NCBI GenBank assembly: GCA_030065755.1
Contig: JASJDA010000048.1
Coordinates: 1-41,758, forward strand
DNA from: Prochloraceae cyanobacterium
GTDB lineage: Bacteria; Cyanobacteriota; Cyanobacteriia; Cyanobacteriales; JASJDA01
Reading direction: 5' to 3'
Length of the DNA stretch: 41,758 nt
Shown here: positions 1-41,758 of the stretch, one piece after another
Position numbering within the stretch: position 1 is the first letter of the stretch
Layout of the letters: each line of letters opens with the position of its first letter
Translations under genes and position numbers: made by a program
The notes under the pieces: generated by a model
What the model was told of the DNA's origin: nothing
The model's input: the letters and a program-made list of their open reading frames with translations, nothing else
The model's database searches: none

Positions 1-2496
1 ATCTACAAGTGGGATAACCAGACCGTTACCTAAAATAATAGAGCTGATAAAGCCTGCAGGTAGAGGTAATGGACTTTCAATGGGACGGACTGTTACTTCT
101 TGCTCCCCCCAAAATCGATCGATGTAGATACCCCCTAATGTTCTTTCCTCTCCTACAATAAGAGCCATAGGCACCTCGAGGATTGGATTATTCAGCATCT
201 CGATCGACTTCCTAGGTCTATTAAACCTGAAAGTCTCTTCGAGGCGAATTGCAGGAATTGTTTTGTTATTCCAAGTCAGTTTGTTGAAATCTTCTACTGA
301 AGATTGGCGATCGGGTTGCAAGCGTAAAAGTTCTCTAACGCTATCAACTGAAACAGCAAAGGTAATTCCGGCACGCTCCAGTAGCATTACCCGCAAAATC
401 GATAATGTAAAAGGAATACTGAGAATAAAAGTAGTACCGCGACCGAGCTGAGTTTCTACTGTGATATCCCCTCGAATATCTCTGAGGTTAGTACGAACAA
501 CGTCCATGCCAACCCCCCGTCCAGAAAGTTCCGTAACTCGCTCGACGGTGCTAAATCCAGGCTCGAAGATAAAATTGAGAATTTCCGCCTCAGACATCCG
601 CTCGATTTGCTGTTGGGGGACGCCCTTCCTGCGAATGCGATCGCGAATTTTATCGAGATCGATTCCTCCACCATCATCCCTAATAGAGACGATCGTTTGC
701 GTACCTCGATTAACCGCTTGTAAACTAATAGTCCCTTGCGGAGATTTACCAGCAGCAACGCGAGTTTCTGAATCTTCAATTCCGTGGTCGAAAGCATTGC
801 GAAGCAAGTGGTTCAGAGGAGCTTTAAGAGTCTCTAAAACCGAGCGATCGATTAAAGTAGTTTTTCCTGAAATCTTCAGATTAACTTGTTTGCCAAACTG
901 AATGCTGAGATCGCGGACGACCCTAGGAAAGCGCTTAACTGCGCGATCGAAAGGCAACATCTGAGTACGACTCACGTTTTCTTGCAGCGCTTTTGTGGTT
1001 TGATTGAAATCTCCGATCGCATTATTAATTTCTCGCAATCCCAGCTCGATATCCTTAGTGACCTCGTCTAGCTGAACAATTGTCTCGATTTGCTCTTGAG
1101 AAATTAGATGAAGATCTGTGTAACGATCCATTTCTAGAGCATCAAAATGTTCGTTAGTTTTTCTCGATTTAGACAGAGCATTAAATCCACCCACAACAGA
1201 AACCTCTGATGTTAAGGTCGATTGGTTTTCAACAGGTAAAATCCCCTCAAGAGAAGCTCGATCGTACCAGCTTCGTAACTGAGTATTGGACTGTTCTAAA
1301 GATTGCATTCGCTCTCGCATTAAGCGAGCGAAATTTTGTAGTTGTTCCAACCGAAGATTAATAGTGTTGCGCTCTAGAATTAATTTTCCAAACAGATTGT
1401 TAAATTGCTCCAGTTGCTCGACTGGTACCCGAACTGTTTTACCCAGCTGCTCTTGCTTTTGAGGTGGAGCGAAATCCTCGTTGAGCTTTTGAAGGGAAAT
1501 TTCTGTAGGTTCTTCGGGGGCGAATGCTGCCTGTAAATCTGCTAAATCTTCAGTTTCTAATTTGATCTCCTCCATCAAGTCAAGATATTGGTCAGACTCT
1601 GCTTCCTGGGAAGGAGCAAATCCTTCAGCTTCTATACCATCGAAATTAGCAAATTCTGCCTGCACCTCTGATAAATCTAGAGCATCGAGTGCATCTAGTA
1701 CGGGTGCGTCTTCGCCCACATTCTCAGCTAAGACTCCATCCAACTGCGACGGTAATTTTTCAATTCGACCGCGCAAAACTAGAGCGTGAGAGCGTCGCCA
1801 GATGGAGAGAGCGCGACTAGCTAAAAATTCAATATCTTCTGGTGATGAGATTTCAGCTTGCTGCTTAATAGACTGACAAAGTTCAATAAATGGCTCTAAA
1901 TTGGCCATGCGACCGAAAGCAGTTAGTTCCTCTGCTGCCATCGCCAATTCGATCGACAACTCCGACGAAGAAAGCTGGCTCGTCTGCTCTTCAAAGCGAT
2001 CGAGGATTGTTTCAACTCCTTCCTCAAATACTAGCAGAGCTGGATCCGCGTCCTCTTCTGCTGAAAGCAAGGCATTTTCATCTTCTATCTGGAGTTCCCC
2101 TAGATATTGACCCAACTGCTCGAAGATCGGATCGACGTAAGTATTTATCCAAGTTGGTTCGATCGTTGCTCCCTGACGGTGTAATTCGCTAATCTGACGC
2201 AAATTGTCCGCTCCTTGCAAGAGCAAGGTCTGTATCTCAGTGCTTATTTGAGTAGAGTGGTAACGAACTCTCAAAATTTTAAAAAAATCTTCTAGGCGAT
2301 GAGCCACTTGGCTCAGAGGCGCCAATCCCATCATTGCGGCTCCACCTTTAATAGAATGTGCCGCCCTCAGTGCCAGATCTAGCTGTTGCGGATCGGCTTC
2401 TGTGGAACTTAATTCAAGGAGAATCGATTCAATGCGATCGAAATAATCCTCTGCCTCATCTAAGAAATTAATTCGGAATTGTTCTTCTGTATCCAT
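1..2496 (-). CDS. CheA-type chemotaxis histidine kinase, C-terminus off the left edge
   Basis: Histidine kinase that phosphorylates the CheY-like partners of a type IV pilus taxis system. The visible 832 residues read without a stop from the ATG at 2496. An HPt domain lies at the N-terminus with the phospho-acceptor in AAHSIKGGA (His47). A long acidic linker (about 120-340) follows, then a dimerisation helix pair starting near 'VPVEQLEQFNNLFGKLI'. The ATPase domain shows an N box (HLLRNAFDHG, about 562), a G1 box (DDGGGID, about 606) and a G2 box (GRGVGMDVV, about 655). The start of a CheW-like domain is visible. A C-terminal receiver is common in cyanobacterial homologues (PixL, PilL, HmpE type) but would lie outside the window. 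It is the last gene of the operon, 56 bp after the MCP gene. Pix, Pil and Hmp versions cannot be told apart by eye, so no symbol is given. Confidence 0.95.
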   Translation of the reverse strand, partial: MDTEEQFRINFLDEAEDYFDRIESILLELSSTEADPQQLDLALRAAHSIKGGAAMMGLAPLSQVAHRLEDFFKILRVRYHSTQISTEIQTLLLQGADNLRQISELHRQGATIEPTWINTYVDPIFEQLGQYLGELQIEDENALLSAEEDADPALLVFEEGVETILDRFEEQTSQLSSSELSIELAMAAEELTAFGRMANLEPFIELCQSIKQQAEISSPEDIEFLASRALSIWRRSHALVLRGRIEKLPSQLDGVLAENVGEDAPVLDALDALDLSEVQAEFANFDGIEAEGFAPSQEAESDQYLDLMEEIKLETEDLADLQAAFAPEEPTEISLQKLNEDFAPPQKQEQLGKTVRVPVEQLEQFNNLFGKLILERNTINLRLEQLQNFARLMRERMQSLEQSNTQLRSWYDRASLEGILPVENQSTLTSEVSVVGGFNALSKSRKTNEHFDALEMDRYTDLHLISQEQIETIVQLDEVTKDIELGLREINNAIGDFNQTTKALQENVSRTQMLPFDRAVKRFPRVVRDLSIQFGKQVNLKISGKTTLIDRSVLETLKAPLNHLLRNAFDHGIEDSETRVAAGKSPQGTISLQAVNRGTQTIVSIRDDGGGIDLDKIRDRIRRKGVPQQQIERMSEAEILNFIFEPGFSTVERVTELSGRGVGMDVVRTNLRDIRGDITVETQLGRGTTFILSIPFTLSILRVMLLERAGITFAVSVDSVRELLRLQPDRQSSVEDFNKLTWNNKTIPAIRLEETFRFNRPRKSIEMLNNPILEVPMALIVGEERTLGGIYIDRFWGEQEVTVRPIESPLPLPAGFISSIILGNGLVIPLVD

Positions 2497-2552
2497 TTGA
2501 TTCAGGTCGCTCTAGTGCCTATAAGTGTGAAGATTGCGCTTCTAGCAAAGAA

Positions 2553-4997
2553 TTATTCAGACTCATTTACAGACTCATTTACTTTGAACTGTCCCACTGC
2601 AGATTCCAATTCTTGAGTTACTTGAGCCGTTGTTTGCATGGACATAGCCAGTTGCAGAGAAGACTCAGAACGTTGCTCGGATAGTTGGGCAATTTCCTGC
2701 ATTAGATTAGTGACGCTTCGAGATGTCTCAGCCTGGGAAACGGTCGCTTGTGAAATTGATTTCATAAGTCGATCGATCTCTTGAGATCGCTCCAGTACTT
2801 CTACCAGACGTTGCTTTGTAGATTCTACTAGGCTGGTAGTATCAACCACTTCCTTAGTCCCTAATTCCATGGCTTGGGCTACATCTTGTGTTTCGTTCTG
2901 AATGGCACTCACAACTCGAGCGATTTCTTTAGTTGCTGCAGCAGATTGTTCCGCCAAAGCACCTACTTGCTCCGCAACAACCCTAAAGCCTTGGCCCTGT
3001 TCCCCAGCACGACCAGCTTCAACGCTAGCATTAATAGCGAGTAAATTGGTTTTCAAGGCAATTTCTTCGATCGTAGAAACCACCTGAGAAATTTTCTGGG
3101 AAGATTCACCTAAACGTTTCATCTTTTTGGCAGTTTCACCCACAGTGTTCCGCAGATTGAGAATACTATCTACTGTTCGATCCATGGTGTTACTGCTTTT
3201 GCGGACGGCACTGTAAGCATCATTGGCGATCGTTGCAGTTCGGCTAGCATTTTCGGCAACTTCCTCAATAGAGCCTGACATTTCCTCTAAAGACCCCAAA
3301 CTATTGCGCATTTCTTCAGCTTCCGCGATCGCTAAATCTGCCAGCATGCGAATGGACTGTTCGTTGTCTCTTAAGGAAGAACTTACTTCGCTAGTTGACT
3401 GCTTTACTCGAAGAGCAATATCTTGCAGGTTGTCAATCATGGCGTTAAACAAATCGGCTACAGTACTCATTTCCAAAGAAGACAGACTAGCTCGGACAGT
3501 GAGATCTCCATCGATCGCGTCTTCGACTTCATTGAGCAGCACGTAAATTTCTTTTTCCATTGTTTCCCTTTGCTGACGCTGTTCTTCAGCGATGCTTTTC
3601 TGCTGTTGAAGCAGGTTTTTAACCTGACTCACCAAATTATTGAAGTTATCTGCTAATGTCAAAGTTTCGACGGTACCTTCTAATTCAGCCTTGACTTCTA
3701 AATCTCCAGCAGCCACCTGCCGTGCTTTTTTAGTTAAATTGCTAAGAGGTTGAGATAATTGTCGAGCTAAGAGCACAATCAAAGCAGTGGCACCCAGACC
3801 TAGAACGATCGCAGTTAAACCAAAAACCATAATTAGCTCCCGTCCAGCTTCGTTCACTTCTGCTCGATCGACCGATGCAATAGCAACCAAGTCCGTCTTA
3901 GGGATAGATTTAAGCTCAAAGAGTTTGTCATTCAGCTCAAAAGAAAGGATAAATTGATCGCTGTTACTTTTCACAGCTTGAACCTTAACGTTATATATTC
4001 CGTCCTTCCCTTCTAAAGCGCGAATAGCGTCTTGAGGATTTTGTTTTGAATCTTTGGAAATATTATTGACAAAATCGGCTGCTTCTGCTACTGGATCGCC
4101 GCCAATCAGTTCTCCCAGCTCACTGGATTTGCCGTCAGCAGCAATTGTACTTAAGGTTTTCTTGGAGTAGGGATCGAAGATCTGGAGCTGCTGAGACCTA
4201 GAAATTACCGCACCAACAGATGCGATCAGTTGTTCGTTGAGTTGTTCGGCTGGCGCACCTACCTTAGTCACCCCAAGCAACTTATTAGAATTGGGGTCTT
4301 TAATCGTGTTTACCAGTACGAGAACTGCTGTATTAGTAGATTCGTCAAATTCCGGTTCAATTACCACTTGCCCCTTTTTTTTGGCAACTTGCCACCATTC
4401 TTCATCAGACTGAATGAAGTCGGAGGTGACGGAGCTGTATGCTACATTAAAACCGTGGCGCTCTGTGAGAATTATCTCGGCTATATCGGTGGTTTTAGCC
4501 ACGGCTTTGAGATAATTGTTGAGACTTCGATCGGGCTTAAGCAATTTTGTGGCAGCAAACTGTTGTTCTACTTGTGGGATTGGCTTTTGAGAGAGTCCTT
4601 GAGATTGGACTTGTCGAGCGCCAGAGTTCAATGCCTCCATAACCCCAGGGTTGGCTGAAAGCAGATTCGTAGCTTCAAAAGCATCTTCAATAAACTTTTG
4701 AGTTCTTTCACTGGCAAGAATTACACTGGTTTCAATTTTAGAAAAGGTTTTTTCCTTGGCTCGACGCTGGGTGACATTAAACCCGATCGCGCTAGCAAAT
4801 ACCAAAGGCACCAAAACCGTCGGTAAAACTGTCATCAGCAATCGACGACGTAAAGTGCCAGCGTTCTTAAACTTGTCAGAAGCAGAGATACCGATCGCCT
4901 GGGGTGATTCCTCGTTTTGTTTAGAATCATCTGTAATAGACTCGGTGCTTGAAGGTACTTCTGTTTCTTTATCAATAAATTCTTTTTGAGTTACCAT
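2553..4997 (-). CDS. Methyl-accepting chemotaxis protein (PilJ-like)
   Basis: Membrane signal sensor that controls the CheA kinase. The 814 residues are ordered as: a cytoplasmic N-terminal tail (1-50), TM1 (about 53-75), a periplasmic sensor region of about 300 residues that looks dCache-like, TM2 (about 388-411), HAMP (about 412-465), a second HAMP-like stretch (about 490-550), and a methyl-accepting signalling domain. The conserved hairpin tip is recognisable (ALKTNLLAINASVEAGRAGE, about 645-665). No bilin-binding GAF domain is seen, which argues against a PixJ-type photoreceptor and for a PilJ/HmpD-like sensor of unknown stimulus. It lies 64 bp downstream of cheW and 56 bp upstream of cheA, consistent with one operon. 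Confidence 0.95.
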   Translation of the reverse strand: MVTQKEFIDKETEVPSSTESITDDSKQNEESPQAIGISASDKFKNAGTLRRRLLMTVLPTVLVPLVFASAIGFNVTQRRAKEKTFSKIETSVILASERTQKFIEDAFEATNLLSANPGVMEALNSGARQVQSQGLSQKPIPQVEQQFAATKLLKPDRSLNNYLKAVAKTTDIAEIILTERHGFNVAYSSVTSDFIQSDEEWWQVAKKKGQVVIEPEFDESTNTAVLVLVNTIKDPNSNKLLGVTKVGAPAEQLNEQLIASVGAVISRSQQLQIFDPYSKKTLSTIAADGKSSELGELIGGDPVAEAADFVNNISKDSKQNPQDAIRALEGKDGIYNVKVQAVKSNSDQFILSFELNDKLFELKSIPKTDLVAIASVDRAEVNEAGRELIMVFGLTAIVLGLGATALIVLLARQLSQPLSNLTKKARQVAAGDLEVKAELEGTVETLTLADNFNNLVSQVKNLLQQQKSIAEEQRQQRETMEKEIYVLLNEVEDAIDGDLTVRASLSSLEMSTVADLFNAMIDNLQDIALRVKQSTSEVSSSLRDNEQSIRMLADLAIAEAEEMRNSLGSLEEMSGSIEEVAENASRTATIANDAYSAVRKSSNTMDRTVDSILNLRNTVGETAKKMKRLGESSQKISQVVSTIEEIALKTNLLAINASVEAGRAGEQGQGFRVVAEQVGALAEQSAAATKEIARVVSAIQNETQDVAQAMELGTKEVVDTTSLVESTKQRLVEVLERSQEIDRLMKSISQATVSQAETSRSVTNLMQEIAQLSEQRSESSLQLAMSMQTTAQVTQELESAVGQFKVNESVNESE

Positions 4998-5061
4998 CGT
5001 CTAAAATATGAGAAAATTTAGTTAGAAATTCTTGTTGTTATAGTCAAAAACTTAAACGCGA

Positions 5062-5613
5062 TTATTCGTATAGGAGTGAAGCAGATACAATTGCCGGAAC
5101 GTCGAAAACGAGCAACTGTTCTTCCTTCTCAATCGCGCATCCCTGCAGGTAAGGTATCAAGTGATACGAAATATTTTCTTTTGGTGAATGAATATTTTCA
5201 GATACTAAGCGGGTCATACCTTGGATGCGATTAACTGCGATTCCCAAGAGTTGTTCTGGGTTGGAGGAAGGCTCTTGCGAATTCGATGGAGGTATGCCGA
5301 CGACTATAACGTGATAGTGCCTAGAATAGACTAGAGACGATCTCAATCCCAAAAGCTCAGCCAGCTCGACGACGCAAAACGCGTGATTTCGGGAACTCAT
5401 CACACCTAAAACTGGCTGCGGCATATTTGGCAATGGGGTAATTTTTCCTGCAGGAACTAACAGCGACTCTCTAACCCGTTCCATCGCAAATAAGCCCGTT
5501 ATATCTAATGCCAGCTGAAAACGGAGATAAGCTCGACCAGGCAACTCAGTTGCCTGGAACATTTGTGGCAACAGTTCCTGAAGTCTCGAAAGTGAAGTAA
5601 TAGGTGTTGACAT
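5062..5613 (-). CDS. CheW-like adaptor protein
   Basis: Scaffold that links the methyl-accepting protein to the CheA kinase. At 183 residues it is one CheW beta-barrel with an N-terminal extension of about 35 residues. Typical features are 'LLVPAGKITPLPNMPQPVLG', the following SSRNHAFCVVELAELLGL and a late 'GIAVNRIQGMTRL'. It starts 6 bp after the CheY-like stop, so translation is probably coupled. By position and size it corresponds to PilI/PixI of other cyanobacterial taxis operons. The family call is firm; assignment to the pil or pix set is inference. Confidence 0.93.
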   Translation of the reverse strand: MSTPITSLSRLQELLPQMFQATELPGRAYLRFQLALDITGLFAMERVRESLLVPAGKITPLPNMPQPVLGVMSSRNHAFCVVELAELLGLRSSLVYSRHYHVIVVGIPPSNSQEPSSNPEQLLGIAVNRIQGMTRLVSENIHSPKENISYHLIPYLQGCAIEKEEQLLVFDVPAIVSASLLYE

Positions 5614-5619
5614 TAGAGT

Positions 5620-5982
5620 TTACTTCATTGCTAGTGTGAGAGCTGCAAGCAGATCTTGTCGAGTAAAAGGTTTGGTGATGTAAGCTTTTACCCCTTGTTT
5701 TTTTGCCCACATACGATCGACATCGCGATTTTTAGCGGTACAAGCAACGATAGGAATATTGGCGGTATCAGGATTTTTTCTCAGTTTGCGACATAAATCT
5801 AAGCCTCCCATTTGGGGCATCATCCAGTCAGTTACAATTGCGTCAGGCTTATTTTGCACTACTTTTTGCAGCGCCTCATTTCCGTTGGTCGCAGTGACAA
5901 CACTGTAACCAGCCTGTATTAGATATTGACCGATCAAATCTAATTCAGACTGCAGGTCGTCTACGATTAAAATTTTGCTCAT
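5620..5982 (-). CDS. CheY-like single-domain response regulator
   Basis: A 120-residue receiver domain with no output domain. The acidic pocket is Asp8/Asp9, the phospho-acceptor is Asp52 (VTDWMMPQMGG), the switch Thr is Thr82 and the conserved Lys is Lys104 (ITKPF). It should be phosphorylated by the CheA of this operon and act on the pilus machinery, as PilH/PixH-type proteins do. The ATG is preceded by an AAGGAG ribosome site, which begins directly after the perfect palindrome at 5994-6015. The gap to the upstream PatA-like gene is 81 bp, the largest in the operon. Confidence 0.95.
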   Translation of the reverse strand: MSKILIVDDLQSELDLIGQYLIQAGYSVVTATNGNEALQKVVQNKPDAIVTDWMMPQMGGLDLCRKLRKNPDTANIPIVACTAKNRDVDRMWAKKQGVKAYITKPFTRQDLLAALTLAMK

Positions 5983-5993
5983 TTTTTCTCCTT

Positions 5994-6015
5994 TTCAGAG
6001 ACAATTGTCTCTGAA
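5994..6015 (-). promoter_or_regulatory. Perfect 22-bp palindrome before the CheY-like gene
   Basis: The 22 bases are exactly self-complementary. In RNA they form a 9-bp stem, TTCAGAGAC/GTCTCTGAA, with an AATT loop. It sits directly upstream of the AAGGAG ribosome site of the CheY-like gene, inside the operon. No T-run follows on the minus strand, so it is not a standard terminator. It may be an operator, a processing site or a structure that sets the CheY-to-PatA expression ratio; the role is inference. Confidence 0.6.
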
Positions 6016-6063
6016 CTAAACTGTTTGAGGTTTTTCCACAGACCAGATAACCCACTTAAAAAC

Positions 6064-7293
6064 TTAGTGAATCGCTCCGATCGGTTCGAGGTATTTATCA
6101 ACAAGGTCGATTAAACCTTTTTGAGTAAATGGTTTTGTTAAGTAATCGGTTGAACCGACTAATTTTGCCCTGGCTTTATCGATTAAACCCTTATTTCCAG
6201 TCACCATAATAATTGGGGTTTCATTGAATACAGCACTGCTGCGCAACAAGCTACAGAGTTTGTAGCCATTGATTTTGGGCATTGTAATATCTAAAAGGAT
6301 CAAATCGGGTTTGATTCGGAAAATGACAGATGATGCTTGGATGGGATCGTTAATTGTGGTGACTTGAAATTTTTCTTTCCCCAGAAATCTCTCCATCTCA
6401 TTGAGAATAGTGGGACTGTCGTCAACACAAACAATTTTGTGGATTTTAGCAGTGTTTTGTTTGACTCGATCGACATGGGACTTTTCTTGTGGTTTGTTTT
6501 GCAGTGCTTTAGGTATTCTAGGAAGTCGATCTAAAGGAGTTTGGGGATTGCGCAAGTAGATGACTCCATGTTTAATGTATGGCGATAATAGTTGAGCTAC
6601 TTGCAACTCATCTTGTTTGAGAACAAGTGAGATTTGTCTAATACTTAATCCGCGCATCAATTGAGCAAGCTTTTTTAATGCTGCAACTGAAAGTTTTCCT
6701 GAAGGAATCGGCTTCTCTATTTGCCTGTAATCCACCAAGTAAGGTCTTTGATGAGGAGACCACAGTCCTGGCTCACAAGTTTGCCATCGCGTCAATCTTT
6801 GGCGAAGTAATTTAACTAAATTTGGTAGATCGAAGTTTGTTGTTTCGCCTATCGTCTTAATACATGGTGAATTTACCCAAGATAATCTGGCTTGATTCAA
6901 CCAGAGGAAGGATTCAAGTGTATCCTTAATTTTATCTTCGATAAGTTGCTTGACCTGAGAACCATTGAGATATTCCTCAGATTGAAGCCATATAATAATC
7001 TGCTCAAATAGAGTTTGCTTGAATGGGTCATCTAATAAATTTGATTTGGCACTGAGATGAGGATGAGATTGAAACTTACTTTTGACAGCAGCCAAAGCAC
7101 TATCCCAACCTTGACGACTCAGATAATATGTTAGTTCAGACATCGATTGTATAGAACAATCGATGTATTTGAGGTCACCTTCTTTGAAATAAATACGCCA
7201 AGAGGCAGATCCATTATCAACGTTAAGATAACCATTACTTTGCGAACTCGATAACTCAGTTAATAACTGAACTGGATTGATATCTTTAATCAT
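6064..7293 (-). CDS. PatA/PilG-like response regulator (DUF4388-type N-terminus plus receiver)
   Basis: First gene of the taxis operon. In the 409 residues, the N-terminal part (about 1-190) looks like a PATAN/DUF4388 domain ('LLTELSSSQSNGYLNVDNG' and 'WRIYFKEGDLKYIDCS'). A middle region with a helical 'SVAALKKLAQLMRGLSIRQI' follows. The C-terminal receiver (about 285-405) has Asp291/Asp292, phospho-acceptor Asp335 (LILLDITMPKING), Thr365 and Lys387 (YLTKPF). This architecture is that of PatA, PixG and PilG, which control heterocyst pattern, phototaxis or pilus motor activity in cyanobacteria. The operon context favours the motility role. Confidence 0.92.
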   Translation of the reverse strand: MIKDINPVQLLTELSSSQSNGYLNVDNGSASWRIYFKEGDLKYIDCSIQSMSELTYYLSRQGWDSALAAVKSKFQSHPHLSAKSNLLDDPFKQTLFEQIIIWLQSEEYLNGSQVKQLIEDKIKDTLESFLWLNQARLSWVNSPCIKTIGETTNFDLPNLVKLLRQRLTRWQTCEPGLWSPHQRPYLVDYRQIEKPIPSGKLSVAALKKLAQLMRGLSIRQISLVLKQDELQVAQLLSPYIKHGVIYLRNPQTPLDRLPRIPKALQNKPQEKSHVDRVKQNTAKIHKIVCVDDSPTILNEMERFLGKEKFQVTTINDPIQASSVIFRIKPDLILLDITMPKINGYKLCSLLRSSAVFNETPIIMVTGNKGLIDKARAKLVGSTDYLTKPFTQKGLIDLVDKYLEPIGAIH

Positions 7294-7884
7294 TTATTTA
7301 GCGATCTGGATAAAGGAGAAACTAACAGTACTGGTTTTTTAGAAGAACATACTAATCTCACTGAATTTAATTCAATGGGATGGTAGTTATATAAGAGACA
7401 ATTAAATTTTGTCAGTTATACTGACTGACCAGTCCTTTTTTGTTTGCTACTTAGAGCTAATTTTTAAATTAAAGATCGAGATTTTTACATCTAAACTAAT
7501 TATGCTTTTTAAGCTAGATAACTGAGTTAGTAGATTATCTGTTCTGAAGCTAGAATACCCCAAAAGTTGTCTCGATCGATCAACTCTAAGTTCAAATCTT
7601 TTCTTTCCTTCAAGATATCTCTAATGTCAAGATGATTTAAATAGATAAATGACGTAATTGTGTTGGCTCAATCTCAGTAATTTAGCTGGTTGTAAATTGA
7701 GTACAAACACAAGTAAACGAAGTTTATCTGAATTCTTAAGTAATTATTCCCAAAAAAATTAGGTAGTCCTTCGATGGGTAATTTTACTGGACTACCTATA
7801 TATCGATCGAGTTTGGTTCGATCTAAATTTTTATTTTAATTCGCGCATTCAACTTATAGTTTGACTATTAATTACTAAGCCTAG
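7294..7884. other. Intergenic region upstream of the taxis operon
   Basis: About 590 AT-rich bases without a convincing gene. It must hold the promoter of the minus-strand taxis operon. A short hairpin, GTCAGT-TAT-ACTGAC, lies at 7411-7425 and is followed by a T-run at 7435-7440, about 120 bp upstream of the operon start. The end nearest 7884 contains the minus-strand terminator listed separately. I see no tRNA or known RNA family. Confidence 0.5.
7749..7798 (-). terminator. Rho-independent terminator, minus strand
   Basis: A perfect 10-bp stem, TAGGTAGTCC (7760-7769) with GGACTACCTA (7789-7798), encloses a 19-base loop. On the minus strand it is followed by a run of seven T. It lies about 87 bp after the stop of the 36-residue open reading frame and probably ends that transcript. 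Confidence 0.72.
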
Positions 7885-7995
7885 TTAAAATGAAAGGGGA
7901 CCAAAATGAAATAACAAAGCTATAACAATTGGTATTAAGAGTGCAGCTACAACAACTCTCATTACTTCAGAAAAAGTATCTGGTTCTTGGCTCAT
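7885..7995 (-). CDS. 36-residue single-helix membrane protein, unassigned
   Basis: A short reading frame from ATG at 7995 to TAA at 7885. It has a polar N-terminus (MSQEPDTFSEVMR), then one long hydrophobic segment (about 14-30) and a short FGPLSF end. The layout fits the one-helix subunits of photosynthetic complexes (Psb, Pet, Ndh small subunits), but I cannot match it to a named one. Support: a clear downstream terminator at 7749-7798, the petL-like gene 161 bp upstream on the same strand, and an intact frame with helix-forming composition. Against: its small size, and no obvious ribosome site in the T-rich stretch directly upstream of the ATG. Confidence 0.5.
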   Translation of the reverse strand: MSQEPDTFSEVMRVVVAALLIPIVIALLFHFGPLSF

Positions 7996-8156
7996 TTTTT
8001 TTTTGACATGAAATATTCATATTATTTTATAATAAACAAAACCGAACTTAAAGTAATCAGTAAAATTACTTAAAAATTCCAGTCAAGCAAGTTAACGAGC
8101 AAAATCGGCAGGCTGCTTTTTTATTAAGGTTTCCGCCGATTTGTGCCCGTATTAGT

Positions 8157-8258
8157 TCAAATGATTTTTGCAAAGCGCAAACCGAAATAGAGTCCTAGAG
8201 CGATTCCTGTATAGAGCAACAGAAATCCAGCAAAGGTAACAAAAGTAAAAGCAGACAT
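8157..8258 (-). CDS. petL: Cytochrome b6f subunit PetL-like, 33 residues
   Basis: One-helix protein of the thylakoid cytochrome b6f complex, which passes electrons from plastoquinol to plastocyanin or cytochrome c6. The 33 residues start with MSAFTFVTFAGFLLLYTGIA and end with LGLYFGLRFAKII. The 'F.LYTGIA.GL.FGLR.AKI' pattern matches what I remember of PetL from Nostoc and Synechococcus (for example '...LFTGIAAGLLFGLRSAKIL'). PetL is usually 31-32 residues. An 8-bp inverted repeat (8102-8109 with 8135-8142) lies after the stop but has no T-run. The call rests on motif memory, not a search. Confidence 0.7.
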   Translation of the reverse strand: MSAFTFVTFAGFLLLYTGIALGLYFGLRFAKII

Positions 8259-8390
8259 AATAGTTTGACAACCAACAATAACTGTTCTGCTATCTTAATC
8301 TCCAAAGACCTGCAATATTGAGTTAGCAAGGATTAACTTAAGTTTTTTCCACAGGAAACTGAATCTCGTTGAATTTGCTACAGATGATGA

Positions 8391-8420
8391 GGGGGAGAGG
8401 GGTAGAGTGGGAGAGGGGGG
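8391..8420. repeat. G/A-rich simple repeat
   Basis: About 30 bases of GGGGAGAG-type purine repeats just after the MgtC-like gene. The same sequence type is found at 20486-20532. Short heptamer-like tandem repeats of this sort are common in cyanobacterial intergenic DNA. Confidence 0.75.
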
Positions 8421-8425
8421 AAATA

Positions 8426-8908
8426 TTAATCTAAAAAACGACTTAAAAACTTAATTTTTTTCATTATTTTCAACCCTCGCAGAATTAAAAAGACCATTAA
8501 AACAGAAATTAATCCTATTTGCCACAATCCACAGGCAGCAACTACTCCTAAAGCGGCAGAAAGCCACACAGCAGCAGCAGAAGTTAAACCGCGAATGCGG
8601 ACTTTGTTAGATTCTGGTCTAGATTCCCTGAAGATTTCTCCAGCGCCTAAAAAGCCAATACCAGTGATAACACCTTGGATGACTCGGCTCAAAGAATCTG
8701 GAGTGATTTGAGCAATACCTACTTGGATTGGAACTAGTACGAATATAGCTGCTCCTATACTCACAAGCATGTGGGTTCTCAATCCCGCAGCTTTGTTCCT
8801 GGTTTCCCGATCCCAACCGATCGAAGCTCCAAATAAGGAAGCAATCCCCAATCGGAAAGTAATTGCTAACCAATCATTTTGAGCAAGTAATATTGTTTGA
8901 GATTCCAT
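8426..8908 (-). CDS. MgtC/SapB family membrane protein
   Basis: A 160-residue inner-membrane protein with about four or five helices. The family signature is clear: 'FRLGIASLFGASIGWDRE' near the N-terminus, 'AAGLRTHMLVSIGAAIFVLV', 'RVIQGVITGIGFLGAGEIFR' and 'VRGLTSAAAVWLSAALGV'-like text after it. The C-terminal cytoplasmic ACT-like domain of Salmonella MgtC is absent; the protein ends after the membrane part. MgtC proteins are linked to magnesium limitation and phosphate homeostasis in other bacteria, but the biochemical activity is not settled. A Pho-box-like array lies 28 bp upstream of the start (8937-8976), suggesting control by phosphate. Confidence 0.9.
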   Translation of the reverse strand: MESQTILLAQNDWLAITFRLGIASLFGASIGWDRETRNKAAGLRTHMLVSIGAAIFVLVPIQVGIAQITPDSLSRVIQGVITGIGFLGAGEIFRESRPESNKVRIRGLTSAAAVWLSAALGVVAACGLWQIGLISVLMVFLILRGLKIMKKIKFLSRFLD

Positions 8909-8936
8909 CTAAATAAATTATTGCTAACTCTAATCC

Positions 8937-8976
8937 AGGTTAAGAACAGGTTAACTCAGGTTAAAAATAAGTTAAT
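8937..8976 (-). promoter_or_regulatory. Pho-box-like array (four 8-mers at helical spacing)
   Basis: On the minus strand there are CTTAACCT (8937-8944), GTTAACCT (8948-8955), TTTAACCT (8958-8965) and the weaker ATTAACTT (8969-8976). The start-to-start distances are 11, 10 and 11 bp. Cyanobacterial Pho boxes bound by SphR are direct repeats of PyTTAAPyPy(T/A) about 11 bp apart, so the match is close. The array is 28 bp from the MgtC-like ATG and 155 bp from aroB, so the MgtC-like gene is the more likely target. Confidence 0.7.
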
Positions 8977-9130
8977 TAATAATTAAATAAATAATTAACT
9001 TTGCTTAACATTCCTTTAATATCGAGCGGTCTAAAAATGGCTTCAAACTAGGAAATACTAACTACAACTAACCCAATCCTAGATCCACCTCGATCGCGTA
9101 TTATTCAAAAAATAACAAATAAAAAAACTC

Positions 9131-10237
9131 ATGCAGTCTGTTATTAATGTAGATCTATCGGAAAATTCTTACCAAATTAGGATCGCTTCTGGGAGTTTAG
9201 ATCGACTAGGCACTCAGATGAGTCAACTAAATCTCGGTAAGAAAGTTCTAATTGTCTCTAATCCCGAAATTTTTAGTTATTATGGCGAAATTGCGCTCGA
9301 TTCTCTAAAAAAAGCTGGTTTCGAGGTATTTAGCCATCTAATTCCTGCTGGAGAAACGTACAAAACCCTAGACTCTATCAAACAACTATACGATACTGCC
9401 CTAGAAAATCGCTTGGAAAGATCTTCAACTATGGTGGCTTTGGGTGGTGGTGTAATTGGTGACATGACTGGTTTTGGTGCGGCTACTTGGTTGCGAGGGA
9501 TTAATTTCGTACAAGTACCTACCTCACTCCTCGCAATGGTTGATGCTTCTATTGGTGGTAAAACTGGGGTCAACCATCCCCAAGGAAAAAACCTCATTGG
9601 TGCTTTTTATCAACCTCGGCTGGTGCTTATTGACCCCCAAGTTTTAAAAACTTTGCCAGAAAGAGAATTTCGCGCTGGCATGGCAGAAGTTATAAAATAT
9701 GGCATTATTTGGGATGCGGATTTGTTTGCACAATTAGAAGCGGCCGATCGTCTCGATCGCTTGGAATATATTAGCGAAGAATTATTGCAAACTATTCTTA
9801 CTCGCTCTTGCCAAGCTAAAGCAGATGTGGTAAGCAAAGACGAAAAAGAAGCGGGACTGCGAGCAATTTTGAACTACGGTCACACTATCGGTCATGCAGT
9901 AGAAAGCTTGACTGGTTATAGTTCTCTAGTTCACGGGGAAGCTGTAGCCATTGGCACGATCGCAGCAGGAGAAATTGCTACTCAACTGCAAATGTGGAGT
10001 GTTGAAGAAGCAAAACGCCAGTACGAGGCGATCGTAAAAGTGGGATTACCTACTAAAATTCCTGCAAAATTGGATGTCGATCGCATTATTGAGGTGCTAA
10101 AAACTGACAAAAAAGTGAAAGCAGGGAAAGTGCGTTTTATTTTACCCGAACGCATAGGTAAAGTTACTATTACCGATCGAGTTTCGCCAGATATTCTCAG
10201 ACAAGTACTAACACTGACAAAAAAAAGCGAGGAATAA
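9131..10237 (+). CDS. aroB: 3-dehydroquinate synthase
   Basis: Second step of the shikimate pathway: converts DAHP to 3-dehydroquinate with NAD and a divalent metal, in the cytoplasm. The 368 residues match the usual length. Visible signatures are the NAD-binding [19 protein letters not shown] (about 105-123), '[20 protein letters not shown]' (about 129-148) and the metal ligands Glu186 (AEVIKYG), His251 ([11 protein letters not shown]) and His268 ([10 protein letters not shown]). The TRAP permease gene starts 2 bp after the stop, so the genes are likely co-transcribed although functionally unrelated. Confidence 0.97.
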
Positions 10238-10239
10238 AG

Positions 10240-10794
10240 TTGCAAATACTCTTGCGCATATCGAGAATAATAGACGCGATCGTAGAATGGATCGGTCGCC
10301 TTACCTACTGGTTAATGCTATTAATGATATTCATAGGTGTATATAATGTTTTCGGTCGCTACTTAGGGCGATCGATACAACAAAAACTTACTTCTAATGC
10401 TTTTCTCAATATTCAATCCTATTTATTTGACTTAATTTTTCTTCTAGGTGCTGCCTACGTTTTAAAGTATGACGGACACGTCAGAGTAGACCTATTTTAT
10501 AAAAAATGGAATCGCAAACAAAAAGCTTTAGCTAATCTTTTGGGAACATTCTTGTTTTTAATTCCCTTTTCGACAACGATCCTTTATTATGCTTGGAGTC
10601 CAGTTATTAAGTCTTGGCAGATTTGGGAAATTTCTCCTAACGCTGATGCTTTACCTCTTTACCCGATTAAATCAGTACTTATTATCAGTTTTGTGCTGCT
10701 AATTTTTCAAGGTATATCTGAAGCTATCAAAAATTTGGCAATTCTAACAGATCAACTACCACCCCAGGAGGGCGATCGTCACAGTGGATTATGA
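10240..10794 (+). CDS. TRAP transporter small permease (DctQ family)
   Basis: Small membrane subunit of a tripartite ATP-independent periplasmic transporter, which imports organic acids with sodium or protons. The 184 residues contain four hydrophobic helices; the central 'RVDLFYKKWNRKQKA' loop is typical of DctQ. The start is a TTG at 10240, chosen because a GAGGA sequence sits just upstream and the next ATG falls inside the first helix. It begins 2 bp after aroB and overlaps the large permease by 11 bp. In Synechocystis a related TRAP system carries glutamate; the substrate here is unknown. Confidence 0.88.
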   Translation: MQILLRISRIIDAIVEWIGRLTYWLMLLMIFIGVYNVFGRYLGRSIQQKLTSNAFLNIQSYLFDLIFLLGAAYVLKYDGHVRVDLFYKKWNRKQKALANLLGTFLFLIPFSTTILYYAWSPVIKSWQIWEISPNADALPLYPIKSVLIISFVLLIFQGISEAIKNLAILTDQLPPQEGDRHSGL

Positions 10795-12139
10795 GTGGTT
10801 AGGCCCCTTAATGTTTCCTGCGGCATTACTGTTACTATCTCTCGGCTATCCAGTTGCTTTTTCCCTGGGTGGCGTGGCGATTTTATTTGCTTTAATTGGC
10901 AGTAGTTTGGGAGTATTTAACCTAAATTTTTTCGGCAATCTGTCCCTACAAATTTTTGAGATTATGGGGACTAATCAACCTTCTTTACTCCTAGCAATTC
11001 CCTATTTTATCTTTCTCGGTTCGATGCTGGAAAAAACTGGCATTGCGGAAAAGTTGTTAGAGACAATGGGAATTTTATTTGGCAGAGTGAGAGGTGGTTT
11101 AGCTTTAGCTGTCGTTTTTGTCGGTGGATTGCTGGCAGCTTCTACAGGGGTAGTAGCTGCGACGGTAGTGGCAATGGGACTGATTTCTTTACCAATTATG
11201 TTGCGCTACGGTTACAACAAAGAATTGGCGACTGGAGTCATTGTCGCTTCGGGAACTCTGGGGCAAATTATTCCTCCTAGCGTGGTTTTAGTGATATTGG
11301 CAGATCAATTAAATGCAACATTTAAAGAAGTTACTGTCGGGGATTTATTTATCGGTTCTTTGATTCCTGGAATCTTGATGGCAACAGCGTTTGCTATTCA
11401 CGTTTTGATTGTGGGATTTTTCAGACCTGACGCAGCGCCAGCTTTACCTGCTGAAGTAAGACAGATCGGCACTAGAGCCTTGCTAGTTAAAGTTTTAAAG
11501 GTTATGATGCCCCCATTACTTTTGATTGTATTGGTGCTGGGAAGTATATTTTTTGGCATTGCTACCCCTACAGAAGCAGGTGCAGTAGGATCTTTGGGCG
11601 CGATCGTCATAGCAGCAGCAAACAACAAGTTAAATTGGGCGGCGCTGAAATCTGTTTGCGATACGACGCTGAGAGTTTCAGCGATGGTAATTTTTATTTT
11701 GGTGGGTTCAAAAGCTTTTAGTTTGGTGTTTTTGGGGTTGGGAGGCGATAGTTTTATGACAAATCTCCTCTCTAACCTCCCAGGTGGTGAAATTGGCTTT
11801 CTGATAGTGAGTATGATAACTATTTTTATCCTGGGGTTTTTTATCGATTTTTTTGAGATTGCTTTTATCGTTGTTCCTATCTTTGCCCCAGTTGCACAGC
11901 AACTGGGATTAGACCCCATTTGGTACGGAGTAATTATCGGTGCCAATTTACAGACTTCCTTTTTAACTCCTCCTTTTGGTTTTGCTCTCTTTTACTTGCG
12001 AGGAGTAGCCCCGCCGCAAATTAACACAGAGGATATTTATCGGGGGGCAATTCCTTTTATTTTGCTACAACTTTTAGTACTGATTTTAATTATTACTTTT
12101 CCAGAAATTGTTAGTTTTTTACCCTCCATAAGTCAATGA
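10784..12139 (+). CDS. TRAP transporter large permease (DctM family)
   Basis: Large membrane subunit of the TRAP transporter that forms the substrate and ion path. At 451 residues with about 12 or more helices it is of full length. DctM features are 'LGSMLEKTGIAEKLLETMG', 'LAASTGVVAATVVAMGLI', 'SGTLGQIIPPSVVLVILAD' and 'FGIATPTEAGAVGSLGAI'. The start is GTG at 10784 with a CAGGAGGG ribosome site 11 bp upstream, inside the end of the small permease gene. No DctP-type receptor gene is in the window; it must be elsewhere in the genome for the transporter to work. Confidence 0.95.
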   Translation: MDYEWLGPLMFPAALLLLSLGYPVAFSLGGVAILFALIGSSLGVFNLNFFGNLSLQIFEIMGTNQPSLLLAIPYFIFLGSMLEKTGIAEKLLETMGILFGRVRGGLALAVVFVGGLLAASTGVVAATVVAMGLISLPIMLRYGYNKELATGVIVASGTLGQIIPPSVVLVILADQLNATFKEVTVGDLFIGSLIPGILMATAFAIHVLIVGFFRPDAAPALPAEVRQIGTRALLVKVLKVMMPPLLLIVLVLGSIFFGIATPTEAGAVGSLGAIVIAAANNKLNWAALKSVCDTTLRVSAMVIFILVGSKAFSLVFLGLGGDSFMTNLLSNLPGGEIGFLIVSMITIFILGFFIDFFEIAFIVVPIFAPVAQQLGLDPIWYGVIIGANLQTSFLTPPFGFALFYLRGVAPPQINTEDIYRGAIPFILLQLLVLILIITFPEIVSFLPSISQ

Positions 12140-12281
12140 AAAAAAGATTAAAAATCAGGTATTGGTTATATGCGATCGATTTTTAGTTATGTGTTATCTG
12201 GCAAGTTTTCTCAGTCAAAAGTCGGGCATTTAAAAGTCAAAAAAGTATAACCAAAAATTTTTACTTTTTACTTTTTATTTT

Positions 12282-13268
12282 TCAAGTTTTTTCCATTTGT
12301 GGTTCCCATTTAGCACTCCAAATGTCGTCTAGTTCTGAATATTCACACTGGTGAGAAAATTCAGGTAAGATTTGTTTGCTAAAAGCTTCTGCGGCTTTAG
12401 AACGATAGCGATTGGGATTAATAATTAAAGAGAGAGTACGTTTTAGTTCGACATCTTTAATATGGGCGTGATGAAGAATTCCTAACTGTAACTCTTTTTC
12501 AATTGCTTTGACCGAAACAAAGGCAACACCCAATCCCGATTGAACGGCATTTTTTATCGCTTCAATGGAACTCAGTTCCATTTCAACTTTTAAACGTTTG
12601 GGATCTACTTCCCAGCGAATTAAAACATTGTCAATTACCTTGCGAATGGTAGATTGAGAATCTAGGGTAATAAAGTTGAGTTTATATAAATCTTCTTTGT
12701 CGATCGTTTCTTCTCTGGCTAAAGGATGAAAAACTGGCAGAATAAGCGCCATTTCATCTTCAGCATAGGGGATAATTGTTAAACTTTCTTGAAGTTCGGA
12801 GGGGGCTTCGCCGCCAATTATGGCTAAATCTACTTGCCCATTAGCAACTGACCAACAGGTTCTTCTTGTTGAATGAACGTGCAATTGAACTGAAACGTCA
12901 GGATACCTTTGACGAAATAAACCAATCATGCGCGGTAGCAGATAGGTACCTGTAGTTTGAGAGGCACCTACGATCAAGGTTCCTCCTTGGAGATTTTGTA
13001 AATCTTCGATCGCTCGGCAAGTTTCTTGACAAAGAGTGATAATTTGCTCTCCGTAGCTGAGGAGTAACTGACCGGCTTCTGTCAGCTGGGCTTTACGACC
13101 TCCTCGATCGAATAAGGGGACGTTTAGCTGTTTTTCTAGGTTTTGTACTTGTAGGCTAACAGCAGGTTGGGATACAAACAGGCTGTCAGCTGCGCGTTTA
13201 AAACTCCCCTCAGCAGCGATCGCTTTGAGAATTCGGAGTTGATCTAAAGAAAAAGGAATCTCAGACAT
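12282..13268 (-). CDS. rbcR: LysR-type regulator RbcR
   Basis: Transcription factor of carbon-fixation genes. In the 328 residues the N-terminal helix-turn-helix is seen in '[20 protein letters not shown]' and '[20 protein letters not shown]'. The effector domain carries '[20 protein letters not shown]' and '[20 protein letters not shown]', all strongly like cyanobacterial RbcR/Ycf30. The C-terminal '[16 protein letters not shown]' is also characteristic. RbcR is reported to bind the rbc promoter; its effectors are thought to be Calvin-cycle intermediates. It diverges from nnrU, and the order rbcR-nnrU-ndhF-ndhD is one I recall from other cyanobacteria. The gene ends in an A/T-rich simple repeat (about 12257-12282). 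Confidence 0.95.
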
Positions 13269-13332
13269 AGGTCTAAAAATAAGCTAAGGAATGAGCAAGT
13301 AGATCGCAATATTTAAATAACACTCTTATGTG

Positions 13333-13361
13333 CGAGTATTTCTCAGGTAAAGTAATACTCG
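13333..13361. promoter_or_regulatory. Inverted repeat in the rbcR/nnrU divergent promoter region
   Basis: CGAGTATT (13333-13340) and AATACTCG (13354-13361) are perfect inverted repeats 13 bp apart, 65 bp upstream of rbcR and 140 bp upstream of nnrU. The size and spacing suit a LysR-type dimer site, so autoregulation by RbcR is a reasonable guess. This is inference only. Confidence 0.5.
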
Positions 13362-13500
13362 ACCAAAACAGTCTTTTTATCGTTTTTTATTTACCCCTAC
13401 TCAATTTGACAGTAGCATAACAAGGGGAACAATTATATTTGGGAGCGTTTGTAGCAGAGAAATTAATCTTTGCTGCTGGTAATTTATTGAAGATAAATCT

Positions 13501-14217
13501 ATGACAGAACAATACTGGCTAACGCCAAGTCACTGGATAATGTTAGGATTGCTCGTTATCTTTGCGATCGCCCACAGTGGTTTAGCGGCTTTGCGACCTT
13601 GGGGAGAAAAAAGAATTGGACCTAGACTTTATCGAATATTATTTGCCTTAGTAAGTATTCCTTTGGCTGTTATTCTTATTATTTATTTTTTCAATCACCG
13701 CTATAACGGTTTGCAATTGTGGCAGGTACAATCCATTGGCTCGATTAAAATTGTAGTATGGTTGCTGAGTGCAATCTCTTTTCTTTTTCTTTATCCAGCT
13801 ACTTTTAACTTACTGGAAATTGCGGCGATCGAAAAACCATCTGTTCGCCTATATGAAACTGGTATTATTCGGATTACCAGACATCCTCAAATGGTAGGAC
13901 AAGTTATCTGGTGTATTGCTCATACTCTCTGGATTGGTACGACTTTTACTCTACTTACTTCTATTGGCTTAGTGGCACACCATTTATTCGCTGTTTGGCA
14001 TGGAGATCGTCGTCTCTTCCAACGCTATGGGGAGGAATTCGTCAATGTCAAACAAAGAACTTCGGTCGTTCCTTTTCTCGCTGTTATTGAAGGTCGTCAA
14101 ACTCTTAAATGGCAAGAATTTTTGCGTCCTGCTTACCTTGGGGTTATCGCGTTCGTCTTGTTATTTTGGTGGGCACATCCTTGGTTGATACAAGCGACAG
14201 CTAAAGTTTACTGGTAA
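13501..14217 (+). CDS. NnrU family membrane protein
   Basis: A 238-residue integral membrane protein with about six helices. Family marks are 'IAHSGLAALRPWGEKRIG' near residue 20 and 'ETGIIRITRHPQMVGQVIWC' in the middle; conserved histidines fit the heme-binding idea for this family. The plant carotenoid isomerase Z-ISO is an NnrU homologue, so a carotenoid or heme role is possible, but no function can be assigned here. It lies in the conserved block between rbcR and ndhF. The C-terminal 'SVVPFLAVIEGRQTLKWQEF' follows a cytoplasmic loop. Confidence 0.9.
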   Translation: MTEQYWLTPSHWIMLGLLVIFAIAHSGLAALRPWGEKRIGPRLYRILFALVSIPLAVILIIYFFNHRYNGLQLWQVQSIGSIKIVVWLLSAISFLFLYPATFNLLEIAAIEKPSVRLYETGIIRITRHPQMVGQVIWCIAHTLWIGTTFTLLTSIGLVAHHLFAVWHGDRRLFQRYGEEFVNVKQRTSVVPFLAVIEGRQTLKWQEFLRPAYLGVIAFVLLFWWAHPWLIQATAKVYW

Positions 14218-14308
14218 TTTATTTTAAAATAGGGTTCCACTCGATCCCAATTAGATGTAGGATGGTTCAAAGTAATATAGTAAAACCAGATAAAAACATT
14301 TTAGGATC

Positions 14309-14650
14309 GTGGCAAATTCAGTTAATGAAACAAACTTCTCTCAAGAAGTATTACAGTCTTCATCACCTGTTTTAGTTCATTTTTGGGCGCCCTGGTGCGG
14401 TTTGTGTCGCGCAATATCTCCTGTATTGTTGCAATTTAAGTCTGAGTGGAAAGAACAAGTTAATTTTGTTGACGTAAATGCTGACCAAAATCTCAGACTG
14501 GCAAACACCTATCGACTTAGAAGTCTGCCAACGTTGATTTTTTTTAAAAAAGGTTCTATAGTTCATAGAATTGATTGCTTCCAAGGGCGAGAAGATTTAC
14601 ACCGCAGTTTAAACCAAGTTATGCTGAATATATTGGCTCGATCTGCCTGA
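14309..14650 (+). CDS. Thioredoxin-like protein with a WCGLC active site
   Basis: A 113-residue single thioredoxin fold. The redox pair is Cys30/Cys33 in WCGLCR instead of the usual WCGPC, and the cis-proline is Pro74 (SLPTL). Start GTG at 14309, with AGGA six bases upstream. The Pro-to-Leu change in the active site is known from the cyanobacterial TrxC group, which I recall as having the same WCGLCR motif; such proteins are expected to differ in redox potential and partners. It lies between nnrU and ndhF on the same strand. TrxC identity is an inference from the motif. Confidence 0.85.
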   Translation: MANSVNETNFSQEVLQSSSPVLVHFWAPWCGLCRAISPVLLQFKSEWKEQVNFVDVNADQNLRLANTYRLRSLPTLIFFKKGSIVHRIDCFQGREDLHRSLNQVMLNILARSA

Positions 14651-15133
14651 GAAAAAACAATTCTTACTTAAGAATTACTCATAAAAACTGCACGACCTAC
14701 TTACTATCAACTCGTAAATTTTTCCAAAAAAGTTACGGAAAATAATAAGTAAAAGATGATTCGACTAATCTTATTTTTGGGCAGACAATCTTTTTTCTTG
14801 CTTTATTGAACCATATTTTTCTTAGTCAGTATCAAACACTTTGACACATTCCCACGCCAAAAGCGTGGGATTCCTAGCCCCCCAAGGTTATCGATCCGTC
14901 GATCGTTGTTTATGCCTCTTGATAAAAAAAACAAACTATGCTAACTGAAAAAAGACTGATATTTTGTTCGATAGACTCAAACAAAAATTTATATTTTAGA
15001 AGCCAAACAGCAGATGATTAGGTCTTAAAAAAAAAATAGTTATTTTTGGGGATAAACACTTATAGGTGAGTTGTGCCAAAATTGTTAGCGGTACTACTAA
15101 AATGTAACGAAATATAAAGTTAGGTATATCTAA
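14651..15133. other. Intergenic region upstream of ndhF
   Basis: About 480 AT-rich bases. It contains the hairpin at 14850-14870, described separately as an IS605-type end, and otherwise only the presumed ndhF promoter and leader. No further gene is supported. Confidence 0.5.
14841..14885 (-). mobile_element. Orphan IS200/IS605-type right-end hairpin
   Basis: A perfect 8-bp stem, TCCCACGC (14850-14857) with GCGTGGGA (14863-14870), has a 5-base loop. Read on the minus strand it is preceded by 'GGGGGGCTAGGAA' and followed by ATGTGTCAA. This is the layout of the 3' end of TnpB omega RNAs and IS605 right ends, where a GAATC-hairpin ends near TCAA. No tnpA or tnpB is nearby, so this looks like a solo end or a relic. 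Confidence 0.5.
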
Positions 15134-17206
15134 ATGGAACCGCTTTATCAATACGCCTGGCTCATACCAGTTCTACCACTTGTAGGTGGAGCTATTGTAG
15201 GGACAGGACTAATTACTTTCAGCCAGACAACTAACAGTAACAGAGCAATCTGTGCTGGTACCATTGTTTCCCTGATGGGAGCATCAATGGTGCTATCGTT
15301 TGCTTTGCTTTGGAGTCAAATTCAGGGACACGAAGCATATACAAGATCGATCGAATGGGCAACAGCAGGAAATTTCCATTTAACAATGGGCTATGTAGTC
15401 GACCATCTAAGTGCTTTGATGATGGTTATTGTATGTACTGTTGCCTTTTTGGTGATGATTTACACCGACGGCTATATGGCGCACGATCCAGGATACGTGC
15501 GCTTCTACACCTACTTGAGTCTGTTTGGCTCCTCAATGTTAGGTTTAGTAGTCAGCCCCAACCTAGTAGAAGTCTACATCTTTTGGGAATTGGTAGGTAT
15601 GTGTTCTTACCTACTGGTTGGATATTGGTACGAGCGGAAAGCAGCAGCAGAAGCTTGTCAAAAAGCTTTCGTAGTTAACCGCGTAGGGGATTTTGGCTTA
15701 TTGTTAGGAATACTGGGCTTATTCTGGGCTACTGGAAGTTTTGATTTTGTCCCCATAGGCGAAAGACTGCAAGAGTTGTCCGCATCGGGAAGCATAAGTG
15801 CATTTTTAGTAGCTTTTTTAGCAATCTTAGTATTTTTAGGCCCAGTTGCTAAATCAGCTCAAGTTCCCCTTCACGTATGGCTTCCAGACGCAATGGAAGG
15901 CCCCACACCTATCTCTGCTCTAATCCACGCGGCAACAATGGTGGCAGCAGGTGTTTTCTTAGTGGCTCGCATGTATCCGGTATTTGAACCCATATCCTCA
16001 GCAATGACTATAATTGCTTGGACGGGAGCAGTTACCGCTTTTGTAGGAGCAACTATTGCCCCAACCCAAATGGATCTCAAAAAATCAATGGCATATTCCA
16101 CTATGTCCCAACTGGGATATATGGTTATGGCAATGGGAATTGGAGCCTATTCGGCAGGGCTATTCCACCTAATGACCCACGCTTACTTTAAAGCAATGCT
16201 GTTCTTGTGCTGTGGTTCTGCTATTCACGGTATGGAACACGTAGTGGGTCACGACCCAGCTTTAAACCAGGATATGCGTCTGATGGGAGGTTTGCGCAAA
16301 TTTATGCCCATTACCGCCATCACATTTTTGATCGGAGTACTAGCAATTAGTGGAATTCCTCCCTTTGCAGGTTTCTGGTCGAAAGACGAAATTCTCGGAG
16401 CAGCTTTTGCAGCTAATCCCGCTTTATGGGTAGTAGGTTGGCTGACTGCAGCACTGACTGCATTTTACATGTTCAGGATGTATTTGATGGCTTTTGAAGG
16501 AGAATTCAAAGGCAACGATATGTCCGTACGTGAAAAATTAATGGTAGCAGCAGGAATACAGCCCGAACCTCAACCAGCTTTTGGCCCTGGAGCGATGGAC
16601 GTAAAAGAGCTGGATGCAGAAGGAAGCGACCCACACGGACACGAGGAACACAGCGAATTTCCCCACGAATCTCCTGTTTCTATGACTCTGCCTTTAATCG
16701 CCCTGGCAATACCTGCCACCGTTTTAGGCTTTGTCGGTATGCCTTGGAGTAATTTCTTTGAAGCATTCATTAATGCTCCAGGAGAAGTAGTAACCGTAGC
16801 TCAAACCGCCGCTGAGTTTGATAAGAACGAATTTATCTTGATGGCAGGAAGTTCGGTAGCGATCGCTACAGTTGGTTCAATTGTTGCTTTCATGACATAT
16901 CTGTGGGGCAAAATAGATCCTGCAGAAATGGCAGCAAAATATCCCACTATTTACAAGCTGTCTCTCAACAAGTGGTATTTTGACGATATTTACAACCGCG
17001 TCTTCGTACAAGGATCTCGCCGTTTGGCAAGACAAATCATGGAAGTAGACTACCGAGTTGTAGATGGAGTAGTCAATTTAACAGGTTTAGCTACTCTGAT
17101 CAGTGGGGAAGGTCTCAAGTACTTTGAAAACGGTCGGGCTCAATTTTACGCTCTAATTGTATTTGCAGCGGTATTGATTTTAGCGATCGTATTTACTGTG
17201 ACCTAG
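15134..17206 (+). CDS. ndhF: NAD(P)H-quinone oxidoreductase subunit 5 (NdhF1 type)
   Basis: Distal proton-pumping membrane subunit of the thylakoid NDH-1 complex (respiration and cyclic electron flow). The 690 residues are of full length. It shows the NuoL-type core: 'SPNLVEVYIFWELVGMCSYL' with its key Glu, 'VAKSAQVPLHVWLPDAMEGP', 'HAATMVAAGVFLVARMYPVF' and 'KDEILGAAFAANPALWVVGW'. A His-rich hydrophilic loop (about 490-515) precedes the C-terminal extension that includes the lateral helix. It pairs with ndhD 191 bp downstream; ndhF1 with ndhD1 defines the NDH-1L form, as opposed to the CO2-uptake forms. Confidence 0.97.
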   Translation: MEPLYQYAWLIPVLPLVGGAIVGTGLITFSQTTNSNRAICAGTIVSLMGASMVLSFALLWSQIQGHEAYTRSIEWATAGNFHLTMGYVVDHLSALMMVIVCTVAFLVMIYTDGYMAHDPGYVRFYTYLSLFGSSMLGLVVSPNLVEVYIFWELVGMCSYLLVGYWYERKAAAEACQKAFVVNRVGDFGLLLGILGLFWATGSFDFVPIGERLQELSASGSISAFLVAFLAILVFLGPVAKSAQVPLHVWLPDAMEGPTPISALIHAATMVAAGVFLVARMYPVFEPISSAMTIIAWTGAVTAFVGATIAPTQMDLKKSMAYSTMSQLGYMVMAMGIGAYSAGLFHLMTHAYFKAMLFLCCGSAIHGMEHVVGHDPALNQDMRLMGGLRKFMPITAITFLIGVLAISGIPPFAGFWSKDEILGAAFAANPALWVVGWLTAALTAFYMFRMYLMAFEGEFKGNDMSVREKLMVAAGIQPEPQPAFGPGAMDVKELDAEGSDPHGHEEHSEFPHESPVSMTLPLIALAIPATVLGFVGMPWSNFFEAFINAPGEVVTVAQTAAEFDKNEFILMAGSSVAIATVGSIVAFMTYLWGKIDPAEMAAKYPTIYKLSLNKWYFDDIYNRVFVQGSRRLARQIMEVDYRVVDGVVNLTGLATLISGEGLKYFENGRAQFYALIVFAAVLILAIVFTVT

Positions 17207-17244
17207 AACAGATCTAAAATCCGGTTGAAGTTTTAACGGTTTTA

Positions 17245-17314
17245 GGTTGTAAGCGAAGTAGATTATTAACGTATACCTACTCGCAACAATAAAAAAGCGA
17301 AAAAGCTTACAACC
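17245..17314 (+). repeat. Foldback between ndhF and ndhD
   Basis: GGTTGTAAGC (17245-17254) and GCTTACAACC (17305-17314) are perfect 10-bp arms. An imperfect inner pairing lies next to the left arm: GCGAAGTAG against CTACTCGC. It fits a stable intercistronic structure or a small mobile repeat; no T-run follows. Confidence 0.55.
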
Positions 17315-17397
17315 ACTAGACGGGCGATCGCTAGCGGTCGCCTTCATAGTCGAAATTAAACAAAAATAAAACCGAGTTAAACGATAACAAACCGGAT

Positions 17398-18987
17398 ATG
17401 ACAAACTTTCCTTGGCTTACAACAATAATTATGCTGCCTATTGCAGCATCTTTGTTGATTCCTTTTATACCAGATAAGGACGGCAAAACCGTAAGGTGGT
17501 ATGCACTCGTAGTTGGGCTAATTGATTTTGCCCTGATGGTTTACGCCTTCTACGTTGGCTACGACTTTGACACTCCAGGACTGCAACTAGTAGAAAACTA
17601 TGCCTGGGTACCTCAAATAGGCTTAAATTGGTCAGTGGCAGCAGACGGCTTGTCGATGCCGCTCATTTTACTCACTGGCTTTGTTACTACGCTGGCAATT
17701 TTGGCATCTTGGCCTGTTACTCTCAAGCCAAAGCTCTTTTACTTCTTGATGCTGGCAATGTATGGCGGCCAAATAGCCGTATTTGCTGCTCAAGATATGC
17801 TGGTGTTCTTCTTTGCGTGGGAATTGGAATTGATTCCAGTTTACTTGCTCCTCTCTATCTGGGGCGGTAAAAAGCGGATGTACGCAGCTACCAAGTTTAT
17901 TATTTACACCGCAGGCGGCTCTCTATTTATTCTAGTAGCAGGGCTGGCTATGGCATTTTACGGCGATACAGTCACCTTTGAGATGAGCGATCTCGCTGCT
18001 AAAAACTACGGTCATACCCTGCAGTTATGGCTTTATGGAGGTCTTCTGATCGCTTATGCGGTTAAGCTTCCGATTTTCCCTCTCCATACTTGGCTCCCAG
18101 ACGCTCACGGTGAAGCAACTGCACCAGTACACATGCTGTTAGCTGGAATTCTGCTGAAAATGGGCGGCTACGCTTTACTGCGGATGAACGTGGGAATGCT
18201 TCCTGATGCTCATGCTGTATTCGCGCCAGTATTAGTAATGCTAGGGGTAGTGAACATCATCTACGCTGCAATGACAGCCTATGCTCAGCGGAACCTCAAG
18301 CGCAAAGTCGCCTATTCTTCTATTTCTCACATGGGCTTCGTGCTGATTGGTATTGCATCTTTTACCAATATCGGTACTAGCGGTGCTGTACTCCAAATGA
18401 TCTCTCACGGTTTGATTGGAGCAAGTCTGTTCTTTTTAGTCGGATCGACTTACGATCGCACCCACACCCTGATGTTAGACGAAATGGGCGGTCTAGGACA
18501 GAAGATGAAGAAGACTTTTGCCATGTGGACTACCTGTTCTCTAGCTTCTTTAGCTTTACCAGGAATGAGCGGTTTTATCGCCGAATTAATGGTATTTATT
18601 GGCTTAGCTACCAGCGATGCTTATAACCTTACCTTTAAAATCGCCATGGTTGTTTTGGCAGCAGTTGGAGCAATTCTGACACCTATTTATTTGCTCTCGA
18701 TGTTGCGAGAAATGCTCTACGGCCCAGAAAACAAGGAATTAATAGAAAAACAAGCTTTGATAGATGCCGAACCAAGAGAAGTATTTATCATCGCCTGTAT
18801 GTTAGTTCCTGTGATTGGTATTGGTTTTTATCCCAAATTCGCTACTCAGATGTACGATGCAACTACTGACAATTTGACGGCACTGATGAGAAGTTCAGTA
18901 CCTCATTTAGTGGAACAAGCATCGGTATCAACCATAAATACTTCAATGGTTCCCTCGAAAGCACCAGAAATTGAAGTGAAAAATTGA
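17398..18987 (+). CDS. ndhD: NAD(P)H-quinone oxidoreductase subunit 4 (NdhD1 type)
   Basis: Proton-pumping membrane subunit of NDH-1, next to NdhF in the membrane arm. The 529 residues contain the NuoM-type motifs '[20 protein letters not shown]' (essential Glu in the helix), '[20 protein letters not shown]' and '[19 protein letters not shown]'. About 14 helices are evident. It starts 191 bp after ndhF in the same direction. The C-terminal tail after the last helix is polar and short. A rho-independent-like hairpin at 19054-19078 ends the unit. Confidence 0.97.
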
Positions 18988-19457
18988 GGATTTTAGAAAT
19001 CTTAACCAAGATTAGCAATTAGCAATTCTCAGTTTAATTTATTTCCTTAGATAAGGACAGTGACTCGTACACTGTCCTATTATTTTCTTTTCTGTTATTT
19101 GTTAATATCCAACACCTACTAAAAACCTATACAAGCTTAGACAAGTATAGTTGCGGGACTCGGTGACTTCCCTAAATACAATTCTTATGCCTACTAACCA
19201 AATAGAGGCGCTAAGCCGTCCGATCGATATCACTATTAATTGGAACTATCCACGGGGGTTTTCATTCATAAGAAAGATTGTGCGATACTTGCAGTATGAC
19301 GGTTCAATCCTCTGGTCTCCCCTGCCACAAACACTATCGGTAGTGTTGTAATCGATTGTAGCGCTCGCGACCATGGATCGACGTGAAAATTCTTAAACAA
19401 TCTTTATAGGAATGTTTAGTTTCTCACTATGAAATTGACTACTAGAAATCAACAGGC
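18988..19457. other. Intergenic region between ndhD and the permease
   Basis: About 470 bases with the ndhD terminator (19054-19078) and a small hairpin, AACACTA-TCGG-TAGTGTT, at 19330-19347, about 110 bp before the permease start. A 66-codon open frame with a TTG start (19151-19351) crosses it, but I find no support for it as a gene. Confidence 0.45.
19054..19078 (+). terminator. Terminator after ndhD
   Basis: A perfect 9-bp stem, AGGACAGTG with CACTGTCCT, has a 7-base loop and is followed by an A/T-rich ATTATTTTCTTTT stretch, 66 bp after the ndhD stop. Confidence 0.75.
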
Positions 19458-20471
19458 ATGACTGAGTTCGATCTCGAAGAGATCCGCGTAGCGGTGCGCG
19501 CTTTCACTCTATTTTTGAGTTTATTAGCTGGAGCAATTCCCTTTTTGTTATTGGGGATTTTACTTTCTAGTTTGCTTATGGTGTCGATCGATAAACTCAA
19601 AGCAAATATTCATTTTCCCCGCAATCCAATTTTAGGGGCGATATTTGGCAGTTTTTTGGGCTTATTATTGCCAGTAGGTCAGTATGGAAACTTGCCAGTA
19701 GCTCGTCGTTTACTGCTTGAGGGAATACCTAAAGCTGTAGCAATGAGTTTTTTAGTAGCAGCACCAACACTCAATCCTGTAACGATTTGGTTGACTTGGA
19801 CTGCGTTTTCCCAACAACCAAAAATTTTCTTTTTACGAATATTATTTATTTGGCTGATAGCAATAATAATTGGCTGTATTTTTAGTGCTAGATTAGATCG
19901 AAAATATTCGCGACAAATAGAGGAAACAAAGCATCTAGAAGATGGTTTCAATTTATTGAGAACAGGAACTTTTTTATTAGTTGAGAATGAAAGTAAATCT
20001 TTATATAAAGTAGGCAAGCTTTCATATGGATATAAGCAGCATTCTCCGAATAAAAAATCTTTTAGCGGTAAATTGAATCTAATTTTAGATAATAGTATAC
20101 GAGAATTAGTGGAGTTGGGAGCTGTTTTAGTTATTGGGTGCGCGATCGCTACATTCATTCAAATAGTTTTTTCCCAAACACAGATTTTCGATTTGGCACA
20201 AAGTCCAGCTACAAGAATTATCGCTCTACTACTGTTAGGAATAGTTTTATCTATTGGTTCTATTGGTAATACCTTATTTATAGCTACTCTCAGCTCCGAT
20301 TTTACTGGCGGATCTGTTTTGGCATTTCTGTTATTTTCTTCGATCGTCGATCTGAAAAGTAGTGTTTCATTTTTATGGGTATTTCGCCTTAGAGTAGCTA
20401 TTTATTTATCGATCGTCTCTCTACTATTAACCTTTTTATTGAGTTTGGCGATCGATTTTTATGTAAGTTAG
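19458..20471 (+). CDS. Permease of the YraQ/ArsP_2 (DUF318) family
   Basis: A 337-residue membrane protein with about eight helices in two halves separated by a polar loop (about 150-215). The repeat signature appears in the first half as 'GQYGNLPVARRLLLEGIPKA' followed by MSFLVAAPTLNPVTIW, and in the second half as 'GSIGNTLFIATLSSDFTGGS'. As I recall, many YraQ relatives have a Cys-rich motif before the P.ARRL segment; here it is QYGN, without cysteine. The substrate is unknown; distant relatives export organoarsenicals. The N-terminus overlaps a GATCCGCGTAGCGG repeat (about 19481-19505), so the first ~15 residues may be repeat-derived. It is convergent with gpsA. Confidence 0.82.
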   Translation: MTEFDLEEIRVAVRAFTLFLSLLAGAIPFLLLGILLSSLLMVSIDKLKANIHFPRNPILGAIFGSFLGLLLPVGQYGNLPVARRLLLEGIPKAVAMSFLVAAPTLNPVTIWLTWTAFSQQPKIFFLRILFIWLIAIIIGCIFSARLDRKYSRQIEETKHLEDGFNLLRTGTFLLVENESKSLYKVGKLSYGYKQHSPNKKSFSGKLNLILDNSIRELVELGAVLVIGCAIATFIQIVFSQTQIFDLAQSPATRIIALLLLGIVLSIGSIGNTLFIATLSSDFTGGSVLAFLLFSSIVDLKSSVSFLWVFRLRVAIYLSIVSLLLTFLLSLAIDFYVS

Positions 20472-20485
20472 GGTCAGGGGAGTTT

Positions 20486-20570
20486 GGGGAGAGGGGGAGA
20501 GGGGGAGAGGGGGAGAGAGGGAGAGGGGGAGAATAGCAAATAGCCAACAGCTAACAGCAAATAGCTATTT
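20486..20570. repeat. Compound simple repeats between permease and gpsA
   Basis: 20486-20532 is a run of GGGGAGAG-type units. It is followed at 20533-20570 by AGCAAAT/AGCCAAC/AGCTAAC heptamer-like units ending in the palindrome AAATAGCTATTT. It occupies almost all of the space between the convergent genes. Confidence 0.75.
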
Positions 20571-20572
20571 CA

Positions 20573-21514
20573 TTAAAAATCTAAATCGCAAAACTCTGCT
20601 TTAAGGTCTCTTTCCATTAAAGCTTGAACTGATTCATAAGGAGTAGTTTTACCTTTAAGCAATCGATGAACTTGACGCGCTATTGGTATGGGAATTGTTT
20701 GTTGATTAGCTAAATCGACTAAAACATTAGTAGTGTTAACCCCTTCTGCTGTTCCTTCTAATTGAGATAAAATTTCTTCTAAGGTTTTACCCTGAGCCAG
20801 TCCGTAACCGACTTGATAATTGCGAGAGAGGGGACTGTCGCAGGTGGCTAATAAATCTCCTAAACCCGACAAACCAAAGAAAGTTTCAGTCGCAGCACCT
20901 AGATGAGTGCCAACGCGAATCATTTCTGGTAATGCTCTAGTTAGGAGTGCCGCTTTAGCATTGGTTCCCAGTTGCAAACCGTCACAAACTCCAGCAGCGA
21001 TCGCGATTACGTTTTTGAGAGTCCCGCCTAATTCTGTCCCTAAGGGATCTTCATTGACGTATACTCTAAAAGTATCAGAAGCAAAAATTTCTTGTACTGT
21101 TTCTGCTGCTGACAGATCTTTGCTAGCAACTACTGTCGCTGCAGGTAAGTTTTTTTGTATTTCTTTAGAAAGATTTGGCCCTGAAAGTACCACAATTGGA
21201 TGCTTAGGAAAAGCTTCTTGCCAAATTTGGCAAGGAGTGTGGGTGGTAAGAGGGTCTAATCCTTTTGTGGCACTAACTAGAATTAGATTATCTGGCAAAT
21301 TAATGCGTTGAAGTTTCTCAATAGTTGGTCTGACTCCTTTCATGGAAACAGCAGATAAGACTATATTTGCACCTTCTACTAAAGATTCCATGGTTTGCTG
21401 ACTGCGACGCGACCAAAAACGAACTTCATGCTCATTTCGAGAAGCTAAATTACCTAGCGCTGAACCCCATACTCCTGCTCCTAATATAGTTACGATTTTT
21501 TTACGATTTGTCAC
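20573..21514 (-). CDS. gpsA: Glycerol-3-phosphate dehydrogenase [NAD(P)+]
   Basis: Reduces dihydroxyacetone phosphate to sn-glycerol-3-phosphate for phospholipid synthesis, in the cytoplasm. The 313 residues match the family. The Rossmann motif is GAGVWGSALG (about 12-21); the catalytic lysines are expected in 'SATKGLD' and in the 'AGVCDGLQLGTNAKAALLTR' region; 'FFGLSGLGDLLATC' is also typical. The start is GTG at 21514 with a GAGG site about five bases upstream; the ATG just upstream is out of frame. Its promoter lies close to the right end of the IscB element, which ends about 20-30 bp from this start. Confidence 0.96.
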   Translation of the reverse strand: MTNRKKIVTILGAGVWGSALGNLASRNEHEVRFWSRRSQQTMESLVEGANIVLSAVSMKGVRPTIEKLQRINLPDNLILVSATKGLDPLTTHTPCQIWQEAFPKHPIVVLSGPNLSKEIQKNLPAATVVASKDLSAAETVQEIFASDTFRVYVNEDPLGTELGGTLKNVIAIAAGVCDGLQLGTNAKAALLTRALPEMIRVGTHLGAATETFFGLSGLGDLLATCDSPLSRNYQVGYGLAQGKTLEEILSQLEGTAEGVNTTNVLVDLANQQTIPIPIARQVHRLLKGKTTPYESVQALMERDLKAEFCDLDF

Positions 21515-21529
21515 GAGAACCTCATGGGA

Positions 21530-21595
21530 GAATGGAAGCCTCGCCTATTTATAGCGAGGAGGAAATTCGACACGGGTATTTTAATGCCCGTGAAT
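21530..21595 (-). mobile_element. Right-end hairpins of the IscB element
   Basis: Two hairpins follow the iscB stop on the minus strand. CACGGG (21571-21576) pairs with CCCGTG (21587-21592), and CCTCGC (21539-21544) pairs with GCGAGG (21554-21559), the latter extended by an inner TAT/ATA. Subterminal hairpins of this sort are what TnpA-type single-strand transposases recognise at IS200/IS605-family ends. The exact cleavage point cannot be read without an empty-site sequence. Confidence 0.6.
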
Positions 21596-22876
21596 CTATC
21601 GACTAAAACTATATTGATATCCATCTTTTTGGTGTAAGTGAGTGCAATACTTATGGCTAATACCTCCTACTCTTCCCGAAGCAATACTAATATCAAAATT
21701 TCCCGATTTGCGGACTAAAACTCGACCAATATAAGTTCCTATTTTCTTTCCTTTCGTAACTAATGCTTTGACAATATCCCCTGTTTGAAATCCTTTATGA
21801 ATTTTGATGTTAGAACGGTGGCGAATAGGAAAACCATATTTATTTGTGCCGCACATCTGTCTAGTTCCATGACCGTTTGCCTTAATTTTTAAAGGCTGGT
21901 GAGTTAAGAAAACCAAACTATTTATAATTCCAGTTGCGGCAGCATCAATGTAATGTTTTTTAGGTAAGTTAAATCTACTTCTATTCCATTTTGTTTGACC
22001 TCCTGTTCCTGTTATGGTTGGTAAGATATTTTTTAGTGTTTGATATAACTTCCATCTCGTTGAATTAACTGCTGCAGCATCTTTTAACGGTAGTTTGGCA
22101 ACTTTGAGAATTCGAGATAATAAACTAGGTTTATCCGCTAAAAAATCCCTAATATTTTGGTTAGATTTGGCTTGGTTACAAGGGGCACAAGCTAAAGTTA
22201 AATTAGAAATTCTATTGCTGCCTGACGACGCTCGAGGAATAATATGCTCTATTTGCAAAGGAATTTCCGTTGCGTCGCAATAAGCGCATTTTCTCCCCCA
22301 TTTTTCGAGCAAATATTCTCGGACTTCGTATCCTGCTAACTCGCCTTGCTGATACTCAACACCCTTTATTTCCCCATTCTGCATACGCTGGGTGTCAAAC
22401 CTAACTAGCTCCATAACACAGTTAGAAACAGGACTGTACCGCATTATTTTTTTAACCCAAGTCTTTATAGTTTGAACTCTATGGAGCAGGGAAGGTGCTA
22501 ACCAACTGAGTGCCCGTTTACGGTTGTTAAATCGAGCTTGACGATAACGAGTTTTACGGTTTCTCCTCCCTCTTCGTAATGCTCGACGCGATTCTAGATC
22601 TTCTTTAATTTGTTGACCTCGATGGGATAATTCTGCCACCCAGATAACTTTATCGTTATCTAATATAGCTATGCCAGTAGTCTTTGAACCTGGATCTAAT
22701 TTGATAGTTAGAGGTCGAATTGTTGGCTCGGGGATTACTTTTTTAAGAATTAAAGTAAACGGATAGCGACGAAAAACTGCTGCTTTATTTTGAACTAATA
22801 ATTTTCTAGCTCTAGCTGGAGATATTGGGTTAAGTGGCTTTTTGTTTTGGTCGATTAAAAAAACATAGTTTGGCAT
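21596..22876 (-). CDS. iscB: IscB RNA-guided nuclease, intact
   Basis: Ancestor-type relative of Cas9: a nuclease guided by an omega RNA and encoded in IS200/IS605-like elements. The 426 residues contain an N-terminal PLMP-like domain ('PLNPISPARARKLL', 1-55), RuvC-I (KLDPGSKTTGIA, Asp61), an Arg-rich bridge helix (about 95-121, RRALRRGRRNRKTRYR), RuvC-II (VMELVRFD, Glu156), an HNH domain (Cys197/Cys200, IEHIIPRASSGSN with His211, Cys230/Cys233) and RuvC-III (KKHYIDAAATG, Asp311). The C-terminus ends in HLHQKDGYQYS. All catalytic residues are present. The start has a GGAG about eight bases upstream, and the structured RNA region directly precedes it. No tnpA is in the window, so movement would need one in trans. 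Confidence 0.95.
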   Translation of the reverse strand: MPNYVFLIDQNKKPLNPISPARARKLLVQNKAAVFRRYPFTLILKKVIPEPTIRPLTIKLDPGSKTTGIAILDNDKVIWVAELSHRGQQIKEDLESRRALRRGRRNRKTRYRQARFNNRKRALSWLAPSLLHRVQTIKTWVKKIMRYSPVSNCVMELVRFDTQRMQNGEIKGVEYQQGELAGYEVREYLLEKWGRKCAYCDATEIPLQIEHIIPRASSGSNRISNLTLACAPCNQAKSNQNIRDFLADKPSLLSRILKVAKLPLKDAAAVNSTRWKLYQTLKNILPTITGTGGQTKWNRSRFNLPKKHYIDAAATGIINSLVFLTHQPLKIKANGHGTRQMCGTNKYGFPIRHRSNIKIHKGFQTGDIVKALVTKGKKIGTYIGRVLVRKSGNFDISIASGRVGGISHKYCTHLHQKDGYQYSFSR

Positions 22877-22879
22877 TTC

Positions 22880-23190
22880 TGCGCTCCTATTCTTGCTCCG
22901 TCCTTACGCCGAGGAGACCTCGGCGCGGGCGGTGCGCTTTCTAGGGTAAGGTTGGCCTCGTCAATCTTTAGCCTCGGTACTTTCCTAAAAGCACTTCTTT
23001 AATCTCGATACAGATGTTTAACTTTTAGGTTTTAGAGCCTAGAACTGGCAAGCATTCTAGGGTAAGAACGTTAACTCTTAGGCTAAAGGTAGTTCTAAAA
23101 AAGAACTAAGACTGGTCAAGTATTAGGGGTTTCAAGCCTCCGTTTTTAAAACGTAGGTTGGCTGCCTACGAGATTCTTGACTGATATTTG
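22880..23190 (-). ncRNA. HEARO / omega RNA of the IscB element
   Basis: About 310 bases of non-coding, strongly paired sequence directly upstream of iscB and on its strand, where HEARO (HNH endonuclease-associated RNA and ORF) RNAs lie. Visible stems are: a long-range pair CTTGAC (23176-23181) with GTCAAG (23115-23120); CGTAGG/CCTACG (23152-23157 with 23165-23170); TAGTTCT/AGAACTA (23090-23096 with 23102-23108); CTAGAA/TTCTAG (23039-23044 with 23055-23060); and near the start codon CGCCGAGG/CCTCGGCG (22907-22914 with 22918-22925). The guide of IscB RNAs is the 5' flank, so it should lie just past 23181. The boundaries are approximate. Confidence 0.82.
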
Positions 23191-23275
23191 ATTAAATAAT
23201 GCTTTTAAGTTCTTATGATAATACTATAGGCGATCGCGATTGGCCTAATGCCTCCATCTTGAGTTTATTCTATTT

Positions 23276-25723
23276 GTGAACGAACAACAGCTACAAACCT
23301 ACCTCAACCTCATCCCAGAATTGCTAAACTGCGCTGATGATAAAGCAAAATTGCAGCAATTCGTTATTGATAACCAAGAATTATTAGATGAAAATTTCGC
23401 AGAGATATTTTATCAAAAGACGATCGCTGTTTTGTCCAATGTAGAATCAGAACAAGCCTATGGGTTAGCTGGATTTATTGGCAACTTAAGCATACAGTTT
23501 TATCAGCTTCCTCGCGGTAATAGGAAGAATAATTTAGAGATTGCTATTAAAGGTTTTCAAGCTATTGTTTCTGTTTTTACTTTTGAAGCATTTCCCATAG
23601 ATTGGGCAAGTACCCAAAATAACCTGGGGATTGCTTACGCAGATAGAATCAAAGGAGAGAAGGCAGATAATTTAGAAGCGGCGATCGACTGTTTTCGAGA
23701 GTCGTTGAAAGTTATTACCCGCGACGCATTTCCCATAGAATGGGCAAGAACCCAAAATAACCTGGGTACTGCTTACACAAATAGAATCAAAGGAGAGAAG
23801 GCAGATAATTTAGAAGCGGCGATCGACTGTTATCGAGAGTCGTTGAAAGTTCTTACCCGCGACGCTTTTCCCATAGATTGGGCAAGAACCCAAAATAACC
23901 TGGGTACTGCTTACAGAAATAGAATCAAAGGAGAGAAGGCAGATAATTTAGAAGCGGCGATCTACTGTTATCGAGAGTCGTTGAAAGTTCATACCCGCGA
24001 CGCTTTTCCTATAGAATGTCTGCAAACTGGAGGCAACTTAGGCAAGATTGCCTTTGAAGAAGGAAATTGGCAACTTGCGATCGATGCTTACAAAAACGCC
24101 ATTGAAGCAGTGGAAATTAGCCGTAGTTGGGCTATGACACTCCAAAGTAAAAAGGATGTCATGGAAACAGCCATTAATGTTTACTACAAGATAGTCCTAG
24201 CATATCTAAACACAAAACAAACTCTTCAGGCTTTAGAATATGCGGAACGCAGTAAAGCCCGCAATCTTGTCGAATTAATAACTAGCCGCGATCTTAAACC
24301 TAAAGGAGATTTTTCTCCTGACATTCTGACAGAATTGAAGCGCTTGCGTAATAGAATTCGCAACGAAAAAATACGTTTAGCCAACGAAGAGACAAAATAC
24401 AATTACAATGCTACATCGGAATCCGATCGTTCTTCTCAAACTTCTCCAGTCGATCGAACCCATCTCAGGCAATTACAACAAGAATTAGATGAATTCATTC
24501 AGCGTCATATCTCGCCGATCGATCCTAGTTTTACTCTGACGCAAAAAATCGAATCCATTACCTCTAGTGAGATCGAATCTCTCATCGACGATCGAACTGC
24601 GATTGTAGAGTGGTACATCACTGGAGACGAGATTATAGCTTTTATCATAACTTCAGGGGACGATGGAAAAATTATACCTTGGCGATCGTCCAGTAGCGAT
24701 CGGACCAATTTAGGGAATTGGGTTAACGAATATCTTGAAACTTACTATTCAAACTTCCAGGAGTGGAAAAGCGAATTAACAAATCGCTTGAAAAATCTAG
24801 GGTCAATTCTCCATCTAGACGAAATTATCTCTCTTCTACCCAAAAAATGCGACAGTTTAATTCTCATTCCCCATCGATTTTTACATTTATTACCCCTTCA
24901 CGCTGTCTCTGTGAGAAGGGAAAATTCTGAGAATGCAAAATCTCTTCTCGAATTATTCCCCAGAGGAGTAAAATATGCTCCAAGCTGTCAATTACTAAAA
25001 CTCTCCCAAACTCAAAAAGGTCAACAGTTGCAAAACTTGTTTGCGATCCAAGATCCTGAAGACAATTTAATTTTCACTAATATAGAAGTCGAAAAGATTG
25101 CATCTTTATTCCCTAATCCCTCAATTTTGGCAAAACAAGCAGCAACTAAAGACGCTATCAAAAATTATCCCAACTTCTCATCAGTACATTGCTGTCATTT
25201 TTCCTGTCATGGTAAATTTAACCTAAAATCTCCTTTAGAATCTGCCTTAATTTTGGCAAATGGAGAAAACTGGACATTAGGAGAAATCTTTGAACTCTAT
25301 TTACCTCAATGTCATCTCGTCACCCTTTCTGCTTGTGAAACTGGTTCGATCGATTTTACTAGCTTCAGCGATGAATATATTGGTTTAGCTAGCGGTTTTA
25401 TTTATGCAGGTAGTCCAAATGTGGTTAGTAGCTTGTGGAATGTTGAGGATTTATCTACCAGTTTTTTAACGATCGCATTTTATCAAAATCTCCCCAGTTG
25501 TAATAATAATGTCGCGATCGCCCTCAATAAAGCCCAACTTTGGTTAAGAGACATTACTAAAACTGAATTAGTAGAATGGATAGAGATAAATAAAATACCT
25601 TTAGACAAACTAGACCCAACACAGAGAAGCTTTTTCGATCGAATTTTGTATAAAATGCAGGATAGCGATCGACCTTTTGAAAATCCTTATTATTGGGCTG
25701 CTTTCTGCGCGATCGGCAAATAG
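23276..25723 (+). CDS. TPR-CHAT (caspase-like) protease
   Basis: An 815-residue protein with a helical N-terminal region (1-104), three near-identical 46-residue TPR-like repeats (105-242, each with 'TQNNLGTAY.NRIKGEKADN'), a further TPR-like helical part to about 340, a linker and a C-terminal CHAT domain. The caspase-type dyad is His645 (HFSCHG) and Cys687 (LSACETG), followed by the family's 'GSPNVVSSLWNVEDLSTSFL'. CHAT proteases cleave partner proteins; TPR-CHAT forms include Craspase and the proteases of bacterial gasdermin loci. Start GTG at 23276. It is followed after 11 bp by a small protein and then by a membrane protein, so it is probably the sensor-protease of a module. The upstream neighbour is the IscB omega RNA. 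Confidence 0.93.
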   Translation: MNEQQLQTYLNLIPELLNCADDKAKLQQFVIDNQELLDENFAEIFYQKTIAVLSNVESEQAYGLAGFIGNLSIQFYQLPRGNRKNNLEIAIKGFQAIVSVFTFEAFPIDWASTQNNLGIAYADRIKGEKADNLEAAIDCFRESLKVITRDAFPIEWARTQNNLGTAYTNRIKGEKADNLEAAIDCYRESLKVLTRDAFPIDWARTQNNLGTAYRNRIKGEKADNLEAAIYCYRESLKVHTRDAFPIECLQTGGNLGKIAFEEGNWQLAIDAYKNAIEAVEISRSWAMTLQSKKDVMETAINVYYKIVLAYLNTKQTLQALEYAERSKARNLVELITSRDLKPKGDFSPDILTELKRLRNRIRNEKIRLANEETKYNYNATSESDRSSQTSPVDRTHLRQLQQELDEFIQRHISPIDPSFTLTQKIESITSSEIESLIDDRTAIVEWYITGDEIIAFIITSGDDGKIIPWRSSSSDRTNLGNWVNEYLETYYSNFQEWKSELTNRLKNLGSILHLDEIISLLPKKCDSLILIPHRFLHLLPLHAVSVRRENSENAKSLLELFPRGVKYAPSCQLLKLSQTQKGQQLQNLFAIQDPEDNLIFTNIEVEKIASLFPNPSILAKQAATKDAIKNYPNFSSVHCCHFSCHGKFNLKSPLESALILANGENWTLGEIFELYLPQCHLVTLSACETGSIDFTSFSDEYIGLASGFIYAGSPNVVSSLWNVEDLSTSFLTIAFYQNLPSCNNNVAIALNKAQLWLRDITKTELVEWIEINKIPLDKLDPTQRSFFDRILYKMQDSDRPFENPYYWAAFCAIGK
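23588..24001 (+). repeat. Three 138-bp tandem repeats inside the CHAT gene
   Basis: Units start at 23588, 23726 and 23864, exactly 138 bp (46 codons) apart, with a fourth partial start at 24002. They are nearly identical at the DNA level, including silent positions, which points to recent expansion or ongoing homogenisation rather than old TPR divergence. Confidence 0.9.
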
Positions 25724-25734
25724 GAGGACAAAAA

Positions 25735-26076
25735 ATGTCAGATCACAAAAAAAATATTCTCGATTTTATCGAAGTTTTGGAAAACCAACCTAGTTTATTA
25801 ACTCCCGACGATAGTTTAGACTTACAAAAATTACTCAAAACCTTACCAGACGACATTAAGGAATTCTCGAATCAAATTACATCTTGGTATTACCAACGTC
25901 AGACTATTAAAAATGCTATTTTTGCACTTCCAGAGGATCCTACTGAAAGAAATCCTAGAAAACGTAAATCAAACATCACTACTGAAGAAGCGAAAGAATT
26001 AATTGAAAATGTTGTTCGTCAAAGTAAAAAATCTTCTGAATCTTCTCAAACTTCTGACCGTCAACCTCAACAATGA
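25735..26076 (+). CDS. Small charged protein of the CHAT locus, unknown family
   Basis: 113 residues from ATG 25735, with a TAGGAGGA ribosome site that overlaps the CHAT stop codon. An in-frame upstream start would lie inside the CHAT gene and lacks such a site. The N-terminal 60 residues look helical (ILDFIEVLENQPSLL, then LQKLLKTLPDDIKEF). A basic segment follows (RNPRKRKS), and the end is a low-complexity Ser/Gln-rich tail. No family is recognised. It sits 11 bp after the CHAT gene and overlaps the membrane protein gene by 4 bp (ATGA), so the three are surely one operon. It could be an adaptor, inhibitor or cleavage substrate of the CHAT protease; this is inference. Confidence 0.8.
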   Translation: MSDHKKNILDFIEVLENQPSLLTPDDSLDLQKLLKTLPDDIKEFSNQITSWYYQRQTIKNAIFALPEDPTERNPRKRKSNITTEEAKELIENVVRQSKKSSESSQTSDRQPQQ

Positions 26077-27578
26077 CCCAAGATTCCGAAATATCAGAAC
26101 TAAAAAATACGAGTCTTACACTCTATGCTTTCTATTTGCGGAATAGCATCGATCGAGGTTTTGAGAATACTGTTCCTGAAGCGTCCAGAATTTGGGAAAA
26201 AATTACCGATTTAGGAAATACTCGTCATATCTCTGAACTACAAAATCTTTATTCAAAACTTATCTGCTACGAAACTAACCAATATCATCCCGAAATAGAA
26301 GACAGACAACTAACAGATTATTTTCCTCTTCTAAAAAATCCCGACGAAAGTTTAGATTTTTCACTTTTATCCGAACCTGAATTAGAAATCAGAGCAACAC
26401 TTTCCCCTTATCGCTACCACGACAGCTATTTAATCGATCTCAATCTTTATTCTGAAAATAGCATTAATCCCACTCAATTAAAAAAATTCAATTCTCAATA
26501 TCAACTCTTTTCACCACTTCTGGAAAATTATCTCGGTAAAACTCTTTTCTTCTACGCTGAAGTAAGCAATTCTCAAAGCGATTATTCCGATCTAGCTAAA
26601 ACTTGCGCGAGTCAATTATTTGACGTTGAAAAAGAATCAATTAAATTAGTATCCGATCGTCTTTTTAACTGTCCGCTTTTTATTTACGATAACGGAGAAA
26701 CAAACACCCACAAACAACAACATTTAATTATTTGGGTTAACGATCGTTCTATCGAATATTTTGAGAAACAAGATAAATTTTATGAATGGTTGAGTTATCT
26801 TATTTGTAGTCGTCACAAAATCCTTTACGCTTACGATCGATCTCGTTCCCGTTATAACGACGCAAAACCATATTACGAAAAAATAGAACAAAATATTAAC
26901 AAATTCAGTGAAAATGTTCGAGCTAGCGATCGGCTAGAAAAATTCAAAGAATTACTCAGAGAATTACCCGAACTTTCTCTAAAATACGGTCAACTAGTCA
27001 GGGAAATAGAAGATCACAAAAACACTATTAAAACTAATCTCCAAAACTATCAAAGATCGAACACCGAACTAAAAGAATTACCCGATAGCAATATAACTTT
27101 TTCAGAGGATTTTTTAACCCTAATAAATAATAAATTTATCCCCCAAATTGAAGCAGATTTAAGCTTTTTAACCCCAATAAAAAGCCTGTTTCAAGAACTA
27201 CTAAATAACATTCGTAGTATAGTACAAATAGACCAAATAGAAAGCGATCGTCAACTTCAAGAACAATTACGAATAGAGGCAGAAAAAAGTGAAGAAAGAG
27301 CAAACACAATAGAAGGGTGGATTGCCTTTTTTGGTACGGGTTTAGCTGTTAGTGGAGTATCAGCAGGAGTTGTTTCTGACCCCAGTCAAACCATTGTCAA
27401 AACTCTAAATATCAATGCTCCTTCCTTTTGTCAAAGTGATGAGTTAGCACAATTCTTATGCACTAATTCTTTTGATGTTGTATTTCATCTTATTGTTGGT
27501 CTTATTGTTGCTATTCCCGCAGCTATTTTTATTCGTTTAATCCCCAGGGAACAGGGAACGGGGAACAGGGAACAGTAA
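26073..27578 (+). CDS. Coiled-coil protein with two C-terminal membrane helices, CHAT locus
   Basis: A 501-residue protein of no family I can name with certainty. The N-terminal 250 residues look alpha/beta and rich in Tyr and Phe. Residues about 270-410 are strongly helical and partly coiled coil (EKFKELLRELPELSLKYGQL; EQLRIEAEKSEERAN). Two hydrophobic helices follow, about 415-435 and 467-489, with a short Cys-containing loop between. This resembles a membrane effector kept off by its soluble part and could be the target of the CHAT protease. The start ATG overlaps the previous stop (ATGA). The last residues, REQGTGNREQ, and the stop are encoded by a GGGAACA repeat (27545-27576), so the natural C-terminus may have been replaced. 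Confidence 0.85.
   Translation: MTQDSEISELKNTSLTLYAFYLRNSIDRGFENTVPEASRIWEKITDLGNTRHISELQNLYSKLICYETNQYHPEIEDRQLTDYFPLLKNPDESLDFSLLSEPELEIRATLSPYRYHDSYLIDLNLYSENSINPTQLKKFNSQYQLFSPLLENYLGKTLFFYAEVSNSQSDYSDLAKTCASQLFDVEKESIKLVSDRLFNCPLFIYDNGETNTHKQQHLIIWVNDRSIEYFEKQDKFYEWLSYLICSRHKILYAYDRSRSRYNDAKPYYEKIEQNINKFSENVRASDRLEKFKELLRELPELSLKYGQLVREIEDHKNTIKTNLQNYQRSNTELKELPDSNITFSEDFLTLINNKFIPQIEADLSFLTPIKSLFQELLNNIRSIVQIDQIESDRQLQEQLRIEAEKSEERANTIEGWIAFFGTGLAVSGVSAGVVSDPSQTIVKTLNINAPSFCQSDELAQFLCTNSFDVVFHLIVGLIVAIPAAIFIRLIPREQGTGNREQ
27545..27576. repeat. GGGAACA-type repeat at the end of the membrane protein gene
   Basis: Tandem GGGAACA/GGGAACG units that supply the last codons of the 501-residue protein. 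The same unit type forms the foldback at 37569-37713. Confidence 0.8.
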
Positions 27579-27693
27579 GGATTTGACGCTTGTTAACATT
27601 TCTTAACACAGAGTCGTTTATTGTTTATTTATGTCCGACTACTTACTTGGAATTTGATATTTTAAATTGATTTTTGCGCTTAGAGCGCTTGAA

Positions 27694-28140
27694 CTACGAT
27701 CGACCTTGAATTTTGTTAGTATATTCTCTAAATCTCTCTAAATCGGCTGCAATTGTAGATTCAACTATTCGACCTAAAAATAGATTGTCCATTATTTTCC
27801 CTAGAATCCCAGGAATTGCATAGGCAATAGTTAGCTTAACTATACTACTATCCTGGCGATCGTAGAAACGTACTGCGGCTCGATTGGGTAAACCATCTAC
27901 AGACTCGCACTGTATAATCTGTTGGGGAACGAGTTTAAGCGTACGAGAAACCCAAGAAAATTGAAACGCACCACTAGCCAATTTCCACCGAGAAAGTTCG
28001 GGATCTTCTTTTAAGACTTGAACGGAATCGATCCACTTCATCCAACGAGTCATCTGTTCTAGATCCGACCACAAACTCCACACCAGATCGATCGGTGCAT
28101 CTACTTCAACTTGTACGCTATGTTCTAACCAGTTTTCCAT
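27694..28140 (-). CDS. SRPBCC (polyketide cyclase/START-like) family protein
   Basis: 148 residues forming one helix-grip fold. It opens with 'HSVQVEVDAPIDLVWSLWSD' and has 'MTRWMKWIDSVQVL' and a C-terminal helix 'ESTIAADLERFREYTNK', the usual SRPBCC pattern. I chose ATG 28140; an upstream in-frame Met at 28194 would add 18 hydrophobic/basic residues of repeat-rich DNA and looks unnatural. Such cyclase/dehydrase-like proteins often neighbour zeta-carotene desaturase in cyanobacteria, but no such gene is here. Ligand and function are unknown. Confidence 0.82.
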   Translation of the reverse strand: MENWLEHSVQVEVDAPIDLVWSLWSDLEQMTRWMKWIDSVQVLKEDPELSRWKLASGAFQFSWVSRTLKLVPQQIIQCESVDGLPNRAAVRFYDRQDSSIVKLTIAYAIPGILGKIMDNLFLGRIVESTIAADLERFREYTNKIQGRS

Positions 28141-28216
28141 TAATTTTTTATATTTTAAATTAATTTTTGGTAAAGATAGACTCAATAATAGCATACATAG
28201 TTTTATCGCTTCGCTC

Positions 28217-28249
28217 GAAGTCAGAAGTGTGAAGTCAGAAGTCAGAAGT
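28217..28249. repeat. AGAAGTC-type simple repeat
   Basis: Tandem GAAGTCA/GAAGTGT units upstream of the SRPBCC gene, in a 266-bp gap between it and the dioxygenase gene. No promoter can be picked out with confidence here. Confidence 0.7.
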
Positions 28250-28406
28250 TAAATAAAGCTTTAAAATTGATGAGACAAATAATAGTTTCTCGAAAAAACT
28301 TCTAATCCTTAATCTGTAGCAACTAAAAAAAATTGGCATAACGAGTTTATGTTATCGCTATGCTACTGACTTCGTTTTTAAGGAATAACCCTACTCGTTA
28401 CTCGTT

Positions 28407-29102
28407 CTAAAAACCCACAATTAAACTAGGAGACGTAATGACAAAAACATCTCTCGTTCCCTCTCCTTCTGATATGGGTTTAATTGGAGTAGTAAAGTGA
28501 AAGTGATCGCGATCGTTGACTAGTAAAAGTTCTCCTGGATGGAGAATTTTCTTAAATACTGGTTTTTCTTTTCTCTTTACGTACAGGTGGGTTTCTCCTC
28601 CTTGAATATTTTGGCGATCGACAGAGAAAATACCAATATAGTCGCAACCATCTCTATGAATTCCTTCTGGTGCGGGGTTGCCAAAATTATCAGGAGAACA
28701 CATAGTTCTAATTTGATGAATTCCGATGCTTGCTTCTGGTTTGAGTCTACAATAATTGGTAAATTCAAAAATGAGTTTTTTGAACTCATCTAAAGCTATA
28801 AGCCCGTCATCTATTTCTTCAAATTCCCTTTGGATATCTCCAACTACTGGATTATAATCTTTACTCTGAAATAGATATCCGTGAGGTAATTTCACTATCT
28901 CGTCTCCAGATGTTTGAAAGTGAGATAATCTTCTCTTGCGATATCCTTGTTTAACATAGGGATCGACAGGAAGATTATTAAAAAAGGTCTTGAATCCTTC
29001 TAATTTTATTGAATCTACTTTTTGCAAACCAAAACTAATGGTATAAGTAGATATAATTGAATCTAAAGTACTTGTCACGATTTTTGCTTCCTCTGTCTTC
29101 AA
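28407..29102 (-). CDS. 2-oxoglutarate/Fe(II) dioxygenase (2OG-Fe_Oxy_2 family)
   Basis: 231 residues. The iron site is seen as His149/Asp151 (EGIHRDGCDYIGIFSV) with a distal His at 200 or 202 (NDRDHFHFTTPI), and Arg217 is the likely 2-oxoglutarate anchor. The pattern 'IHQIRTM...PAPEGIHRDG' belongs to the family of L-isoleucine hydroxylase (IDO) and BsmA, which hydroxylate free amino acids. The start is TTG at 29102 with an AAGGAG site about five bases upstream. It stands alone on this strand, so the substrate cannot be inferred; a free amino acid is the best guess. Confidence 0.85.
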   Translation of the reverse strand: MKTEEAKIVTSTLDSIISTYTISFGLQKVDSIKLEGFKTFFNNLPVDPYVKQGYRKRRLSHFQTSGDEIVKLPHGYLFQSKDYNPVVGDIQREFEEIDDGLIALDEFKKLIFEFTNYCRLKPEASIGIHQIRTMCSPDNFGNPAPEGIHRDGCDYIGIFSVDRQNIQGGETHLYVKRKEKPVFKKILHPGELLLVNDRDHFHFTTPIKPISEGEGTRDVFVITSPSLIVGF

Positions 29103-29246
29103 TCTGCTCCTTTATTTGCTATTTAAAGAAGCCTACAATTACATTATAAATTATGGGAATATTAATTTTTGTTAAAAAGAAGACATAGTCGCTCGAAATA
29201 CGATCGATAAATTCACTTATAAATAAATTTTCTATTAAGCAAAGTA

Positions 29247-29506
29247 ATGAGCACAAGACCAATTAATCTTTTTGAATACGAATCATTAGCAAAACAAAAG
29301 CTATTTCAGATGGCTCTAGATTATTCTGACTTTTCACGGCATCTTTGCGGAGCAACACCCCACACTGCCCACACCTCCCACACTCCCCTCTCTCATCTAA
29401 CCACGGTGGCTTATTGGAGTTGTTGCGAGACGAGTTAGATAGAGCAATGGCTCTAAGTGGCTGTGCTACATTACAAGATATTAATAGTACTTTATTGAGA
29501 CTTTAG
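29247..29506 (+). pseudogene. Remnant of an FMN-dependent alpha-hydroxy-acid oxidase
   Basis: The first 26 codons read 'STRPINLFEYESLAKQKLF' and MALDY, which is the N-terminus of glycolate/lactate oxidase-type proteins. The last codons, in another frame (from about 29405), read 'ELLRDELDRAMALSGCATLQ' and DINSTLLRL, which is the C-terminus of the same family. The roughly 300 codons that should lie between are missing, replaced by about 50 bases of CCCACAC-type repeat (29355-29404). The gene is dead: its FMN and catalytic regions are gone. The family call comes from two separate ends that agree with one another. Confidence 0.82.
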
Positions 29507-29514
29507 ACAAATCA

Positions 29515-29718
29515 ATGTTTTTAGACGAATTAAAACCTGTTTTCTCTGAATTTATTCAGCAGCCAATTGCTTTTATGGGCGGTTTTGTTTCTGGCGTGTT
29601 GCGACTAAATATATCGGAAGAGCCTCTTTCGGGTTGGTTAGAGAAACAAGAAGGATACACTGCCCCTTCTAAAAATACAGGTAATGGTAGCGGACCTCAA
29701 TCTATTGAAATAGATTAA
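29515..29718 (+). CDS. Small conserved cyanobacterial protein, unknown function
   Basis: 67 residues: 'MFLDELKPVFSEFIQQPIAF' then MGGFVSGVLRLNISEEP, a helical segment with a central glycine-rich turn, and a polar tail ending SGPQSIEID. I recall similar short proteins with the same 'FxGGFVSGxLRLNxxxxPxxxWL' core in many cyanobacteria, without a known role. It begins 8 bp after the dead oxidase gene and may have been co-transcribed with it. No ribosome site of note. Confidence 0.72.
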   Translation: MFLDELKPVFSEFIQQPIAFMGGFVSGVLRLNISEEPLSGWLEKQEGYTAPSKNTGNGSGPQSIEID

Positions 29719-29735
29719 TTTTAGAGGTTTGGGGG

Positions 29736-29771
29736 CTATAAGTCCCACGCCATAATCTTTGATTGTGGCGT
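29736..29771. mobile_element. Possible IS605-type end relic
   Basis: A hairpin of CGCCATAATC (29748-29757) with GATTGTGGCG (29761-29770), one wobble pair and a TTT loop, flanked by 'GGGGGCTATAAGTCCCA'. It recalls the end seen at 14841-14885. There is no transposase or nuclease gene here, so it is a weak call. Confidence 0.35.
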
Positions 29772-29824
29772 TCTATTGCTGCTATTAAATCAAATATATC
29801 TATTTGCGATCCATTCAATTTGAC

Positions 29825-29959
29825 ACCAACCTGAAGTTGGTCTAAAGTTATAAGCTTTCTCAATAATGCCTCCCTAAAATGGTAACTAGCAAAATGCTAC
29901 AACGATAAACTCTTGGGTTTCCATCCACAAAGAGAAATCGAATGTACTAATTAGGGAGG
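29825..29959 (+). promoter_or_regulatory. Leader of fbp with a possible hidden ribosome site
   Basis: CCTCCCTAA (29869-29877) is a perfect complement of TTAGGGAGG (29951-29959), the fbp ribosome site, 73 bases apart. A separate hairpin, ACCAAC-CTGAA-GTTGGT, lies at 29825-29841. Pairing of the two 9-mers would close the fbp start. Whether the RNA includes this leader is unknown. Confidence 0.45.
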
Positions 29960-29964
29960 GGGAA

Positions 29965-31035
29965 ATGACGACCAATACAGAGCAGCCCTCTGCTCGCGAA
30001 CACACTCTCGATCGCGATTGCACGACCCTATCGCGTCACGTCTTACAACAGCTTCAAAGTTTTTCTAGTGAAGCTAGAGATCTCAGCGCGATCGTCGATC
30101 GCATTGCTTTAGCTGCCAAGCTCATTTATCGCCGCCTCAGCCGTGCTGGCTTGATGGCTGGAACCCTAGGATTTACAGGGGAAGTAAATGTGCAAGGGGA
30201 ATCCGTTAAAAAAATGGATGTCTACGCCAATGAGGTTTTTATCTCTGTTTTCAAGCAAAGCGGTCTGGTCTGTCGCTTGGCATCGGAGGAAATGGAAAAA
30301 CCTTATTACATTCCTGAAAACTGCCCTTTGGGACGCTACACTCTACTATACGATCCCATTGACGGTTCTTCCAATGTAGACATAAATTTAAACGTCGGCT
30401 CAATTTTCTCCATTCGCCAGCAGGAAGGAGACGATCTCGACGGAGAAGCTAAGGATCTTCTACAAAACGGTCGCCAGCAAATAGCCGCAGGTTACGTACT
30501 TTACGGACCTTCGACTATGTTAGTATATTCAATAGGACACGGCGTACACTCATTCATACTCGACCCCAGCCTAGGCGAATTTATTTTATCTCAGGAAAAT
30601 ATAAAAATTCCCAAACACGGGCCAATTTACAGCACCAACGAAGGCAATTTCTGGCAGTGGGAAGAATCAATTCGAGACTATACTCGTTACGTACACCGCC
30701 ACGAAGGTTATACCGCTCGTTATAGCGGGGCCTTAGTAGGAGATATCCACCGCATTCTCATGCAGGGTGGTGTTTTCCTCTATCCAGGGACTGTGAAAAA
30801 CCCTCAAGGAAAATTAAGATTGCTCTACGAAACTGCTCCTCTTGCTTTCTTGTTAGAACAAGCAGGAGGTAGAGCGAGTACGGGAACACAAAATTTACTA
30901 GACGTAGTTCCAGATAAACTTCACGCTCGCACCCCTCTAGTTATTGGCTCTCCAGAAAATGTCACTCTGGTAGAATCCTTTATTCAAGATCGAGCTAGAC
31001 GAGATGTAGAAGACAGCGTAGCCAGCCCTTCCTAA
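29965..31035 (+). CDS. fbp: Fructose-1,6-bisphosphatase class I
   Basis: Hydrolyses fructose-1,6-bisphosphate to fructose-6-phosphate for the Calvin cycle and gluconeogenesis. The 356 residues are in the class I range. Metal-site residues are visible: Glu108/Glu109 (ASEEME), Asp130 and Asp133 ([20 protein letters not shown]); substrate-site '[17 protein letters not shown]' is also present. The ribosome site GGGAGGGGG lies directly before the ATG. It opens the fbp-tal-zwf-opcA cluster, an arrangement known from Nostoc, where the genes feed and control the oxidative pentose phosphate route in the dark and in heterocysts. Confidence 0.97.
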
Positions 31036-31135
31036 GTAGCAAACCCGAATAGGAAATTAAAAAAAGGAAAAAAAGCTCATTTACCACTTTCAATTTTAAC
31101 AGGGAAACATATCCAAAACTACAAGGAATGGAATA

Positions 31136-32290
31136 ATGACAGCAGCAGAAAAAAATCCGATTTTAGAGATTGAAAGCAAGTACGGTCAAAGTATCTGGAT
31201 GGATAACTTGAGCCGCGATTTAATAGAATCAGGGGAATTAAAGGCATTAATTAGCGATCGCGGAATTGAAGGAATAACTTCTAACCCAGCTATTTTTGAA
31301 AAAGCGATCGCGGGAAACAAAATCTACGATACGGACATAGAAGCTGGGATTAAAGCAGAAAAATCCACCGAAGAAATTTACGAGACCTTAGTATTTGAAG
31401 ATATTTGCAATGCCTGCGATATCTTCAAAGAAGTATACGATAAAACCAATGGGTTAGACGGTTATGTCAGCATAGAAGTCCCCCCAACCATCGCTAAAGA
31501 TACTGAAAGCACTATTTCAGAAGCTAAGCGCTATTACCAAGAAATTAAGCGCGAAAACGTAATGATTAAAATTCCTGGAACCCAAGAAGGATTGCCAGCA
31601 GTAGAAGCGGTAATTAGTGAGGGGATTAATGTTAACGTTACCCTTCTGTTTGCCGTAGAAAGTTACGTACAAGCAGCTTGGGCTTATATTAGAGGCTTAG
31701 AAAAAAGAGCAGCAGAAGGGAAAGATATTAGCAAGATAGCATCAGTAGCAAGCTTCTTCCTCAGCCGCATCGATACCAAAGTAGACAAACTAATTGACCA
31801 AAAAATTAAAGAAACAGAGGATGCAGATACGCAAGCTAAACTAATAGCTCTTAAAGGAAAAATAGCGATCGCCAACGCTAAAGTAGCTTATCAAAAATAC
31901 AAAGAAATTTTCAGCAGCGATCGCTGGAAAGCTTTAGCAGAAAAAGGAGCTAAAGTACAGCGCTTGCTCTGGGCTAGCACCAGCACCAAAAACCCAGAAT
32001 ACAGCGACGTAATGTACGTAGACGAACTAGTAGGTCCCAATACTGTAAATACTCTACCACCTTCCACCATTGAAGCCTGCGCCGACCACTGCGATCCCGC
32101 AAGCAGAATCGAAAGCAACGTAGATGCAGCCTACAAAGTAATTGAAAGTCTCAAAGATTCAGATGTCAATATCGATATTAACCAAGTAATGGATGAATTA
32201 CTAGAAGAAGGGATCGATAAATTTGTCAAACCCTTTGAATCTTTAATGTCTTCACTAGAAGAGAAAGTAAAACAGCTGGCAACAGTATAA
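31136..32290 (+). CDS. tal: Transaldolase
   Basis: Transfers a dihydroxyacetone unit between sugar phosphates in the non-oxidative pentose phosphate pathway. The 384 residues are typical for the long cyanobacterial/actinobacterial type. The Schiff-base lysine is Lys145 (NVMIKIPGT); 'GITSNPAIFEKAIAG' (46-60) and 'RLLWASTSTKNPEYSDVMYV' are also diagnostic. It lies 100 bp after fbp with an AAGGAATGG ribosome site. The order fbp-tal-zwf-opcA supports the call and its co-regulation with zwf. Confidence 0.97.
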   Translation: MTAAEKNPILEIESKYGQSIWMDNLSRDLIESGELKALISDRGIEGITSNPAIFEKAIAGNKIYDTDIEAGIKAEKSTEEIYETLVFEDICNACDIFKEVYDKTNGLDGYVSIEVPPTIAKDTESTISEAKRYYQEIKRENVMIKIPGTQEGLPAVEAVISEGINVNVTLLFAVESYVQAAWAYIRGLEKRAAEGKDISKIASVASFFLSRIDTKVDKLIDQKIKETEDADTQAKLIALKGKIAIANAKVAYQKYKEIFSSDRWKALAEKGAKVQRLLWASTSTKNPEYSDVMYVDELVGPNTVNTLPPSTIEACADHCDPASRIESNVDAAYKVIESLKDSDVNIDINQVMDELLEEGIDKFVKPFESLMSSLEEKVKQLATV

Positions 32291-32386
32291 AACTGTTATA
32301 CAGCAAAGCGTGAACCCAGAAGGAAAAAAATGATGGCGCTTGCGAGCGGTCCGATCTAGCTTTTACCTTCACCAAGAAAATAGTAT

Positions 32387-32422
32387 AGACGTTCTATTGT
32401 ATAAATATTTCATGGAACGTCT
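32387..32422 (+). promoter_or_regulatory. Inverted repeat upstream of zwf
   Basis: AGACGTTC (32387-32394) and GAACGTCT (32415-32422) are perfect 8-bp arms 20 bp apart, ending 24 bp before the zwf ATG. An internal operator or RNA structure is possible; no regulator can be named. Confidence 0.4.
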
Positions 32423-32446
32423 TTACCTCCAGACAATTGAGAAAAT

Positions 32447-33976
32447 ATGGTAACACTGCAAGAAAACCCCTTACGCGTAGGACTCCGACAAGAAAGAACT
32501 CCAGAACCCCTAATTATGGTCATTTTTGGCGCTTCTGGAGATCTCAATTATCGCAAGTTAATACCCGCAATCTATCAGCTCAAACGAGAAAGACAATTAC
32601 CAGCAGAATTGACGATCGTTGGAGTAGCTCGTCGAGATTGGACTCACGAATACTTCAGACAGAAGATGCGCGAAGGTGTAGAAGAATTCTCAGATGGGAT
32701 CGGCAACGAAGAATTGTGGTCTGATTTCGCTGAAGGGTTGTTTTACTGCTCTGGTAACATGGACCAACCCGAAAGTTATCAGAAGCTCAAGGCATTTCTC
32801 GAAGAGCTAGATGGCAAACGAGGAACTATGGGTAACAGGGTATTTTACCTAGCAGTTTCGCCCAAATTTTTCGTACCAGGAATTAAGCAACTCGGTGCTG
32901 CGGGAATGCTCGAAAATCCAGTGAAACACCGACTGGTTATAGAAAAACCTTTTGGTAAGGATTTAGGTTCCGCTAAAGTTCTCAACGAAGTAGTACAAAA
33001 AGTTTGCAAAGAAGAACAGGTTTATCGCATAGATCACTATCTAGGCAAAGAAACCGTTCAGAATTTGTTAGTATTCCGCTTTGCTAATGCAATTTTCGAG
33101 CCTTTGTGGAATCGGCAGTATGTAGACCACGTACAAATTACAGTAGCAGAAAGCGTAGGCGTAGAAGATCGGGCAGGTTATTACGAAACCTCCGGTGCAT
33201 TAAGGGATATGGTGCAAAATCACTTGATGCAGTTGTTCTGTCTGACAGCAATGGAAGCACCAAATGCTCTCGATGCCGACAGTATCCGCACCGAAAAAGT
33301 GAAAGTCCTGCAAGCTACTCACTTGGCAGATCTAAATAACTTAGATCGATCGGCAATTCGCGGTCAGTATTCAGCAGGGTGGATGAAAGGGAAACAGGTT
33401 GCAGGATATCGACAAGAACCTGGAGTGGATCCCAACTCCACAACTCCTACCTACGTGGCAATGAAACTGGTGATAGATAACTGGCGGTGGCAAGGAGTAC
33501 CATTTTACTTGAGAACTGGCAAGCGATTGCCAAAAAAAGTTACAGAAATTGCCATTCAGTTTCGCCAAGTTCCTTTACTCATTTTCCAGTCAGCAGCCCA
33601 ACAAGCAAGTCCTAACGTATTGACAATGAGAATTCAGCCCGACGAAGGCATCTCCTTGCGCTTTGAAGCCAAAATGCCAGGGGCACAACTGCGGACGCGC
33701 ACGGTGGATATGGACTTCAGTTACGGTTCTTCTTTTGGTATGGCAACTGCAGATGCTTATACCAGACTCTTGCTTGACTGTATGTTAGGCGACCAAACTC
33801 TCTTTACTCGTGCTGACGAAGTAGAAGAAGCTTGGCGAGTGGTAACTCCAGCACTATCAGCTTGGGAAGCACCAACGGATCCAGCATTAGTTCCCCAGTA
33901 CGAAGCAGGAACTTGGGAACCAACAGAAGCAGAATTTTTGCTGAATCGTGACGGCAGACGCTGGCGCAGACTATAG
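32447..33976 (+). CDS. zwf: Glucose-6-phosphate dehydrogenase
   Basis: First, NADPH-producing step of the oxidative pentose phosphate pathway. The 509 residues are of full length. The NADP motif is [12 protein letters not shown] (27-38); the catalytic segment is [19 protein letters not shown] (about 193-211, with the active His and Lys); '[19 protein letters not shown]' and the C-terminal '[17 protein letters not shown]' are also conserved. The ribosome site is weak (GAGAA). It lies 156 bp after tal and 44 bp before opcA, whose product is needed for its assembly and redox control. Confidence 0.98.
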
Positions 33977-34020
33977 CGACGAAATAATCGTACAGATATC
34001 TACGAAAAACTAAAAGCAAA

Positions 34021-35391
34021 ATGAGTACTATATCATCACCTCCAATAGTTTCTTTACAAGCACCCAAAGACGTATCCCTTGAAGAAATTGAGGCAGAACT
34101 AAGTCAAATCTGGAAAGGTCACAGCAATGCTGAAGAAGGACTGGTTGCTACTAGAGCGACAAGCTTTAGCCTGATCGTATTTGAACCCGATAGCTCTCAA
34201 CAGCTACTAACAGCACTAGGTTACTACAGCGGCCCTATTGACGGCATTGGAGGTCCCCGAACTCATGCTGCAATTGAAGCAGCTCAAAAAGCTTATGGAA
34301 TGGAAGTTACCGGAAAAATAAATTCCGAACTTACCAGTAAATTAGAACAAGAATTTGCTAAAGCCAAGGCAGAAGGTAAATTGACCAGCGCCGAGCAATC
34401 GGCAGGACAATACCCCGCAGATGCTCAGGCTAGTGGAATAGCTGACGCGATCGCTGCTATTTCTCCTTGTCGGATTATCACCCTTTGCGTTACTGCTGGA
34501 GAAGATGAAGGAGTCAAAGCTCAAGTATCTGCCTATTGTCCGATTCAAAAACAGAACAAAAGAAGTTTGATCTGTTGCGAATATATTACCTTAACGGGGA
34601 CAGCAACAGCTCTAGATAGAATCGGCGGTATAATTTCCGAACTAGCGATCGGCGAGTTGCCCAAGTTTCTCTGGTGGAAAGCCACTCCCGAACCAGATTA
34701 CGGTCTGTTTAAAAGACTGGCAAACAAGTGCGATCGCGTTATTCTCGATTCCAGCACTTTTTGCGACCCACAAGCAGATCTGCGGAACGTTGGCGCATTA
34801 ATCGAAGCAAACATTCCCTTCGCCGATCTAAACTGGGGAAGACTAGCAGCATGGCAAGAATTGGCTGCGGAAGCTTTCGATCCACCAGAACGTCGTGCTG
34901 CTTTATGCGAAGTCGATCGAGTAACTATTGATTATGAAAAAGGCAACTCCAACCAAGCGCTGATGTATCTCGGTTGGCTAGCCAGTCGCTTGCAATGGAA
35001 ACCCGTTGCTTACGAACACGAACCTGGCGACTACGACATCAGACGCATTAAATTTACTACAGCAGACCTGCACCGAGAAATTCAAGCAGAATTAGCCGGA
35101 GTTCCCGTCGCTGACTGGGGAGATGTACTCGGAGACTTAATTAGCTTGCGTCTCACTTCTACCAACTTACAAGCAGACTGCTGCACCGTCTTGTGTTCGG
35201 AAACTACAGGTTGTATGCGCATGGAAGCAGGTGGTGGAGCTCAATCGTGTCGCATTCAACAAGTGACACCTTTGTTTGACCAAAAGACTGAACAACTACT
35301 CGGTAATGAATTGCAGCGCTGGAGTTGCGACCCACTTTATCAAGAAAGTATGGCGGTCACTTATCAAATTCTCCAATTAGTTAAAGACTAA
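34021..35391 (+). CDS. opcA: Glucose-6-phosphate dehydrogenase assembly protein OpcA
   Basis: Allosteric activator and assembly factor of glucose-6-phosphate dehydrogenase in cyanobacteria. At 456 residues, it opens with 'SLQAPKDVSLEEIEAELSQI', then holds a peptidoglycan-binding-like insert (about 55-110; 'ALGYYSGPIDGIGGPRTHAA'), then the OpcA core with 'ELAIGELPKFLWWKATPEPD' and 'AGGGAQSCRIQQVTPLFDQK'. The insert is what I recall of other cyanobacterial OpcA proteins, so it is not a local oddity. Several cysteines in the second half may serve thioredoxin control. It ends the cluster, followed by a strong terminator. Confidence 0.97.
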   Translation: MSTISSPPIVSLQAPKDVSLEEIEAELSQIWKGHSNAEEGLVATRATSFSLIVFEPDSSQQLLTALGYYSGPIDGIGGPRTHAAIEAAQKAYGMEVTGKINSELTSKLEQEFAKAKAEGKLTSAEQSAGQYPADAQASGIADAIAAISPCRIITLCVTAGEDEGVKAQVSAYCPIQKQNKRSLICCEYITLTGTATALDRIGGIISELAIGELPKFLWWKATPEPDYGLFKRLANKCDRVILDSSTFCDPQADLRNVGALIEANIPFADLNWGRLAAWQELAAEAFDPPERRAALCEVDRVTIDYEKGNSNQALMYLGWLASRLQWKPVAYEHEPGDYDIRRIKFTTADLHREIQAELAGVPVADWGDVLGDLISLRLTSTNLQADCCTVLCSETTGCMRMEAGGGAQSCRIQQVTPLFDQKTEQLLGNELQRWSCDPLYQESMAVTYQILQLVKD

Positions 35392-35395
35392 TTTT

Positions 35396-35434
35396 AAATC
35401 TTCCCCAGGTATAACTAGGGAAGATTTTTTTTTT
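35396..35434 (+). terminator. Rho-independent terminator after opcA
   Basis: A perfect 10-bp stem, AAATCTTCCC with GGGAAGATTT, a 12-base loop and a T-run (35425-35434), four bases after the opcA stop. It is the clearest terminator in the window. Confidence 0.92.
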
Positions 35435-35459
35435 GTTTATTGCTGGCAAAGTTTTCTGA

Positions 35460-36326
35460 ATGGTAGAGGGAATATTTAATAATAAACTGTCTGATGTCTC
35501 CACAACATCTCTACTGACATTATACTGTCATGGAAAAGAAACTAAATCGAAAAATCCAATTCTGCAAGATAATAAAGCAGTGGAATTAATAGAAAAATTA
35601 AATCCAGAATTATCTAAGTTAGATAACAATCTTTATCGAGATTTGGTAAAAAATAAATTAGATAGAAAATTAGTTGCTTATATAACTTTACGAGCTAAAA
35701 AATATGACGAATATGCAAAAGAATTCTTGCAGCGATCGCCTGAAGGAATTATCGTCAATATTGGCTGCGGTTTAGATACTCGCTTTCAACGGATAGATAA
35801 CGGAAAACTAATATTTTACGATCTGGATTTACCTCCAGTAATATCCCTCAAGAAAAAATTATTGCCCTCAAGCGATCGATATAATTTTTTACCATACTCG
35901 GTATTGAATTATGAATGGATGGAACAATTAGATCGGTGGCGCGATCGTCCATTTTTATTTATGGCTGAAGGTGTATTTATGTACCTTCAAGATCGAGATG
36001 TAAAATCCTTAGTGTTGAAATTACAAGAGGAATTTTCAGGTTCGGAACTAATTTGTGAGGTTTTTAACTCTTTCTGGTTGCAAAAACCACAGAAAAAAAT
36101 AATAGATCTAGTATTACAAGGTGAATTACATATAGGAAAAGAAGCTACTTTTAATTTTGGGATTAGAGATAGTAAAGAGATGGAAAAGTGGCGATCGGGA
36201 ATCGAATTTATTGAAGATTGGTCTTGTCTTGACGAACCAGAAAAGAAACTAGGTTTGCTAAAATTTTTAAAACATATAGAAATATTTAGGAAGACCCTCT
36301 GGAGCGTTCGCTACAAGTTAAATTAA
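35460..36326 (+). CDS. SAM-dependent methyltransferase, LCMT/Tcmp family
   Basis: 288 residues with a class I methyltransferase fold of the leucine carboxyl methyltransferase type. The SAM-binding motif I is VNIGCGLDTRFQRI (about 97-110), followed by the acidic 'IFYDLDLPPVISLKK'. 'FLFMAEGVFMYLQDRDVKSL' (about 160-180) is typical. In this family the members methylate polyketides or other small acids; no biosynthetic partner is nearby. It lies 26 bp after the opcA terminator. The C-terminal 'TLWSVRYKLN' is encoded by a CTCTGGAGCGTTCGCTAC-type repeat and may be a recent addition. Confidence 0.87.
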   Translation: MVEGIFNNKLSDVSTTSLLTLYCHGKETKSKNPILQDNKAVELIEKLNPELSKLDNNLYRDLVKNKLDRKLVAYITLRAKKYDEYAKEFLQRSPEGIIVNIGCGLDTRFQRIDNGKLIFYDLDLPPVISLKKKLLPSSDRYNFLPYSVLNYEWMEQLDRWRDRPFLFMAEGVFMYLQDRDVKSLVLKLQEEFSGSELICEVFNSFWLQKPQKKIIDLVLQGELHIGKEATFNFGIRDSKEMEKWRSGIEFIEDWSCLDEPEKKLGLLKFLKHIEIFRKTLWSVRYKLN

Positions 36327-36382
36327 TAATCAAATTAATTTTCAGACGATCGAGCCCTTATTACGAGAATAAAAGAAGATAA

Positions 36383-36958
36383 ATGGCAATTTCACTACAA
36401 AAAGGACAGCGAGTATCTTTAGAAAAAGTCGCTCCAGGTATATCTGCAGCACTTATTGGTCTTGGATGGGACGTTAACGTCACCGACACGGGTGCAGAAT
36501 TCGATCTCGACGTATCCCTATTTCTCTTAGGTGCTGACGAAAAATTAATTTCTGAAAAGCACTTCATTTTTTACAATAACCTCATCAGTCCCGATCCAGA
36601 TAAATCAGTTCAACTGATGGGAGATAATCGCACGGGTGAGGGAGAAGGAGATGACGAAGCGACGATCGTCGATTTTAGAAAAATCCCTCCAGAAGTTCAA
36701 AAAATGGTAGTTACCGTCACTATTTACGATGCAGAAAAACGGGGGCAAAATTTCGGTCAAGTTAATAATGCTTACGTGCGCTTAGTTAATATAGAAACCA
36801 AAGAAGAAGTTTTGCGCTACGACTTAGGCGAAGACTTTTCCATTGAAACAGCAATAATTATGGCTGAATTCTATCGCAAAGACGGCGAATGGCGAGTCAA
36901 TGCAGTAGGATCTGGCTATCAAGGAGGCTTACAAGCACTTTTAGATCGCTATCAATAG
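36383..36958 (+). CDS. TerD family stress protein, copy 1
   Basis: 191 residues, a single TerD domain of the tellurite-resistance/stress-response family that binds calcium. It opens with 'MAISLQKGQRVSLEKVAPG', then 'GLGWDVN', 'EFDLDVSLFLL', and the acidic cluster GEGEGDDEATIVDF (about 86-99) that holds Ca2+ ligands. It is followed after 9 bp by a paralogue. In bacteria TerD proteins act with membrane and phage- or metal-stress modules, but no other ter gene is in the window. Confidence 0.93.
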   Translation: MAISLQKGQRVSLEKVAPGISAALIGLGWDVNVTDTGAEFDLDVSLFLLGADEKLISEKHFIFYNNLISPDPDKSVQLMGDNRTGEGEGDDEATIVDFRKIPPEVQKMVVTVTIYDAEKRGQNFGQVNNAYVRLVNIETKEEVLRYDLGEDFSIETAIIMAEFYRKDGEWRVNAVGSGYQGGLQALLDRYQ

Positions 36959-36967
36959 CACAGCCAA

Positions 36968-37567
36968 ATGGTAATCAATTTACAAAAAGGACAGCGGATC
37001 TCCCTGAAAAAAGAGGCACCTAGTTTGAGTAGAGTGATGCTCGGATTGGGTTGGGATGTAGCCAAATCTCAGGGAGGCTTATTTGGCATTTTCTCCGAGG
37101 CTAAAGAATTCGATTTAGATTCTTCTGTCTTGTGTTTGGATGCCAATGGTAGAATCCAGACTAAAGAGGATGTAATCTATTTCAGCAATCTCAGACATCG
37201 ATCGGGAGCAATTACCCATTTAGGAGATAACCTCACAGGTGCAGGTGAAGGAGATGACGAACAAATTATCGTCGATTTACCTGACGTGCCTCCAGAGATT
37301 GTTAAACTGGTTTTCGTGGTGAATATTTATAATGCTCTCGATCGCCAGCAAGATTTCGGAGAAATAAAAAATGCCTTTGTTCGTTTAGTGGATGTTTCTA
37401 ACAATAAAGAAATCGCTCGCTATAATTTATCGGGTGAAGAATACCGAGATCGAACGGGAATGATTATGGCAGAAATCGATCGTGACGATGGTGGATGGCA
37501 AATGCAAGCTATAGGCAGAGGTGTCAGAGTTGCTAATTTAGAAGAATTGACGCGATCGTATTCTTAA
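36968..37567 (+). CDS. TerD family stress protein, copy 2
   Basis: 199 residues, again one TerD domain ('MVINLQKGQRISLKKEAPSL', 'GLGWDVA', EFDLDSSVLCL, GAGEGDDEQIIVDL). Compared with copy 1 it has an insert of about 8 residues (AKSQGGLFGIFSEAK) after the first motif. The two genes are tandem duplicates that have diverged clearly. The stop is directly followed by the GGGAACA foldback repeat and a terminator hairpin. Confidence 0.93.
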   Translation: MVINLQKGQRISLKKEAPSLSRVMLGLGWDVAKSQGGLFGIFSEAKEFDLDSSVLCLDANGRIQTKEDVIYFSNLRHRSGAITHLGDNLTGAGEGDDEQIIVDLPDVPPEIVKLVFVVNIYNALDRQQDFGEIKNAFVRLVDVSNNKEIARYNLSGEEYRDRTGMIMAEIDRDDGGWQMQAIGRGVRVANLEELTRSYS

Positions 37568-37568
37568 A

Positions 37569-37713
37569 GGGAACAGGGAATAGGGAATAGGGAACAGTCA
37601 TAGGTTGAAAAGTAGATTGTTACCCTTTTCAACTATTTTCTCCTTATAGTAGATAAGCAACAGGATATCGATACAACTATTCCCTGTTCCCTGTTCCCTA
37701 TTCCCTATTCCCT
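37569..37713. repeat. GGGAACA/GGGAATA foldback repeat
   Basis: A left arm of GGGAACA and GGGAATA units (37569-37597) and a right arm of the reverse-complement units (37677-37713) surround about 80 bases of unique sequence. The arms use the same heptamers in different order, so they pair only partly. The unit also ends the 501-residue gene at 27545-27576. Confidence 0.82.
37604..37633 (+). terminator. Hairpin after the TerD pair
   Basis: GTTGAAAAG (37604-37612) pairs exactly with CTTTTCAAC (37625-37633) across a 12-base loop. It is followed by TATTTTCTCCTT. A terminator for the TerD transcript is the likely role. Confidence 0.6.
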
Positions 37714-37831
37714 AAAGCTATGTCAAGAAAGATTAAGGGCTAGGAGTTTTGAGGCATTGGCAAGAAGCGATCGCTTTACACTAAATAGAAAAACAAATTT
37801 CTAGAGCAAATTAGTTTGCGACAGGTAAATT

Positions 37832-38818
37832 ATGTTTCCTAATCTCCGCCCTCGCCGTCTCCGCCAACATCCTCAATTGCGCCGCATGGTCAGTGAAAAT
37901 ACCCTCACTGCTAGCGACCTGATCTATCCTCTATTTGCAGTACCTGGTGAATCAGTTGCTACCGAAGTCAAATCAATGCCAGGAGTCTATCAACTGTCTG
38001 TAGATAAAATCGTGGACGAAGCAAAAGAAGTTTACGACCTAGGTATTCCTGCAATTATTCTATTTGGCATCCCAGACACTAAAGATGACGATGCTACAGG
38101 CGCTTGGCACGATTGCGGTATCGTTCAAAAAGCCTCAACTGCCGTAAAAGAAGCCTTACCAGATTTAATTGTTGTTGCCGATACTTGTTTGTGCGAGTAT
38201 ACTCCCCACGGTCACTGCGGTTATTTGGAAACAGGGGATCTATCGGGACGAGTATTGAACGATCCGACCCTGGAATTACTGAAAAAAACAGCAGTATCTC
38301 AAGCTAAAGCTGGTGCTGATATTATCGCTCCTTCCGGCATGATGGACGGTTTTGTTGAGGCAATTAGAGAAGGATTGGACGACGCTGGGTTTCAAGATAC
38401 TCCTATTCTCTCCTACACTGCTAAGTATGCCTCAGCTTACTACGGCCCGTTTCGGGATGCAGCCGAGTCAGCACCTCAATTTGGCGATCGCCGCACTTAC
38501 CAAATGGATCCTGCCAACGGTATAGAAGCCCTCAAAGAAACAGAATTAGATATTGCTGAAGGGGCAGATATGTTAATGGTTAAACCCGCTTTAGCCTATA
38601 TGGATATTATCTGGCGCATCAAACAAATAACTAATTTGCCCGTTGCTGCCTACAATGTCTCTGGTGAATATTCTATGGTTAAAGCTGCTGCACTTAACGG
38701 CTGGATCGACGAGAAAAAAATCGTTTTAGAGACATTAACTGGTTTTAAACGTGCGGGTGCAGATTTGATTTTAACCTACCACGCTAAAGATGCCGTTCGT
38801 TGGATGCAAGAACAGTAA
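37832..38818 (+). CDS. hemB: Porphobilinogen synthase (delta-aminolevulinic acid dehydratase)
   Basis: Condenses two 5-aminolevulinate molecules to porphobilinogen for heme and chlorophyll. The 328 residues are of usual length. The Schiff-base lysines are Lys198 (SYTAKYAS) and Lys251 ([10 protein letters not shown]). The cysteine cluster Cys119, Cys121 and Cys129 ([14 protein letters not shown]) is the metal-binding type. The leader holds an extended HIP1 palindrome, AAGCGATCGCTT (about 37766-37777). It converges with the transketolase-like gene across a shared hairpin at 38831-38856. Confidence 0.98.
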
Positions 38819-38830
38819 ATATTCGCTCGT

Positions 38831-38856
38831 CTAAGACTGGCATTTTTCAGTCTTAG
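38831..38856. terminator. Hairpin between convergent hemB and transketolase-like gene
   Basis: A perfect 9-bp stem, CTAAGACTG with CAGTCTTAG, with an 8-base loop. No real T-run on either side. It probably ends transcripts in both directions. Confidence 0.65.
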
Positions 38857-38887
38857 ATTGTATTAAATAAAACTAAGTCGATTACGT

Positions 38888-40801
38888 TTAAGAAAGCAAT
38901 CCTTTGACATGGCTGATGATGCCATCAGGATCTATACCCTGGTAGGGATATTGCTCCCACAGCCCCCCGCAACCTTCTCGATAAGTTCCCAGATAAGCAT
39001 ACTTGGGAGTATATCCCCGTTCCAACAGCCAGGAACCGAAGCGGCTGCCCAATCCCGTGCGTCGATTGAAGGCTTCTACTACCATCACGAAGGGGGAGTG
39101 GCCAATTTTCTTCATCATTTCTTCATCCACTACGTTCAAGGTAGGTTTATTGATTAAGCCCACGTCAATTCCTTGCTGCTTCAGCCGTTCTACTGCATCT
39201 AGGGACCGATAGAGGCTATCCCCGAAACTAATAATGTAGCCAGCTGTTCCCTCCCGAATCACCTCGTCCTTGCCAGGAGTGAAAGTGTAGCCCTCGCCAT
39301 AGAGTTCTTTCCCTCCTGCATCTAGTAAATTCGGCACTTTAGAACGGGTGGAAAAAATAAAGCGCAATCCTGGATCGTTGAAGACAACTTCCACGCAAGC
39401 TTTCATCTGTCCTGCATCCGCTGGAAAGTAGAGACGAGTCTCATAGCCATCATTTAACCCGTTATCGGCAAACATATTATTTAACCCGAAGTGGCAGGTA
39501 TTGTCCGCCATGTCGTCAATGCCGGCGTGGGAGAAGTGGCAGAGGACGTTAGAGAAGTTAAGCCGCGCCATCGTAATTTCAGAGATGCACATTTCTAAAA
39601 AGGCGCTGAAGGTAGCGAAAATGCCTTGTTTGCCTTTCTCCATGCCAAAGCCCGATGCTGCCGAAAAGTTAGCCCGTTCCATAATCCCGCCACTGATGAA
39701 GATTTCAGGATAGGCTTGGCGGATTTGTTTCATTCCGCAGGAACCTTCTAAGTCGCTGTCTACACACAGTACCTTTTCCTTGCGCTCCGCTTCGCTCATC
39801 CGACTGAGAATGGAGACTACTGTGTCACCAAAAACATTGCGGTTCGACCCCATCTTGCTGCCGGAACCGAGATAAGTGTTTGGATTTTTCAGCTTGGGAA
39901 TACTCTTGAGGTATTTGGCGGCAGCATCTTGTCCCCGCTTTTCCAGGTAAGCAACAGCTAAGTCAACGGGAATCACGTCGTGTCCGTGGGGCGAACCCTC
40001 TAGTCCCTCAATCCCGACGCACATCCGACGCCAATTGATGACAGCCACCGGCCCATCTGTCGTGACTGCTTGGCAGAGGCGGCGGTAGAGGTTGTCTAGG
40101 TCTTCACCTTCTCCCGCTAATGTCAGCAGTCCATGTCCCCCTAGGGTGCGACTGAGATCGTAGCCAAATTGGTATTGAGAAGGATGTCCTGCAATGGTCA
40201 CGTCGTTATCGTCGATCGCTAATTTGACGTTGAGGCGGTGGGCAGCAGCGAAGCGAGCAGCTTCGGCATCGTCTCCTTCTTGCTGTGCCCCGTCGGAACC
40301 GAGGCAGAAGACGATTTTGTTGGGATTGGCCATAGCTACTCCATTGACGTAAGGCCAAAGGTGTCCCAGCCGCCCAGAACTAAACTCTATACCAGGGGTA
40401 AGTCCTAATTCGGGGTGTCCTGGCAGTTTAGAATGAGCTTCTCGGTAGTGAAGGAGGGCTTCGGCACTCAAGTGACCCCGCAGTACTGCCATCAGGTATT
40501 GGGTGGCTACTCGATGTCCTGCTTCGTCGAAAAATATGGGGACGAATTTGTCGGGTGCGCCTCGAAAAAAGCCATCGAGGATCGTGACTTCAGGGACAGT
40601 ATCGTAGGGACCACCTGTGTGTCCCCCTACTCCTTTAGCTGCGCCAGTAGCAGTGAAGAAAACGATTGCGTCTCGGCAGAGTTGGATATTGGCTTTAAGG
40701 ACATCTCGCTGCTCTTGGGTCAAGATGGGCTTTGCTGGGTCTAAAGCCAGAGGCTGATAAGTACTTAAGTCAATCGGAAAACTGTTCGTTGTTAAGTTCA
40801 T
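38888..40801 (-). CDS. Transketolase-like thiamine diphosphate enzyme
   Basis: A 637-residue ThDP-dependent enzyme. I chose ATG 40801, which has AGGAG about 11 bases upstream; an in-frame ATG at 40846 would add 15 residues without a site. Visible parts are 'GAAKGVGGHTGGPYDTVPEV', 'FSSGRLGHLWPYVNGVAMAN', the ThDP motif start GSDGAQQEGDDAEAARFAAA (about 165-185, ending at a downstream Asn) and the second-domain 'DSDLEGSCGMKQIRQAYPEI' and 'HFSHAGIDDMADNTCHFGLN'. It is clearly transketolase superfamily, but it differs from the standard cyanobacterial Calvin-cycle transketolase as I recall it, so the sugar substrates are open. The gene looks more GC-rich and poorer in CGATCG sites than its neighbours. 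Confidence 0.85.
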   Translation of the reverse strand: MNLTTNSFPIDLSTYQPLALDPAKPILTQEQRDVLKANIQLCRDAIVFFTATGAAKGVGGHTGGPYDTVPEVTILDGFFRGAPDKFVPIFFDEAGHRVATQYLMAVLRGHLSAEALLHYREAHSKLPGHPELGLTPGIEFSSGRLGHLWPYVNGVAMANPNKIVFCLGSDGAQQEGDDAEAARFAAAHRLNVKLAIDDNDVTIAGHPSQYQFGYDLSRTLGGHGLLTLAGEGEDLDNLYRRLCQAVTTDGPVAVINWRRMCVGIEGLEGSPHGHDVIPVDLAVAYLEKRGQDAAAKYLKSIPKLKNPNTYLGSGSKMGSNRNVFGDTVVSILSRMSEAERKEKVLCVDSDLEGSCGMKQIRQAYPEIFISGGIMERANFSAASGFGMEKGKQGIFATFSAFLEMCISEITMARLNFSNVLCHFSHAGIDDMADNTCHFGLNNMFADNGLNDGYETRLYFPADAGQMKACVEVVFNDPGLRFIFSTRSKVPNLLDAGGKELYGEGYTFTPGKDEVIREGTAGYIISFGDSLYRSLDAVERLKQQGIDVGLINKPTLNVVDEEMMKKIGHSPFVMVVEAFNRRTGLGSRFGSWLLERGYTPKYAYLGTYREGCGGLWEQYPYQGIDPDGIISHVKGLLS

Positions 40802-41136
40802 TGTCTTACAGGCTCCTACCCCTAGCTCTAGAAACAATTTTGGCAAACTATGTTAGCTGAAAGAGTTGAATTCGCTCGGTATTATTTTAGTCTAATCAAA
40901 CGTTGCTTAAAAATTTTTTCTATTCCTAAACGATCGCAATTGTTTCCCAGAATAATTTCCATCATGGATTTATTTGCTATCTGTGATTTTACACCTTATT
41001 TTCAAGATAGGAAAGGAGATTTAGTTGAAGAAGCTCACAGAATAACAAGAATCTGACAATCATTAATTAATTTTTATTTTTTCTATTGGTTGAGCATTAA
41101 GCTTTCCATTAGTTACAGGAACTACAGAATCCCACC

Positions 41137-41309
41137 TTCCGCACGTCAAGTTGTCATAGGTGTTGTAGTATATGATTGAGCGATGTTGGCGATCCGTGTA
41201 GCGGATCGCGCGCGGAATGATTTTGGCTATTTTGCCTAACTGGGTAAAATGCGATTGCAAAATAGCCCTTATTAGGTAATCTTTATATATTACATTTTGA
41301 CGTGCGGAA
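41137..41309. mobile_element. 173-bp element with terminal inverted repeats
   Basis: TTCCGCACGTCAA (41137-41149) and TTGACGTGCGGAA (41297-41309) are exact 13-bp inverted ends, and the pairing continues imperfectly for about 9 bp inward. The inside holds two more foldbacks: GCGATCCG/CGGATCGC (about 41190-41210) and GGCTATTTTGC/GCAAAATAGCC (41225-41235 with 41257-41267). It has no coding capacity, so it is MITE-like. No target duplication can be seen at the flanks. Confidence 0.75.
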
Positions 41310-41356
41310 AGAGAATTAGATCCTCTATTTGGGAATATTGCTCTTCTAATTGCTGT

Positions 41357-41621
41357 TGGAGTTTAGTCACTTGTGTGACTTGCTCGCTGTATTTTTTTTG
41401 TAGAGTTTCAGTTGTTTCTCTTTCTCGCTCGAGATGTTGTTGTAAATCAATAATTTGCTCGTCTTTAGCAACTAATTCTTCTTGTTGAATTTGTGAGTTA
41501 TTGGTTAGTTGCTCTATTTGTGAAGATTTTTCATCCAGTTGTTCTTGGAGTTTAGTCACTTGTGTGACTTGCTCGCTGTATTTTTTTTGTAGAGTTTCAG
41601 TTATTTCTATTTCTCGATCGA
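41357..41621 (-). repeat. 189-bp direct repeat in the coiled-coil gene
   Basis: A 76-base segment (41357-41432) recurs at 41546-41621 with only a few differences; its first 57 bases are identical. The offset of 189 bp equals 63 codons, nine heptads, so the coiled-coil register is kept. Confidence 0.88.
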
Positions 41622-41661
41622 ACTAGTGTCATTTTTCTTATACATTCCTTGACATACTTGG

Positions 41662-41758
41662 TTATTGTGCGTAGGTATATCCATCCTTTTGATGAACTCG
41701 CTTTAGTCTTTTGAGGTGAATACTTTTAGCTTTTTGCCCAAAAACAGTAAAGTTAAAG
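41662..41758 (-). CDS. Putative IscB C-terminus, truncated by the window edge
   Basis: The last 31 residues before a TAA at 41662 read FNFTVFGQKAKSIHL then KRLKRVHQKDGYTYAQ. They align without gaps to the end of the intact IscB at 21596-22876 (FDISIASGRVGGISH, then KYCTHLHQKDGYQYS). Shared are the leading Phe, the central Ile, Lys and the HQKDGY.Y block. Only the C-terminus is in view, so it could also be a degraded copy. It lies where the coiled-coil gene loses its upstream part. Confidence 0.6.
   Translation of the reverse strand, partial: FNFTVFGQKAKSIHLKRLKRVHQKDGYTYAQ

What the first reader, a model, noticed from the sequence alone, without database searches (positions are those of the whole stretch)
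21530..23200. Complete IscB nuclease with upstream HEARO/omega RNA and readable guide position
All RuvC and HNH residues of IscB are present. The 300 bases upstream form at least five perfect stems with the outer pair 23176-23181/23115-23120. Known: the IscB guide is the sequence flanking the 5' end of the omega RNA, so it should lie just past 23181 (about 23182-23200, minus strand). Inference: an active RNA-guided nuclease whose guide now derives from the promoter region of the CHAT operon.
Basis: partly seen in the sequence, partly recalled or inferred. Interest (0 to 1): 0.75.

Follow-up and report, generated by a model that had tools for sequence, protein, structure and literature searches.

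The report
IscB element at a gene's start codon
A small mobile DNA element carrying an RNA-guided DNA-cutting enzyme (of the family from which Cas9 arose) sits exactly in front of the start codon of a host metabolic gene and brings its own ribosome-docking-like sequence, a habit shared by many of its relatives that may let such elements land in front of genes without silencing them.

Summary
Compared with sister elements, the element spans 21515-23181 (1667 bp). No other site in the 8.46-Mb assembly matches guide plus NTGA within one mismatch; the occupied site has GTCA after the guide, not NTGA.

Wider result: among 60 cyanobacterial IscB elements with right ends called by eye, 22 of 32 inserted before ATGA open a gene-like frame there (control: 16% of intergenic-like ATGA sites). 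GTGA, the window's class, shows no significant excess (5 of 25 against 11%). 50 of 60 right ends carry a Shine-Dalgarno-like stretch. In five Burkholderiales elements the target completes or supplies the iscB stop codon. Cleavage, transcription and transposition were not tested, and the founding papers were not available.

The parts
21515..23181 (-). whole IscB/HEARO element (1667 bp)
   Evidence: left end = HEARO model position 1; right end by comparison with sister elements, 53 of 62 called ends supported by pairwise alignment ends, the window's among them
22946..23181 (-). HEARO / omega RNA scaffold
   Evidence: Rfam RF02033, 120.2 bits, model 1-211 of 211
21596..22876 (-). iscB, 426 aa, HNH and RuvC residues present
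23182..23198 (-). guide source: host flank just 5' of the omega RNA (about 17 nt), the former gpsA leader
   Evidence: position; guide length of about 17 nt from passages of PMC9640706
21511..21514 (-). GTGA: flanking target / presumed TAM, and first bases of gpsA (start codon GTG)
21519..21523 (-). GAGGT, Shine-Dalgarno-like, 4 nt before the gpsA GTG, inside the element
21539..21559 (-). subterminal hairpin near the right end (CCTCGC ... GCGAGG)
   Evidence: read from the sequence; not tested
21571..21592 (-). hairpin after the iscB stop (CACGGG ... CCCGTG); not scored as a terminator
   Evidence: read from the sequence; no minus-strand terminator listed
20573..21514 (-). gpsA, NAD(P)H-dependent glycerol-3-phosphate dehydrogenase, host gene downstream of the element
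   Evidence: NF011212, 533 bits, residues 2-308; one match in the own genome

Best explanation
It is an IscB (OMEGA) transposable element without a transposase gene of its own, inserted exactly before the GTGA start codon of gpsA. Shown by sequence comparison: the element ends, the guide position, the flanking RTGA, and the absence of NTGA after the guide in the occupied site. Inferred: the promoter of gpsA, left upstream of the insertion, transcribes guide, omega RNA, iscB and gpsA together, because the guide lies outside the element at the 5' end and so needs a promoter in host DNA. Inferred: GAGGT at the element's right end replaces the ribosome-binding region of gpsA, so gpsA stays translated. 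Inferred from what is known of OMEGA nucleases (recalled): IscB with this guide cuts the element-free gpsA allele (guide followed by GTGA) and so favours keeping or re-copying the element. Relatives share the anatomy: landing on ATGA start codons is enriched and right ends carry Shine-Dalgarno-like stretches.
For: Protein and RNA. Right end: the last 18 bases equal those of L092 but for one, both followed by GTGA; 53 of 62 called ends supported by alignment ends. The rejoined site has no ATG, GTG or TTG in the 14 codons between the upstream in-frame stop and the GTG, and gpsA fits its family model from residue 2. IsrB relatives use NTGA or NTG as TAM (passages of PMC9581776). 0 of 59 elements have NTGA after the guide, 51 have GTCA. 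Empty sites at two sister insertions. ATGA landing at gene starts 22 of 32 against 110 of 688 control sites. Shine-Dalgarno-like stretch of at least 5 nt in 41 of 60 right ends, letter shuffles mean 4.1, highest 12 in 2000.
Against: For GTGA, the class of this window, gene-start landing is not significantly enriched (5 of 25 against 52 of 456, p 0.15). 31 of 60 elements are not at a gene start. Right ends were called by eye and 41 of 103 IscB loci had none called. The Shine-Dalgarno-like stretch could be a transposase site: 22 of the 50 elements that carry it are not at gene starts; within the ATGA class it is uninformative (21 and 9 with it, 1 and 1 without) and within the rest only suggestive (p 0.075). 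No sigma-70-like promoter was found on the minus strand of 21400-23400. No empty site of the gpsA insertion was found. In L158 an in-frame ATG lies seven codons before the junction in the empty site, so 'exact start codon' can be off by a few codons.
Confidence: 0.58

Rival explanations
1. Ordinary IscB element. Gene-start landing follows from an RTGA target preference plus loss of insertions that break genes, and the GAGG core of the right end is a transposase recognition sequence without a role in translation.
For: GTGA class not enriched at gene starts; 22 of 50 elements with the stretch are not at gene starts; 24 of the 30 members of the largest right-end cluster share the stretch by descent.
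Against: ATGA sites are compared with intergenic-like ATGA sites, not with all sites (22 of 32 against 16%). The stretch recurs in right ends of different sequence: 18 of 19 right-end clusters have a member with it. In Burkholderiales the iscB stop codon itself depends on the target.
Confidence: 0.28
2. A resident, no longer mobile IscB kept for a host function at the gpsA/CHAT intergenic region.
For: Its nearest IscB relative in the same genome is 67% identical; its omega RNA 5' part departs from the GTCAGCACCCCGCACT-like start of most other copies; no transposase in cis.
Against: Both ends and flanks look like those of mobile sister elements. No second target within one mismatch in its genome; 11 sites within 3 mismatches, its own occupied site among them, against 14 for the reversed control pattern. 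No relative with the element at this place was seen among the 13 other gpsA loci printed.
Confidence: 0.06
3. A decayed copy: reading frame and RNA fold intact, but no longer transcribed or able to cut.
For: The HEARO score (120 bits) is the lowest but one of the 14 over the cut-off in this genome; no promoter found by the simple scan.
Against: Full-length frame, catalytic positions present, covariance model matched end to end.
Confidence: 0.08

Closest known systems
IscB / HEARO (OMEGA) nucleases, e.g. OgeuIscB (passages of PMC9640706) and HEARO nuclease MG35-1 (passages of PMC9755519)
   Same: domain order, catalytic residues, omega RNA directly upstream of iscB, guide at the 5' end of the RNA, motif 3' of the target
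   Different: OgeuIscB reads NNRR as TAM, here the flank is GTGA; position at a gene start and a Shine-Dalgarno-like right end are not mentioned in the passages I saw
IsrB nickases with NTGA or NTG TAM (passages of PMC9581776)
   Same: RRXRR-type protein, omega RNA, TGA-containing TAM as in the flanks here
   Different: IsrB lacks the HNH domain, which is present here
TnpB elements of the IS200/IS605 family (recalled)
   Same: guide taken from host flank, motif on the other flank, retention by cutting the empty site (recalled)
   Different: in TnpB the guide is at the 3' end of the RNA, so a promoter inside the element suffices; here the guide is 5' and a host promoter must lie outside (inference); no tnpA in this element

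Membership tests
IscB nuclease | RuvC and HNH domains with catalytic residues, PLMP-type N-terminus | tested here: met
   residue names from passages of PMC9640706
IscB nuclease | RNA-guided cleavage of DNA next to a TAM | not testable with these tools
   needs biochemistry
HEARO / omega RNA (RF02033) | covariance-model match over the gathering score, directly upstream of the ORF | tested here: met
   120.2 against 83 bits, model 1-211
HEARO element | inserted immediately 5' of ATGA or GTGA (recalled) | tested here: met
   GTGA at 21514-21511; same flank class in 57 of 60 elements, the others being 2 GTGG and 1 GTAA; the ends were called by eye with this motif in mind
mobile element | empty site in a related genome | tested here: inconclusive
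   not found for the window; found for sister insertions L158 and L168
IS200/IS605 transposon | tnpA (Y1 transposase) in the element | tested here: not met
   in 21515-23181 one search lists no ORF of 80 aa or more besides iscB; 16 Y1_Tnp matches in the genome, none on contig C369

The most novel reading that the evidence does not exclude
IscB/HEARO transposons are start-codon specialists. One tetranucleotide, RTGA, is at once transposon target, TAM of the nuclease and start codon of a host gene. The right end supplies the ribosome-binding site, or lets the target complete the iscB stop codon so that iscB and the host gene overlap by one or four bases. The host promoter left outside transcribes the guide. 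Insertion is thereby tolerated even at single-copy genes and gives each new copy a transcribed guide.
Probability: 0.55. Interest if true: 0.78.

Novelty: new member of a known kind. Interest (0 to 1): 0.52.

Why it matters
The omega RNA of IscB needs a promoter outside its own element, because its guide is host flank at the 5' end. How each new copy gets transcribed, and how such elements persist beside single-copy genes such as gpsA, I did not find answered in the papers I could search. Landing at start codons with a portable ribosome-binding site would answer both and can be tested with reporters and RNA-seq. It would also tie the TAM of a Cas9 ancestor (RTGA) to gene starts.

Tried and rejected
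Empty site at gpsA: upstream sequence was printed for 14 of the 30 gpsA loci, the window's own among them. In the other 13 I recognised by eye neither a CHAT-like ORF among the one or two longest upstream ORFs printed nor a leader like the window's; no alignment was made. The only same-genus genome has gpsA at 75% protein identity.

Second genomic target of the guide: none within one mismatch. A CHAT-targeting role: set aside, since the flanking GTGA belongs to gpsA. Terminator between iscB and gpsA: none listed on the minus strand. Promoter in the flank: none on the minus strand by the sigma-70 scan, which does not exclude one.

Start-codon cases that do not hold: L217 starts at profile position 192 of P450, an interrupted gene; the L158 gene has an in-frame ATG seven codons before the junction. 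Both were removed in the stricter count. L153 has a Pfam family from near its start but was not counted because its frame stays open 134 codons upstream. L085 and L108 had uncertain right ends and were left out. L096 and L102 were dropped as repeats. In all, 41 of 103 IscB loci had no right end called (cut by contig ends, degenerate, or other kinds of ends).

A third empty-site test (L169): of 2 other genomes, one (G422) matches query 119-299, through the junction at 150, and one (G423) matches the right half only. The inserts at the L168 site in G359, G417, G418 and G419 gave no Rfam match up to E 0.01, and the 196-bp insert of G418 no BLAST match among my loci.

Papers: searches list at most 20 papers each; in their titles and abstract starts I saw nothing on start codons or ribosome-binding sites of IscB/HEARO elements. 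Passages only: PMC9581776, PMC9755519, PMC13180657, PMC9640706. PMC2864571 was searched for HEARO, no occurrence. Four papers asked for by id (an IscB/IS200-IS605 study, an ISC transposon study, a HEARO RNA study and a transposon-retention study, by recall) are not held, so novelty is not established.

Full report
What is there. The minus strand carries an IscB ORF at 21596-22876, 426 aa, with Pfam RRXRR and HNH matches and the NCBIfam model guided_IscB at 444 bits. Catalytic positions D61, E156, H211, H308 and D311 fall in the motifs aligned with solved IscB chains and correspond to D61, E193, H247, H340 and D343 of OgeuIscB (passages of PMC9640706). A HEARO RNA matches at 22946-23181, 120.2 bits, full model.

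Ends. The genome (8.46 Mb, 455 contigs) has 21 HEARO matches, 14 over the cut-off, and 7 near-full-length IscB matches, one with a stop inside. Right ends of sister elements share a block that ends just before an RTGA. In the window that block ends at 21515 and is followed by GTGA, the first bases of gpsA. A Xenococcaceae element (L092) has the same last 18 bases but for one, again followed by GTGA. Among 256 pairwise alignments of right ends, 53 of 62 called ends are supported by at least one pair ending in register within -3 to +8 of the call.

Target and guide. HEARO position 1 is 23181, so the guide is about 23182-23198 on the minus strand. The rejoined site reads ...AATCAAATATCA|GTGACAAATCG. 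The 14 codons between the upstream in-frame stop and this GTG hold no ATG, GTG or TTG, and gpsA matches its full-length family model from residue 2. IsrB nucleases use NTGA or NTG as TAM (passages of PMC9581776), which fits GTGA; OgeuIscB uses NNRR. In the occupied site the guide is followed by GTCA. Among 59 elements none has NTGA there; 51 have GTCA, 6 GTAA, 1 GCCT, 1 GCTA. That is the expected self-protection. The assembly has no other guide+NTGA site within one mismatch; 11 sites within 3 mismatches, its own occupied site among them, against 14 for the reversed control pattern.

Empty sites. For the gpsA site none was found. L158: the joined flanks match without interruption in 3 of 6 other genomes of the genus; in G038 at 93% over all 300 nt and identical across the junction, in G411 at 85%, in G413 at 82% with a 12-nt gap at the junction; the other 3 match the right half only. 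L168: uninterrupted in 11 of 15 other genomes of its genus, the ATGA start conserved in all 8 that I aligned, with small indels in the leader. L169: one of 2 other genomes matches through the junction, over 119-299 only. In L158 an in-frame ATG lies seven codons before the junction, so the native start may lie a little upstream.

Start-codon landing. I looked at 110 loci, 103 with an IscB match. Right ends could be called by eye in 62, 60 of them distinct sites. Twenty-nine of 60 open an ORF of at least 80 codons exactly at the flank: ATGA 22 of 32, GTGA 5 of 25, GTGG 2 of 2, GTAA 0 of 1. In 335,869 bases of flanking DNA the same test is passed by 110 of 688 intergenic-like ATGA sites and 52 of 456 GTGA sites (all sites: 146 of 2040 and 72 of 1533). 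The ATGA excess is p 4e-11, or 5e-8 (17 of 27) with alignment-supported ends only and two doubtful cases removed. These values treat insertions as independent, and the ends were called by hand. The GTGA excess is not significant (p 0.15), and the window belongs to this class. Of the 30 ORFs of at least 80 codons (the 29 plus L153), 25 have Pfam families, among them glgC-, glutaredoxin-, peroxidase-, LptF/LptG-, RadC-, TsaE-, HolA- and PurK-type proteins; one, L217, is the inner part of a P450. gpsA itself has one match in the window's genome.

Ribosome-binding-like sequence. At least 4 nt of the Shine-Dalgarno sequence lie 3-12 nt before the flank in 50 of 60 right ends, against 17 of 59 left flanks. 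At least 5 nt occur in 41 of 60, where letter shuffles give 4.1 on average and at most 12 in 2000. Of 9 distinct Moorena elements 8 have at least 5 nt, such as AAGGAGGT or GGAGG before ATGA. The stretch occurs in at least one member of 18 of 19 right-end clusters, the largest of which holds 30 elements. Of the ten elements that lack it one is at a gene start, of the fifty with it 28 (Fisher p 0.013); within classes the association is not significant. The window has GAGGT, 4 nt before GTG.

Elements without iscB. In this genome five HEARO-only elements end at ATGA of ORFs of 90-263 codons; four of these have Pfam families (TatA, pyridoxamine oxidase, ABC2 membrane, polyketide cyclase), one has none. 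One of the five (L211) lacks the Shine-Dalgarno-like stretch by eye. In a sixth, on contig C296, the right end was unclear.

Other phyla. The plasmid collection has 73 records with a match; I fetched 20 regions. Fifteen are from non-cyanobacterial hosts: 7 of 15 open an ORF of at least 80 codons exactly at the flank (ATGA 7 of 12, GTGA 0 of 3; ends called by eye; upstream frame checked for 3 of the 7). In 6 of the 7 the record lists a gene starting at that base; in the seventh no feature is listed in the stretch. Of the five cyanobacterial plasmid regions, one (L241) ends at an annotated ATGA start, three do not, and in one (L242) no right end was called. In four Burkholderiales elements (L231, L236, L237, L244) the iscB frame runs to the very end of the element and its TGA stop is made of the element's last TG and the target's A; in three of these the records list iscB and the next gene overlapping by one base. 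In L243 the stop is the TGA of the target ATGA.

Mechanism. Shown: anatomy and the ATGA enrichment. Inferred: the guide, being host DNA at the 5' end of the RNA, needs a host promoter; insertion between a promoter and its start codon supplies it, and the element returns a ribosome-binding site to the gene. Cutting of the empty allele for retention is carried over from what is known of OMEGA nucleases (recalled). The sigma-70 scan found no promoter-like site on the minus strand of 21400-23400, which is a point against or a limit of the scan. No transposase lies in the element; what moves it is unknown.

Verdict. By protein and RNA this is an ordinary member of the IscB family. Its position and right end illustrate a family habit that my searches did not find described; the founding papers were not available.

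Noticed in passing
L231, L236, L237, L243, L244 (plasmids of Cupriavidus and Polaromonas): iscB reads to the very end of the element and its stop codon is completed (TG|A) or supplied (ATGA) by the target; in three records iscB and the next gene overlap by one base.
   Followed up: partly
L267, 281-476 (G418): A different 196-bp insert starting with GTCA sits at the same ATGA start codon that carries the IscB element L168 in G314; its right end resembles HEARO-type ends by eye, but it has no Rfam or local BLAST match.
   Followed up: partly
L264, L265 (G359, G419): Inserts of roughly 450 bp in the leader of the same gene, of another kind (by eye perhaps a TnpB-type mini-element); no Rfam match.
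   Followed up: no
L157, right end: The right end is duplicated in tandem, the second copy again followed by GTGA.
   Followed up: no
L215, L210, L217, L218, L214 (own genome): A palindromic stretch of about 100 bp ending in GACTTCCCTAAT, like a miniature transposon, lies inside or near the right ends of several IscB and HEARO-only elements.
   Followed up: no
L213 and L217 (own genome): L217 interrupts a P450 gene and its iscB has one stop inside; L213 has no gene start at its right end.
   Followed up: partly
L228 (Deinococcus plasmid): The IscB element lies between parA and parB, with parB annotated as starting exactly at the ATGA flank.
   Followed up: yes
window 23276-27578 (+): TPR-CHAT protein (weak match to type III-E Csx29, 75 bits, cut-off 300) followed by two ORFs without Pfam families, one of 127 and one of 501 aa.
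   Followed up: no
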